From the IMG/VR virus record IMGVR_UViG_3300035670_000302, positions 1 through 51,294 of that record: a stretch of DNA of 51,294 bases. One strand, written 5' to 3'. Source of the DNA: a virus. The notes below the pieces were generated by a model. That model worked only from the letters and a program-made list of their open reading frames with translations. It was not told the origin of the DNA and did not search any database. Position numbers and translations under genes: made by a program. The stretch's first letter is position 1, and each line of letters starts with the position of its first letter. Shown here one piece after another: positions 1-51,294 of this stretch.

Positions 1-4
1 ATCA

Positions 5-110
5 GGTACCCCTGCCGGTCTACGGCCTAGTACCAAAGAGTATACACACGGTCAAGATATTTGCAAAAGCAAATAGAAACACCCCTGAACTAACGGCTTA
101 GAGCAGGGGT
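5..110 (-). terminator. Structured region downstream of large terminase
   Basis: Downstream of the terminase stop (reading the minus strand) lie three inverted repeats. One has arms ACCCCTG/CAGGGGT at 81-87 and 104-110 with a short T-rich stretch after it on the minus strand. The second is ATTTGC-AAAA-GCAAAT at 59-74. The third is a branched structure with outer arms GGTAC/GTACC at 5-9 and 31-35 enclosing GCCG/CGGC. The first may be a weak Rho-independent terminator of the packaging operon. No gene is seen in 1-166. The T-run is poor, so termination is an inference. Confidence 0.4.
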
Positions 111-166
111 GCCGACGAGATACACTGTGGAGGTGTAGCGCCGTCAAGTATACTGGATGTTGACTA

Positions 167-2434
167 CTATGTCCAACCTGCGGCGTGGACCCGCTTCACT
201 TCACGCTTGGCGGCAGTCACCGCCCCAACTGGGCTATCCACATGCAACATTAGGTACTGGAGTGCCTCGGCGACGTGCGAGTGCTTGTTCTTGTCGATCA
301 CGTTGTCCTGCTTCTGCTTGTAGCGATAACCCCCCATCATCGCGGCCTTGAGCCGCGTACACCGGGGGTCCACGACGAACGCCGGGTCGCCATCGACCTG
401 CCTCATAAGGTACTCGTCAACCGCGTTCACACGCGCAGAGATATTATTAGTCTTGGCAGGGATGACCCTGAGATTCTCAGCCTTGATGATGTCCACGGCA
501 CTGCGCTCGTCCGTCTGCGCCCTCTGCACCCCCGCCGGGTCGACCACGACGAGTATGGGAGACCCCGCGAACCGCTCATATAGTAGTGGCTTCAACTCCG
601 TCCGGATGAACCGCTGTATGCCCATGTCAAACGAGACCCTCTCGTCCAGTATCAGCACCCGCCCACGGGCGTCCTGCTGACCAATAATTGCCGCAGGTGT
701 CAACCCGAGGTCCATCCCCACGATGATGGGCCGAGCGCCGTTGGCGATGGGTCGTAGCGGGCCGGAGGCCATGTGGTAGTCCGGCCGGAAGTACTTGTAC
801 ACCGGCGTCCCCGCCAGCGACAGGCCGTACTCACCATCTATATAGACGCGGATGTACTCGTCACTGCGCCCTTGGATGTCGTAGTACCCCTCGGGCAGGT
901 TCTCTATGTTCTCGGCGTAGGCACTGCGCCCCGAGGGCTGTTTGTACACCGCCCACCCGTTGTTGTTAGGCGAGACGCCATCCTTGGGATCAAGCCCCTC
1001 CATTTGGAAGTACCACCAAGTGTCCATCGTGGGCGGGTTAGTGTCACCCCACATGCCAAACCACGTCGGCCCGCCATCCTTCGACGACGGATAACGACCA
1101 ATACGTTTTGACATGGCATCCACGATGTCCGGGTGGATGTCCCTGCACTCGTTGAACCACGCACCGGTCAACTCCAGCGAGTTGAGGTTAGCCACATCGT
1201 CCGCGTCGTCCAGTGCGCGGAACATAATCTCAGCCTCGACATCCCCGACCTTGAAGAAATAAGTCTTCGTCGTCCGCATGTACTCGCCACACTGCCCCGG
1301 CGGGAACCAATCCAGAAATGTCTTTATGGTGGTGTCCTGTAACTGGCGCACGGTCTCTCTGACCACCGCCCACCGCGACTTACGCACCCCTCGCGGGTTA
1401 GGGTTCTGCATACTCGCCCGACGAATCAACTCAAAACAACAAGTCACGCTCTTACCACTGTTGTGGTGGATAGTCCCGTCGGCAGTCACATAGTTGTTGG
1501 TATCGAGGACCTGCAAATCCCAATACGACCGCTTGCGCGCCTCCCGCTCAATTGATACTATGGGCCTGTCGGATACGGAGGTTAAGTAGAATGACTCATC
1601 ATAAATCTCAGAACACTCAGCGGATCGTGGCGCTTGCGGATGGCACTCTGTCCTCCACGCAGATCGCGCAGTCCGTTGGGCTGTCCCCTCGCTATGTGCG
1701 GAAAGTAATGCTCCGGCTGGACTTGCCCCGGCTAACAGAGGGTGCGCAACCGGGGAAACAAAACCACCAATACCAGTCAGGACGCCGGATAGACCAAGAC
1801 GGGTATGTGCTTGTAACCGCTCCCAAAGACCACCCGTACGCAAGACTTCGGACGCACCGGGATACCAAGTTGATGTTTGAGCATCGACTTGTTCTTGAAC
1901 AAACTCTAGGTCGATACCTTCTTCCTGAAGAAGTTGTAGACCATATCGACGGGCTGACGCTGCATAACGCGCCAGAGAACCTCCGGCTGTTCGCCTCGAA
2001 CGCCGATCATCTTTCTGCGACAAAAGCAGGCTGTGGGCCAAGGTTGTCAGCGGCTGGGAGCCGGAATACTGGGATACGGACTGACCTTGGGAAAGAGATC
2101 GAACGTGTCGATATGCACGCGACCCGTCGTAAACGAGGTGATGTTCGTTTGCGGCAAATTCTCCTTGCGGCGTTGTCACTCGGTATAGATAGTCCGTACC
2201 TTTCGGGAAGCTCCCCCCACACCAAGAAAGCTGGAATCGACATGACGTCTCGTTCCACGATAGAACGCGCATTGGCCGATCTATACGCGCGATGGGAAGC
2301 AGGCCATACTCAGTAACCACGAGGGTTTCGGGCGCTAAGCACCCTACAGGCCCCATGAGAACCCGCATTTTGCGGTTGTCCTGCATGAATTTCGCCCCTG
2401 TCGGGGGCGGCGTGTAGTCAATTGACAGCGACAT
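167..2434 (-). CDS. Large terminase (packaging ATPase/nuclease) interrupted by an intein
   Basis: DNA-packaging motor subunit: hydrolyses ATP to drive DNA into the prohead and cuts the concatemer. The 755-residue precursor has an N-extein of 31 residues, an intein at residues 32-325 and a C-extein of 430 residues. After splicing, GPVG joins SGKS to rebuild the P-loop GPVGSGKS. The ATPase part continues with a WFNE acidic motif. The C-terminal RNase H-like nuclease shows acidic residues at D575 (GMDLG) and D632 (VVVDP). The spliced length (about 461 aa) fits T7-like large terminases. The start overlaps the upstream 73-aa gene by 17 bp, with only a weak ribosome site, suggesting translational coupling. 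Without splicing the ATPase cannot work because its nucleotide loop is split. High confidence. Confidence 0.95.
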   Translation of the reverse strand: MSLSIDYTPPPTGAKFMQDNRKMRVLMGPVGCLAPETLVVTEYGLLPIARIDRPMRVLSWNETSCRFQLSWCGGSFPKGTDYLYRVTTPQGEFAANEHHLVYDGSRAYRHVRSLSQGQSVSQYSGSQPLTTLAHSLLLSQKDDRRSRRTAGGSLARYAASARRYGLQLLQEEGIDLEFVQEQVDAQTSTWYPGASEVLRTGGLWERLQAHTRLGLSGVLTGIGGFVSPVAHPLLAGASPAGALLSAHSEGTAQRTARSAWRTECHPQAPRSAECSEIYDESFYLTSVSDRPIVSIEREARKRSYWDLQVLDTNNYVTADGTIHHNSGKSVTCCFELIRRASMQNPNPRGVRKSRWAVVRETVRQLQDTTIKTFLDWFPPGQCGEYMRTTKTYFFKVGDVEAEIMFRALDDADDVANLNSLELTGAWFNECRDIHPDIVDAMSKRIGRYPSSKDGGPTWFGMWGDTNPPTMDTWWYFQMEGLDPKDGVSPNNNGWAVYKQPSGRSAYAENIENLPEGYYDIQGRSDEYIRVYIDGEYGLSLAGTPVYKYFRPDYHMASGPLRPIANGARPIIVGMDLGLTPAAIIGQQDARGRVLILDERVSFDMGIQRFIRTELKPLLYERFAGSPILVVVDPAGVQRAQTDERSAVDIIKAENLRVIPAKTNNISARVNAVDEYLMRQVDGDPAFVVDPRCTRLKAAMMGGYRYKQKQDNVIDKNKHSHVAEALQYLMLHVDSPVGAVTAAKREVKRVHAAGWT
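1460..2341 (-). other. Intein in the terminase Walker A loop (294 aa)
   Basis: Protein-splicing element in the terminase P-loop. It begins at Cys1 (codon 2341-2339), followed by LAPETLV, a typical block A. Block B lies near intein residues 60-70 (GEFAANEHHLVY). Block F is near DLQVLDTNNYVTADG, and block G ends IHHN (Asn codon 1462-1460) before Ser+1 of the C-extein. Cys1, the B-block His, the penultimate His, the terminal Asn and the Ser+1 nucleophile are all present, so splicing should be possible. The stretch between blocks B and F, about 165 residues, has no recognisable homing domain on this strand. It is rich in Ser, Ala, Gly and Arg, as expected of the complement of another gene. That gene, an HNH nuclease, lies on the plus strand. 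Confidence 0.93.
1591..2316 (+). CDS. HNH homing-type endonuclease encoded antisense inside the intein
   Basis: The 241-residue protein lies wholly within the intein but on the opposite strand. It starts with a helix-turn-helix (residues about 10-42, including IAQSVGLSPRYVRKVM). An HNH_3-type nuclease core follows: EHR at 97-99, DHIDG with H118, PENLRL with N130 and ADH with H140. About 100 less recognisable residues follow. Start choice: ATG 1591 has GGAGG at 1577-1581 with 9-nt spacing. An earlier in-frame ATG at 1552 lacks this and adds 13 unconvincing residues. In the usual arrangement the homing nuclease is fused in frame within the intein. Here it would be a separate protein made from the opposite strand. 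Its target is presumably the intein-free terminase P-loop; that is inferred. Confidence 0.9.
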   Translation: MTHHKSQNTQRIVALADGTLSSTQIAQSVGLSPRYVRKVMLRLDLPRLTEGAQPGKQNHQYQSGRRIDQDGYVLVTAPKDHPYARLRTHRDTKLMFEHRLVLEQTLGRYLLPEEVVDHIDGLTLHNAPENLRLFASNADHLSATKAGCGPRLSAAGSRNTGIRTDLGKEIERVDMHATRRKRGDVRLRQILLAALSLGIDSPYLSGSSPHTKKAGIDMTSRSTIERALADLYARWEAGHTQ

Positions 2435-2639
2435 GGGCAGGCACCAGCGGTTCCAGCAACATAACCACGAACTTACGCCCCGAGCGCTTGGTTTTGACGA
2501 TCTTCGTCCTGAAAGAGACGTTGTTTCGCTTCAGAGCGAGGGTGAAATTGTGGTATTCCGCTGAATTATGTAGCTCAGCCGTGGGTAAACCCTCAAAAAC
2601 TGTCGAGAATTTACTCATCAACGCCATCGGAATAGCCAT
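2418..2639 (-). CDS. Small protein between terminase subunits (73 aa)
   Basis: Unrecognised 73-residue protein, basic in its second half (KIVKTKRSGRK), which may indicate nucleic-acid contact. It sits between the probable small and the large terminase genes, overlapping the upstream stop by 29 bp and the large terminase start by 17 bp. The three genes are therefore probably read as one coupled unit. ATG 2639 has AGAGGTG six bases upstream on the minus strand. Further in-frame ATGs at 2627 and 2618 are less well placed. An equally long plus-strand frame covers the same bases but has no operon context there, so this strand is preferred. A packaging-related role is suggested only by position. 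Confidence 0.7.
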   Translation of the reverse strand: MAIPMALMSKFSTVFEGLPTAELHNSAEYHNFTLALKRNNVSFRTKIVKTKRSGRKFVVMLLEPLVPAHVAVN

Positions 2640-3099
2640 CTGACACCTCTTCGGGGGTATTTTCGTGTTCTATCACCGTCGCTTCGTGGGATTGACCACC
2701 AAGATTGATCGTAATTCGTACACCACCGGCCAATCCAGAGGCATCTACGTCGTTTTTTGGCTCCAACCCACCCCATTTGACCGTCGATTTGATGAGGTCA
2801 GCCTTCACAGCGGGGCTTACAGACGGGTCGTGGATCAATAACCACGATGTTGTCAGGAGTTCTTCGGCTTGGGCGCGGGCTTTGAGACGGAAGGTGACAC
2901 CTTTATCCCTGACTTCTCCACGGTAATGCTCCACTTTCTTCAGAAAGGAAGCGTCCTGCTTGAAAACCAGCAAGTCCGTGACGGAAATGTTGTTCCTCGC
3001 TATGACTTCGTTGACCGTTTCTCCACTGCCCTCAAGAAGTAGGGCAACGTCGAATGCCAAGCGATCTGACCAGCGAGGGCGGGGTGCCATGTAAGTCAT
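2611..3099 (-). CDS. Probable small terminase / DNA-packaging protein
   Basis: The 162-residue protein is first in the packaging operon, directly before the large terminase unit. The N-terminal half is helical with a turn compatible with a helix-turn-helix (VNEVIARNNISVTDLLVF). The middle is charged and helical, and the tail is acidic and unstructured (EEVSDGYSDGVDE). Small terminases recognise viral DNA with an N-terminal HTH and bind the large subunit through the C-terminal region. Length and position fit, but no family was recognised with certainty. Two starts are possible, ATG 3099 or ATG 3090, and neither has a clear Shine-Dalgarno sequence, which is unusual here and may mean an initiation site close to the transcript 5' end. 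Confidence 0.65.
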   Translation of the reverse strand: MTYMAPRPRWSDRLAFDVALLLEGSGETVNEVIARNNISVTDLLVFKQDASFLKKVEHYRGEVRDKGVTFRLKARAQAEELLTTSWLLIHDPSVSPAVKADLIKSTVKWGGLEPKNDVDASGLAGGVRITINLGGQSHEATVIEHENTPEEVSDGYSDGVDE

Positions 3100-3595
3100 A
3101 GGGGGAGTGTAGACAATGGGGCGGGTGTTGTCTAGTGGGACTATGGTGCCAGTTTAGTGTGTAGGGGCGGGGATTTTTTGGGGGGCGCGACAAATTGGGT
3201 CTCGGTTGGGGGTGGGTGTAACTTTACACGTTGGTTTTTTGGGTGGTGTCGTGTGTGACTTACCATCATACGGGGGGAGGGGGCACAGCCAGTCCGACTG
3301 CCCCCCTGCAAGCCTAGTGGGGGGATGCTGGCGCAAGCGTTTCAGCCTATAAAACAAGCGAAAAAGATGAAAACAGCGTCGAATTAAACTTGACACGGAT
3401 GTCAGGTTATGGGAATCTAAGGGTGTCGGCGATCACACCTGAATCGCCACGCAAACGAAGGACTACCTTCGGCGCGGATGGGACGACCATACGCAAAGGC
3501 TCTTTAACAGTTCGGACAACAGGCGCGTCTGCATCCAGTGTAAGCGTGTGGACGTGACCTGAAACCTGCAATCCACAATGTAGAAGGACAGTGTT
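3100..3595. promoter_or_regulatory. Divergent intergenic leader between packaging and early operons
   Basis: No convincing gene is present in these roughly 500 bases. The region holds a G/C-tract hairpin (CCCCCC near 3301 with GGGGGG near 3320), AACTTTACACGT at 3220-3231, and AACTTGACACGG at 3387-3398, whose TTGACA could be a -35 box. A 17-18 bp spacing leads only to a poor -10. Then come an inverted repeat GGCGAT/ATCGCC at 3428-3448, a hairpin CGAAGG-ACTA-CCTTCG at 3456-3471, and a boxA-like site at 3498-3509. Both divergent operons presumably start here. The two AACTT elements match those in the array at 4387-5200, so one factor could control both places. Confidence 0.55.
3498..3509 (+). 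promoter_or_regulatory. boxA-like antitermination site
   Basis: GGCTCTTTAACA matches the bacterial ribosomal leader boxA (TGCTCTTTAACA) in 11 of 12 positions. It sits in the untranslated leader of the first plus-strand gene, just after two hairpins. BoxA RNA binds NusB/NusE and helps polymerase read through terminators. The function here is inferred from the match and the location. Confidence 0.45.
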
Positions 3596-3922
3596 ATGTC
3601 ACGCGTATTCAACGGTAGCGTTTCGATCACCACTAAAGTCACCAAGGCAGGAGTCAAGGTTCTCACCTTGAAGCCTGACCAGAATGGCAAGTGGAACAGC
3701 GACAACGTCGGAGAGTGCCTCAAGAAAGTGATGGAGTTGCACAAGTCGGAGGGGTTGCCCCTCGATGAGTGGATGTTGTTTAGCCCGAAGCTCGCCAAGG
3801 GCGAAAAGGCATCGCCGGTACTCCTCGCTCGCAAGCGCTTCGGCACCCCGTATATCGCGCTGCTCGCAGCGCAGAAAACGGCGGTAGCCGCTAAGGTCGA
3901 GACCAAGCCACAAGTGTGGTGA
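3596..3922 (+). CDS. Hypothetical early protein (108 aa)
   Basis: First gene of the plus-strand arm; not recognised. The 108 residues are basic and appear as a compact mixed fold, with a beta-rich start (SVSITTKVTKAGVKVLTL) and a helical middle. There is no signal peptide or membrane segment. The ATG is preceded by AAGGA nine bases upstream. It follows the boxA-like leader and is followed by a GC hairpin, so it is likely an early, well-expressed gene. Early phage genes in this place often modify host functions, but nothing in the sequence shows which. Confidence 0.75.
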   Translation: MSRVFNGSVSITTKVTKAGVKVLTLKPDQNGKWNSDNVGECLKKVMELHKSEGLPLDEWMLFSPKLAKGEKASPVLLARKRFGTPYIALLAAQKTAVAAKVETKPQVW

Positions 3923-3930
3923 CACAAACC

Positions 3931-3955
3931 GGCCCCAAGGATGGGGCCACCTTTT
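3931..3955 (+). terminator. Hairpin with short T-run after first early gene
   Basis: GGCCCC-AAGGAT-GGGGCC (3931-3948) is followed by ACCTTTT. It forms a six-base-pair GC stem with a weak T-tract, between two early genes. It could be a leaky terminator or a transcript-stabilising hairpin. Confidence 0.5.
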
Positions 3956-3966
3956 AGGAGAATGAA

Positions 3967-4062
3967 ATGAAGATGGCAAGCTGGAAAAATGAAAAGGTCT
4001 CACGCTGGCACGACTTCTGCTTCTGGGCAGTCGTCATACTGATCTGCGTCAAGTGGGACTGA
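3967..4062 (+). CDS. 31-aa single-span membrane microprotein
   Basis: A very short gene encoding 31 residues: a charged N-terminus (MKMASWKNEKVSRWHD), then a hydrophobic stretch FCFWAVVILICVKWD that could cross a membrane once. The start is supported by AGGAG at 3956-3960, six bases before ATG 3967. It lies between two hairpins in the early leader cassette. Possible roles include interference with host membrane functions, but no function can be assigned. Confidence 0.6.
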   Translation: MKMASWKNEKVSRWHDFCFWAVVILICVKWD

Positions 4063-4068
4063 TCGAAT

Positions 4069-4088
4069 GGGGTGGCGCAAGCCGCCCC
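4069..4088 (+). other. Intercistronic hairpin
   Basis: GGGGTGGC-GCAA-GCCGCCCC forms an eight-pair stem (one G-U) with a GCAA tetraloop, immediately after the 31-aa gene and before the next ribosome site. There is no T-run, so mRNA stabilisation or processing is more likely than termination. Confidence 0.5.
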
Positions 4089-4110
4089 AACCTTAATGAA
4101 GGAGATTGAT

Positions 4111-4347
4111 ATGAGTCTGTTAACAGATCAAGGGCAGTCCCTTGTGGACGCCCACGGCGGCTACGTCGCCGCTATCACGGCCCTGCGTCAGCAGGGCTAC
4201 ACCGTGGCTGATGGTCTCGCCGTAGATGGTGGTGTGCGCCTAGCGAAACGTGGCGGTGGTTACCAAACCGCTGTCCACTGCACCAACGACGTAATCGCGC
4301 TGGTGCGGGGTTGCCCCGCCAGCCACGCAGTCGTGGCATATAAGTGA
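4111..4347 (+). CDS. Hypothetical early protein (78 aa)
   Basis: Third gene of the leader cassette, 78 residues, not recognised. It begins MSLLTDQGQSLVDAHGG and has alternating helical and strand-like segments, with two Cys residues in the second half. The start at 4111 is chosen because AAGGAG lies about eight bases upstream. A longer frame from 4072 would run through the preceding hairpin and is rejected. The gene is followed at once by a strong terminator, so the cassette 3596-4347 is a closed transcription unit. Confidence 0.72.
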   Translation: MSLLTDQGQSLVDAHGGYVAAITALRQQGYTVADGLAVDGGVRLAKRGGGYQTAVHCTNDVIALVRGCPASHAVVAYK

Positions 4348-4350
4348 CCA

Positions 4351-4378
4351 AAGCCCCGCCGAAAGGCGGGGTTTTTTT
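4351..4378 (+). terminator. Rho-independent terminator
   Basis: AAGCCCCGCC-GAAA-GGCGGGG is followed by seven T residues: a seven-pair GC stem with GNRA loop, extended by A-T pairs. It is the strongest terminator in the window. It separates the leader cassette from the repeat region. Confidence 0.9.
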
Positions 4379-4574
4379 GTGCCTGAAACTTGACAACTTT
4401 ACACGTCAGGGCTGGCCGATCTAGGCCTGTAACTTGACAACTTGACACGGGGTTAGCTATCTAGCAGGTGAACCCTTCACCCATACGTCGGGGGGATGTA
4501 GGGCGCTACTTTACACAGGTACAGTACAGTAGGTACCGAACACCGAGTATGTAGTATATACTTGACATGTCAAG

Positions 4575-4602
4575 TTGTCAAGTTAGCGTGTATAGTTATG
4601 AT
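4575..4602 (+). promoter_or_regulatory. Sigma70-like promoter inside the array
   Basis: TTGTCA (4575-4580), 16-bp spacer, TATGAT (4597-4602): five of six matches in each box. It is oriented toward the 5278 gene and flanked on both sides by AACTT elements, as expected of a regulated promoter. Confidence 0.45.
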
Positions 4603-4720
4603 AACTTGACACGTCATGTCAAGTTAGACGTGTAAAGTTATGGTGTAAAGTTAGCATAACTTGACACGTAGTGTCAAGTTAGACGTGTAAAGTTAATAAC
4701 TTGACGTGTAAAGTTACCTA

Positions 4721-4882
4721 CAACTATCTACGATTTTGGCCAACTATCTACAAATCTAGGCGAAAAACAGCCCCAAAAGCCATGGGTGCTAACTTTACAA
4801 CTTGACATGACCAAAGCCTTGATCCACAAGGATTTTCTTTCTTACTATACATATTTACTATCTAAACTATCTAAAGTATCTA
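4721..4882 (+). repeat. ACTATCTA repeat family
   Basis: CAACTATCTAC occurs at 4721-4731 and 4741-4751, exactly 20 bp apart. ACTATCTA then occurs at 4857-4864 and 4866-4873, and AGTATCTA at 4875-4882, with 9-bp period. Inverted relatives (AGATAGATA) occur near 4962 and near 5064-5080. This family is distinct from the AACTT elements and lies in the A/T-rich half. Candidate initiator-binding iterons. Confidence 0.7.
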
Positions 4883-5277
4883 TGATTTTTTCCTACCCTT
4901 TCGCGTAGGAAATTTTTTTTTAAGCCGCTACAACTCTAGGACGATCGTATCATTTTCCAACAGATAGATACCTAAACCACCTACCTCTTCCGTAACCCCT
5001 TGATTTTACTACACTTAGCCTTCCCAAAATGTAAAGTTATCCCCAAACTATACACGCCAAAATCTAGATAGCACAGATAGTTCCGCGCCCTCCCTTCTCG
5101 CTAAGTCCTTGTTTTCTGGATATATTCTGTTCCAGCCGTGTAAAGTTACTCCCCTTTACCTAGTCCCTATTCCCCCCTAACCCCCCAAAACTTGACACGG
5201 CGGCCGGCCCCGTGCCATGCTGATGGGGTCGAGGCAGTTCGCCCCGACATTCATGAAAATTTTGAGGTAACGACCTT

Positions 5278-5529
5278 ATGAACAAACATATTAAACAATA
5301 CAAAGCCCGTAGCGGTGTAATGATGTTCAAACCTAGTGTCCAACTGATCCAACAGATGGATGACGACATGCAAGGCTTCTGCCTTGCATGTGGAAACGTT
5401 AACGACTCTGTAGAACCCGATGCCCAACGGTATGAGTGTGAGTGCTGTGGTGAAGAGAAAGTATACGGCGCTTCCGAACTCGCCCTGATGGGTCTCTGCT
5501 TCGACGCTGAGGTAACGACCAATGCGTAA
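5278..5529 (+). CDS. Zinc-ribbon-like small protein (83 aa)
   Basis: Unrecognised 83-residue protein with two Cys pairs, CLAC (in GFCLACGN) and CECC (in YECECCGEE), about 20 residues apart. This is the classic spacing of a treble-clef or zinc-ribbon metal site. A basic N-terminus precedes it. Such mini-ribbons bind nucleic acid or protein. It is the first gene after the repeat region and starts with GAGGTAACGACC. Its last codons run through the next copy of that element and overlap the next gene by 8 bp. Role unknown; a regulator of nearby transcription is possible. Confidence 0.78.
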   Translation: MNKHIKQYKARSGVMMFKPSVQLIQQMDDDMQGFCLACGNVNDSVEPDAQRYECECCGEEKVYGASELALMGLCFDAEVTTNA

Positions 5530-5752
5530 GCATAACTTTACGATTGAAGTAACTGACACCTATGGTGGTGAGGCCAACTACGCTTGGGTCAAGAGACTCA
5601 AGGTGGTGGCCACCACAGCAAGAGGCGCTGTCCGGATGGTATCCAAAGATACCGGCTTCAAGTTCCGTCTGTCTTGGTTCGACGGCGAGACTTGGCGCTA
5701 CGATGCCAAGAACGCTTGTATCTGCCTTTTCATCAACCACGAAACCTTCTGA
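5522..5752 (+). CDS. Hypothetical protein (76 aa)
   Basis: 76 residues with a beta-rich start (FTIEVTDTYGGEANYAWVKR) followed by a short helix (TARGAVRMVSKDTG) and further strands. This pattern resembles small proteins found in many environmental phages and plasmids, but no function is known to me. Translationally linked: its ATG lies inside the end of the previous gene, and its stop TGA overlaps the next GAGGTAACGACC element. Confidence 0.78.
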   Translation: MRKHNFTIEVTDTYGGEANYAWVKRLKVVATTARGAVRMVSKDTGFKFRLSWFDGETWRYDAKNACICLFINHETF

Positions 5753-5763
5753 GGTAACGACCC

Positions 5764-6018
5764 ATGGATAAACAACAGCACCTAGACTACCTCTGTGAGG
5801 CCGCAGAATGGTCTCTCAGAAGCGGAGTAGATGTAACCGTATCACCCCACGGTAGTGTCGAGATCGTCGTCCACAGGACGACTGTGGCCCTGTTGGAAGG
5901 ACATCAGGCCGATGCCTTCCTCGACGAAGCCAAGTTCCTGTGGGAGGAACTGGAAGAAATCGCCCTTGACTGGGTGTATCTAGCCCTTGCAAAACCCTAT
6001 GTGGAGAACTCCATATGA
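5764..6018 (+). CDS. Hypothetical acidic protein (84 aa)
   Basis: 84 residues, acidic, with a predicted helix-strand-strand-helix character and a C-terminal amphipathic helix (FLDEAKFLWEELEEIALDWV). No family recognised. It begins one base after GAGGTAACGACC. Its stop overlaps the next start in an ATGA junction, so the next gene is coupled to it rather than having its own element. Confidence 0.75.
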   Translation: MDKQQHLDYLCEAAEWSLRSGVDVTVSPHGSVEIVVHRTTVALLEGHQADAFLDEAKFLWEELEEIALDWVYLALAKPYVENSI

Positions 6019-6374
6019 GCAGACTCTGGAAAGTCGAGACCCGTATGCCCCGTATCAACAACAACGAAGCACGGCGGTACGTACAACACCGTTGCTCATT
6101 CAAGGCGAGCAATCTGTTCGCCGAACGCAAGGACATCGGCGGACTGTATGTAGTCTACAGCTATGGTCACCACTGGCCACTGTGGGTCTACGACCCCAAG
6201 GCTGAGGTGTGGTTGGAGAACACCAGCAAGTACGGACAGACGACAACTGTCCACAAGTCCAGAACCAACCCGTATGTCGAGAATGCCATCGGCATGACCA
6301 CTGACGATCTGAAGTTTTTGATCGTCTTGGGTGGTCTGGCAGAGTACACCGCCGTAAGAATGGGGGCCGCATGA
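6015..6374 (+). CDS. Hypothetical protein (119 aa)
   Basis: 119 residues, mixed alpha/beta, rich in Tyr and Trp in its central part (GGLYVVYSYGHHWPLWVYD), which reads like a small beta-sheet domain. No catalytic motif, signal or membrane segment is evident. The ATGA overlaps at both ends join it to neighbours 5764-6018 and 6371-6571 in one translation unit. Confidence 0.75.
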   Translation: MSRLWKVETRMPRINNNEARRYVQHRCSFKASNLFAERKDIGGLYVVYSYGHHWPLWVYDPKAEVWLENTSKYGQTTTVHKSRTNPYVENAIGMTTDDLKFLIVLGGLAEYTAVRMGAA

Positions 6375-6571
6375 TGTACTTGATACAGTTACCTAATGAC
6401 GCCGTCTCCGTTGGATACCGGCAAACTAAGCCGTTCCACCATGAACAAGTATTTACGTCCAGCCAGCACGGCTTCACTGGCACAGAAGCCGAGTTTGTAC
6501 AGGCTGGCATCGCATATCGGTATATCCAACTGGATAACCATTCCCGTGTAACTAACAGCAACCAGAGGTAA
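6371..6571 (+). CDS. Hypothetical protein (66 aa)
   Basis: 66 residues, strand-rich with a short helix (TEAEFVQAGIAYRYIQL). Not recognised. Starts on ATGATG overlapping the upstream stop. Its final codons AGG TAA come from the next GAGGTAACGACC element, so stop and ribosome site are shared. Confidence 0.72.
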   Translation: MMYLIQLPNDAVSVGYRQTKPFHHEQVFTSSQHGFTGTEAEFVQAGIAYRYIQLDNHSRVTNSNQR

Positions 6572-6576
6572 CGACC

Positions 6577-6804
6577 ATGTCCACTCAAGCAGAGCGTAAA
6601 TCGGTGCAATACGCCCGATACAACCGACTGAATACGATACTCTTGGCCGTTGGCCGAGACGTTGAGCGATACCTCGACGACCCAGTGGCGTACCTGTCGG
6701 GGGAGTATTTCCCCGAGGTATTGGAACTAATCCGCGAAGCACAGGAGCTTGGCAAGCTCCTGCGTGAAGACCTGAAAGTAACCAACCAGCCAGCCAAGAG
6801 GTAA
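6577..6804 (+). CDS. Hypothetical helical protein (75 aa)
   Basis: 75 residues, almost entirely helical and charged, for example RYNRLNTILLAVGRDVERYL and VLELIREAQELGKLLREDL. It could form a small coiled-coil or helical hairpin. No family recognised. It begins directly after GAGGTAACGACC and ends AAG AGG TAA within the next copy. Confidence 0.73.
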   Translation: MSTQAERKSVQYARYNRLNTILLAVGRDVERYLDDPVAYLSGEYFPEVLELIREAQELGKLLREDLKVTNQPAKR

Positions 6805-6810
6805 CGACCA

Positions 6811-7041
6811 ATGAAATTCCTAGAAGAGACCGAGTACGCCAAGATACCTTGGGGTGACTACATGATCCCCGTGGATATGCTCCCCGAATTTATCCGCCGT
6901 GCCCGTAGGGTACAGACGGACTATGAGAATAACGTCAGTGACGCACAGACCATCGGGGATGTCCGTATTATCCCCATGGAGAACGCGATAGCGTTCAACG
7001 TGGCCAATGCACTGACCCAACCCAAACCTAGCAAGAAGTGA
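6811..7041 (+). CDS. Hypothetical protein (76 aa)
   Basis: 76 residues, unrecognised. The N-terminal half contains PWGDYMIPVDMLPEFIRRAR, followed by a charged helix and a Pro/Lys tail. It is the last of the small-protein run before a hairpin and palindrome at 7050-7092 that precede the ATPase cassette. Confidence 0.73.
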   Translation: MKFLEETEYAKIPWGDYMIPVDMLPEFIRRARRVQTDYENNVSDAQTIGDVRIIPMENAIAFNVANALTQPKPSKK

Positions 7042-7049
7042 CCAACTTC

Positions 7050-7072
7050 AAGCCCACTCAGTGAGTGGGCTT
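7050..7072 (+). terminator. Hairpin between small-gene run and MoxR cassette
   Basis: AAGCCCAC-TCAGTGA-GTGGGCTT, an eight-pair stem. A T-run is lacking after the stem, so attenuation or mRNA end protection is as likely as termination. Confidence 0.45.
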
Positions 7073-7075
7073 GTG

Positions 7076-7092
7076 GATTGTCACTGACAATC
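7076..7092. repeat. 17-bp palindrome upstream of the ATPase gene
   Basis: GATTGTCA-C-TGACAATC is a perfect inverted repeat with one central base, 34 bp before the ATPase start. The near-zero loop argues against an RNA hairpin and for a dimeric protein operator. The binder is unknown. Confidence 0.5.
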
Positions 7093-7126
7093 ACAAACTT
7101 ATTTCCAAACCAATGAGGTAACGACC

Positions 7127-8107
7127 ATGAGAGCTTCAACACTCGCCAAAACTATCCAAGCCATGTACCCCACTCGCAGAACTATCTGCATCGAAGGCGC
7201 TCCGGGGGGTGGCAAGACCAGTATCATTCGCCAAGCGGCAGAGACCCTCGGTGTTCCATACATCGAGGTGGCTGTTGCCACCAAGTTGATCGAGGATTTT
7301 GGGGCACCAGTACCCCAAGATGGCCGTCTGGCCTACACAGTACCTGACTGGTTCCCCGTCAAGGGCGAACACCCTGACGAGGGTATACTCTGTTTCGACG
7401 ACAGCAACCAAGCGGATACGGACATACAGAAAGTACTGGCGAACATCTGCCAGTCCCGTACTCTCCACGGCCACCAGATGGCTAACGTGATGGTGGTTCG
7501 TACCGGTAACCGCAAGGCTGACCGGACGGGGTCTAACAGGGTTCTGCCCCACCTCCGCAATCGTGAAAACTTCTTTACGCTTGAGACTCACCATGAGGAC
7601 TGTATCTCATGGGCAGTACAGAACGACGTTCATGAAGCGGTGATTGCCTTCTGGAACTTCCAGCCCAACACCATACACCAGTATGACGCTGATGCTGAGG
7701 CGTTCCCAAGCCCACGGTCATGGGTCGAGGGTGTCAGTAACCTTATCGGTTATGTACCCCCAGAAGCCGAGCTTGAGGTATTCACTGGTGCCATCGGTGC
7801 CGGTGCGGCGGCTACCTTCGTCGGGTTCATGAAGATTTACCGTGGTCTACCCAACCCTGACGCAATCATCATGCATCCCAAAACGGCAGAGGTGCCGACA
7901 GACATGGCGACACAGTACGCTCTGTCCGGTGCCTTGAGTCACCGCGCGACGACACAGAACTTCGGACGTATCATGGAGTACCTTGACCGTCTGTCTCCGG
8001 AGATCAACGTGGCTACCGTCAGCACTGCGATCAAGCGTGACAAGGCCCTACAGAATACCCAAGCCTTCGTCCAGTGGGCACTCAAGTTCAACAACTACAT
8101 CTACTGA
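7127..8107 (+). CDS. MoxR-like AAA+ ATPase
   Basis: 326-residue AAA+ ATPase. Walker A is GAPGGGKT at 24-31, Walker B is ILCFDD at 87-92, and a sensor-1 Asn lies at VRTGNR (N128). The C-terminal lid is helical. MoxR-type ATPases act with von Willebrand A partners as chaperones that insert metals or remodel complexes. Here the partner is plausibly the metallopeptidase/VWA protein two genes downstream. The cobaltochelatase CobS-like organisation is similar, but no cobalamin gene is nearby, so metal insertion is not supported. The gene starts right after GAGGTAACGACC and heads a probable operon with 8133 and 8984. Confidence 0.88.
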   Translation: MRASTLAKTIQAMYPTRRTICIEGAPGGGKTSIIRQAAETLGVPYIEVAVATKLIEDFGAPVPQDGRLAYTVPDWFPVKGEHPDEGILCFDDSNQADTDIQKVLANICQSRTLHGHQMANVMVVRTGNRKADRTGSNRVLPHLRNRENFFTLETHHEDCISWAVQNDVHEAVIAFWNFQPNTIHQYDADAEAFPSPRSWVEGVSNLIGYVPPEAELEVFTGAIGAGAAATFVGFMKIYRGLPNPDAIIMHPKTAEVPTDMATQYALSGALSHRATTQNFGRIMEYLDRLSPEINVATVSTAIKRDKALQNTQAFVQWALKFNNYIY

Positions 8108-8132
8108 TCAACCAACAAACGAGGTAACGACC

Positions 8133-8984
8133 ATGAGCATTCAACTTAACGACCGTGCCCTGCTGGTGCAACTCAGCATCAGTCAATGGACAGCCCAAAA
8201 GCGTGACAAGCGGGCAAGCCGTGAGGTTACGGACAATAACCGTGTCGTCGAGGGTATGGCACGGGTAAACAAGTCTCTGGTTCTGTCCACAGAACTGGAG
8301 GCGATCCACTCGATGTCCGGTGCCATCCGGAACAAGTACTACCAGAACACCCTGCCGTGGGGTCTGGATGGCACACAGATTCTCGCCAGCCAGAACTATC
8401 TGGCCTACATGACGGAGTTCCGTACTGACAAATCCCACTGGGATAAGTTGGTGGAAGACTTCGTGAAGGTCTACCCTTCACTGGCAAACAGGGCACGGAC
8501 TCAGCTTGGCGCACTCTACAACGCCAATGATTACCCTGACGTGGATGCCGTCAAGGCCAAGTTCTCAATCGACCTCGCAGTCTTTCCCGTACCCAAGGGA
8601 GACTTCAGGGTGTCCATCGCTGATGAAGAACTGACTCGCATCCAGCAGGATGTCGAGGCCCGAGTGCAGAAAGCACAGGGTAATGCCATGAGGGAGGCAT
8701 GGCAGAGACTGTACGACCGAGTCCAAAAGATTCAGGAGAAACTCGCCGATCCCAAGGCGATCTTCCGAGACTCACTGATCGAGAACGCACAGGAGATTTG
8801 CACACTTCTGCCACGTCTCAACCTGACCGACGATCCTGAACTGGAGGCTATGCGACAGGAGGTGGAGAAGTCCCTGCTGGTGCATCCTGATGCACTCCGA
8901 ACCAACGTAACAACACGAGAATCAACCGCCGAAAAGGCGAAAGCAATCATGGACAAAATGTCCGTATTCATGGGAGCAAGGTAA
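8133..8984 (+). CDS. Conserved partner of the MoxR/VWA cassette (283 aa; DUF3150-like?)
   Basis: 283 residues, helical. The N-terminal third contains RASREVTDNNRVVEGMARVN, and there is a long central coiled region (residues about 165-210, EELTRIQQDVEARVQKAQG). I do not recognise the family securely. Size, composition and position between a MoxR ATPase and a VWA protein resemble the DUF3150-type proteins sometimes found in such cassettes. The start at 8133 follows GAGGTAACGACC. A frame extending back to 7983 overlaps the ATPase gene and is rejected. A bridging or adaptor role is a guess. Confidence 0.8.
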   Translation: MSIQLNDRALLVQLSISQWTAQKRDKRASREVTDNNRVVEGMARVNKSLVLSTELEAIHSMSGAIRNKYYQNTLPWGLDGTQILASQNYLAYMTEFRTDKSHWDKLVEDFVKVYPSLANRARTQLGALYNANDYPDVDAVKAKFSIDLAVFPVPKGDFRVSIADEELTRIQQDVEARVQKAQGNAMREAWQRLYDRVQKIQEKLADPKAIFRDSLIENAQEICTLLPRLNLTDDPELEAMRQEVEKSLLVHPDALRTNVTTRESTAEKAKAIMDKMSVFMGAR

Positions 8985-10153
8985 TGACCAGTGTAATGCC
9001 AACCAAAACCAAGAAACGCAAACAGAAGGCCGTCGACATGACCCAACTCAAGTTCCGACTGGACAAGGCCAAGATCAAGTTGATCCTTGATCACCCGTTC
9101 TTCGGTGTGATCGCCATGAAACTCCCCGTTGTGTGGACAGAGAAAGTCCCCACGGCGGCAGTCGATGGGCGGCAGATGTTCTTCAACCCCCACTTCGTTG
9201 ACGGTCTTACCGACGACGAGCTTGTGTTCTTGGTAGCACATGAGTGTATGCACCTCATGATGGAACACTGTCTCCGTCGAGGTGCCCGTGATCCACGGCG
9301 ATGGAATATCGCGGCAGACTATGTGGGTAATCACCACCTGATCGCCGACCGCATCGGCCAGATGCCAGAGGGCGGGCTTCACAGCCCCGACCTCACTGAC
9401 AACGGTAAACGTACTACCGAGCAGGTCTACGACCTGTTGCCAGATGACGGTGGTCAGGGTGAAGGTGGCGACCAAGGCGGTGGTCAGGGTGGTGATCCCC
9501 TCGACGAGATCATTGACAGCACTGATCCCACACTGGCTGACGAGACCAAGGTACTGGTAGCCCAAGCGGCACAGGCCGCACAGGCCGCTGGTAACTTGTC
9601 GGCGGGTCTCAAGCGTCTGGTCGACTCACTGATCAACCCCAAGGTCAGATGGTTTGAGGTACTCCGTGACTTCATGGTGCGGAGTCGGACGACCAAGCGT
9701 ACCTACGCCAGACCTAATCGTCGGGCGATGTTCAACAACAGCCCCGTATTGATCCCGTCGATCACGGGGTCTGTGATGGGCGAGGTGGTGGTGTTTGTCG
9801 ACTGCTCCGGTAGTATCGACGATGCCCTGCTCAAAGTCTTCGGTGCTGAACTGCGTGGTATTCAGGCAGACACCAGCCCCGAGAAACTCCACGTTATCTA
9901 CTTCGACTCGCAGGTACTTCACCACGACGAGTTTGAGGATGACGAGGTGACGGTCAATCCCCACGGCGGTGGTGGCACAGCGTTCTCTCCGCTGTTTGCC
10001 TACATCAACGACAAGGGTATTGATCCAGTATGTGCAGTGGTGCTGACTGACCTCTGCTGTAGTGACTTCGGGCCGGCACCAGCCTATCCCGTACTGTGGG
10101 TATCCACAGAGAAAACGACCGCCCCATGGGGTCAGGTCATCAAGATCAACTAA
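8984..10153 (+). CDS. Metallopeptidase-like/VWA-like protein (DUF2201 type)
   Basis: 389 residues in two parts. The N-terminal domain carries a zincin motif HECMH at 86-90 within VAHECMHLMMEH. It is followed by a Gly/Asp/Gln-rich linker (about 157-170). The C-terminal domain is von Willebrand A-like, with an intact metal-binding DCSGS at 273-277 and a second acidic motif TDLCCSD. This matches the DUF2201 family, usually adjacent to MoxR ATPases. The ATPase may load or remodel a target held by the VWA domain; protease activity is plausible because HExxH is intact. Start: ATG 8984 overlaps the upstream stop. ATG 8996 in the same frame fits the AAGGTAATGACC element at 8978-8989 better. Confidence 0.86.
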   Translation: MTSVMPTKTKKRKQKAVDMTQLKFRLDKAKIKLILDHPFFGVIAMKLPVVWTEKVPTAAVDGRQMFFNPHFVDGLTDDELVFLVAHECMHLMMEHCLRRGARDPRRWNIAADYVGNHHLIADRIGQMPEGGLHSPDLTDNGKRTTEQVYDLLPDDGGQGEGGDQGGGQGGDPLDEIIDSTDPTLADETKVLVAQAAQAAQAAGNLSAGLKRLVDSLINPKVRWFEVLRDFMVRSRTTKRTYARPNRRAMFNNSPVLIPSITGSVMGEVVVFVDCSGSIDDALLKVFGAELRGIQADTSPEKLHVIYFDSQVLHHDEFEDDEVTVNPHGGGGTAFSPLFAYINDKGIDPVCAVVLTDLCCSDFGPAPAYPVLWVSTEKTTAPWGQVIKIN

Positions 10154-10192
10154 TCAACCAACCAACGACTGATAAATCAAGAGGTAATGACC

Positions 10193-10873
10193 ATGGCTAC
10201 TGTAAATATGTCCGACACATTGCGCCAGAAAGTTCGTGTGAGAATCCAAGATATATTCTCTGACCGTGAGATTATGTTGACACAGCAAATCCACGACCAG
10301 ATCACACCGCAACAAGTTTATGAGACGCTGTTCCGCGACGAGTTGCACCTGCTGTCCAGCTTGTCCGATGCGTATGTCACCAAAGCAGGTGAGATCGCAC
10401 TGGAAATGACCTTCCCTGACGTGTCTGGAGAGGTCAATAAAACCCTCCGGTTCAAGCCACCCCGTGGGATTTTCAGACTCCCACCACGGGTGAAGGAGGT
10501 CAAGCCCGCAGTCTACGGACTGGTCAAGCACCACCACTACTCGGACAATATCTTTCTCATCGACACCACCGATCCACGGTGGGAGTACTTCATGGCTATC
10601 GCCATGCCGGTCTTCGCTGAGATCGGCAACCTCCGGCGGGAGCATAGGGACACCCGTCAACAGGTGAATAACCTGATGGAGAAATGCAAGACCCTCCAGC
10701 AAGCACTGACTGCATACCCCATGCTGATCGAGTTGGTGCCGGAGGATGTCAAACAGAAACACTTTGAGAAGGTCGAGAAGAAACCCCGTGTCAAGGCTGA
10801 GGTCGAGACACTCAAGCTCGACATCCTGACCAGTGCGGTCGTAGCCAACAAGATCGGAGGCGGCAATGCATAA
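10193..10873 (+). CDS. Hypothetical protein (226 aa)
   Basis: 226 residues, not recognised. The middle is beta-rich (TFPDVSGEVNKTLRFKPPRG). Toward the end is a long charged helix (GNLRREHRDTRQQVNNLMEK) that may be a coiled coil. It begins after GAGGTAATGACC; an in-frame ATG six bases earlier lies within that element and is unlikely to be used. It overlaps the following gene by 8 bp. Being the last gene with the shared initiation element, it may belong functionally to the MoxR group. Confidence 0.78.
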   Translation: MATVNMSDTLRQKVRVRIQDIFSDREIMLTQQIHDQITPQQVYETLFRDELHLLSSLSDAYVTKAGEIALEMTFPDVSGEVNKTLRFKPPRGIFRLPPRVKEVKPAVYGLVKHHHYSDNIFLIDTTDPRWEYFMAIAMPVFAEIGNLRREHRDTRQQVNNLMEKCKTLQQALTAYPMLIELVPEDVKQKHFEKVEKKPRVKAEVETLKLDILTSAVVANKIGGGNA

Positions 10874-11594
10874 CCCTGTCCCACTCAGGCAAAAGTTGCG
10901 AGGTGGTGGTGACGATCCCGTCACTGCCCTCAGACGGAAGTTCAACCCCATAGGCTCAAAGGATTGGGCTGACACAGCGGGTGGTGATGTCGTCATCAAC
11001 TTCGATGGCATACCCCTACTCCGGTGTACTGACACACCGGAGGGGTACACTATCACCATGCTATGCCAGCCGGCACAGTATCTGTACGGTGCCCACTGGG
11101 CGGTCAACAAAACAATCAAGAGTATCTTTGCACTGCCGATCAACGTGCATCGTGTCCATACGATGGCGTCTGTCGGTGATCTAGGCGATGAGAATGATAA
11201 AAGTCTGCTGTACCAAGGGCTGACCGTGGACTTCACCTGCCAGACTCCGGTGCGGTGCAGTTACAAGATACGGCGCAGGGTCGACATCTGGGATGAGTCA
11301 ATCGTCCCGTATGACCATGTGCTGGATCACGTCAGAACGTGTGATCGGTTGGGTTACTTCGCCGACGCTCAGGTTCCAACCAAGTTCCGTATGCATGAGG
11401 AGATGGGGGGTGACGTGGCGTACTCCCTGATACGTTCTGCTGTGGTCGACAGGGACTACAGTACGCAGTTCATGGACTTGTTGGGTCAAGCCAAGAGCAG
11501 AAACGCTCACAACTGCCCCGTCAAGGTAGCCGAGGACATGATCCACATGCACATGGGACAACTCAAGGCAGACAACTTATGCACCCACACATAA
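10866..11594 (+). CDS. Hypothetical protein (242 aa)
   Basis: 242 residues; unrecognised. No membrane segment or clear catalytic motif. Contains a central strand-rich region and several conserved-looking Cys/His residues (CQTPVRCSYKIRRR, NAHNCPVKVAEDMIHMHMG). Overlaps the previous gene by 8 bp and the next small gene by 16 bp, so it is part of a tight polycistron. Confidence 0.76.
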   Translation: MHNPVPLRQKLRGGGDDPVTALRRKFNPIGSKDWADTAGGDVVINFDGIPLLRCTDTPEGYTITMLCQPAQYLYGAHWAVNKTIKSIFALPINVHRVHTMASVGDLGDENDKSLLYQGLTVDFTCQTPVRCSYKIRRRVDIWDESIVPYDHVLDHVRTCDRLGYFADAQVPTKFRMHEEMGGDVAYSLIRSAVVDRDYSTQFMDLLGQAKSRNAHNCPVKVAEDMIHMHMGQLKADNLCTHT

Positions 11595-11755
11595 GACTAG
11601 GTGATCAAACCTTGACAGAGCAGGACGTGCGTAAACTACACTACCTGTTCGACTTGATTGATTACATGATGCAGACAGACCCACACTTCCGGTCTATGGT
11701 GATAGCCCATAAGACCAAAAACAGATTGACGAATGAGGATGTTAACGATGAATAA
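11579..11755 (+). CDS. Hypothetical 58-aa protein
   Basis: A short gene of 58 residues beginning MHPHIRLGDQTLTEQDVRKL and containing the helix YLFDLIDYMMQTDPHFRSMV. It overlaps the previous stop by 16 bp. Its last codons contain the start of the next gene in the junction ATGAATAA. The long open frame fills an otherwise empty gap and is coupled at both ends. Function unknown. Confidence 0.65.
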   Translation: MHPHIRLGDQTLTEQDVRKLHYLFDLIDYMMQTDPHFRSMVIAHKTKNRLTNEDVNDE

Positions 11756-12113
11756 CAGTCACCGGCCACAACTTGGCCTCCGTAAAGCCCCGATTGTCCA
11801 CAGATCAGCCGTGGTCACATGCAAGTACTGCGGTAACACACAACTCCAGTGGCGTGAGACCGACGCCGGATTCAAACTCTTCAGTCTCGACGGCGACCGG
11901 CATATCTGTGAGGGTATGACCAAGCAGGCAGAGTATCGCCGTGAACGTGAGAGGGAGCGGGATACAACACCTGTAAACAAGTTGGTGAAGAAGATCGCAG
12001 AAGAAATGCAAACACAACTGGACACAAAGAACGAGGAATACTTATGGGATCGGGAAGAAGTGATGTCGATGCTGGAACGTGCTTCACTGAAAGCGTTACT
12101 CCAGATCGTGTGA
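11748..12113 (+). CDS. Zinc-finger-like protein (121 aa)
   Basis: 121 residues. The N-terminal half has CKYCG, and about 35 residues later HICEG, a plausible CxxC...HxC metal site. A strongly charged helix follows (YRRERERERD), then a helical tail. Nucleic-acid binding is the likeliest use. The start at ATG 11748 has TGAGG nine bases upstream and overlaps the upstream stop; two earlier in-frame ATGs (11733, 11739) precede that ribosome site. The 3' end overlaps the next gene by 70 bp. Confidence 0.76.
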   Translation: MNNSHRPQLGLRKAPIVHRSAVVTCKYCGNTQLQWRETDAGFKLFSLDGDRHICEGMTKQAEYRRERERERDTTPVNKLVKKIAEEMQTQLDTKNEEYLWDREEVMSMLERASLKALLQIV

Positions 12114-12262
12114 GTAAAGCGTGGAGAGTGGTCAACTCCTGTGAGAACGCCGGCCAAGCAGAGGTAGCGTTACGCTACCTCGCCCTCTTGGCAGAGGCGT
12201 ACCCAGAGGTGGATGTCACACCACTCCAGCGGGAACTTAAAACATTATTTGATTTGAGGTAA
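12044..12262 (+). CDS. Hypothetical protein (72 aa)
   Basis: 72 residues. The C-terminal 50 form a helical pair (AWRVVNSCENAGQAEVALRY, TPLQRELKTLF). ATG 12044 is preceded by GAGG with good spacing but lies inside the previous gene. The first 22 residues are low in recognisable structure, so a shorter product from GTG 12110, which overlaps the upstream stop, is the alternative. Function unknown. Confidence 0.6.
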   Translation: MGSGRSDVDAGTCFTESVTPDRVSKAWRVVNSCENAGQAEVALRYLALLAEAYPEVDVTPLQRELKTLFDLR

Positions 12263-12267
12263 GTGTT

Positions 12268-12603
12268 ATGGACAAGGTGCCAAGTATGACACTGCGCGAT
12301 TACTTTGCGGCGAAGGCTATGCAGGGACTGGTTGTCGCAGGGAATTTACACAGACCGACTATTGCCAGAACTGCATACGACCAAGCAGACGAAATGCTGA
12401 AGGCGACGGGGGCAGGGATGGACAAAAAAGATTACGAAGCCCTGTTAAAAGCGGCAGAACTTGCGCTTGAATCACTTGATGAATGTTCGATTAGCCCCGA
12501 CGAAATTAGTTGGGGGCCAGCATACGAGTCTGCCAAAAGACGGCGGGCACAAGCTATTAACGCATTGAGAGATTCAATCGACAAGGCAAGGGGGCAGGAA
12601 TGA
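12268..12603 (+). CDS. Conserved phage protein (111 aa, TLRDYFAAKAMQ type)
   Basis: 111 residues with the stretch MTLRDYFAAKAMQGL, followed by YDQADEMLKA. This is a pattern I know from many phage and prophage hypothetical proteins of unknown function. Helical throughout, soluble. The internal Met before TLRDYF (residue 7) is a possible alternative start. The stop overlaps the next gene in an ATGA junction. Confidence 0.78.
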   Translation: MDKVPSMTLRDYFAAKAMQGLVVAGNLHRPTIARTAYDQADEMLKATGAGMDKKDYEALLKAAELALESLDECSISPDEISWGPAYESAKRRRAQAINALRDSIDKARGQE

Positions 12604-12767
12604 AACAAGAATGGTACATACGTTTGCTTTGGTGGACGTGCGAGAAGCTAGGACATTTTGGGAAAGGCGGTTGGGTTTACAACGGTCACTACCACCAAAA
12701 TTGCAGAGTATGCAAACGCATAATAAGCGAACCGCTGAAAGACGATGATGCAAGGAGGCAGGGATGA
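12600..12767 (+). CDS. Hypothetical 55-aa protein
   Basis: Small coupled gene of 55 residues, basic, rich in Trp and His (WYIRLLWWTCEKLGHFG). It has a CxxC pair (NCRVCKR) after GHYHQ, so a small metal knuckle is possible. Starts at ATGA with the previous stop and ends at ATGA with the next start. Confidence 0.66.
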   Translation: MKQEWYIRLLWWTCEKLGHFGKGGWVYNGHYHQNCRVCKRIISEPLKDDDARRQG

Positions 12768-12940
12768 ACGAGGAAGATTTTGACAAGGCGCATGAGGTAC
12801 TTGTGGTGTACCAAGATGCAATCGTCGCACTGGGTGCGGTCATGCTCAAAGGTTTAACTGATGAACAGCGTGAGTACGTCATCGACAAATGCCATGACGA
12901 GTTTCGTTTCTGGCGGGTGTCGGATGAACTCAACAAATAA
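12764..12940 (+). CDS. Hypothetical 58-aa protein
   Basis: 58 residues, acidic and helical (MNEEDFDKAHEVLVVYQDAI). AAGGAGG lies just before ATG 12764, a near-perfect ribosome site. Function unknown. It ends the run of small coupled genes before a hairpin and the DNA polymerase. Confidence 0.66.
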   Translation: MNEEDFDKAHEVLVVYQDAIVALGAVMLKGLTDEQREYVIDKCHDEFRFWRVSDELNK

Positions 12941-12959
12941 AATCAAACACTTAACTGAT

Positions 12960-12983
12960 GGTACCCTCACGAATGAGGGTACC
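12960..12983 (+). other. Perfect hairpin upstream of DNA polymerase
   Basis: GGTACCCTCA-CGAA-TGAGGGTACC: ten-pair stem with a CGAA tetraloop, 17 bp before the polymerase ATG. No T-run follows. It may stabilise the polymerase mRNA or mark a processing site. Confidence 0.6.
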
Positions 12984-13000
12984 AAACCAAGGAACAAGCA

Positions 13001-14857
13001 ATGGATATAGTTACGATTGACTTTGAAACGTACTACTCAAAAGAGTATTCACTCTCCAAGATGACGACAGAAGAGTACGTCAGGTCGAAAGACTTTCAGG
13101 TGATCGGTGTGGGCGTCAAGGTCAATGACCACCCCACTGACTGGTACACTGGGACAAACCCGTCGAGGTTCCTGAAGTCGCTGGACTACAGTGACAAGGC
13201 GATACTGTGTCACAACACAGTATTCGATGGGGCGATACTGGGTCTGCACTTCAACATCCACCCCAAGCTGTGGCTGGATACCCTGTCGATGGCACGACCA
13301 CTCCACGCCAACACCACGGGCTGTTCACTCAAGGCACTGACCGACCACTACGGGATCGGGGTCAAGGGTACTGAGGTGCTGGATGCCCTTGGCAAACGAC
13401 GTGAGGACTTCACTCCCGCCGAAATGGAGGCATATGGTAAATACTGCATCAACGATGTGGAAATGACCTACAAGTTGTTCCAGATTCTCAAGAAGCACTA
13501 CAAAGTAGGGGAACTGCGGGTCATCGACCTGCTTCTCCGGTGCTACACCGAGCCGACGATTGAACTGGACGTACCCCTGCTGGAACAACACCTCCAGAAC
13601 ACACGGGATGCCAAGTCGTCATTGCTCAAGGCGCTGGCCAAGGACGGTGACGAGGACAAGCTCAAAGATATTCTCATGAGCAACGACAAGTTCGCCGCTC
13701 TGCTCCAAGCCCTCAAGGTAACACCTCCAACCAAGATCAGTCAGCGTACCGGCAAGGAGGCATGGGCCTTCAGCAAGACCGACCTTGAGTTCACCGCCCT
13801 GCTGGAGCATCCCAACCCCAAGGTACAGGCGGCAGTCGCCGCTCGACTGGGTACCAAGTCCACCATCGAAGAGACCCGCACAGAGAACCTGCTGGCGGTA
13901 GCAAAGCGGGGGAGACTGCCCATCCTGTTGAACTACTGGGGTGCCCACACCGGACGGCTGTCCGGCGGGGACGGGATGAATCTCCAGAACTTACCCTCCC
14001 GTGGTAATACCACGATCCGGAGGGCGCTCCGTGCCCCTGTGGGTTACGAACTGATCGCTTGCGACTCCAGCCAGATCGAAGCCCGTATCGTGGCGTGGCT
14101 GGCAGGACAGGACGATCTGGTGCAGGCGTTCCGTGAGGGGAGGGACATCTACTCCGAGTTTGCCACTGACGTGTATGGTCGTTTAATAACCAAAGCTGAT
14201 AAGACGGAGCGATTTGTAGGCAAAACCTGCATACTCGGACTAGGCTACGGGATGGGTGCCGCGAAGCTACAACGTACTCTGGAACTGGGTATGGGTGGGA
14301 TCAGCGTCAAGCTGGAACTGGGCGAGGCCGAGCGTATCGTCAGGCTCTACCGCCAGAAGTATCACAAGATACCGATGCTGTGGCGACAGTGTGATAACTT
14401 GTTAGCAGGTATCGTTACAGCCAGCGATGGCATGGTTGGCGATGTAGTTCCGTACAACGCCAAGGGTGTCCGGCTTCCCAACGGGATGTACTTGCAGTAC
14501 CCACACCTGCGACCGTCGACCAACGGCTATGAGTACATTGCCGAGCGCAAGGAACTGGCGAAGTTCAAGCGTGGAGAACCCGCCGAGTTCGACAAGATAT
14601 ACGGCGGCAAGGTAACGGAGAACATAGTACAGGCACTGGCGGCACAGGTCATCAGGGAGCAGATGGTCGAGGCAGTCAACGCCAAGATGAAGATCGTACT
14701 GCAAGTACACGACGAGATCGTGGTGTCAGTACCCAAGGAATCCGGCGAGGCGATGGAGGCCAAGCTGGTTGAGATCATGTCGACCCCGCCCAAGTGGGCG
14801 GCGGGTCTTCCCGTGGCGTGTGAGGCAGGGAGGGCCGACAACTACGGGGATACCTGA
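13001..14857 (+). CDS. Family A DNA polymerase (3'-5' exonuclease + polymerase)
   Basis: Replicative polymerase of the PolA/T7 gp5 type, 618 residues. The proofreading exonuclease motifs are intact: ExoI D7/E9 in IDFET, ExoII N72/D76 in HNTVFD, ExoIII Y148/D152 in YCIND. Polymerase motif A is CDSSQIEAR with D355. Motif B is in the R..K...LGYG region (FVGKTCILGLGYG). Motif C is HDE at 570-572. No 5'-3' exonuclease domain is present. The preceding hairpin and AAGGAACA-type ribosome site define the start. It synthesises viral DNA, with the primase-helicase at 20040 and the SSB-like protein at 18721 as likely partners. Confidence 0.96.
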   Translation: MDIVTIDFETYYSKEYSLSKMTTEEYVRSKDFQVIGVGVKVNDHPTDWYTGTNPSRFLKSLDYSDKAILCHNTVFDGAILGLHFNIHPKLWLDTLSMARPLHANTTGCSLKALTDHYGIGVKGTEVLDALGKRREDFTPAEMEAYGKYCINDVEMTYKLFQILKKHYKVGELRVIDLLLRCYTEPTIELDVPLLEQHLQNTRDAKSSLLKALAKDGDEDKLKDILMSNDKFAALLQALKVTPPTKISQRTGKEAWAFSKTDLEFTALLEHPNPKVQAAVAARLGTKSTIEETRTENLLAVAKRGRLPILLNYWGAHTGRLSGGDGMNLQNLPSRGNTTIRRALRAPVGYELIACDSSQIEARIVAWLAGQDDLVQAFREGRDIYSEFATDVYGRLITKADKTERFVGKTCILGLGYGMGAAKLQRTLELGMGGISVKLELGEAERIVRLYRQKYHKIPMLWRQCDNLLAGIVTASDGMVGDVVPYNAKGVRLPNGMYLQYPHLRPSTNGYEYIAERKELAKFKRGEPAEFDKIYGGKVTENIVQALAAQVIREQMVEAVNAKMKIVLQVHDEIVVSVPKESGEAMEAKLVEIMSTPPKWAAGLPVACEAGRADNYGDT

Positions 14858-14974
14858 GTGAAGAAGAAATGGGAGAAAGTCGTGGTTGATGTGGTCGTCG
14901 CCACGACTATCCTGTCAGTGCTGACATTGGCGCTTTGGCTACTGGTGTCGAGGCTAGGTAGTGGTCTACACTGA
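14858..14974 (+). CDS. 38-aa single-span membrane microprotein
   Basis: GTG start directly after the polymerase stop (TGAGTG), with GGGGA upstream. 38 residues: a basic head VKKKWEKVVVD, then one long hydrophobic helix, then RLGSGLH. The topology is probably N-in. It could attach replication proteins to the membrane or act in superinfection or lysis, but nothing proves expression beyond the layout. Confidence 0.5.
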   Translation: MKKKWEKVVVDVVVATTILSVLTLALWLLVSRLGSGLH

Positions 14975-14983
14975 GGGGGTAAC

Positions 14984-15199
14984 ATGAAACTTGCATACGA
15001 CATTTGCAGATGTAACGGCCAGTTGGTCGGGTACGCCTGTCCTCGCAGGGAAGGGTGCGCTCGCTATCTGGCTGAACCAGTGAGGGACAATCCGTATGTG
15101 AATGTCCCTCATGCGGACTATCTGTGCGACGACTATTTTGATTTCCAGATACCTGTGGAGCGTGATGAAGATGGAACAATTGGAATTAGATTTCGGTGA
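14984..15199 (+). CDS. Small Cys-rich protein (71 aa)
   Basis: 71 residues with Cys at CRC, CPRREGC and LCDDY, which may form a small metal site. The rest is acidic. ATG 14984 follows GAGGGGGTAAC. The C-terminal end overlaps the DUF3310 gene. Function unknown. It sits among replication genes. Confidence 0.7.
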   Translation: MKLAYDICRCNGQLVGYACPRREGCARYLAEPVRDNPYVNVPHADYLCDDYFDFQIPVERDEDGTIGIRFR

Positions 15200-15455
15200 C
15201 GAGCATCGCCTTGCGGCGATAGCTCAGAACGGTAACACGGGGGAACACTATGACATGGTGAACCACCCACCACACTACACCTCCCACCCATCAGGGATTG
15301 AGTGCATAACGGTGACAGAACACATGACGTTCTGTATCGGCAACGCCATCAAATATCTGTGGCGTGTAGGGCTGAAGTCCGACAATGCGATCCAAGACTT
15401 GGAGAAAGCACGGTGGTATATCGACCGTGAGATCGCACGGAGAAAAAAGAAATGA
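15165..15455 (+). CDS. DUF3310 protein
   Basis: 96 residues beginning MKMEQLELDFGDEHR. Contains VNHPPHYTSHPSGIECI followed by FCIGNAIKYLWRVGLK and a terminal helix DLEKARWYIDREI, the signature of the DUF3310 family often seen in phage replication regions (sometimes labelled a nucleotide-kinase-like protein). Enzymatic role unproven. GGAG lies just upstream; ATG 15171 is the alternative start. It overlaps the previous gene by 35 bp, and the longer frame from 15102 is not believable. Confidence 0.85.
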   Translation: MKMEQLELDFGDEHRLAAIAQNGNTGEHYDMVNHPPHYTSHPSGIECITVTEHMTFCIGNAIKYLWRVGLKSDNAIQDLEKARWYIDREIARRKKK

Positions 15456-15541
15456 TGGCCTTCCTGTTTTTCGTAGGGTTGGGTTTTGCTGTGACGTTCA
15501 TGGTTGTCGAACTGGCCGAGTGGTTCAGGAGAAACGAATGA
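15452..15541 (+). CDS. 29-aa membrane microprotein
   Basis: ATGATG start overlapping the DUF3310 stop, 29 residues: MMAFLFFVGLGFAVTF followed by a charged tail (ELAEWFRRNE). It forms one hydrophobic helix. Its stop overlaps the nuclease start (ATGA). It may be a real membrane peptide or simply a coupling frame. Confidence 0.45.
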   Translation: MMAFLFFVGLGFAVTFMVVELAEWFRRNE

Positions 15542-16200
15542 GACTCGCCCATTCGTACTCATCCATAAAGCTGTTTGAGAACTGCCCGCAACGGTACTAC
15601 CGCCAGCGGATTATCAAGGACATCAAGGACGAGTCCAGTGATGCCAGTGTGTACGGGGATCGCGTACACAAGATGTTGGAGGAACGACTCAAGAGTGACA
15701 CGGAGTTACCGCAGGAGGTCGAGCGGTATGAGTCACTGTGTCGTGCTGTCGAGAAGCTGGTGGCTATCGGTGGGCAACTGCACATCGAGAAAGAACTTGT
15801 CCTGACAGAGAACCTGACACCTACCGGTTGGTGGGATGGCGATGCGTGGCTCCGCTCCAAGCTGGACGTGCTGATCATCCACGGCACAACGGCTGTGGTC
15901 ATGGACTGGAAGACTGGCAAGCGGCGTCCTGATTTCTTCCAGATGCAGATGTTCGCGGCGCAGGTATTCAAGCACTACCCAGAGGTGATGACGGTCAAGG
16001 CTACGCTTGTCTGGCTGAAAGACATGGCGATGGACACTGAAATCTACAAGCGTGAATACGTTAATAGTGTATGGGCCGACATCATGCGGCGCATCAAACG
16101 TATATACGATGCACTGGAGCATGACACATGGCCGGCGAAACCCAGTGGGTTATGTAACTACTGCCCTGCGAAACACGACTGCAAATTCTCACAGAAGTAA
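15538..16200 (+). CDS. Cas4/RecB-like PD-(D/E)XK nuclease with Fe-S cysteines
   Basis: 220-residue exonuclease-like protein. The nuclease motifs are H44 in GDRVHKML, D110 in SKLDVLI and D123-W-K125 in VVMDWKTGK, followed by Q135. Four Cys fit a Cas4/AddB-type iron-sulphur cluster: C16 in ENCPQRYY and C206, C209, C215 in CNYCPAKHDC. Such enzymes resect DNA ends. Placement between polymerase and helicase genes indicates recombination or replication, not CRISPR (no array is present). The start at 15538 follows AGGAG and overlaps the upstream stop; a longer frame back to 15385 overlaps DUF3310 and is rejected. Confidence 0.9.
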   Translation: MRLAHSYSSIKLFENCPQRYYRQRIIKDIKDESSDASVYGDRVHKMLEERLKSDTELPQEVERYESLCRAVEKLVAIGGQLHIEKELVLTENLTPTGWWDGDAWLRSKLDVLIIHGTTAVVMDWKTGKRRPDFFQMQMFAAQVFKHYPEVMTVKATLVWLKDMAMDTEIYKREYVNSVWADIMRRIKRIYDALEHDTWPAKPSGLCNYCPAKHDCKFSQK

Positions 16201-16220
16201 CTTGACGGAAGTGTAACGCT

Positions 16221-16550
16221 ATGGCTAGACTAACTCCAGAAAGTAAAGTTAAGGCGAGGATTACCACGTTACTGAAGAGTTACGGTGTGTGGTATTTCTT
16301 TCCAGCGATGAATGGCTTTGGTACGGCAGGTGTCCCTGACATTATCTGCTGTGTCGATGGGATATTCGTCGGAGTCGAAGCGAAGGCAGACAAAACCAAG
16401 AAGCCTACCAAGTTGCAGGTACTATGCGGCGAACGCATACAGGCAAGCGGGGGCTACTGGATGGTAGTTTGTGACGAGGATTCGATTAAAAAATTGGAAG
16501 ACCTGATATGCGTATTGTTGAAAACGCGAGGGCAATCGCTCTCAAATTGA
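16221..16550 (+). CDS. VRR-NUC nuclease
   Basis: 109 residues, close to the usual size of stand-alone phage VRR-NUC proteins. Motifs: GVPDI with D40, E53-A-K55 in VGVEAKA, and Q66 in PTKLQ, the PD-(D/E)XK arrangement of this family. Members cut branched or flapped DNA; a Holliday-junction or Y-structure role is likely. It overlaps the helicase gene by 43 bp, suggesting coordinated synthesis of nuclease and helicase. Confidence 0.9.
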   Translation: MARLTPESKVKARITTLLKSYGVWYFFPAMNGFGTAGVPDIICCVDGIFVGVEAKADKTKKPTKLQVLCGERIQASGGYWMVVCDEDSIKKLEDLICVLLKTRGQSLSN

Positions 16551-18061
16551 ATAACCCTAACAGGGTGCTAGACAGCATACCCACGGCGAAGCCTCTGAGT
16601 CATGCAGGTATTGACTTGGCGGTGGTGCCTCATCGTCTCGATGAGGTGCGGGTACTGCGGAACCTTGGTATCAAGGCTCCGTCACCGATCCTGCACTACT
16701 ACAACTGGCCCGGTCAGTACAAACCGTATGACCACCAGCGTGAGACGGCGGCGTTCCTGACGCTACACCGGCGTGGGTTGGTACTGAACGACATCGGTAC
16801 GGGCAAGACCATGAGTTGCCTGTGGGCGGCTGACTACCTCATCCGTACCAAGGCAGTCCGTAAGGTGCTGATCCTCTCCCCGCTGTCCACACTGCAACGG
16901 GTGTGGGGTGATGCGATCTTCACCAACTTCATCGACCGTGAGTTTGTTGTACTGCACGGGTCGGCAGAGCGCAGGAAGAAGTTACTGGCTACTGATGTGG
17001 ACTTCTACATCATCAACCACGATGGTTTCCCGATCATCGCCGACAGTACGATAGGTATGTTTGACCTTGTGATCGTGGACGAGGCGGCGGTTCTGCGTAA
17101 CGCCCAGACCCAACGGTACAAGATGTTTGCCCGTTACATGGACAAGAGTCCGGAGTCGTGGCTATGGTTGATGACTGGGACGCCGACACCCAACGCACCT
17201 ACCGATGCGTGGGCTTTGGCCAAGCTGGTGCAGTCGCCGTTCTGTGCGAGGACATACACTGCGTTCCGTGATCAGGTGATGCACAAGGTCACACAGTTCA
17301 AGTGGATACCCAAGCCTGAGTCCGTGGAGATCGTGAAGCACGTTCTCCAGCCGGCAGTGCGGTACACACGGGACGAGTGCCTTGACTTGCCTGACACGGT
17401 TATCCAGACACGGCAGGTGGCCCTGACTCCCGAGCAGAAGAAGCACTACCAGACTATGCTCAAACATTTCTCCGTGCAGATGGCATCCGAGGGGTCTATC
17501 ACTGCGGTCAACGAGGCGGTGAAGTTGCAGAAGCTGGTGCAGATCGCTTGCGGTGTGGCCTACGGCGATGATGGGCGGCACATTGAACTCGACGCATCGC
17601 CACGGGTGAACTTGGTACGGGACTTGATCGAAGAGGTGGGTGAGAAGGTCATCGTGTTTGTGCCACTGACCGGCACACTGCACATGCTGGAGAAGGAATT
17701 ATCCAGATATTTCACGGTGGCTGTGGTAAACGGGGAGGTGTCTGCCACCAAGCGGTCGGAGATATTCCGACAGTTTCAGGATGAGCGTGACCCTCATGTA
17801 CTGATTGCACACCCCGGCACGATGGCACACGGTCTGACGCTGACCACGGCTTCTACGATTATCTGGTATGGCCCGAGCAACAGTAATGAGACATACCAGC
17901 AGGCCAATGGTCGCATCGAACGTATCGGTAAGAAGCACGTCTCCAACGTAATACATATTGAGGGGACAGAGTTGGAGGCGAAGATGTACGAACGCCTCCG
18001 TAACAAACAGAAACTACAGGGCTTACTGCTCGACTTGATCCAAGAACAAACGAGGAAATAA
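16508..18061 (+). CDS. SNF2-type DEAD/DEAH helicase
   Basis: 517-residue superfamily 2 ATPase. Motifs: Q77 in YDHQRETAAF, Walker A DIGTGKT at 95-101, Walker B DEAA at 191-194, motif III TGTP at 223-226. The C-terminal helicase domain contains the motif QQANGRIERIGK (about 457-468). The arrangement is that of compact phage SNF2-like translocases, which move on double-stranded DNA and may support fork remodelling with the neighbouring nucleases. The start lies inside the VRR-NUC gene. Confidence 0.93.
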   Translation: MRIVENARAIALKLNNPNRVLDSIPTAKPLSHAGIDLAVVPHRLDEVRVLRNLGIKAPSPILHYYNWPGQYKPYDHQRETAAFLTLHRRGLVLNDIGTGKTMSCLWAADYLIRTKAVRKVLILSPLSTLQRVWGDAIFTNFIDREFVVLHGSAERRKKLLATDVDFYIINHDGFPIIADSTIGMFDLVIVDEAAVLRNAQTQRYKMFARYMDKSPESWLWLMTGTPTPNAPTDAWALAKLVQSPFCARTYTAFRDQVMHKVTQFKWIPKPESVEIVKHVLQPAVRYTRDECLDLPDTVIQTRQVALTPEQKKHYQTMLKHFSVQMASEGSITAVNEAVKLQKLVQIACGVAYGDDGRHIELDASPRVNLVRDLIEEVGEKVIVFVPLTGTLHMLEKELSRYFTVAVVNGEVSATKRSEIFRQFQDERDPHVLIAHPGTMAHGLTLTTASTIIWYGPSNSNETYQQANGRIERIGKKHVSNVIHIEGTELEAKMYERLRNKQKLQGLLLDLIQEQTRK

Positions 18062-18063
18062 CA

Positions 18064-18318
18064 ATGGATGATATGTCTCCCGACCAGTTTATGGAGGGGG
18101 TATCGGATCGCGCTGGTAAAGTCCAAGACCTTATCCCCGCCGTTATGACGGTAAACGAATTGATACTGTGGACATCCGCACTCCTGCGAACCAGTGCTGA
18201 ACTGGTGCAGTGCGCGGGTTTCGATAGATCAGCAGTCGTGAAGATTTTTGAAGACTACCTCGCACAGGTAGAGCAACTGGCAAAAGACGGCGTATATACA
18301 CAGGAGCGAATACACTAA
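18064..18318 (+). CDS. Hypothetical protein (84 aa)
   Basis: 84 residues, acidic and helical, containing TVNELILWTSALLRTSAELV and IFEDYLAQVEQLAKDG. No family recognised. GAGG lies upstream, within the end of the helicase gene, and the stop overlaps the next start as TAATG. Confidence 0.74.
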   Translation: MDDMSPDQFMEGVSDRAGKVQDLIPAVMTVNELILWTSALLRTSAELVQCAGFDRSAVVKIFEDYLAQVEQLAKDGVYTQERIH

Positions 18319-18719
18319 TGAGTGTCACAGTGGAGCAAGCAATCGGCGCATACATGAAGTTGCGCCTACAGAAAGAAGAGATCGAAGGTCAGGTCAAGAC
18401 GCAAGTCGCCGAGATCAAGGCCAAGATGGAGAAGCTGGAAGCGTGGATCAAGGAACAGGCTGACGCCCAAGGCGTTACCAGTTTCAAGACCAAGGCCGGC
18501 ACGGCGTTCCTGACGACTGCGGACTTTGCGACCGTGGCCGACTGGGATGCACTGCTCAGTTTCATCCGTGAGAACGAGGCTTTCGATATGTTTGAGAAGC
18601 GCGTCAGCAAGATTGCTGTGCGTGGCTACATCGAAAAGTTGAAAGCTGTACCGCCCGGTGTCAACTACGGCACCAAACTTGAAGTCAACATCCGTAAACC
18701 AACTGCTAAGGTAGAGTAA
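18318..18719 (+). CDS. Coiled-coil phage protein (133 aa, Gp157/Gam-like?)
   Basis: 133 residues. The N-terminal 60 are a charged helix (RLQKEEIEGQVKTQVAEIKA), followed by a small globular part (FLTTADFATVADWDALLSF) and a final strand (GVNYGTKLEVNIRK). The layout recalls phage Gp157 or Gam-type accessory proteins, but I cannot assign the family. It is located directly before the SSB-like gene, so a role on DNA is likely. Confidence 0.72.
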   Translation: MSVTVEQAIGAYMKLRLQKEEIEGQVKTQVAEIKAKMEKLEAWIKEQADAQGVTSFKTKAGTAFLTTADFATVADWDALLSFIRENEAFDMFEKRVSKIAVRGYIEKLKAVPPGVNYGTKLEVNIRKPTAKVE

Positions 18720-18720
18720 A

Positions 18721-19728
18721 ATGAGTAACCTCATTCCCGCTAACGTCAAAGTCCCCGCCCATCTTGTGGCTCGTATGAACCAACCTTCCGCTCTCGCCCA
18801 GTCCATGACTGGCGGTCTCGGTGGTGGTGAGTCCTTCCCCCGTATCTCCATCAAGGGCGGTCGCTTCCGCATCAAGGAAGGCGATGTCGAGACTATCCTC
18901 GACTCGACCAAGCTGGACGTGGTCATCGTGGGTGCCAACCCCAAACTTTCCAAAACTTATTACGCCAAGGAGTGGACGAAGGATGCAGAACCCGCCGCGC
19001 CAGACTGCTTCTCCCTCAACGGAACCAGCCCCGATGCGTCCGTGGAGAACCCGCAAAATGATCTCTGCGCCACATGCCCACACAACGCATGGGGATCAAA
19101 GACCACTGCCAACGGCCAGCAAGTTAAGGCTTGTTCTGATCAGAAGCGGCTTGCTGTCGTGGCGGCGGATGATCCAAGCGGCCCTGTGTATCTGCTTTCT
19201 GTTACTCCTGCGGCTCTCAAAGGGCTGAACACCTACCAGAAAGAACTCTCCATGCGTGGTATCCCGCCCGAAGTGGTCAAGACCCGTGTGTCTTTCGACA
19301 CTGACGCGAGCTTCCCCAAGCTGGTGTTTGGTTTCGGCGGCTTCCTCGACGAGGATACCCAAGCTATCGTTGACGAGTTGTTCGGTACGGACAAGGTGAA
19401 GGAGATCACTGGCGAACTGGTCAAGGCACAACCCGTGCAGATTCAGGCACCCCGTCAGTCTCCGGTCAAGCCGGCACCCGTGGCCGAGAAGCCCGCTCCC
19501 AAGGCCAAGCCTGCCCCGTCAGTCTTTGCCACAGAAGAGGAAGAGGAAGTGCCTGCTACCCCTGCACCCGCCGCTCCCAAGCGCGGCTTCGGTGCCAAAG
19601 CAGAGGCTCCTGCGGCGGCTGAGAAACCAGCACCCAAGGCCAAGGCGGCACCCAAGGCTGAACCCGCTGGTTCTTCACTGGCTGACGAGATTGCCGCACT
19701 GATTGGCGAGGTGGCCGACGATGAGTAA
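18721..19728 (+). CDS. Probable single-stranded DNA-binding protein
   Basis: 335 residues. The N-terminal domain (about 1-240) is beta-rich with four Cys (C96, C116, C119, C138; CATCPHNAWGS), perhaps a structural zinc. It is followed by a long Pro/Ala/Lys linker (about 245-315) and an acidic tail ending EVADDE. A DNA-binding core, flexible linker and acidic tip is the plan of SSB proteins, whose tip recruits polymerase and helicase. It stands in the replication operon between DNA-related genes. No sequence family was recognised, so this is inference from architecture. Confidence 0.7.
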   Translation: MSNLIPANVKVPAHLVARMNQPSALAQSMTGGLGGGESFPRISIKGGRFRIKEGDVETILDSTKLDVVIVGANPKLSKTYYAKEWTKDAEPAAPDCFSLNGTSPDASVENPQNDLCATCPHNAWGSKTTANGQQVKACSDQKRLAVVAADDPSGPVYLLSVTPAALKGLNTYQKELSMRGIPPEVVKTRVSFDTDASFPKLVFGFGGFLDEDTQAIVDELFGTDKVKEITGELVKAQPVQIQAPRQSPVKPAPVAEKPAPKAKPAPSVFATEEEEEVPATPAPAAPKRGFGAKAEAPAAAEKPAPKAKAAPKAEPAGSSLADEIAALIGEVADDE

Positions 19729-20002
19729 ACCCATCGACTTCACGAAGGTGGAGTCGCTGAGGCGTCACATGCTCCTGACGCAAGCTGATATGTCGGTTAT
19801 CTTGTCTGTCTCACGGATGACGTACTACTCTTGGGTGGGGGGTAAACCCCTACGCAAGAATAATGAGGTCAAGGTCAAAACTACAATCAAGAAGTTGTTG
19901 TCAGTTATGACCAAGCATGGTTGGCCCATGCCGGAAATCTGTGCGATGGATCAGAAAGGCCGGCGACAGCGGCTCTTGGAACTACTGGCCGACGAACAAT
20001 AA
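19721..20002 (+). CDS. Cro/XRE-like HTH regulator (93 aa)
   Basis: 93 residues. A helix-turn-helix is evident in LTQADMSVILSVSRMTYYSW, preceded by a short helix and followed by a basic segment (KNNEVKVKTTIKK). It overlaps the SSB-like gene by 8 bp. It is the best candidate in the window for binding the AACTTKACACGT array or the 7076 palindrome, but that link is a hypothesis. The start ATG 19721 is preferred to one at 19703 that lies inside the previous gene. Confidence 0.8.
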   Translation: MSKPIDFTKVESLRRHMLLTQADMSVILSVSRMTYYSWVGGKPLRKNNEVKVKTTIKKLLSVMTKHGWPMPEICAMDQKGRRQRLLELLADEQ

Positions 20003-20007
20003 CTATA

Positions 20008-20027
20008 GGGGGGAGTCGCCTCCCCCC
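20008..20027 (+). other. GC hairpin before primase-helicase
   Basis: GGGGGGAG-TCGC-CTCCCCCC, eight perfect pairs, ending 12 bases before the primase-helicase ATG; GGGAG of the ribosome site follows. No T-run. Probably an mRNA structure that tunes translation or decay. Confidence 0.6.
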
Positions 20028-20039
20028 ATTGGGAGCAAT

Positions 20040-22877
20040 ATGGACACGCTGAGTTTTCTTCAGCGGGTTCTTCCAACTGACGGGCTGTACTGCGCCATGT
20101 TCCTGCAAGACGGGGCGGCGCGGCATGGTTTCTTCGGCTCTGTGGAGGGGCTTGCAGAGGCGTCGACTAAACTCGACGCACTAGGATTGAATGTTTATTA
20201 CGCGGTCTCGACCTTCAATGGGAAGAGACGCAAGCAGGACAACGTCTGCCAAACCAAGGTCATCGCCGTCGATCTCGACGTGGGTGAGGGGGAGAAGAAG
20301 TACCCCACATGGCAGGCGGCGCTGAAAGATTTAGGTCGGTTCATCACACAGGTGGGACTTCCCAAACCTGTGGTAATTCATTCTGGCGTGGGACTGCACG
20401 TCTACTGGGTACTCAGCGAAGCGCTGGTGCCCGCGCAGTGGCAACCTCTGGCAAGCGCCATGAAAGCCTGTGCCCTTGGTAATGGCCTGCGGATTGACCC
20501 GTCAGTGACAGCAGACAGTGCCCGTGTTCTACGGGCTATCGGGACGACAAACCGCAAGAATGACCAGCAAGTACGCTTACTGATCGACGCCCCTGACGTG
20601 GACGTTGACGACCTGACAAGTTGTTTTGGTACGAACGCCCCTGTCTCAGTACGCCCTGCACCACAGCGGTCGTCTGGACTGGCTGACTCACTGGCGGTCA
20701 AGTACGAGTTCCCACCGGCCAACGCCGAGACCGTGGTCAGCAAGTGCGCTCAGTTACGGTGGGCAGTCGAGAACCAGAAAGATGTTCCTGAACCATTCTG
20801 GTATTCCATCATGGGTATCGCGGCGTTCTGCCATGACCCAGAGGCGACAGCCCTGCGGTGGAGCAGTGACCACGAAGACTTCGACCCCAACTCCACACTC
20901 CGCAAGATGTACCAGTGGCAGAAGGCGGCGACAGGGCCGACAACCTGTAGCCGACTGGAGGCAGAGCGACCAGCAGGGTGTAAGGGTTGCCCTTACAAGG
21001 GCAAGATTGGTTCCCCCACCCGCCTCGGTGCCCAGTTCGACGAGGTAGCCGCGCCGACCAACGCCCCTGACCAGACGGCACTGGCAGTCCCAGTACCCAA
21101 GCCGTTCAAGCGGACGGCGTCTGGTATGAAGTTGACGATTGATGATACGGACATAGACATTTGTCCGTTTGATATATACCCAGTATCCTACGGTCGTGAT
21201 GACTCGCTGTCCTATGAGGTGGCACGGTTCAGTTGGAACCGCCCACACATAGGCTGGCAACCGCTGGTACTAAGACACGCATATCTTGCAGACGGACACC
21301 GTGAATTCTCGTCGGCCATCGCTGACCAAGGGATAGTCCTCTACAACAAGAAGCAGACGGAGTACTTTCAACTCATGCTCAGGTCATACCTAGAGTCCCT
21401 GAAACAGACGCGCACGATGACCAACCTCTACGCCACGATGGGCTGGAAGGAGAAGTTCTCGGAGTTCGTCATAGGTAACACCATCATCCGGCGTACTGAC
21501 ACGGGTGTGGTTGAGGACAGTATCAATCTGTCGTCCGGCTCACAGAAGCTAGGCAACGAACTCTGGACGCAGAGCGGGACGCTTGAAGACTGGGTGGCGT
21601 TCACCAACCTGCTCCAGAAGGCACAGATGCCGTGGCATATGTTCGCCCTTGCCGTGGGTATCTCCGCTCCGCTGTACGCCTTCACCGGTCTCAAGGGTAT
21701 GACCCTCTCGCTCTACGGCCCGACCGGCGGCGGCAAGACGCTCGTCCAGTACTGGCAACAGTCCGTATGGGGTAGCCCCGAGAAGCTACACTTCACCGCC
21801 AAGTTCACACAGAACGCTTTGTTCTCACGCCTTGGTCTGTACAGCCACCTGCCCATGACCATCGACGAAGCCACGATGGTGGACGACAAGGACGTGGGTG
21901 ACTTCCTGTACTGGGTTACGCAGGGCCGAGACAAGGCACGACTGACCCGTATGTCAGAGGAACGGGATGCAAGGACGTGGGCAACGCCCAACACTATCTC
22001 CACAAACAAATCATGGAATAGCAAGCTGACTGCCTCCGGCTTGGAGACTGACGCACAGATGGCCCGCTTGCTGGAGATCAACGTCCCACAGCACCCGCTG
22101 TTCATGAAGAACTCCAACGCCGGTCGGCGCATATACGAATTCCTGTCCACCAACCACGGGACGATGGGTCGAGCGTTCATCCACAAGTTGATCGCCCTTG
22201 GCGAGGATGGCATCCGTGCCATGATCGCAGAACACACAGAGAAGTTTCCACGCCTCTACAACTGCAAGTTCTCAGGGCAGGAGCGGTACTGGGAGCAGAT
22301 GGTCATACTCGCCGACCTTGCCGGTAAGCTGTGCCAAGAGTGGGGACTGATCGACTTTGAGTACACACTGGGTACCAACTGGGTACTGGAACAAATGGGT
22401 GCCATCCGTAAGAACTTGGCCGAGAACCGGATGGACATATTCGATCTGCTCACCGAGTACATGAACACCTACGCCAACACCGCCGTCACCGTCATGCACA
22501 CGGTCGGCCAGAAGCCCGTCCTAGACTACGCTCGTCTCCCCCGTGGCGACATCCGCATCCGCTTCGACATCTACCGTCCTGCCGCTACACAGCGGTTCGA
22601 CAGGGGTACAATGCTGATCGACCGCACCCACTTCCGGAAGTGGCTGTCTCTCCGTGGCGCAGACTATAAGACGTTTATGAATGAGGTAGAGGCTGAGCGG
22701 GTGGATGCCACACCCAAGTCTGGCAAGGCGTCCCTCGCCAAGGATACCCCAGTGAAGCTAGGCCAGTCGTATGTCTTCGGTCTGAACCTTAGCCATAAGC
22801 GACTGGCGGGTATCCTTGATGAGGTGGATCAGGCCGCTGACGACCTGATGTATGGCCAACTCAAGGCTGTGAAGTAG
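20040..22877 (+). CDS. Primase-helicase fusion (AEP-like primase + DUF927-type ATPase)
   Basis: 945 residues. The N-terminal part resembles archaeo-eukaryotic-type primases: acidic pair D78/D80 in VIAVDLDVGEG, an HSG motif in VVIHSGVGLHVYW, and SARVLRAIGTTNRK. A cysteine cluster follows (C303, C314, C317; GCKGCPYKG). The C-terminal part is a DUF927-like helicase ATPase with Walker A GPTGGGKT at 560-567 and an acidic segment TIDEATMVDD. One polypeptide would prime and unwind, so no separate DnaB or T7 gp4-like protein is needed. GGGAG precedes ATG 20040. The 3' end overlaps the convergent virion operon by 17 bp. Confidence 0.9.
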   Translation: MDTLSFLQRVLPTDGLYCAMFLQDGAARHGFFGSVEGLAEASTKLDALGLNVYYAVSTFNGKRRKQDNVCQTKVIAVDLDVGEGEKKYPTWQAALKDLGRFITQVGLPKPVVIHSGVGLHVYWVLSEALVPAQWQPLASAMKACALGNGLRIDPSVTADSARVLRAIGTTNRKNDQQVRLLIDAPDVDVDDLTSCFGTNAPVSVRPAPQRSSGLADSLAVKYEFPPANAETVVSKCAQLRWAVENQKDVPEPFWYSIMGIAAFCHDPEATALRWSSDHEDFDPNSTLRKMYQWQKAATGPTTCSRLEAERPAGCKGCPYKGKIGSPTRLGAQFDEVAAPTNAPDQTALAVPVPKPFKRTASGMKLTIDDTDIDICPFDIYPVSYGRDDSLSYEVARFSWNRPHIGWQPLVLRHAYLADGHREFSSAIADQGIVLYNKKQTEYFQLMLRSYLESLKQTRTMTNLYATMGWKEKFSEFVIGNTIIRRTDTGVVEDSINLSSGSQKLGNELWTQSGTLEDWVAFTNLLQKAQMPWHMFALAVGISAPLYAFTGLKGMTLSLYGPTGGGKTLVQYWQQSVWGSPEKLHFTAKFTQNALFSRLGLYSHLPMTIDEATMVDDKDVGDFLYWVTQGRDKARLTRMSEERDARTWATPNTISTNKSWNSKLTASGLETDAQMARLLEINVPQHPLFMKNSNAGRRIYEFLSTNHGTMGRAFIHKLIALGEDGIRAMIAEHTEKFPRLYNCKFSGQERYWEQMVILADLAGKLCQEWGLIDFEYTLGTNWVLEQMGAIRKNLAENRMDIFDLLTEYMNTYANTAVTVMHTVGQKPVLDYARLPRGDIRIRFDIYRPAATQRFDRGTMLIDRTHFRKWLSLRGADYKTFMNEVEAERVDATPKSGKASLAKDTPVKLGQSYVFGLNLSHKRLAGILDEVDQAADDLMYGQLKAVK

Positions 22878-25800
22878 GGTAGCTCAACAACGTATCCAGT
22901 TCCTCAATCGTCGCTTGGGCGGCTTTACCCACCGCCCTGAGCGACCGCTCCTTCGCTGGACGCTCCGCTTCCTTCAGTGCCCGTCTGGCATTGGCGACAA
23001 AGTCCCGAATCTCCAGCCCCGTCCCCTTCGCCCCTACGTTCCACTCCCTCACCGCCTCTTCGACTCGCCGCGCCTGCTCTGGGTCTTTACCGATCATGGC
23101 CTTCACCCATGCCCGCTTGTATGAACCACTAACTTCTCTCTGGTAGTCAGTGACACGGTTGGTCAGTTTGATCGTCTCGTAGGCTTCAGACGGTGCCGCC
23201 GGATAGAACCCACCCATCCGCGCCAGTACCGTCATCATGGTCACATCAGGCGTTACAACGTAGCCCTTCTTGTCGATGACTGCACCAGTCTGCGCGTAGA
23301 CGTATGCATCCCCCATGGCCCGCATCATCGTGACAGGTGACTCACGGAACACATCCGCAATGGATGTCTTCTCAGTTGTCGCCGCACTCAGGGCCGCACC
23401 CATGGAGGTCGCCGCTCCGATCATGGCTGACGCCGCAGGGCCGAGTATTTCCTTAACTTGTTGTCCTACGTCTGCACCTGCCAGCAGTATCTCCGTGCCC
23501 GGAATGAAGTCCCCCGTTGATACCCTTGACGCAATATCTACCGCCGACAGCGAGTTGAATACTCCTTTCAAGAGATACGGCGATACACCGGGAGCGATGC
23601 TGTCCAGCAACTTCGCCAGTTCAAACCGGACGCTACCCATGGACAGGCCGAGCTTCTGCGCGATGGTGTCGAGCAAGTCCTCAAAGTCTTCAGCGAACGG
23701 CATACCTGCCAGACCGGAGAGTAGCCACATACCCGCCAGCATTTGTATCTGCCCCGTTCGGGACAGGCGAGCGAGCGTCTGGATCGTGGTCGTCGGGTAC
23801 ACCTTGTACATATACAGGAACGATTGCAGACCACTACGCCATGCGGGAGGTCTGTTGATGACCGAGTACTCACCCATCGTGTAGCGGATGGCATCGACCG
23901 CAGACTTCCGAGCTTGCTCTATCGCCTGTGCTTCGCTCATCTTGGAGGCAATCGCACGGTTGTAGGCCAGACGGAAGGTCGCCAGTCCCAGTGACCGGCG
24001 AGCGGCTTGTTCTGTGGAGTTGAACGTCCACATCCACGCATCCATTAACTTCTGTCCAGCACCTGACGTGATACGCCCACGGGCTGTGTTCGCCAGTGCG
24101 TTGGACTGTGCGGGGATCATCACACCCTCACGGATTTCCTGCGCTATGAACTTGGCTTCAGCCTCGGTCAGTCCGTACTGCTTCTGCAAACGGTTGTCAC
24201 CCGCGATCCGGTCGTAGAACAGGGAAGTATTGAACTCCGAGTTACCGATGGCACGGGCGAGACCTACTTCACCTGACGCCTTGGAGAACGCGGCGACTGC
24301 GTTACCGTAGCCGAAGCCCTCACCGAAAGCTGTCTTCTCGTTGTAGGTAGCGAGGTAAGGGAAGCTGTTGGTGAACAGACCGATGTAGTTCAGTGCGCCA
24401 GTAGCCAGCGATCCACCGAGTTGCATCATGCTGGTGTACGCACGGATGGAGGACACGACTTTACCCGCACCGAAGTCAGACTCGTCGAGGCTCTTGTTGC
24501 TATCCAAGAACGTCAGCAAACGCGAGGCTTCGCTGTAGTACATATTGTCACGGCTTGCCCGCCCTTCAGGCTTGGTCTTGTCCACCATGTACTTGTACTC
24601 ATAGTACGCCCGCTTGGCCGCAGTCACCTGCTCCGGCGTGGCATCCGGCGTCTTACTCAGCCTGTCCCACTGGTCTTTGAGATACTTGAGCTTGGGGACC
24701 CCATCGACTTTCTCTTCGGCCTTCCATATGTCCATCGTGGACGGCAGGCTACGATCCATCAGTGCGTTGAGTTGCGGCCGCATTGCCACCTTGGCGATTG
24801 TAGAGGCACGGCTGTCGATGTGCTGTGACACAGCGGCAACGCCGTCCATGTCAGCACCGGGGACAAACGAGCGTTGCAGTCTCTTACGCGCCTTGTTGTC
24901 CTGCTTGGTCAACGCGACAATAACCTGCTCCATCTTGTTAGGCGTCAGCACGATACTGAACCGACGCAGTCCATGGATGAACTCGTTGAGGTTGAGAGCA
25001 GGCGGCGCGGCAACGCTGTTCAGCACCGCTCCGGATTCTGCACGGAGTATTACGTCCTGTAGCTCATAGCTTCCAGTGTTCTCATTGAACACCTCGATCT
25101 TATACGTCCGTACCTTGCCATCCTCTGCAAACAGTTGGTTGTTTATCAGGTTGGCCGCTTCAAGCGCGTCAGATTCCGTCTCATGTTGGGTGTAGCTGAG
25201 TTGGTCTTTGTACTCAGACTTCAGCCGCACTGGGTTACCTTCTTTGTCGTAGGCAACCACACGCACTTGGTAATCGCCCTTACGGAGCAATGGCAGATAG
25301 CCAGTAGCCAGCGTGGTCTTGGTGTACTTATCGCCCCCAAGGTTACTCAGTTCTGCCATGAGAACTTCTTTCAGTTTGTTCTGGACGAGGAACTTACGAT
25401 CCTCCGTCTTGGCAAACCGTTGCTTGAACTCCGTCAGTGAAGCGATGAGGTCGTCATACTGCTTGTCGAACGCAGTACCAGCCAGTACATCCTTGAGTTC
25501 TGCGTTCTTATCGGACTCGTTGGCGATGAGCAATTCATTCATCTTGGCGATGAACTCGTTGGCTTTGGTCATCGACTCTTCGCTATACGACTCATCCCCG
25601 TCCTTGTCCTTGATAGGGTTGGATGTCCATATCGTCTTATAGGTGTTGTACACCTTCTCCAAGAAGGCGTTGTCTGCGCCGGTCAGAGTGCCGTCGCGCA
25701 TGGCCTTGGCGATACTGCGATAGGCGTTCTTACTTTCCTGTATGAATGACGTGTACCGCGCCTGAAGAAGTTTCAGTTCGACATCTGCCATCGACTCACG

Positions 25801-28800
25801 GGTGGCTTCGTAGCCCTTCCAAATCGGGCTGTCCTTGGTAAGCCCCGGCACACCGTCGACATTGATCTTCTCCGTAACCTCGTTACCTTCTTTCAGGTAG
25901 GTCACGTTGTAAGAGAACCCATCACGCATCTGCTCAAACTTCAGCATACCAAGGTCGGTCAGCCGCTTGGCCTCGTCCATGTTTGGTTTGACTTGCCCCT
26001 CGTCGTCCACATAGAACAACGGCGTCTTACCCATGGCGCTCGACTTGTACTTACTGATGGCATACCGCTGGCCCTCGTAGAGCATACGGTTGACTTGGTT
26101 CAGTTCTTCCTCGGTAATACCGCCAAGGAAAGGTAACCGCTCAAAAGACCGATTAAGCACGACAGCCATGCGCTCGTTCATCAATACCTTGATGGACATT
26201 GCCATGTCACGACCGGCAGACAGTACGTCATGCAGGGCGCTGAGACCGGGGTTCTCACGGGTACGGAAGTTCAGGAGGCTAAAGAACTTCTCTTTGAACT
26301 TCTCAAAGCTGTTGCCGAAGTCCATGCCGGTAGCTTTAGCCCGCTGTAAATACTCAGCCAACTGGCTATAGTTCATCCCCTGTGCATCGCTGGTGTAGTT
26401 TGCCATCAGCGCGGCTTGCAGGTTGTCGTCCCGCAGGTTGGGCTTGCCAGAGTAACGACCCAGTTCGATGGTGTCTTCACCAGATTCCACGGACATCATC
26501 CGCAGGGCTACCGCAGAGTTGACGAACGTGTTGCCCGTCTTCCCTTCGTAAACATATCTGCGTGACTGACTGATCAGATACCGTGCCATGTCGTCTGAGA
26601 ACTTCACGCCGAGTTTGTTGAGGGCGTTCTTGATCGCCGCCCATACACGCGCCAACAAGTTATTGTTCAACGTACCGGCGAAGTCAGCGAGGTATTCCTC
26701 AACGGCTTCTGACTTGCTCATATCGGAGCTTGCCATTGCCGCATCGACAGCGTTGCGGATACCACCGCTGGACTCATAGACCTCGTTCATCAACGCGTCG
26801 AAGTCGCGGCCTGCCATCAGGCTACGCATACCGAAGTGGCCGATGGTCTCATGGGCCATGACGAAGTTCAGGTGGTCAGCAGAGAAGATGTTGTTGGAGA
26901 AGATGATGATGTTCTTCCCAAACGAATACCCTGATGCCAGCGTGTTGTCGAAGTCGCCCTCAACCCGCGCCGCCTTGGCTCGCCGATAGAGTTCGGGGTT
27001 CTGTACCTTGAGGTCGTTGATGTCGGCATAGACGTAGACCGTCGGCTTCATCTTCAACTTGGATACAAACTGGTTCACCAGCATCTTCACCCGACCGATA
27101 CCGATAGGCGTGGCATCGGTGTTGTCAGAGACGCGCTTATTTCTTCCTACACCCGTGTAACTGCTAGGTAAGTTTTTAGTCTTGGTAAGATTTAGCTGGT
27201 CAAGTATTCCAGCCTGCGCCGCCACTATGTACCACGGTGCCCTACCATTCTGTGCATCCAGTTTTGGGTTGGCGTTAAAGTTCGCTACCGCCGCCCGTAT
27301 CTGCTGTTCATAACTTACTGGCGCACTTACCTTTGGTTTTCTGTCCGGTGCAGTTTTCTTTTTCTCTTCTATACGTTCAGTTATTTTAAGCGCGTCACGG
27401 ATTTGGGTTTGCGTGGACTTCGCCTTCTCTTCCTCAAGGGTTTGCTTAACCAGTTCGTACCCAGAGACAGGCGTCGTAACCGGAGTGGTCTGTACTACAG
27501 GCTCACTTGAGTCGATTACGACTTCTGGCTTTTTTACGGCGGCAGTTTCCTTAGCCGTGGTAAGTTTCGTCTTACCGGCAGGTTTCGGTTTAGCCACAAA
27601 GCCCATGGCTCCAGCAGGAGCGGCAGGCGTAGGCGCGGGCTTAGGTGCCGGAGCGATCTCTACAGCAAGCGCTACGCTAGGATTCTCGTCATCAAAGACA
27701 GCCTTACGCCAACGCTCCTGCTGTTCTGGAGTGAGGGTATTCCACCTAACTTCGGAGAATTCTGCCCATCGTCTGCCTGCCAAGATTATCTGGCCGGCGC
27801 GTATCTGTGCGGCCACTCGGGGCGAAGTCTCGTCTTCGACTGCGGCTTTGGCCTCAGCTTTGGCCGCAGGTTTGAGTTTCGCCGCAGGCTTGGGCTTTGT
27901 CTCAACCTTGGGGGCAGGCTTAGGCTTCTTCAGCCCTTTGCCTTTCTCTGCTCCTTGCTCAGCGCCACGGCCACCGCTTGGCGCACCGCCTGCTTTTTGG
28001 CCTTCGGCCGGCTTGTTCCGATCTTCCCGCTTGACTGCCAGTCGTCCACGACCTTCTGTATCTTCGCGCTTACCCGCTTGTTCTTGGCTTTTGCCGCGTT
28101 TGAGTTTTGCACCTTTAGCTCCCGTGGGTACTGGTTGTGGGGTAGGGATCACCGCCGGCGCAACAGGGCCGGCTACATTTGGAAGGTTCTCTGCAAGCTG
28201 GAGTTCAACTTGGTTGAGTGCCGCTTGGTAATCAGCATCGCGCTGTGCCTGTCGTGCGGCTTCTTCTGCCGCCGCCCGTGCCGCTTCCTGTTCAGCGAAC
28301 AGAGGCGCGTTACGACCACGGGCAATAAGTTGCTCAAGCCCTCTACGCATTTGCGTGGGTTCCCCACGCCCCCAAGACTCAGGAGCGGCAGGGGCAAACT
28401 GGAGTGCACCCTGCTGTGGATTACGCACCGGCTCTACGGGTGGCGCACCCATGGGTATCGCTGTGCTTGGCATCATACGGGCGGCGAGTTCTTCCGCAGT
28501 GACAGGCTGTCCACCGAAGATGTCCAGAAGCCCCTGAGAACCGGCCTGTGCGCCGGGAGGTACGTTACCCTGCACCCCAAACAGAACGTCGCCTGCTTCG
28601 GCAGGACGCATCCCCTGTGGGCCAGCGACGAAGTCAGGAGTACCCAGTAACTGTAGTGGTGCCACAGGAGCGGCTGGTGCCGCCGGAGCCGGCAGTGCAG
28701 GCTGACCGAAGTTGAACTCCACCCCAGTAATATCTGGACCTTCTGGTTGCCCAGTGTAAGGAGCCAGCCCACCGCCCATCTGTAATCCGGCAACAGGCAC

Positions 28801-30369
28801 CAGCGGGTTGTATGTGCTTCGGAGTTCCGGAGGCAGGTTGTCCACCCACGCAGGGCGGTTAGGCGGTAGCTCTACCCCACGGGCAGGGGACACGCCGCGA
28901 GGCATATTCGGGCCAGCAACGGGCGGGCCTTGCTCCCACACTGGGCGATTGAGCGCTATCGACGCGGAGGCGGGGACTAAACCTTCCGGTAGTTTCAATC
29001 CCATGAATACGGTAGGCGCTGGCTCTTCTTCCTTTGGCACGTCAGTAATCAAGTTTACCGGCTCGCCACTGCTCATCGCCTCGCGTGGCCCACGGAGGTT
29101 AGAGACGCCACCGAGAACACCACCGACAGCGGCACCAGCCGCCGCCGCTTCAGCGATACGGAGCAGGTTCTCGTTGGATGTGAGTGGCTTACCGTTGAAT
29201 CCAAGCGCCGCGCTTGCGGACAGGAGCGAAGTGACTTCCTGTCCTGCTTCGGTGATGGCTTCAAGACCAGCGCCTTTTGCCGCGCCCTTGCCGCCACGCT
29301 TGAGCAACTCACCGGCTTTGCCTTTCACGCCGGTAATATCTTTCAGCGCAGTCTTACCTACGCCCCCACCAACAAGCGCCTTGGCATACGCAAGTTCTGG
29401 CAGAGTCTCCAGCGCCGCGTAAGGAATACCACCGAGGATAGCCGCCATGCGTCCACGCACTGTGTCCGCACCCTGCTCCTGCGTTTCGCCATAGATGTCG
29501 GCTACGCCCATTGTGTAGTTCTGGACGGCGGCACCGATAGCCGCGCCACCGGCACGGCCCGCAAACTTGAGCGCTTCTTGCTCAGTCTTGTCGAGGGCTT
29601 CACCAGCAAGATGTTTCTGCGTGGCGCGGGTCAGCGTAGCCCGGAGGGCGTCCTGACCTTCCTTGGATGAGAGGCGTACCCCCAACTCACGGACGAGCGC
29701 ACCACGGCCAGCGGCGAGGCTACCGCCTACAATCGCACCAGTACCAGCGGAGACGAGTGATGCAATCAGGTTAGGGACTTGCTGGCCGAGGTTGGCGACA
29801 ACAAATGCACCCATGTCCTCAGCAGACTTGATACTTCCAAGCCCACGCTGGAACGGCTCCAGCTTGGCTATATCCTGTCCTGCGGATTTAACAACGCCAG
29901 CACCAAATTCTTCAGCACCCAGAAACTGAGCAAGACTACCAAGCAACTGCTTACCGTTAGCCACGCCAATATCGACATTGCGACCGAAAAGCTCGCTAGT
30001 AGTAGGGTTCTTAATCCGTTCAAGGAACTGGCGATAGCTTCCTTCATCGACTGGTTCCCAACCTGCTTCTTGGGGAGTAAAGGCTTGCCCTATGAACTTC
30101 TCGGTATCAACCGCAGACGCATAGTCATCAGTATCAAACGCATATCCACCAACGGCGTACCGCTTACCATCGGCGCTACGGTAGACGGAATTTGTAGGTC
30201 TGGCCTCTGCCTCTGGCGCTTTAGCCATTGCGAACAGAGCGGCACGTTCTTTACCAAGCGCCGCCGTTTGTTCTGCTGACAAGCCTACTCTTGGTAACGC
30301 CCCTGAGAGTGATCCTATACCAAGTCCAAGCAACTCCGGATTACTGATAGACAACCCTGCGTTAGCCAT
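22861..30369 (-). CDS. Giant internal virion protein with PLxRFG and metallopeptidase-like regions
   Basis: 2502 residues, last gene of the virion operon, in the place of T7 gp16 (DNA-ejection protein). Residues about 190-430 are Gly/Ala-rich and hydrophobic, suited to membrane insertion. About 430-1030 is a Pro/Ala/Lys-rich linker. A zinc-peptidase-like motif HETIGH (HExxxH type) lies at 1173-1178, in MAHETIGHFGMR, with a downstream acidic EEYLADF. A PLxRFG-like segment (YLPLLRKGDY) lies near 1690. The C-terminal 600 residues again contain hydrophobic helices. Such large proteins are injected with the genome and may carry enzymes acting on the host envelope or proteins. Peptidase activity is unproven. 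Confidence 0.85.
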   Translation of the reverse strand: MANAGLSISNPELLGLGIGSLSGALPRVGLSAEQTAALGKERAALFAMAKAPEAEARPTNSVYRSADGKRYAVGGYAFDTDDYASAVDTEKFIGQAFTPQEAGWEPVDEGSYRQFLERIKNPTTSELFGRNVDIGVANGKQLLGSLAQFLGAEEFGAGVVKSAGQDIAKLEPFQRGLGSIKSAEDMGAFVVANLGQQVPNLIASLVSAGTGAIVGGSLAAGRGALVRELGVRLSSKEGQDALRATLTRATQKHLAGEALDKTEQEALKFAGRAGGAAIGAAVQNYTMGVADIYGETQEQGADTVRGRMAAILGGIPYAALETLPELAYAKALVGGGVGKTALKDITGVKGKAGELLKRGGKGAAKGAGLEAITEAGQEVTSLLSASAALGFNGKPLTSNENLLRIAEAAAAGAAVGGVLGGVSNLRGPREAMSSGEPVNLITDVPKEEEPAPTVFMGLKLPEGLVPASASIALNRPVWEQGPPVAGPNMPRGVSPARGVELPPNRPAWVDNLPPELRSTYNPLVPVAGLQMGGGLAPYTGQPEGPDITGVEFNFGQPALPAPAAPAAPVAPLQLLGTPDFVAGPQGMRPAEAGDVLFGVQGNVPPGAQAGSQGLLDIFGGQPVTAEELAARMMPSTAIPMGAPPVEPVRNPQQGALQFAPAAPESWGRGEPTQMRRGLEQLIARGRNAPLFAEQEAARAAAEEAARQAQRDADYQAALNQVELQLAENLPNVAGPVAPAVIPTPQPVPTGAKGAKLKRGKSQEQAGKREDTEGRGRLAVKREDRNKPAEGQKAGGAPSGGRGAEQGAEKGKGLKKPKPAPKVETKPKPAAKLKPAAKAEAKAAVEDETSPRVAAQIRAGQIILAGRRWAEFSEVRWNTLTPEQQERWRKAVFDDENPSVALAVEIAPAPKPAPTPAAPAGAMGFVAKPKPAGKTKLTTAKETAAVKKPEVVIDSSEPVVQTTPVTTPVSGYELVKQTLEEEKAKSTQTQIRDALKITERIEEKKKTAPDRKPKVSAPVSYEQQIRAAVANFNANPKLDAQNGRAPWYIVAAQAGILDQLNLTKTKNLPSSYTGVGRNKRVSDNTDATPIGIGRVKMLVNQFVSKLKMKPTVYVYADINDLKVQNPELYRRAKAARVEGDFDNTLASGYSFGKNIIIFSNNIFSADHLNFVMAHETIGHFGMRSLMAGRDFDALMNEVYESSGGIRNAVDAAMASSDMSKSEAVEEYLADFAGTLNNNLLARVWAAIKNALNKLGVKFSDDMARYLISQSRRYVYEGKTGNTFVNSAVALRMMSVESGEDTIELGRYSGKPNLRDDNLQAALMANYTSDAQGMNYSQLAEYLQRAKATGMDFGNSFEKFKEKFFSLLNFRTRENPGLSALHDVLSAGRDMAMSIKVLMNERMAVVLNRSFERLPFLGGITEEELNQVNRMLYEGQRYAISKYKSSAMGKTPLFYVDDEGQVKPNMDEAKRLTDLGMLKFEQMRDGFSYNVTYLKEGNEVTEKINVDGVPGLTKDSPIWKGYEATRESMADVELKLLQARYTSFIQESKNAYRSIAKAMRDGTLTGADNAFLEKVYNTYKTIWTSNPIKDKDGDESYSEESMTKANEFIAKMNELLIANESDKNAELKDVLAGTAFDKQYDDLIASLTEFKQRFAKTEDRKFLVQNKLKEVLMAELSNLGGDKYTKTTLATGYLPLLRKGDYQVRVVAYDKEGNPVRLKSEYKDQLSYTQHETESDALEAANLINNQLFAEDGKVRTYKIEVFNENTGSYELQDVILRAESGAVLNSVAAPPALNLNEFIHGLRRFSIVLTPNKMEQVIVALTKQDNKARKRLQRSFVPGADMDGVAAVSQHIDSRASTIAKVAMRPQLNALMDRSLPSTMDIWKAEEKVDGVPKLKYLKDQWDRLSKTPDATPEQVTAAKRAYYEYKYMVDKTKPEGRASRDNMYYSEASRLLTFLDSNKSLDESDFGAGKVVSSIRAYTSMMQLGGSLATGALNYIGLFTNSFPYLATYNEKTAFGEGFGYGNAVAAFSKASGEVGLARAIGNSEFNTSLFYDRIAGDNRLQKQYGLTEAEAKFIAQEIREGVMIPAQSNALANTARGRITSGAGQKLMDAWMWTFNSTEQAARRSLGLATFRLAYNRAIASKMSEAQAIEQARKSAVDAIRYTMGEYSVINRPPAWRSGLQSFLYMYKVYPTTTIQTLARLSRTGQIQMLAGMWLLSGLAGMPFAEDFEDLLDTIAQKLGLSMGSVRFELAKLLDSIAPGVSPYLLKGVFNSLSAVDIASRVSTGDFIPGTEILLAGADVGQQVKEILGPAASAMIGAATSMGAALSAATTEKTSIADVFRESPVTMMRAMGDAYVYAQTGAVIDKKGYVVTPDVTMMTVLARMGGFYPAAPSEAYETIKLTNRVTDYQREVSGSYKRAWVKAMIGKDPEQARRVEEAVREWNVGAKGTGLEIRDFVANARRALKEAERPAKERSLRAVGKAAQATIEELDTLLSYPTSQP

Positions 30370-30388
30370 TGTTCACTCCAAGAATCTA

Positions 30389-31912
30389 TTATTGAAAGTA
30401 TTGCTGTGCGGCGCTCAATGGAATACGAATAGTCGTCGGACTAGCCACGCCGTTCGCATCAACTCTAGCTTCTGCGTTGGGGTTGTAGATGATGAGTTCG
30501 TTACCATCCCGCTGGACAAATCCGTTAGCCCCTATGGCTATCGGAGTTGACTTGCCATCTTTATCCAGCCTTGATTCAAACAGCAACTTACGCAGGTCGT
30601 TATTACTCAGCACTTGCAACTTGGCAATTTCTGCATCGAGTCCGTACTGCGCCTTGGCCGCTTCTTTCCGGAGACCAAGCAACGTCTTGTATTCAAGGTC
30701 TGCGCGTTCAGCCATCCGCTTAGTGTAGTCGGTATCGAACGTAGAGCGTACTGAACCAATGAGTTCGTCTTGGGTAAGCCCTTCTTCGACGATCTGTCCG
30801 TTAGCGAGGTAGTTGTAGGTACCGTCCGTCCGCATCTGGATGTCGACGGGGCCACCGCTGATGAAAGTCAGTACACCGGACAGACGACGTGGGTCGTTGA
30901 ATCTGGAAAGTTCAGTAATCCCCTGCATCCCTTGGAGATACAACAGACTCTCGTCGGTCTCGTTGATCTTGTCCAGAGTCGCAGAATACTCCGCACCAAG
31001 ACCAGCGGCACGATACATATTCGCCACCCGCACCAACTGCTCCCGCTTGTTCATCGCCTGTTGCATACTTGGGGTAACAAGTTCAGGGTTACCGAGGTAG
31101 ACCTGCGACGGGTTGAGTTGTATCTGCCGCTTCGCCTCAGCCGGCATACCAGCCGTGACAGAATTTATCGTGGCGCTAACCGCATCAAGTCCTCGACTAA
31201 GACCGGCCTCGCTTATGGGGGACACACCCGCCGCAGGTGCGGCTGGCGGTCCTTCTCCCGTGGGAGTCTGCGGCCCATCGGTCGCGTCGACAACGAGCGG
31301 CATCTGTCCATTGCGGGGAGTTACTGCTGGCTCTGGTGTACGTTGCGCAGGTGTAGGAGCCGGAGCCGGAGCCGGAGCCGGAGCAGGCGTAGTAGCCGCA
31401 GGTTTTGCGGGGGGTGTAACTCCGGCGGTTTGTGCCGCCTGTTGTCGCTGATATGCTCCGCTACGGACACCTGCCGCTGTGGCCTCTGCTTTAGGCGTAA
31501 CTCCGTATAGATACTGCCCACTACGAATAGTCTCTGCCGTGGCTGGTATAGGATTAACAGCCGCAGGAGCCGGAGCAGGCGTAGTAGCCGCCGGTGCAGG
31601 TGCAGGTGCAGGTGCAGGTGCAGGCTTTGCGGCAGGTTTAGCGGCAGGTTTAGCGGCAGGAGCGGCAACAGCTTCTGCGACAGGCGCGACAGGAGTCGTG
31701 GCTAGACCAACGGCTTGCCGCGAAGGAATGTTTTTGGCGGCGGCAACATCATACATGAACGCTTCACGGTTCACGACTTCCTGACGGAACTTGGCGTCAC
31801 GCAGGGCTTGCAGTTGAGCGCGTTGGGCCTCAGCTTCACGCTGGGCGGCTTCGCCTTCCTGCATCCCTTGGGCAATACGCCCTGCACCAGCGAGTACGTT
31901 GAAGATACTCAT
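30389..31912 (-). CDS. Internal virion protein with Pro-Ala repeats (gp15-like position)
   Basis: 507 residues. The N-terminal 60 are a charged helix (AAQREAEAQRAQLQALRDAK). A low-complexity region of Ala-Pro and Ala-Lys-Pro repeats follows (about 70-230). The C-terminal half is helical, with SGLDA-type and LAGMW-free soluble character. It sits between the gp14-like and giant proteins, as T7 gp15 does. It is probably part of the ejection tube. The repeats could be a flexible tether and are prone to slippage. Overlaps the previous gene by 4 bp. Confidence 0.78.
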   Translation of the reverse strand: MSIFNVLAGAGRIAQGMQEGEAAQREAEAQRAQLQALRDAKFRQEVVNREAFMYDVAAAKNIPSRQAVGLATTPVAPVAEAVAAPAAKPAAKPAAKPAPAPAPAPAPAATTPAPAPAAVNPIPATAETIRSGQYLYGVTPKAEATAAGVRSGAYQRQQAAQTAGVTPPAKPAATTPAPAPAPAPAPTPAQRTPEPAVTPRNGQMPLVVDATDGPQTPTGEGPPAAPAAGVSPISEAGLSRGLDAVSATINSVTAGMPAEAKRQIQLNPSQVYLGNPELVTPSMQQAMNKREQLVRVANMYRAAGLGAEYSATLDKINETDESLLYLQGMQGITELSRFNDPRRLSGVLTFISGGPVDIQMRTDGTYNYLANGQIVEEGLTQDELIGSVRSTFDTDYTKRMAERADLEYKTLLGLRKEAAKAQYGLDAEIAKLQVLSNNDLRKLLFESRLDKDGKSTPIAIGANGFVQRDGNELIIYNPNAEARVDANGVASPTTIRIPLSAAQQYFQ

Positions 31913-33048
31913 GCTCTTACTCCCCGCTCTTCTTCCAACTTTCTCAGGCGCTCTTCTTCACGGCGGCGGTTTTGTTCTTGCTCGTAACGGCCAGTGATGT
32001 CACCGAAGAGTCTGCCCACGTCGAGACCGCCACGCATGGCGTCTGATGCCTGACCACCGTAGTAGTTGGCAAGGCTGGAGTAATCAGTGCGTGGTGCGCT
32101 ACCCAGTGATTCTATGGCGGCTTGGGTCAGGCGCGTCTTTTGTTCCACGCCAGTGCCGTAGCCTACGTCATACGCAGTGCCGGTTCCACGGGCAGTTGCC
32201 AACTGACCACGGCGCTTCTCGGCCATCCGCAGACCGGGCTTGTAGAACGGTGCCGCTTGCTCTGCCTCACGGGTTGCCAGTGCGCCAGCCTCCTGCATAC
32301 GACGTGCAGACTGAAGTCCGAAGTACTCGGGGTTGGTGGCGGCGGCTTGCTCTTCAAGACTCTTGGAGAGTGCCTCACGGCGGGCGAAGATGTTAGCCTC
32401 AAGTTGACGTTGACGTTCGATCTCAGCCGCCTGTTGCTTCGCGTAGTCGTCTGCTTGTTCTTGCGCTTCTGCCGCCTGTTGCTGACCGAGGTAGGCCGCA
32501 CCCAGTTGGATACCCGCAGGGACGTAGACGCTTGGGCCACCGAGGGCTTCGCCAACGCCGGAGAGAAGTCCGGGGGAAGAGGCGGCTGAAGGGCCGCTGA
32601 AGCCTGCACCACCAAGTCCGGGCATCGGGCTGGCTGGTACAGTTGTACCACCAAGTCCGGGCAAGGGGCTACTCGGGATACCCGCAGTGGTAGGTTGCAT
32701 CATGAACCCACTGGTATCCGTCACCGATGTTGGGAGTGTCGGCGCACTTGGGGTAGCCGGAGTGCTTGCGGCGGCTTGCGCGGCGTCTGCGCCGCCCGTC
32801 GGAGTGTAGTTATACCCGGCAATACCGCCACCTATCGCGCCTAGCGTGGCACCCTTACGCCAGTCACCACCTTGGAGGTTAGCGCCCAAAGCGCCGCCCA
32901 GTGCGCCTATACCCGCCGACCCCAGTACGGCCGACATACCGCCAGCGTTGACAAGGGATGGGGCCATAACTCCAAGTATATTAGGAGCGTAGTACGGAAT
33001 GGCGATAGCCGCCGCCACACCCAAAGCCATCTTTACTTTCTTACTCAT
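31909..33048 (-). CDS. Internal virion protein (gp14-like)
   Basis: 379 residues. The first 80 are Gly/Ala-rich hydrophobic segments (ALGVAAAIAIPYYAPNILGV), like membrane-inserting ejection proteins. A Pro/Gly/Ser-rich region follows, then long charged helices with Glu/Gln (AAEAQEQADDYAKQQAAEIE). This mix and its place before the gp15-like gene fit the T7 gp14 family, which forms the outer-membrane pore on DNA ejection. GGAG precedes ATG 33048. Function assigned by context. Confidence 0.76.
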   Translation of the reverse strand: MSKKVKMALGVAAAIAIPYYAPNILGVMAPSLVNAGGMSAVLGSAGIGALGGALGANLQGGDWRKGATLGAIGGGIAGYNYTPTGGADAAQAAASTPATPSAPTLPTSVTDTSGFMMQPTTAGIPSSPLPGLGGTTVPASPMPGLGGAGFSGPSAASSPGLLSGVGEALGGPSVYVPAGIQLGAAYLGQQQAAEAQEQADDYAKQQAAEIERQRQLEANIFARREALSKSLEEQAAATNPEYFGLQSARRMQEAGALATREAEQAAPFYKPGLRMAEKRRGQLATARGTGTAYDVGYGTGVEQKTRLTQAAIESLGSAPRTDYSSLANYYGGQASDAMRGGLDVGRLFGDITGRYEQEQNRRREEERLRKLEEERGVRA

Positions 33049-33057
33049 GGTCTTCTC

Positions 33058-33483
33058 CTAGAGCGTCATGCGGACATACGCGCATGACTTGTCAAACCCA
33101 AACTTGTTCATGTAAATCTTGGCTAAGCGGTCAGGGGCGTAGGCATCGACATACTTGACGCCATTGGCTCGTAACCACTCCAGTATAGACGGCCAGTAAG
33201 CTGACTTAAACTTCATCAGCCCCTTACCCGCCATAACAATCACATCGGCAGTCTTGGCATCGCCCGTCATGTAGAACTGGAGGGCCATCACCATGGACAA
33301 CTCGCAGTCCTCAAACCCGGCAAAGATCACACAGGTGTCAGTCTGCGACATGACGAACACATCCTCGGCTGTGATCTCATCCTCTGCAATGGCATGGCCC
33401 TTACAGGCCGACGCAATCATTGGTTGTAGGTGGGGCCATAGCTCCACCACCCGAGGCGGCTCCAGCATTTCGATGGTTAGCAT
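33058..33483 (-). CDS. GNAT-like acyltransferase-fold virion protein (gp13-like)
   Basis: 141 residues. Alternating strands and helices end in a GNAT-like pattern (WLRANGVKYVDAYAPDRLAKIYMNKFGF), where a final NKFGF-type loop is typical. T7 gp13 is similarly small and acetyltransferase-like. Here it lies directly upstream of the gp14-like gene, as in T7. The acetyl-CoA loop is not clear, so it may be only structural. Start ATG 33483 overlaps the preceding stop as TGATG; a GTG three bases earlier is the alternative. Confidence 0.75.
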   Translation of the reverse strand: MLTIEMLEPPRVVELWPHLQPMIASACKGHAIAEDEITAEDVFVMSQTDTCVIFAGFEDCELSMVMALQFYMTGDAKTADVIVMAGKGLMKFKSAYWPSILEWLRANGVKYVDAYAPDRLAKIYMNKFGFDKSCAYVRMTL

Positions 33484-34136
33484 CACTTCTCCGCGTACTT
33501 GGAGATCAGGTTGTCGAAGAACTCTTTGCCCTTCATTTGGACAACGTGTTTGGGAATGACGTACTCACCTTCGTGAGCCATGATGGGAACTCCACCGTCA
33601 TCCCGCTTGGACTGTGGCACCGTGCCGCCCATCTTCATCGCGGGCATACCGGCAGGCGTACCGCCCTGCATCATGTTCTGACCGCCCATACCCCGTTGCA
33701 TAGCCTTGGCAACCGTCAGGAGAACCATGACCAACGCAGGGTCGTACTGCTCGGAGATTTCTTCCGGAGTCACCAGCCCCTGCTGGATGGCGAACCTACG
33801 CACGTTAGGATACATTTCAGGGTTCTGCGCGGCCACCGTCGCCAACTGGACGATCATGTTCAACTCTTGCGGAGTGAGTTCGCCGGACTGCATGGCTTCC
33901 ATGAACACCTGCGCGATCTGCTCCATCTGCTGAGGATTCTGCGCGGCGAACTGGTTGACCTGCATGTCCATGGCTTCTGCACCCATGGGAGCGGCAGGTG
34001 CGCCCTGCGGCGCTACACCCACTGGTTGCCCGCCGGGGCCGATCATACCGCCCTGCTGGTAGCTTGGTAGCCGCGAGGGCATTGCCATCAACTGAGCCAG
34101 TTGGGGAGGAAGGTCGAGCGAGTTACCGTAGGGCAT
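33483..34136 (-). CDS. Virion-associated protein with MAHEGEYVIPK motif (217 aa)
   Basis: 217 residues, Met/Gln/Pro-rich in the first half, helical in the middle (QMEQIAQVFMEAMQSGELTP). The conserved-looking end contains MAHEGEYVIPKHVVQ, followed by FFDNLISK. That terminal motif recurs in virion genes of environmental podoviruses, next to internal proteins. Probably a minor virion component or chaperone. Function not known. Confidence 0.72.
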   Translation of the reverse strand: MPYGNSLDLPPQLAQLMAMPSRLPSYQQGGMIGPGGQPVGVAPQGAPAAPMGAEAMDMQVNQFAAQNPQQMEQIAQVFMEAMQSGELTPQELNMIVQLATVAAQNPEMYPNVRRFAIQQGLVTPEEISEQYDPALVMVLLTVAKAMQRGMGGQNMMQGGTPAGMPAMKMGGTVPQSKRDDGGVPIMAHEGEYVIPKHVVQMKGKEFFDNLISKYAEK

Positions 34137-34140
34137 TGTC

Positions 34141-34476
34141 TTAGCCTCGTAGTTGTGAAATTAGCGTATTAACGGTTTGCCGGAGGGTTGCTACGTCAGC
34201 GGCCAATGTCTGTACGTCAGTGATGAGTTTGGCATAGTCATCATAACCTGCAACCATCTGTCCACCTACTGTGAACCCTTGGCCTTGCGCGGTTACTCCC
34301 ACGAAAGTGCCTGTCGCCCCCGAGAGGGTGATCTGTCCTGACACCACTGCATGAGTGGCCTTGTCCCCGCGAGCGCCGGTAAGAAGTTCTACGTTCTCTT
34401 TGAGCGCGTTGAGGACGAGGCCGGCGGCACCGCCGGCTCCTGTTGGTATCGTTGGTACGGAAGTGAACCTAGCCAT
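34141..34476 (-). CDS. Small tail-associated protein (111 aa)
   Basis: 111 residues: Gly/Ala-rich start (MARFTSVPTIPTGAGGAAGL), a beta-rich middle (TLSGATGTFVGVTAQGQGFT) and a C-terminal coiled-coil-like helix. The start overlaps the end of the large tail protein in TAATG, and GGAGG stands just upstream. Likely a tail or fibre accessory protein. Not recognised. Confidence 0.7.
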   Translation of the reverse strand: MARFTSVPTIPTGAGGAAGLVLNALKENVELLTGARGDKATHAVVSGQITLSGATGTFVGVTAQGQGFTVGGQMVAGYDDYAKLITDVQTLAADVATLRQTVNTLISQLRG

Positions 34477-37400
34477 TAGACCTCCTTCAACCCGGTGGGG
34501 GTTTCAGCCACATGGATCGACCGGATGCGGATGTCACCTTCGACGCCTACTTCAAAGGTGTCAGACTTGTACCCCGCCGGCAAACGGAAGACTTTGCTGT
34601 CAGTGATGGGCACCGTCGCCAGTAGTTCTTTATCAACCCACAGTTTGAAATTGATAGGCGATGCGGCGTTCCACGACAGGGTTGTCGTTGGCAATCCTGA
34701 AGGTACAGTCCCAGTGCTGTTAGTCACAGTAAAACCTGTGGGGATTGCATACGACAGAGAAGAAGGGTTGAAATCAACCCCGACAGTAAATGCGCCTATT
34801 GCGTTATTAAGATTATTTACCCCTGCATACACGTATAATTCGTTGTTGGGAGTAAACTCCCACACGTGCCCGGTTCCTGCTTCTGGGTCGCCGCTCCAGA
34901 TACCCTTAGACCCTACCCACAATTTACCGGCGTCGAAGTCAATAGCGACCATAATCTTTTCCCCGGCGTTATAGATTTTCGTAACCGCAGGGTCTATGGT
35001 CGACGTTGACGTAGTGTAGAGGCCGCTTCCGGGATTAAATTTTTGACCGACACTTGAGATTGGTGCTGGAGTTGGCGCACCGCTTGCCGGGGTAAGCCCC
35101 ACAAAATTAAAAGCACAGAACTCTACTTCCTTGAATTGCGGGAGAGCCGGCCCACCACCAGTCGTACCCGCTGGCTGGTAGTTAAGGTCCATACCCCCTT
35201 CCCCAAAAGTTAAGAAGCATTCCGCTTGCGGGTCAGTTATAAGATTACCCCCTGCGTACCCATTAGCCTCAAAATAAATCTTACCGGAAGTGGTAGAAAA
35301 TTCAGAAACGCCAAAGTCGTAATTAGGCGGGCCTATAAGAGTGCTAGATATAGAGTTTGATGAGACATTGAGGCCGTTAAAACCTATGGCGTACAAATCT
35401 TGGTTAAAACTGTTGTATTGACTAGGGTTGTTTTGGTTCCAAGGTTTGTATCCGGTTGGTGGTGTATACGCAAAAGCACTGTCACCAAAGTTTGCGGTAA
35501 CTTTTTGCGTAGTTGACGTCCCATCAAGCGTAACGTATGGAGCAAGAAACGCAGAATAGGGAGTAAGCGGTTGGCTATTCAAAACAAAAATACTTGCCCC
35601 ACCAGAGAGGGTTGCCGGGTTACCGTTAAACCAAACACCATTTCGCCCAAACCATACCTTGCCCCCCATCAAGTTTCCGGGTACCCAACCGTTGTTGTCC
35701 CCACATCTTACAGCGACCATTAAGACATCGCCCTGTTGGGCGTCTCCAAAAGCGGACAGGTCATCCTGTGTGATAGAAATATTGGTTACTTCGTTAAGGG
35801 TTACTCCTGCGCCGTCTGCAATATATCCAGAACCGCAGGCACTGGCGTTAAATCCGATCTTTGTATTCTGATCATACAGAGCTTCCCCAACCCCAATAGA
35901 CAGAACACACGCCGGGTCTTTGACAGTGTATGTCAGTTCGAAATAATAAAACCCTGTAGCCCACGTCTTAACCGCTCTGGCATTAAGGAATGCCGATACA
36001 GACGTACCATCATGTTGAATGGCATGTCCGTTATCAGTGATCGACACTCCGGAAGCGCTGTGTCCTTGGCTCCATAAGGCGTTATACGTCAGAGTTGTAG
36101 ACGCAGAGGGAGGGATCGGCACTGGTGAGGCGTACCAATAATCCGTAACGTCCTCCCAGTCCACGGCTAGGTCACCGGCTCCTGTGTAGTCAGCGACAAC
36201 GCGGGCCGCGCCCAAGTTGATAGGCTCCTTAGTGATGAACACCTTAGACTTCCAATCCATCGAAGCGGCTGGTTGTGTCAGGTCATTCCACTGGGAGATA
36301 TTGAATACGCCGGGATTGCTCCCTTCTGTCGGGCCAGCGAGGAAAAGCTGGTCGGCAACAGGGTCGTACCATGTAGCCTCTATGTCCACAAGGCTGTCAG
36401 TCAGCGTGACAAATGTAGGTGGGTTAGCCCCGTAGTCAAATGCAAAGCCGCCGGTCGAGTGCGTCGCAATATACGTCTCTTCGGATACCCCGCCGACTAT
36501 CGTGGACGGCACAAGTTCTGCGGCCCACGTCTCAGAGTTGAACGCATACTTGGTAATGATGTTTGGCGAAGACCCCGGACTCAGGGCTACCAGACCGTCG
36601 TTGGAGGCATAGATGATACCGCCTGTGATCGTGGCTACGCTCCGCTTGGACACACATGGGAACAGTGCGTCGATCTTGGATGGCGTCATATTCGCCGGAT
36701 CGTTACCTGTGATCAGGTAGGGGTACCCATTGGTCAGCGCGATGAGGGTGCCATTAGACTGCACAAGCGCAACGACCTTATGCTCCAGCTTGATGACGTA
36801 CTTAGCCGGCCATGCGGAAGGCATACCGACGCGACTGAAGTAAACCTCATGCTCTACGAATCCGGCGAGGATGTCGTTCTGGGCCTCCGTAATGCCGCTG
36901 AGGTTTTCAGGCGGTGGGTCGTTGTCTTCGGAATCCAGAATAGTGAACAGTTCTTTGGAGTCGAAGTCGTCTATGAAATCGTACGCCCCGTCTTCCGCGT
37001 AGTAGCGCGGAGCGTCAGTAATAGGATTCTGCGAAACGTCGTAGTACAAGGTCGCCGCGAAGAATACCCCGGTAGCGGTAACTGCGAAGTCACTGCCCGT
37101 GTTGGCGAACGTAAAATTATAAGGATCAACCACCTCGGTAACGACGCCTTCGCCGTTGATACCGGCGGCAGTACCCGTAGCACCAAGGATTTGGAACCGA
37201 TCACCTACCCCCAGTTTGTGCGGGACTAGGAATCCGACAGAGGCGACGTTGCTGGTACGAGAGGCGACAAACAATCCAGTTGGGTACCACAGAGTAACCA
37301 GTTTGTAGTACTGCGTACCGGACAACGCCGGTAGAGTACGGTAGATATTTACTGCCCGGACGCGGTAGAAGTCAGAGGGAAGATGTGCGTTGGCCCCGTA

Positions 37401-39230
37401 AACAAACGCATTCGCCCAAGGTATACCATCACCTGTGTCAGCAGTCCCTACGCCACGGGCAGGTAGCGTTACCGGGTCACCATCGTAAGTGTATATCTCT
37501 TCAGACGGCTCAGACGGGATAGACTCTTCGTCCCACTGGGACAGCCAAGTATAGACGTACGTCCGCGCTTGCTTAGTGCCGCCGCGAGAGATAGTACCTG
37601 TGTCGTCGATATTACGTGTCTCAGGATACGCAAATCCCGGACGGTAGTAAGTGAATGTGTAATCGTCAACGACCTGAACTTCTACATTCGGCGCGTTGAA
37701 GCTACTGAAATCCAGTCGTACAACCCCAGTCATGGGGTCAGTGGTATTTGGTATGTTAATCTGGAATGAGTTAGCGTCAACGACTGACGAAACAGAGTAG
37801 ATACCGCTCTGTGCGTTACCTGTAGTGAAAGTCAGTTGTATCTGCTGGTTCAACGTAAGCTGATGCGACGGCAGGGTGACAAGCAGTGTAGTGTTATTGA
37901 CTTTACTGTAGGTACCCGTGATGTACTTCATGTTGGCTATCGTCACCAACAGCCCCGAAGTAAGTTTGTGCGCTATCGGAAATTCCCTGACTCCCGTCGT
38001 ACCGCCGGAAGTATTGAATATCTCCCACACCTTTGCCGTTATACGTTTCGCGCCTATGTCGGCACCGTTCGATATCCACTGAATTGTGTATTTGTATTCG
38101 GTACTACCAAGGGGCAGATTAACCGTAGTACGCACATAACCAATAATTTGTGCGCCGGTGACGGCGGTATTGAAGTTACTGTCGGATGCGTCCGTTAGCC
38201 GGATGTAGTCTCCAGCGGCAAACTTCTCAAACAATGACCGCCCCGGAGTACTGTCTTTAAGTGCTGTAACGTAGGTAAGAGTCACTACGTTACTTGAGCG
38301 GGAAATACGGAGCGTGGCAGACCGCTGTTCAGGAATAATCCCGTAACTTATAGTATTCCCTGAACTACCCGTAGTCGAGTTAAACACTGAAAGTGTACCC
38401 GACGTGGACAACGACGTGGCCGCAGTATAGGTAAATGTGTTGGTGGTAACGGAACTTACAGCATAAAGTCCGTCTACCGCTGTACCAGACAGTATGTCCA
38501 CCGCGATAACATCATTCGCATTAAATCCGTGGTTGGCGTAGCTGACCGTAACAGTAGTACCTGCCTGCGTATAAGTGGGCACCACGCTAGGTGCATCAGT
38601 CGTGGCGTACCCCACGCACTTGATGGTCACAATCCCGCTGTTGTCACGGGAGAATTTGAACGTGCGCTCCGATGACCCCCCGATATTAACGAACGGATTG
38701 ACTGTAGTAAGAAGTTTGTCCCCGTCCTCGGGTATCGGCATACCGAGCTTGAGGTACTGCGGATCGCCCCACTTACTGGTGAGGGCGCTGTACCAACCGT
38801 TGATATACCACGACGCCTTCTCACTGTTGGTTGGGTCGTTCGCCAACGCGAACACCCACCACAACTCCATGATGGCATAGCTGGACTGGCGCGGCTCACC
38901 GTCGCCGGTGTAGTAGAACCGCCGTTCGCTACGGTACCCGTTGACCGCAGGGACGAACACAAGGTCGGAGTTACCGCTCTCTACCACATCCACGTCGGCT
39001 TCAAAGACGAGCCACTTGATCTCGTTATTGTACCCACGAACAGGTCGGAAGTATTGGATGTTGTTGGTGGCGTACTGCCCCGTGACTACCTTGGGTGTGG
39101 GGTAGGGGATCAAGTCTCCGGAATAGAGCTTGGTATTCTCAGCCACCTGCGCCGATGTCATCTCTGGCAACAGTTCAGGGGATACCTTGGGCTGAATCCC
39201 AAGAAACTTTAGAAGCTTGATCCCGGCCAT
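34476..39230 (-). CDS. Large tail-tube protein (gp12-like) with SPRY-like C-terminal domains
   Basis: 1584 residues, twice the usual size of T7 gp12. The start (MAGIKLLKFLGIQPKVSPEL) and the beta-propeller-like N-terminal 1050 residues resemble tail tubular protein B, which forms the distal tail tube. Two similar beta-sandwich domains follow. They are near 1075-1260 (FYYFELTYTVKDPACVLSIG, later WFGRNGVWFNGNP) and 1290-1490 (GKIYFEANGYAGG, later LWVGSKGIWSGDP). This pattern resembles SPRY/concanavalin-like domains that bind ligands, perhaps host glycans. The fusion would put receptor-binding decorations on the tail tip. Confidence 0.82.
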   Translation of the reverse strand: MAGIKLLKFLGIQPKVSPELLPEMTSAQVAENTKLYSGDLIPYPTPKVVTGQYATNNIQYFRPVRGYNNEIKWLVFEADVDVVESGNSDLVFVPAVNGYRSERRFYYTGDGEPRQSSYAIMELWWVFALANDPTNSEKASWYINGWYSALTSKWGDPQYLKLGMPIPEDGDKLLTTVNPFVNIGGSSERTFKFSRDNSGIVTIKCVGYATTDAPSVVPTYTQAGTTVTVSYANHGFNANDVIAVDILSGTAVDGLYAVSSVTTNTFTYTAATSLSTSGTLSVFNSTTGSSGNTISYGIIPEQRSATLRISRSSNVVTLTYVTALKDSTPGRSLFEKFAAGDYIRLTDASDSNFNTAVTGAQIIGYVRTTVNLPLGSTEYKYTIQWISNGADIGAKRITAKVWEIFNTSGGTTGVREFPIAHKLTSGLLVTIANMKYITGTYSKVNNTTLLVTLPSHQLTLNQQIQLTFTTGNAQSGIYSVSSVVDANSFQINIPNTTDPMTGVVRLDFSSFNAPNVEVQVVDDYTFTYYRPGFAYPETRNIDDTGTISRGGTKQARTYVYTWLSQWDEESIPSEPSEEIYTYDGDPVTLPARGVGTADTGDGIPWANAFVYGANAHLPSDFYRVRAVNIYRTLPALSGTQYYKLVTLWYPTGLFVASRTSNVASVGFLVPHKLGVGDRFQILGATGTAAGINGEGVVTEVVDPYNFTFANTGSDFAVTATGVFFAATLYYDVSQNPITDAPRYYAEDGAYDFIDDFDSKELFTILDSEDNDPPPENLSGITEAQNDILAGFVEHEVYFSRVGMPSAWPAKYVIKLEHKVVALVQSNGTLIALTNGYPYLITGNDPANMTPSKIDALFPCVSKRSVATITGGIIYASNDGLVALSPGSSPNIITKYAFNSETWAAELVPSTIVGGVSEETYIATHSTGGFAFDYGANPPTFVTLTDSLVDIEATWYDPVADQLFLAGPTEGSNPGVFNISQWNDLTQPAASMDWKSKVFITKEPINLGAARVVADYTGAGDLAVDWEDVTDYWYASPVPIPPSASTTLTYNALWSQGHSASGVSITDNGHAIQHDGTSVSAFLNARAVKTWATGFYYFELTYTVKDPACVLSIGVGEALYDQNTKIGFNASACGSGYIADGAGVTLNEVTNISITQDDLSAFGDAQQGDVLMVAVRCGDNNGWVPGNLMGGKVWFGRNGVWFNGNPATLSGGASIFVLNSQPLTPYSAFLAPYVTLDGTSTTQKVTANFGDSAFAYTPPTGYKPWNQNNPSQYNSFNQDLYAIGFNGLNVSSNSISSTLIGPPNYDFGVSEFSTTSGKIYFEANGYAGGNLITDPQAECFLTFGEGGMDLNYQPAGTTGGGPALPQFKEVEFCAFNFVGLTPASGAPTPAPISSVGQKFNPGSGLYTTSTSTIDPAVTKIYNAGEKIMVAIDFDAGKLWVGSKGIWSGDPEAGTGHVWEFTPNNELYVYAGVNNLNNAIGAFTVGVDFNPSSLSYAIPTGFTVTNSTGTVPSGLPTTTLSWNAASPINFKLWVDKELLATVPITDSKVFRLPAGYKSDTFEVGVEGDIRIRSIHVAETPTGLKEV

Positions 39231-39240
39231 CGTAGTACCT

Positions 39241-39705
39241 CTATGTGGTCAACCCTTGGAGGTAGACCGTCTTGCCATCTTTACGGGTTGCCGTCAGCAC
39301 TTGCTTGCGTAGGTCTTGAGCGTCGTAGGACACATGGACCCACCCGCTGTCGGGGATACCCGGAGTATAGAACTCCAGAATGACTTGTGTGAACGGGAGG
39401 TTGTCCCAAATGTACCGAGCCAGCGTGGGGTTGGAGATACCGGGAATCTCTATATCAGCCGCACACCCTGTCATGTGGTCAGAGGTCTTGGCCCCGCCTA
39501 TGGCGCGGTTCAGTTCTGCCGAGCGGTACCCGCTGGAGACGATGATCGGACGCCCGTAGTGATCTCGCACAGGCTGTAGGATATTCCCCACAAGAAGTTT
39601 AAGGTTGGCAATGACAACCTGCGAGGGGGTGTTGTCGATCCCCAAGCGCTCAGCCTGTTGGCTCTTGGTCAACTCCGCAAGGGAGAAGTTCTTACTCAGT
39701 TGCAT
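39241..39705 (-). CDS. M15 peptidase endolysin
   Basis: 154-residue zinc peptidase of the M15A/VanY-like group. The ligands are H77 and D84 in SDHMTGCAAD and H124 in WVHVSYD, with E111 as likely catalytic base. It cuts peptide cross-bridges of peptidoglycan (L-Ala-D-Glu or D,D bonds). It has no signal peptide, so it needs a holin. Two membrane-protein genes immediately upstream supply candidates. The start lies 14 bp inside the upstream gene. Confidence 0.92.
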   Translation of the reverse strand: MQLSKNFSLAELTKSQQAERLGIDNTPSQVVIANLKLLVGNILQPVRDHYGRPIIVSSGYRSAELNRAIGGAKTSDHMTGCAADIEIPGISNPTLARYIWDNLPFTQVILEFYTPGIPDSGWVHVSYDAQDLRKQVLTATRKDGKTVYLQGLTT

Positions 39706-39886
39706 CTTTTTTGTCCGGGGTGACGATGCCTACGCCACCGGCAAGGGCAAGCCCCACGGTGATGATCGCCTCGCCCATAGCCGGAGCAATGGGTACACCG
39801 ACAGCGGTCAACAGGAGGATAACCCCACGCCACGTTGAGGGTTCTTTCAGCCGAGCCTTGATGTACTTCTTGGTATTAGGACTCAT
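39692..39886 (-). CDS. Putative holin (64 aa, two hydrophobic segments)
   Basis: 64 residues. A basic amphipathic start (TKKYIKARLKEPSTWRG) precedes hydrophobic segments (VILLLTAVGVPIAP and AIITVGLALAGGVGIV) and a charged tail (PDKKDATE). Size and position next to the endolysin suit a class II holin, which releases the endolysin by forming membrane holes. Its end overlaps the endolysin start by 14 bp. Holin identity is inferred from context. Confidence 0.68.
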   Translation of the reverse strand: MSPNTKKYIKARLKEPSTWRGVILLLTAVGVPIAPAMGEAIITVGLALAGGVGIVTPDKKDATE

Positions 39887-40113
39887 TTCAGCAACTCCTT
39901 CAGGGATACGTTACCGATAATCAGGGCAGTGACCACCGCCCCAACCATCCAGAAGACCTTATGGACTACGCTCTTACCGACCGATGCATACACCTCCGTG
40001 GTCATTTTTGCTACGGCCAACTCAGCGGCTCTTTGAGCGATATGCTCTATTTGCTCGTCGGTTAGGGCAGGCGCACGGCGGCGCTCTACTCCGGTGTATG
40101 CTTCTTCGTCCAT
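39883..40113 (-). CDS. Small membrane protein of the lysis cluster (76 aa)
   Basis: 76 residues. The N-terminal 50 are charged, then one hydrophobic helix (VFWMVGAVVTALIIG) and a short tail. The ERRRAP start and a mid-helix (IEHIAQRAAELAVAKM) resemble small tail-anchored proteins near holins. It could be an antiholin, a spanin-like anchor or a second holin. Its stop overlaps the putative holin start (ATGA). Confidence 0.62.
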   Translation of the reverse strand: MDEEAYTGVERRRAPALTDEQIEHIAQRAAELAVAKMTTEVYASVGKSVVHKVFWMVGAVVTALIIGNVSLKELLK

Positions 40114-40117
40114 GTCA

Positions 40118-40264
40118 CTACGCCTTCTTGCCTTTCATAAGGCACTTGCCAGCGGCCTTGCACTTGGCTGGTGTAGGACATCCGGGGCAGGGCTTGAAGA
40201 CCATACCGCCTTTCTTGTACGCCGGCATTTTGGATTTACCTGAAGCAGGTTTCTTGTTCATCAT
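40118..40264 (-). CDS. Small Lys/Cys-rich protein (48 aa)
   Basis: 48 residues, extremely basic (nearly a third Lys), with CPGC, then C and C further on (FKPCPGCPTPAKCKAAGKC), a potential zinc knuckle. AAGGGGA stands before ATG 40264. Could bind DNA or be a virion minor component. Not recognised, but the ribosome site, tight spacing and amino-acid bias support it as a gene. Confidence 0.65.
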   Translation of the reverse strand: MMNKKPASGKSKMPAYKKGGMVFKPCPGCPTPAKCKAAGKCLMKGKKA

Positions 40265-40275
40265 GGTGGTTCCCC

Positions 40276-40578
40276 TTAGTGTCTGTCTTCGTCTTCGCGG
40301 CCAAGGCGAACGACAACGGAGCTACCCGCGCCAAGTTCGCCACTCTTGATCCCAATACGGTAGTACATCAACTCCGGGTCGAAACCGTAGTCTTCCGTAG
40401 CCCCTGTAAAGGTGTCAACGTCATACCACGTCGCACCGTTGTCGATGTTCCGCTGGACGGTGATCGTCGTCCCGGTATTGATGGTGCCACTGATGCTCAG
40501 GTTGAAGTACCCCTCCAACCGCGCTGAAGCAGTGAAGGTGTCGTCAGTGGTGATGGTGTCGCTGATTAGAGTTGCCAT
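40276..40578 (-). CDS. Small beta-rich structural protein (100 aa)
   Basis: 100 residues, strand-rich (GYFNLSISGTINTGTTITVQ), with Gly/Thr/Asp content typical of phage decoration or tail accessory proteins. AGGAG plus the preceding stop TAA lie directly before ATG 40578. No family recognised. Confidence 0.72.
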   Translation of the reverse strand: MATLISDTITTDDTFTASARLEGYFNLSISGTINTGTTITVQRNIDNGATWYDVDTFTGATEDYGFDPELMYYRIGIKSGELGAGSSVVVRLGREDEDRH

Positions 40579-40581
40579 GGA

Positions 40582-40722
40582 TTACTCCTGCGGAGGCTGA
40601 ACCTGCGGTTGGGCTTGGGTCTTGATCTTCTCAACCAAGGGGAACACGGCCTTGTAAGGCAGTTCACCAAGGGCTTGAAGGAGGAAGTTTACTTCTTCAA
40701 CAGTAAGATCCAGCTTGATCAC
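40582..40722 (-). CDS. Conserved small phage protein (46 aa, GTG start)
   Basis: 46 residues starting at GTG 40722, overlapping the upstream stop (GTGA). Begins IKLDLTVEEVNFLLQALGEL and ends with a Gln/Pro tail. The LTVEEVNFLLQAL pattern is one I recognise from small genes beside tail fibres in environmental phages. Function unknown. Confidence 0.72.
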   Translation of the reverse strand: MIKLDLTVEEVNFLLQALGELPYKAVFPLVEKIKTQAQPQVQPPQE

Positions 40723-41051
40723 GCAGAGGCTCCTTGCGCCCATGGCAGAGCAGGGCTAACGATGGGTGGGTTGATTTGGTTGTCGATTTGGGCCTGAACA
40801 GCCGCCTCGGTAGCATCCTTGTCCACACCGTTTGCCCAACACCAGCCCAATACCTGATCCAAAGTCAGGTCTTCATAGGGGGTGAAGTCGCCTTCCGGTG
40901 CAGGGAAGGAACAGGTGGCGTACACGGAACCAGTGTAGTTCTCATCTACGCCAGTGCAACGCCAGTGAGCGGTTACCACCACATCGGAGTATTCACCCTC
41001 AGACGGTTTGCAGTTCAATTGGGAGATTTCCCAAGTCATTACGGTTGCCAT
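40719..41051 (-). CDS. Tail-associated conserved protein (110 aa)
   Basis: 110 residues. Strands TWEISQLNCKPSEGEYSDVV and VVTAHWRCTGVDENYTGSVY are followed by a helical part (LTLDQVLGWCWANGVDKDAT). This domain type accompanies tail fibres in many phages (DUF7936-like, from memory). GGAG precedes the start. It may chaperone or cap the fibre encoded just upstream. Confidence 0.75.
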   Translation of the reverse strand: MATVMTWEISQLNCKPSEGEYSDVVVTAHWRCTGVDENYTGSVYATCSFPAPEGDFTPYEDLTLDQVLGWCWANGVDKDATEAAVQAQIDNQINPPIVSPALPWAQGASA

Positions 41052-41069
41052 GTCATATGCTCCTGTTGA

Positions 41070-42944
41070 TTATGGGCCAGCGTCACGCCACTGACCGCCT
41101 GAGTAAAAGTAAAGTTTGTTGTTGGTGGTATCGACCACGATTGGGGCAGTACCGGTTTGCGTGGTTGGCGTTCCAGTAGGAGTGCCTGCACAAGTGGGGA
41201 CGTAGAGGAAGCCGTCAGTAGCCGTGGTGGCAAGAGCGGCAGTACCCACTACCATGCCGCCTGCTGCGGGGATGCGGGCGCGTTCTGTGTTGTTGGTTTC
41301 AAAAACAAGTGGCGTATTTGCAATGTTTCGGAGTGCGGCAGCGTCTGTGCTGTATCGACCTGCCTTGTCATACATCAAATAAACACCATAACCTCCGTTG
41401 TCATTCACGCCCATACCGCGAACACCTGCGGCTGGCGTATTTATTTGAATATCAAAGTTGTTGTCGACACTGCTGGTCGTCCCAACCAACAAATTCCCAC
41501 TAGCATCCAGCGTCATTGCTTGGGTGAAAGTGATGGCGTTACCTGCGGTGCCGGATGGAGCGTTGAACCACTGATGCGCCCCATTCTGCTGCGTGTATCG
41601 GGTGGCTGCGGCGCTTGTGGTGTACGTCCATGTACCGCTGCCATAGAACGTATTTGACATATAATGCGCGTTCGGGCCAGCGGTTGCGATCATGCCGCCG
41701 TTCTTCATCTCAAATGCAGGTTCAACCCACGCGCTCAGCGTAACCCCGAGGCCGAGGTTGCCGCTCGCATCCAACGTCATTGCTTGCGTGAAGCTGATGG
41801 CGTTACCGGCAGTGCCTGATGGAGCGGTGTCCCATTTATGAGTTCCATTTACTTGCTCATAACGAGTAGCAGCTTGGGTTGTTTTGTAAATCCAATTTGA
41901 ACCGTTGAAATACGCATTTGCTCCAGATGACAGAACGCCGGATGTGCTGTAAACGTATGCGTTTCCATTTAGCTCTAAGATGCCGGGGCCAACTCCGCTC
42001 CAAGCACTAGGCGTAACCCCGAGGCCGAGGTTGCCGGAGGAGTCGATACGCATACGTTCTGTGTTGCTGGTATCAAACGCTAAGTATCCGGCTTTGTCGT
42101 TGTGAACATTCCAGTTAGTACCATCTGGAGTTCCAACATACCCAAGGCGCGTAGAAGTATTGGTTTCGTAAAAATCTATAAAGTTGCCGGTGTTTACGTT
42201 TCTGAATCGAGCAGTAGTCCCGCCGGATGTAGATACAACGTCTAATTTTGCACCGGGCGAACCCGTATCAATCCCCACGTTGCCTGTGGAGGTGATCCGC
42301 ATACGTTCGGTGGTGTTGGTGAACCAAATATGGTGCTGAGCAGCCATATACTGGTTATTGAAATCCGCGCCGTCAAACTGGTTGCCAACATATCCAGTAG
42401 TAGATCCACCAAACTTAAAAGTTAGCCTGGTTCCTGCTGCGGTGTTTGCGCTTGAGTTAGTCAGAACCAGCCCAATAGGTGATGCTACGTTTTGAGAGTT
42501 TGCTAGGTTTGTCCCATCAAACGACAACGAAGAACCGGTAGTTATGGCTTTTGAAGCATCGAGGTAAGCAACACCATTAACTGTGCCTCCGCTTAATGTG
42601 GCAGTCCCCGAAACGCTAAGGTTTACAAAGTTGCCATCAGCGCCGCCTTCAACCCGTTGCCATACGGAACCGTTGAATACCGCCCAATCACCCACTCCCC
42701 AGTTGGTAACACCGTTCAGATTCGTATTACCCGCAACAGAGACGATGTAGAACTGTCCGAGTGTACCCACACTGGAAGTCAGTGTGGGGGTATTTGTGGA
42801 AGCGTTCCACGCACCCTCATAGTCCAGCCCGGAGAAGGTGTTACCGTTGATCACGATAGGCCCTTCAATACTGAGGGTTCCCTCAACCGTAACGTCGTTG
42901 AAAGTTGGATTGCGTCCGAAGATGCCGCCGTGCTTCTTAATCAT
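41070..42944 (-). CDS. Tail fibre protein with repeated domains
   Basis: 624 residues. The N-terminal region (GGIFGRNPTFNDVTVEGTLS) attaches to the virion; a WAVFNGSVWQRVEGG motif follows. The remaining two thirds are repeated elements such as TERMRI..GNLGLGV and AMTLDASGNL, expected of a beta-structured shaft. The last 60 residues (TPTTQTGTAPIVVDTTNNKL...GGQWRDAG) resemble a fibre tip. No intramolecular chaperone (CE) domain is seen. It probably determines host recognition. Two near-identical 60-bp segments are noted separately. Confidence 0.85.
   Translation of the reverse strand: MIKKHGGIFGRNPTFNDVTVEGTLSIEGPIVINGNTFSGLDYEGAWNASTNTPTLTSSVGTLGQFYIVSVAGNTNLNGVTNWGVGDWAVFNGSVWQRVEGGADGNFVNLSVSGTATLSGGTVNGVAYLDASKAITTGSSLSFDGTNLANSQNVASPIGLVLTNSSANTAAGTRLTFKFGGSTTGYVGNQFDGADFNNQYMAAQHHIWFTNTTERMRITSTGNVGIDTGSPGAKLDVVSTSGGTTARFRNVNTGNFIDFYETNTSTRLGYVGTPDGTNWNVHNDKAGYLAFDTSNTERMRIDSSGNLGLGVTPSAWSGVGPGILELNGNAYVYSTSGVLSSGANAYFNGSNWIYKTTQAATRYEQVNGTHKWDTAPSGTAGNAISFTQAMTLDASGNLGLGVTLSAWVEPAFEMKNGGMIATAGPNAHYMSNTFYGSGTWTYTTSAAATRYTQQNGAHQWFNAPSGTAGNAITFTQAMTLDASGNLLVGTTSSVDNNFDIQINTPAAGVRGMGVNDNGGYGVYLMYDKAGRYSTDAAALRNIANTPLVFETNNTERARIPAAGGMVVGTAALATTATDGFLYVPTCAGTPTGTPTTQTGTAPIVVDTTNNKLYFYSGGQWRDAGP
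41503..41826 (-). repeat. Two 60-bp near-identical repeats within the tail fibre gene
   Basis: 41503-41562 and 41767-41826 match with few differences and encode the repeated segment AMTLDASGNL with flanks. They fit domain duplication in the fibre shaft and could permit recombination between shaft lengths. Confidence 0.75.
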
Positions 42945-42947
42945 TTA

Positions 42948-43619
42948 TCACGCTCCAAAAGGTGGTATGCGGACGGACATGGCCCCGCGCATGTTGCCGA
43001 GGTTAGCCCGTGCCCGCCGCTCAGTGAGCTTGGACAGGTACTGTCTCATGTGGTATGCCGCCGCTTCACGGTCAGACCAGTTTTGGTTGGGGAGCATCAG
43101 GAGCCGTTGGAGCGTATTGTGGACAATCGCTTCCTCAAGTTCGTTGAACACCGCCTCGTCCATGTTGGTCGCTGACTTGGTAGGCTTGATCGCCAGAGTC
43201 AGAACAAGGTTGTAGGTGGAACCCGTCTCCGGCTTGGGGAGAAGGATATACTGCGTCGTGTTGATCTGGCAGAAGACCTGCGGCTGGCTTGCCTGATCCG
43301 TCGAATCCCATTTGGGAAACCGCTTCAGCGCCGTGTCGAGCGTCAACGGCTCAAGCGAAGGGCCGTCCACCAGCGTAGCGTCGAAGACTGCGTGTACCTC
43401 AGCCGCAAGCGGGGTAACCCCGTCTACGAGCGCGGGGTATGAATAGGTAGACTGGAGCGGAGTCAGCGCGATGTTACCCGTCCGATACCGCCAGAAGAGA
43501 GTGCGCTCACAGGCTTCGATTGCCGCCTTGCGGACGTACTCAATGATCGTAGGCGTAGGGCATCCCGGCGCACTCGCCGCGATGGTAGGCACAAGGGTAG
43601 AGAACAGCCGTGTAGCCAT
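42948..43619 (-). CDS. Tail adaptor protein (gp11-like; 223 aa)
   Basis: 223 residues, helical with a beta insertion. The sequence includes TPTIIEYVRKAAIEACERTL and a C-terminal RRARANLG element. Two such adaptor genes lie side by side, here and at 43619. Podoviral genomes carry a head-tail connector and tail-tube protein A at this place. The start overlaps the preceding stop as TAATG. The assignment is by position and fold character; the exact role within the connector is uncertain. Confidence 0.75.
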   Translation of the reverse strand: MATRLFSTLVPTIAASAPGCPTPTIIEYVRKAAIEACERTLFWRYRTGNIALTPLQSTYSYPALVDGVTPLAAEVHAVFDATLVDGPSLEPLTLDTALKRFPKWDSTDQASQPQVFCQINTTQYILLPKPETGSTYNLVLTLAIKPTKSATNMDEAVFNELEEAIVHNTLQRLLMLPNQNWSDREAAAYHMRQYLSKLTERRARANLGNMRGAMSVRIPPFGA

Positions 43620-44290
43620 TAGATTACCTGCCTCTGCGGTCTAACGTAACCGGGTTGAGGGGAGAGTCCTGCGTCCTCAGTGTCCGTCAACGGACGAAGT
43701 TGGAGGTTGACCCCCAACGACTGAACAAACGAGTCGTAGTACAGCTTAGCCCGACCAGAGTTAATATGCTCGTCATCCTGCGACTCAGCCAGAAACACTA
43801 CGCAGTCTATAAGCGACGGTAGGTAGGTATCAGGTAGTTCAGTGATGGTATTCCCCGTTGCTGTGTACGTCGCAGGCGTATTGACGTATTCACCTATCAG
43901 GACGACCCCACTCGTAGGTCTTGGGTAGACGAAGAACTTGGTCGGGTTACGCACATGCCGTGCGTAGTTCACCGGCGTCCCCGCCGTGTCGCTCACCCAA
44001 CCCGGCGTTGACTGGTCTAACATTTCGCGGCTGACTTCAGTCAGTGCGTTGCCGCCACTGACGGAGAACAGTTCGACCAGCCGTACCCCACCGGCAGGAA
44101 TAGACTGGATAACCGTGTCCTGAGTCAGCGATATATTCCCGATAGTCGTGAAGAGATCGGGGCGAAGGTAAACCATCCGCTTCAGTGCTTGGTTCACAAA
44201 GCCAATCAATACGGAATCGCTGAAGCGATACGTCACTTTCGTATCTTGTAACAGCACCCGCGCTTGTCCGATCACATCACTCACAAGCAT
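43619..44290 (-). CDS. Head-tail adaptor protein (P22 gp4/DUF6682-like; 223 aa)
   Basis: 223 residues. The opening VSDVIGQARVLLQDTKVTYR followed by LIGFVNQALKRMVYLRPDLF is the start of many phage adaptor proteins that close the portal after packaging. The C-terminal part is helical (YYDSFVQSLGVNL). The next gene, 42948, is of the same length and likely a paired connector. It ends in a TAATG overlap. Confidence 0.82.
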   Translation of the reverse strand: MLVSDVIGQARVLLQDTKVTYRFSDSVLIGFVNQALKRMVYLRPDLFTTIGNISLTQDTVIQSIPAGGVRLVELFSVSGGNALTEVSREMLDQSTPGWVSDTAGTPVNYARHVRNPTKFFVYPRPTSGVVLIGEYVNTPATYTATGNTITELPDTYLPSLIDCVVFLAESQDDEHINSGRAKLYYDSFVQSLGVNLQLRPLTDTEDAGLSPQPGYVRPQRQVI

Positions 44291-44292
44291 GA

Positions 44293-44556
44293 TTACAGCC
44301 CTCTGGAGGCGTCAATGTTCAACTCATCGGGCGAGAACAGCGGTGCTTCTGGTACTTCCTCGGTGGCAAGGTCGAGCTTAGACTTGCGCTTGGCGCGAGT
44401 CTTCACCACCTGCTCAATCTGCTCTTCTACCACAGGCGTAATGAACCGCTCAGGGAACGCTTCCTGCTCGCTGACTTCTTCGCACAGCGGGTTCTCTGCG
44501 AGGATCGGATGCCACTCGTAGATGAACCCGTCTTTCTTGTTGCGGAGGTATTTCAT
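44293..44556 (-). CDS. Hypothetical head protein (87 aa)
   Basis: 87 residues, acidic, containing a basic patch (KTRAKRKSK). Begins MKYLRNKKDGFIYEWHP, a pattern seen in short virion-cluster genes. Not recognised. ATGA overlap with the preceding gene. Possibly a scaffold or packaging accessory. Confidence 0.7.
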   Translation of the reverse strand: MKYLRNKKDGFIYEWHPILAENPLCEEVSEQEAFPERFITPVVEEQIEQVVKTRAKRKSKLDLATEEVPEAPLFSPDELNIDASRGL

Positions 44557-44732
44557 TTCTTCATCCCCTTGAGGGTTTTGGCAAGCCGCGCCCGCTGACC
44601 CAGTTTACCCGGAGCCTTCGCCGCTTTCTCAAGCGCCTTAGCGGGGATAGTCCCCCCTTTCTTCACGCCCATCTGCTCACGCAGGGCACCCGGTTTCTTG
44701 ATCGCGTCCTGTATCCACTTCTTGCCAGCCAT
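44553..44732 (-). CDS. Conserved basic phage protein (59 aa)
   Basis: 59 residues, strongly basic: MAGKKWIQDAIKKPGALRE, then LEKAAKAPGKLGQRARLAKT. The pattern is common in small genes of environmental phage head clusters. Start 44732 has AGGTGA upstream. DNA-binding or virion-internal function is plausible; not known. Confidence 0.8.
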   Translation of the reverse strand: MAGKKWIQDAIKKPGALREQMGVKKGGTIPAKALEKAAKAPGKLGQRARLAKTLKGMKK

Positions 44733-44735
44733 AGG

Positions 44736-45131
44736 TCACCTATACTTCGCTGTTTTCTTTGCCACGGATTCGGGCTGTTTAACGAACTGCTTGCCCGACT
44801 TGGTACCTTCGCGCTTGGCACGGGTTGTCGCCGCGTACTCCGCAGAGGTCAGGGCTTCTCTGGCCTTCTTCGGAAGATACCGCTCACCTGTAGCTTGCGG
44901 ACCCTGCGTCGAGGGCTTACCGGACTTGGTTCCCCAGTCTTCTTTGGTCCACTTGGAGAGCGACTTCTGCGAAGAGGTCTTCCCACCAGTATAGCCACCT
45001 CCAGCCTTCTCGTACTCTTGCGCGACGATCTGTGCTTTGCGCGCAGACCACTGACCCGGTTGCCCACCTTTACCCCCTGCCATCACGCGGTCTTTGATCC
45101 GCTCCCGCAGATCAGGCTTGGTGTATGCCAT
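44736..45131 (-). CDS. DUF5872 protein (131 aa)
   Basis: 131 residues from ATG 45131. The start MAYTKPDLRERIKDRVMAGG and QWSARKAQIVAQEYEKAGGG are typical of DUF5872; YLPKKAREALTSAEYAATTR and a GKQFV segment follow. Strongly basic. The longer frame from 45158 is rejected because it adds residues out of family. Function unknown; may be carried inside the head or on DNA. Confidence 0.85.
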   Translation of the reverse strand: MAYTKPDLRERIKDRVMAGGKGGQPGQWSARKAQIVAQEYEKAGGGYTGGKTSSQKSLSKWTKEDWGTKSGKPSTQGPQATGERYLPKKAREALTSAEYAATTRAKREGTKSGKQFVKQPESVAKKTAKYR

Positions 45132-45133
45132 GG

Positions 45134-45421
45134 CTACCACTTCGCCTTGTCGGCCCAATACGCCGCAGACATCTTCCCTTTGGCGATATTTGAGGCGTGG
45201 CGGGCTTTGAAAGACTCCCGGCGCTTGCGGTATGACTCGCTCTCACCCTCTTTCTTGGGCGATCCTGAGACACCCTGCTGGCCGAATCTGATGGTCTTCA
45301 CCTGATCCCCAACCTTCGCCACGACGACATGACTCTTGGTTGGGTGGTTCGGGGTCCGCTTCGGCTGGTTGTATCCGCTGACGCCTGCGCGAGCAAGGCG
45401 TGGGTCTTTCGTTGTTGGCAT
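45134..45421 (-). CDS. Conserved small phage protein (95 aa)
   Basis: 95 residues, basic, with TIRFGQQGVSGSP then RRESFKARHASNIAKGKMSA and AYWADKAKW. The FKARH...AKGKMSAAYWA signature accompanies DUF5872 in many phages. Overlaps the upstream stop as TAATG. Function unknown. Confidence 0.8.
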   Translation of the reverse strand: MPTTKDPRLARAGVSGYNQPKRTPNHPTKSHVVVAKVGDQVKTIRFGQQGVSGSPKKEGESESYRKRRESFKARHASNIAKGKMSAAYWADKAKW

Positions 45422-46545
45422 TACGCAACCGCTCCTTTGATAACCGCAAACTGAATTACGGGAGACTCTGTGCCCGCCGCAGGGACGGTGGAGTTGTCGA
45501 GGTTACCGACAGAGATAACACAGGAACCTGCCGTAGTTTCTACAACACTGACTTGGTAGTACTTCCGCGTACCCGCCGCACATCCGCTCTTGATGGACGC
45601 AACGATAATGTCGTTGGCGGCGATGGTGCTGTTAGTGAGTGTGAACTCATCAGCCTCATGGCCGGAAATACTGGCGGCAAACAGGACGATCTCGCCTGTA
45701 ATCTTGTTGAGCGTAACACCAGTGGTGCGGCTGGTGCCCTGCGTAACCGTTCCCCCCGTCCCTGTCGGGTATCCGATAGACGTAGTGGCCTCCAGCTTGG
45801 TGGCGGTGACAGAGCCGGTACCGTTGGGGGTTATCGTAATGTTCCCGTTGACGCCATCATAGATGCGGATGACGCCGCTGTTCGTACCGGCGTTGGTATT
45901 GAGGATCAAGTCCCCCGTACCGCTGGTGGTCAGTGTGGCGTCGACGTTTGAGTCGCCGATCTGCACAGTATCCGCGCTGAGGATAACGTCGCCCGTACCG
46001 TTGGGAGTCAGCGTGATGTTGCCGTTCGCCCCGTCAAAGATGCGGATGATGCCGGAGTTAGTCCCGCTGTTGGTACTGATGATCATGTCACCCGTACCGT
46101 TTGTCGTGAGCGTGGCATCTACGTTGGAGTCGCCCATGCGGACAGTGTCGGCATCCAACTGCACATCGCCCGTGCCGTTGGGGGCGATCACGACGTTACC
46201 GTTGGTGTTGGTGCTGGACAACGTGTTGCTCGTCATCCGCAGGTTACCGCCGTTGACGGTGGTACCCGTGAACGTAGTCGTTCCGGTGAAGTTCGGATTG
46301 GACAGAACTACCTGCCCCGTACCGTTAGGCGTGAGGTAGATATTCCCGTTGGTGTCTACGGACGAAATGGTGTTACCGTCAAGCTGAAGGTTATCAACAG
46401 CAACGGCAAGCGTACTGACTTGGAGCGCAGTCGCCGTCCCCGTGCCGCTATAGACCGTCTTCAACGTACTGGTCGGCCCATCACTAACGTGCAACAACTG
46501 GTTGTACGTTGACGTAATAGTGTTGTTCGTCAAATTTGTAGGCAT
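45421..46545 (-). CDS. Beta-helical structural protein with 59-residue repeats
   Basis: 374 residues. Two adjacent near-identical units start at residues 115 (NGNVVIAPNGTGDVQL) and 174 (NGNITLTPNGTGDVIL), with a third partial one at 233. The period is 59. Each unit includes MGDSNVDATLTTNGTGD or a variant, and TNSGIIRIFDG. Gly/Asn/Thr-rich beta arcs fit a beta-helix or fibre. The C-terminal domain (about 250-374) differs. Probably a tail fibre or head fibre. Confidence 0.78.
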   Translation of the reverse strand: MPTNLTNNTITSTYNQLLHVSDGPTSTLKTVYSGTGTATALQVSTLAVAVDNLQLDGNTISSVDTNGNIYLTPNGTGQVVLSNPNFTGTTTFTGTTVNGGNLRMTSNTLSSTNTNGNVVIAPNGTGDVQLDADTVRMGDSNVDATLTTNGTGDMIISTNSGTNSGIIRIFDGANGNITLTPNGTGDVILSADTVQIGDSNVDATLTTSGTGDLILNTNAGTNSGVIRIYDGVNGNITITPNGTGSVTATKLEATTSIGYPTGTGGTVTQGTSRTTGVTLNKITGEIVLFAASISGHEADEFTLTNSTIAANDIIVASIKSGCAAGTRKYYQVSVVETTAGSCVISVGNLDNSTVPAAGTESPVIQFAVIKGAVA

Positions 46546-46556
46546 GGTAACACCCT

Positions 46557-46581
46557 ATAAAAACAGGGGCCGAAGCCCCTG
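46557..46581 (-). terminator. Rho-independent terminator (minus strand)
   Basis: On the minus strand: CAGGGGC-TTCG-GCCCCTG followed by five T residues. Immediately after the 124-aa structural gene (stop 46585). UUCG loop, seven GC-rich pairs: strong terminator or attenuator between capsid-area genes and the fibre-type gene. Confidence 0.85.
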
Positions 46582-46584
46582 CTA

Positions 46585-46959
46585 TCAGCCTGCGGCCATC
46601 ACAATCCAGTTGGTTCCGTCGCAGACAAGCGTCGCCCACTTACCGGCAGTACCAGCAAGAATAGCGGTACCCGCCGTGTTGGAATCAACAGGCTTGACGT
46701 TGGACGAAGCAGAGACAACCGTCTGCGCGGCGATGGTCTTGATCGTAACTACACGACCTGCATTAGCAGAAGCCGTAGGGAAAGTTACAGCAATCGAACC
46801 AGAGCCGTTACAGACTATGAAGTTCTCGGTCGCGGCCAACGTGAACGCCGCTGTTTTAGTGACAGGCGCAGTAGACTTCACCGTGTTGAGCGTGAAGTTG
46901 CTGGCTTGACCACTGTTGATTGTCAGGTTGTCCTGAGCAATACCAGTATAAAGACCCAT
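46585..46959 (-). CDS. Virion structural protein (124 aa)
   Basis: 124 residues, beta-rich and Ala/Thr/Val-rich (SGSIAVTFPTASANAGRVVT). The C-terminal part has AGKWATLVCDGTNWIVMAAG, a motif seen in phage fibre or decoration proteins. GAGG lies upstream of ATG 46959. Flanked on both sides by hairpins, which would set its expression level. Confidence 0.76.
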   Translation of the reverse strand: MGLYTGIAQDNLTINSGQASNFTLNTVKSTAPVTKTAAFTLAATENFIVCNGSGSIAVTFPTASANAGRVVTIKTIAAQTVVSASSNVKPVDSNTAGTAILAGTAGKWATLVCDGTNWIVMAAG

Positions 46960-46975
46960 GAGCGTACCCTCTTAG

Positions 46976-46994
46976 AAAGGGGGCTTGCGCCCCC
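46976..46994 (-). terminator. Hairpin after 150-aa structural gene
   Basis: On the minus strand AAGGGGGC-GCAA-GCCCCCTT plus TCTAAG: eight pairs and a GNRA-type loop, but few T residues. A leaky terminator is likely. Confidence 0.5.
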
Positions 46995-47000
46995 TTGGGA

Positions 47001-47453
47001 TTAGTTGGTGTCGATGACAACCGCAAAGACCTTCACAACGCAGTCGGTCGGAACCGCAGTGTTGAGCAGAAGGTCAATCGTGTCAGCAGAAGCAACAACC
47101 GTGGGGTTGGCAAGGTCAGCGGCCTTCAGACCCGTGCTATTGGAAGCAAGGTCATTACCGTAGGCGTTGGCGGCGGCAGGTGAACCGCCGGTGTAGCCGA
47201 GGTCGAAGGTAGCCGTGGTGTTGGTCGTCTCAGCCGTGGTGATATTAAGACCAGCGGAGAGTACAACCGTGCCAGCGGGCAGGCTGATGATCTGGAGCGT
47301 GTCGCCAGCGGCCAGTGCAGTAGCACTAGCGGCAGAACGAGCGGCTACGATCTTGGCGAAATCCAACTCTACAGAGTACTTGGAAATGCCAGTGCCATCA
47401 GGGTACGCGGCGGTGCCTTTGTTAAAGCCAAGGGAGTCAGTGTAAGCGGCCAT
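47001..47453 (-). CDS. Virion decoration-like protein (150 aa)
   Basis: 150 residues, beta-rich. Begins MAAYTDSLGFNKGTAAYPDG and has GDTLQIISLPAGTVVLSAGL, ETTNTTATFDLGYTGG and an aliphatic end VKVFAVVIDTN. This domain often directly follows the capsid gene in podovirus-like genomes and may decorate the head. GAGGATACTCAC precedes the ATG. Confidence 0.8.
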   Translation of the reverse strand: MAAYTDSLGFNKGTAAYPDGTGISKYSVELDFAKIVAARSAASATALAAGDTLQIISLPAGTVVLSAGLNITTAETTNTTATFDLGYTGGSPAAANAYGNDLASNSTGLKAADLANPTVVASADTIDLLLNTAVPTDCVVKVFAVVIDTN

Positions 47454-47480
47454 GTGAGTATCCTCTTAAAATGGGTAGAG

Positions 47481-47499
47481 CGGGGGCTATTCACCCCCG
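47481..47499 (-). terminator. Hairpin after capsid gene
   Basis: On the minus strand CGGGGG-TGAATAG-CCCCCG, six pairs, just downstream of the capsid stop. No good T-run, so partial termination or mRNA protection. Confidence 0.5.
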
Positions 47500-47503
47500 A
47501 TCA

Positions 47504-48427
47504 TTAGAACGTGATAACAGCTTGTGACAGAGCTTCGGGCTTGACGACCTTGTAGCCATACACCTGAAGACCACGGATGATGTTTCCGAAGGTGCTTTCA
47601 GAGCGGATGGTTTCCATGTTGGTCATCTGCGAAGCAAAGGTGAAGCCCATCTTGTGGCCGGCAATGATGCTGTACTTGCCGCTGGACACGTTCAGGTTGT
47701 GGCTCATGTAGACCGTGAAGCGGTCGATCATACCGAGGCGACCGTTACGAACGATGGAGGTGCCGTCGCCAGTCAGCGAGGCGTCCTTCAGTTCGGACTT
47801 CTTGATCAGACCGGCCATCTTGGCAGGGATAACGATGAAGCGACCGCCTTCAGGAGCGTTGGCTTCGTCGAGTACCGTGCCCATGTCGACGATCAGATCA
47901 ACGACAGAGACCGTACCGCCAGCGCCGTCTTTGGTGACGGTGATGGGGCTACCGGTCGTGCCGAGGTTGAACGAAGAAGAGATACGGCCAGCCGTTGCAC
48001 CTTTGTTCTGCGCGGAAATGTCCGGCAGGAGGTCGGTCAGAACGCGCTGGTCAATCTTGATCTTCATACGCTCAGAGGCGTCCTTCGACCAAGTGTCCAT
48101 CAGGTTGATGTCAGACTGCACCTTGTCAACGTCGTCCTCGACGCAAGCGAAGTACTCGCCCTTGTCGATGATAAGCTGGAGCTTAGGCTTGTCAGGGTTC
48201 TCTACGGAGAGCGTCTGACCCTTGACGTAGGTCTTGATGGTGATTTCAGGAGTGGTACGGATGTTGACCGTGTCACCCATCTGACGGATTTCACCTTCGT
48301 AATCGGTGTTGGAGATAGCGGCAAGGACAGTCGCATCGTAGAAGTTCTCGATGAGTTTGCCAGACCAAATTTCTGGGATGAAGTTGCCGCTGTAATTAGG
48401 ACGGCCCGGTGCTACTGGAAATGACAT
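47504..48427 (-). CDS. Major capsid protein
   Basis: 307 residues, typical length for a podoviral HK97-fold coat. Seen: N-terminal MSFPVAPGRPNYSGNFIPEI, then WSGKLIENFYDATVLAAISN. There is a long central beta region and a final GLQVYGYKVVKPEALSQA segment typical of coat proteins. It is located directly after the scaffold gene and before the decoration-like gene. AGAGGTGAATAACC upstream is a strong ribosome site, suiting high expression. It forms the icosahedral shell. Confidence 0.9.
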   Translation of the reverse strand: MSFPVAPGRPNYSGNFIPEIWSGKLIENFYDATVLAAISNTDYEGEIRQMGDTVNIRTTPEITIKTYVKGQTLSVENPDKPKLQLIIDKGEYFACVEDDVDKVQSDINLMDTWSKDASERMKIKIDQRVLTDLLPDISAQNKGATAGRISSSFNLGTTGSPITVTKDGAGGTVSVVDLIVDMGTVLDEANAPEGGRFIVIPAKMAGLIKKSELKDASLTGDGTSIVRNGRLGMIDRFTVYMSHNLNVSSGKYSIIAGHKMGFTFASQMTNMETIRSESTFGNIIRGLQVYGYKVVKPEALSQAVITF

Positions 48428-48449
48428 GGTTATTCACCTCTAATGAAAG

Positions 48450-49457
48450 TTATGCGGTTATCCGACCGTCACGTTGCGCGGCAAAAATGTCGCGCTCAAT
48501 GCGGTCACGTTCAGCTTCACGACCTTTGTACTTCCCAGAGCGGACATCGTTGAAGAATTCACGGATGTCTGCCGGACTGTATACATTAGTCTTGCTGGCG
48601 GCTACGGTGCTACCACTCTTGGCGCGTCCCGGAGCTACCTGCCTCTCCAATTCAGAAGTAGCTGACTTCCGATTGGGCTGAGCAACGGTGGTCTTTCCAG
48701 AGACCTCAAGCCATGTGCGGAAGAAGTTTGCCACCCGGCGGGGGTCAAGCACCCGCTGAGCGTCTTCAAGGTACGTCTGCCGCGTAATCCCGGTAAGCGG
48801 GTCTGCTTCCAACAACCAGTTGTGAAACTCCTGATCGTTGTTGACCGCCTGCCAGTTAGGTACTGCACTGGTGAGGTCAGCCCAAAACTGCTGTTCCGCT
48901 GTCGCGGCCTGCTGTTTGGCGACTGCCTGCACCTGCGGTACCACACTCGTCTGCATCTGCTGGATGTAGGATTTCAGTTGGTTGATCTCACCATGGAGAT
49001 TACCCACCTCTTCCTGATACACCCGACGCATCACGTCAATCGAATCCCCATACTCGTCAATGTCGGCTTGGGTCACGACCTTCTGTTTCTGCGTCGAGGC
49101 AGTCTGTCCCTGTGCCGGCTGAGCCGACAACGAGGCCAACAACTGCTCCAACTGAGCAACACGGGAATTTAGCTCCTTGTTCTGCGAGTGCAGACGAGGA
49201 ACTTCCGCGTTATACATTCCCTGAAGCGTCCTGTATTTTTGCAACAGTCCGTCTTCCGTAGGCTTTTCGGCGGGAGCTTGCTCATTCCCCACCGATTGAG
49301 TAGCAGTATTCTCCTGCTGGTCGGCATCGCCCTCGTTCTGCACCTCTGCTACCGGCTCGTCCGCTTCGCTCTGCGCGTTCGCGGGTTCCTCAGTGAGTTG
49401 CTTGTAGAGGTCTTGTACTGCCTCCGCTTGTTTCCGAATCTGCTCTGGCATAGCCAT
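48450..49457 (-). CDS. Scaffolding protein
   Basis: 335 residues. Acidic Glu/Gln/Ala-rich N-terminal third (ANAQSEADEPVAEVQNEGDA), then a long coiled coil (EVPRLHSQNKELNSRVAQLE) and a helical, basic C-terminus ending FAAQRDGRITA. Scaffolds guide coat assembly, with the C-terminus binding coat. Placement directly before the capsid gene supports this. GGAGCGTTCAAC precedes the ATG. Confidence 0.85.
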   Translation of the reverse strand: MAMPEQIRKQAEAVQDLYKQLTEEPANAQSEADEPVAEVQNEGDADQQENTATQSVGNEQAPAEKPTEDGLLQKYRTLQGMYNAEVPRLHSQNKELNSRVAQLEQLLASLSAQPAQGQTASTQKQKVVTQADIDEYGDSIDVMRRVYQEEVGNLHGEINQLKSYIQQMQTSVVPQVQAVAKQQAATAEQQFWADLTSAVPNWQAVNNDQEFHNWLLEADPLTGITRQTYLEDAQRVLDPRRVANFFRTWLEVSGKTTVAQPNRKSATSELERQVAPGRAKSGSTVAASKTNVYSPADIREFFNDVRSGKYKGREAERDRIERDIFAAQRDGRITA

Positions 49458-49499
49458 GTTGAACGCTCCTAATCGGTATGCGTGTGGGTAACCGGCGAG

Positions 49500-49721
49500 T
49501 TAAAGGTGTAACTTTGCCGCTATCTCAGGGGCTTCTTTGACGAACTTATGCAGTTCGCCCAACACCTGACACCGCCCCTGCTTCAGTGCCGTGTGTTCTA
49601 TAGCGTGTGGGAGTTGCTCAAGCTCATGCGCTCTCCACCCCGCAAGCCACTCCAGAAACTCCGGATGCTGTCGGGATATGAGCGCCATGATCTTTGTCAC
49701 CCGATGATCTGGTTTGATCAT
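49500..49721 (-). CDS. Hypothetical head-cluster protein (73 aa)
   Basis: 73 residues, helical (FLEWLAGWRAHELEQLPHAI). Overlaps the end of the portal gene (ATGA). Similar short genes occur between portal and scaffold in other podoviruses, but the function is unknown. It may act in assembly. Confidence 0.75.
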   Translation of the reverse strand: MIKPDHRVTKIMALISRQHPEFLEWLAGWRAHELEQLPHAIEHTALKQGRCQVLGELHKFVKEAPEIAAKLHL

Positions 49722-51294
49722 GGTTGACCACTCACACGACTACTAACCGTATTGCCCTCGGTGCCGCCTTTCTGCGACCCGTCAGGCTGTACATTCTGTG
49801 GGCCGGCAGGCTGTGCGGCCTGCATCTGCGCCTCTACCTTACTAACATAGTCCAACTTCTCACGGGATGGAACTATGTCATCTGCCGGCATCTGGAGTCC
49901 CTTGGCGATCTCACGCAGTATCGCCGCTCTGCCGTCCTTGCCGATGATCTCAATGTCTACCGGGTTGGCGGTGGCATTCAGGAACTCTATGCGCCGGACG
50001 TTGGTCGTCTCTTTCGTAGCGAGGTTGATGGCACCACGGGGCAGGACTTGCACGTCGCCCTTGATGCTCTCGTCCTCGTCGTACCTCATATTGTAGACGA
50101 ACTGACGGCTGACAACAGGTTTTACGATGTCAGCGTCGATGTGCATGACGACCTGTCGGATGGATTTACCGGCCGCGCCCATGAGCATCGACAGACCGGA
50201 CGAAGTACGGCCTGCACCCTGCACATTCAGATCGCCGTAGACGTAGGCAGGGATACCGGAATGATCATCAGCCAGACGGCTAAACTTCTCGTAGACCGCC
50301 ATCAACTCACTGGCGTTACTGACCGGCTGTGTGAAGCGTATAGCTGGCGCACTTGATCCCACGGGATCGTTTGTAGTCTGCCAGATTTTCCAAGGGTGTA
50401 ACTGAGTAATGTCTTCATTAGGAGGGATTCGCTCAAGGTTGACTTCAACCTGCGGGCCAGACGAAATACCCATATTGTTGACAAGTGATCTCGCAGCCGC
50501 GTTACACACGCCCTGCAAATCCTCGATAATTTTTGGAATACCTTTGCCCCAAAACGCTCCCGGCGCTTTGATGAATGAGGTCTTGGCATAGGGCTTCTCC
50601 CCAAGCGGGTCGTAGTTCAGAACCGCTTTGATGACGTAGTTCCCTACCAACCACACGTTGGCGTCATACTCACGGGCGTCGTCCGGCACATCTTCCTCCG
50701 ACATGCCCCACTCAATCAGCATCTTGCCGCTGACCTTGCCCCAGAACTCCAGCGCGTCATACATTTCGGTCGGACGCATGTAGGAGTAATACTTCCGCTC
50801 TTCCTCGTTCTTGGTCAACTCAACGTCTTCGTTGATCCAAGACTGACCGTTGCCAATCTCCAGCACCTTGCGGATGGCCTCGTCATCATACCCCGGCACC
50901 CCGATCAGGTCAGACAAGTCCATCCGGCTGAGGCGGTGATGCTCAAACAGGTAGCCATCGTCGATGTTGGTAATCGCCGGTTCCGGGTAGATGCGGAACG
51001 GATCAACCCGGCGGTACTCGGGGGCGAGAATCTCCTTGGGGGCTACTACGGTGCGACCAAACTCGTCGGTCGTCCAACCCAGAACACGTTGCCGCGTGAC
51101 GATTGGCCCCTTGATGAACGCACAGGGGAACGTCACCAAGTCAGTAATGAAGGCGTTGAACGCCTCCTCCCACCCGCCTTGCGCGAACTGGTCACTGATC
51201 TTGAGCTTCATTTTGTCGACGCGAAGCTGAGCTTCCTGCATCATCTTGAAGCGGAAATCCTGCGCGACCATTTCCCGAAGCTGGAGCATTTCCA
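49718..51294 (-). CDS. Portal protein (5' end outside the window)
   Basis: The frame is open to the right edge of the window, so the N-terminus is missing; 523 residues are visible from the first in-window ATG. The region includes beta and helical stretches typical of head-tail connector portals (AFWGKGIPKIIEDLQGVCNA, GAGRTSSGLSMLMGAAGKSI) and a basic Gln/Gly-rich tail (PAGPQNVQPDGSQKGG). It forms the dodecameric channel for DNA entry. Completeness of the remaining part cannot be checked here. Confidence 0.9.
   Translation of the reverse strand, partial: EMLQLREMVAQDFRFKMMQEAQLRVDKMKLKISDQFAQGGWEEAFNAFITDLVTFPCAFIKGPIVTRQRVLGWTTDEFGRTVVAPKEILAPEYRRVDPFRIYPEPAITNIDDGYLFEHHRLSRMDLSDLIGVPGYDDEAIRKVLEIGNGQSWINEDVELTKNEEERKYYSYMRPTEMYDALEFWGKVSGKMLIEWGMSEEDVPDDAREYDANVWLVGNYVIKAVLNYDPLGEKPYAKTSFIKAPGAFWGKGIPKIIEDLQGVCNAAARSLVNNMGISSGPQVEVNLERIPPNEDITQLHPWKIWQTTNDPVGSSAPAIRFTQPVSNASELMAVYEKFSRLADDHSGIPAYVYGDLNVQGAGRTSSGLSMLMGAAGKSIRQVVMHIDADIVKPVVSRQFVYNMRYDEDESIKGDVQVLPRGAINLATKETTNVRRIEFLNATANPVDIEIIGKDGRAAILREIAKGLQMPADDIVPSREKLDYVSKVEAQMQAAQPAGPQNVQPDGSQKGGTEGNTVSSRVSGQP

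Follow-up and report, generated by a model that had tools for sequence, protein, structure and literature searches.

The window analysed here is the whole 51,294-nt stretch of a virus record (IMG/VR IMGVR_UViG_3300035670_000302). An ORF on its minus strand (167–2434) encodes a 755-aa precursor of the large terminase subunit (TerL), which matched phrog_2 (terminase large subunit, E = 1e-21) and, weakly, Terminase_3 in profile searches. The precursor includes a 294-aa intein (1460–2341, minus strand; TerL residues C32 to N325) that splits the Walker A motif as GPVG^CLAPE...IHHN^SGKS. The 31-aa N-extein (2342–2434, minus strand) ends with the Walker A half GPVG and the C-extein (170–1459, minus strand) runs from SGKS on; in the empty allele L173, GPVGSGKS is contiguous. 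The insertion is in frame at a conserved residue, and the site is empty in 78 of the 80 nearest TerL homologues, the remaining two being copies of the window element. The splice residues, which are C1, the penultimate His and terminal Asn (HHN in the window) and S/T+1 (Ser here), are conserved across the family copies (the first residue of the L029 intein falls outside its contig).

An AlphaFold2 model built with 24 homologues has a HINT fold, with pLDDT > 90 over most of intein residues 1–150 and 252–294. These include an N-terminal splicing domain (residues 1–95; 2057–2341, minus strand) and a C-terminal splicing domain (residues 252–294; 1460–1588, minus strand). Foldseek matched the model to the Ssp DnaB, Npu DnaB and Mtu RecA mini-inteins with a probability of 1.00 and TMt of ~0.8; the Pfam Intein_splicing match of the window lies under its cut-off. 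Residues 153–251 (1589–1885, minus strand) are predicted to be disordered, with pLDDT 24–39 in most blocks. We found no endonuclease family on the intein's own strand in Pfam or PHROGs profile searches, in agreement with the initial annotation, and an intein with an in-frame homing endonuclease domain is ruled out, disordered filler standing in its place. A group I or II intron is likewise ruled out, as a search of positions 1000–2800 against Rfam gave no hit with E up to 1. Intein residues 98–152 (~1886–2050, minus strand), antisense to the nuclease catalytic core described below, are modeled as confident helices, and stand where selection falls mostly on the nuclease frame.

On the opposite strand, wholly within the intein, lies a gene for a 241-aa HTH-HNH homing-type endonuclease (1591–2316, plus strand). 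This ORF had been proposed from the letters alone, and profile evidence now supports it: HNH_3 exceeds the Pfam cut-off at residues 98–134, HTH matches are weak (residues 13–44), and the protein is assigned to phrog_10730. The predicted structure (mean pLDDT 78) consists of an HTH region (residues 9–64; 1615–1782, plus strand) with helices at 7–15, 22–29 and 33–42, an HNH catalytic core (residues 96–150; 1876–2040, plus strand) and a helical C-terminus (residues 181–235; 2131–2295, plus strand). The suggested HNH residues H118, N130 and H140 are invariant, as is D117, across nuclease alignments down to 44% identity. The best fold match is I-HmuI, which is weak, and a PDB sequence search returned nothing useful. 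The protein thus combines an HNH motif with a DNA-binding domain, and it is encoded at its predicted target site, for which one close pair of phages provides an empty allele and a conversion-like tract.

The placement of the nuclease inside the intein held, whereas its confinement to the middle of the intein did not: over its 3′ third the gene shares base pairs with the N-terminal splicing domain, and its HTH region and the start of its core lie antisense to the disordered filler. The C-terminal domain of the nuclease (residues 170–241) had no match outside the family in Pfam, PHROGs or phage records. Because its antisense is the HINT splicing domain, this domain probably arose by overprinting. 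It is missing from a second clade of the family, possibly through loss.

Each antisense codon spans nuclease codon positions 2, 3 and the next 1, so that first positions face each other and position 2 faces position 3; this phase had been stated in the initial annotation and is confirmed by the codon layout. We counted no stop codon in the opposing intein frame of 72 clade-1 and 38 clade-2 distinct intact elements (110 in total), compared with 493 (clade 1) and 233 (clade 2) expected from a within-gene shuffle of synonymous codons. Several stops are usual in the other two antisense frames, and the intein frame holds none in any intact relative. In the core of 30 sequences, synonymous choices that would form a stop ahead of A-starting codons were never used (0 of 436, versus 41% elsewhere), nor did any of 61 phenylalanines precede an A-starting codon, where a stop is unavoidable. 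A chance antisense ORF is ruled out by these stop counts and codon tests. In L095 and L145, the opposing frame stops early, inside or just past the HNH region, which reflects decay or sequencing error.

Substitution rates by codon position are HNH-coding in the HTH and core (p3/p2 ~5.4), intein-coding in the non-overlapping C-intein (p3/p2 10.4) and slow at all positions in the N-intein overlap. Two-frame dN/dS gave 0.07–0.21 for the nuclease (dNN/dSN) and values mostly near 1 for the intein over the HTH and core, which bears out the expectation that substitutions favor HNH codon structure. Over the N-intein overlap, the nuclease gave 0.15–0.30 and the intein 0.25–0.41; the confidence limits of both frames are below 1 at the two larger divergence ranges, and that of the nuclease reaches 1.08 at the smallest. 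The pairs compared are non-independent and the correction is simple, and the pairwise values are therefore descriptive. Doubly synonymous sites are probably almost absent in this phase. Taken at the sequence level, these patterns point to selection that acts only on the nuclease in the HTH and catalytic core. Where the nuclease C-terminus overlaps the N-intein it acts on both frames, and beyond that on the intein alone.

Upstream of the nuclease, within C-intein codons, lies a predicted sigma-70-type promoter (TTGCGC-N17-TACTAT, 1533–1561, plus strand), for which the family has a consensus antisense in the C-intein (-35 TTGAC(A), N17, -10 TAnnAT) with a position conserved over 72 elements. The -10 ends mostly 26–32 nt upstream of the nuclease start, and 64% of elements have a promoter score of at least 9, compared with 2.6% of background windows. 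Valine codons overlapped by the -35 are GTC in 41 of 46 cases (28% in exteins), and it is therefore the promoter, not the protein, that dictates the codon. The GGAGG reported nine bases before the ATG at 1591 is present at 1577–1581 (plus strand). A ribosome-binding site precedes the nuclease start in 25 of 30 elements and only 20 of 659 other starts (3%), and in 60 of 72 elements of the larger set. Since the nuclease has its own predicted promoter and RBS, splicing and cutting would be uncoupled at the protein level, as had been suggested.

Between the -10 and the RBS sits a leader copy resembling the host Walker A half-site; in the window it is GGGCCTGTCGGA (1562–1573, plus strand) and reads GPVG. 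At codon positions 1 and 2, leader and half-site match at 8 of 8 bases in 31 of 45 GPVG loci, compared with 0.03% of shuffled leaders; by plain nucleotides the match is only moderate because wobble bases differ. Leaders are host-specific, reading GGFG (L070), AGYG (L086), GGAG (L039), GPIG (L071) and AGF (L083–L085, L091), and over ten host types the match of leaders to their own type beat 20,000 relabelings. The L087 leader is likewise among those with a copy of the host half-site. The Pectobacterium phages, L075, L076 and L081 depart from this pattern; in the second clade, the resemblance is weak and we do not claim it. Lying in a leader that spans the expected start of transcription, the copy suggests a candidate autoregulatory operator bound by the nuclease. 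It could also be what remains of an old inverted duplication, although its covariation with the host argues against this. Autorepression is known for I-TevI of the phage T4 td intron, where the leader of the homing nuclease holds an operator like the homing site. The two systems share a homing-site-like sequence in the nuclease leader; I-TevI is encoded by a sense-strand intron gene, whereas here the gene is antisense in an intein and the operator is a putative one. We tentatively propose, at somewhat less than even chances, that the nuclease binds the target copy at its own transcription start and represses itself, with an operator that coevolves with each host, and that its C-terminal domain was overprinted on the antisense of the N-intein, which would leave two folded domains, both under selection, on one set of base pairs.

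Scanning for relatives first gave 33 loci; of two later scans of IMG/VR, which overlap, one confirmed 244 stretches and the other 279, and we examined the best 80 of 244 and the best 80 of 279. The element is also present in nine phage isolates (Pectobacterium, Dickeya and Pseudoalteromonas), in three contigs of prokaryote genomes, among them Enterobacter cloacae DSM 26481, and in E. coli MEI003, with the E. cloacae and E. coli copies in prophages. In the loci examined, the HNH gene is antisense, in the same phase and within a P-loop intein. Clade-1 nucleases start 125–149 bp from the intein end and usually stop 16–40 bp before C1, whereas those of clade 2 (L092, L093–L149) are shorter (median 200 aa) and end ~205 bp before C1. 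The host genes are terminases of several families, with single cases outside terminases: the P-loops of an AAA_24 ATPase (L164, 3099–4853, minus strand) and of a SNF2-like helicase (L168, 2502–5006, minus strand) carry antisense-HNH inteins. One terminase (L166, 1563–4853, minus strand) has an apparent second intein-like insertion (CLAAGTMV...ILVAN) beside its antisense-HNH intein. A free-standing distant relative of the nuclease (L041, 29% identity) has 12 stops in the corresponding antisense frame.

With the intein excluded, the window TerL and its closest empty allele, L173, share 96% identity in protein and 95% in DNA over 2118 bp. Relative to the insertion, positions -605 to -8 match without exception, and 20 mismatches are clustered in the 52 bp from -7 to +44. 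This tract is suggestive of what co-conversion during homing would leave, and the intein-free allele that carries it supports homing. The pair is the sole close intein-plus/minus pair found; further mismatch clusters lie away from the insertion, which means that these phages are mosaic and that one pair is suggestive and not proof. E. coli ET729 has an empty allele, and the MEI003/ET729 pair is too diverged to reveal a tract. Elements with nucleases 55–59% identical occur in terminases without detectable similarity to each other. In an intein-based search, the HNH residues, whose loss had been named as grounds for rejecting the nuclease, were retained in 77 of 79 inteins. Decayed copies include L320, with a nonsense codon in the HNH gene, L328, which lacks the nuclease N-terminus, and L304 and L319, in which HNH motif residues are altered. 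The TerL frame is open in all four, as would be expected if the spliced host protein is essential and the selfish nuclease dispensable.

We conclude that the Walker A loop of this phage terminase very probably holds a mobile intein with its homing endonuclease gene on the opposite strand. Architecture, conservation, per-frame selection, promoter and RBS, empty alleles and the conversion-like tract are read from the sequence; from them we infer splicing, cutting and active homing. TerL would be translated together with the intein, whose HINT domain (residues 1–95 and 252–294) would excise itself and rejoin GPVG and SGKS so that packaging works. The intein middle would be a mere antisense reading of the nuclease gene, held stop-free. 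The opposite-strand promoter and RBS in the C-intein codons would drive expression of the HTH-HNH nuclease, which would cut intein-free P-loop DNA, and repair would copy the entire element plus short flanks.

In GC-rich DNA, antisense frames can stay open over long distances. The HNH ORF could thus be spurious, kept open passively since GC-rich intein codons favor openness, with no nuclease made. We regard this as having almost no chance of being correct, and as already refuted by the sequence evidence: a passive ORF would not be expected to match HNH_3 and a PHROG, to keep catalytic residues invariant to such low identity, to evolve with HNH-type codon positions and the low dN/dS values given above, or to be preceded by a conserved promoter and RBS with a codon bias at the -35. 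It is also very improbable, if slightly less so, that the intein is dead and never splices, TerL being supplied otherwise and the locus being a decaying insertion. Such a reading could draw on RefSeq, which has the TerL of E. coli MEI003 as incomplete, its N-terminus missing and the HNH gene listed, and on the split annotation of Pseudoalteromonas phage PHS3, whose annotated TerL corresponds to the C-extein alone. Yet the MEI003 frame is open over 802 aa, as the TerL frame is across the intein in all intact copies; C1, HHN and S/T+1 are conserved, the N-intein and C-intein are under purifying selection, and cultured phages have the element at their TerL gene position. The terminase intein presumably splices, because isolated phages with a split Walker A exist.

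HNH proteins aid terminases in packaging in some phages, as cited in PMC11855218, and TerL is the host gene in all examined examples but two. Both points would suit an HNH protein that is associated with packaging, as in some cos phages, and became nested in TerL by chance without any role in homing. We consider this as improbable as a dead intein, given that the gene also occurs in the AAA_24 ATPase and the SNF2-like helicase, that the element is absent from 78 of the 80 nearest TerL, and that a conversion-like tract at the insertion and a leader copy of the target accompany it.

In canonical inteins, the excised protein itself contains the endonuclease as an in-frame domain. The mobile intein proposed here differs in that the nuclease is a separate opposite-strand gene with its own predicted promoter. 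Like canonical endonuclease inteins, among them the TerL P-loop inteins of mycobacteriophages (PMC5050341), it has a HINT domain bounded by C1 and HN|S, a Walker A insertion, presence or absence between close relatives, and a linked homing-type nuclease. In phage ShiLan, a hidden HNH insertion in a methylase likewise places an HNH out of frame within an in-frame, stop-free insertion of a phage gene (PMC11855218). That HNH is on the same strand, without a splicing domain or a detectable RBS, and the insertion is thought to remain in the protein; with the opposite strand and a HINT domain here, an insertion of the ShiLan type is ruled out. Group I introns are also self-splicing elements that can carry an antisense homing endonuclease gene; for the Didymium intron L2066, the enzyme I-DsqI was shown to cut the intron-less allele (PMC9548176). 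Since they rely on RNA splicing in rDNA, such introns do not need an open opposing frame and have no dual coding. No intein with an antisense nuclease gene came up in the full-text literature searched, which covered few subscription papers; the element appears to be a mobile-intein variant undescribed in accessible literature, with priority uncertain.

The arrangement breaks the textbook tie of an intein to an in-frame nuclease and offers another hiding place for a homing gene. With ~165 bp encoding two conserved proteins on opposite strands, it is a clean model from nature in which to study two-strand coding and overprinting, and natural nuclease-loss copies serve as controls. Splicing, cutting and autoregulation are open to direct testing, since the element occurs in cultured phages of Pectobacterium and Pseudoalteromonas and in a prophage of E. 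coli. Of use to engineering, it suggests that a HINT domain can accommodate a poorly constrained insert of ~100 aa. The element also accounts for terminases annotated as truncated or as pseudogenes, including that of E. coli in RefSeq: at L334 (2284–3588) and L039 (1691–2866), public annotation favors the antisense HNH ORF and so cuts TerL short or labels it a pseudogene.
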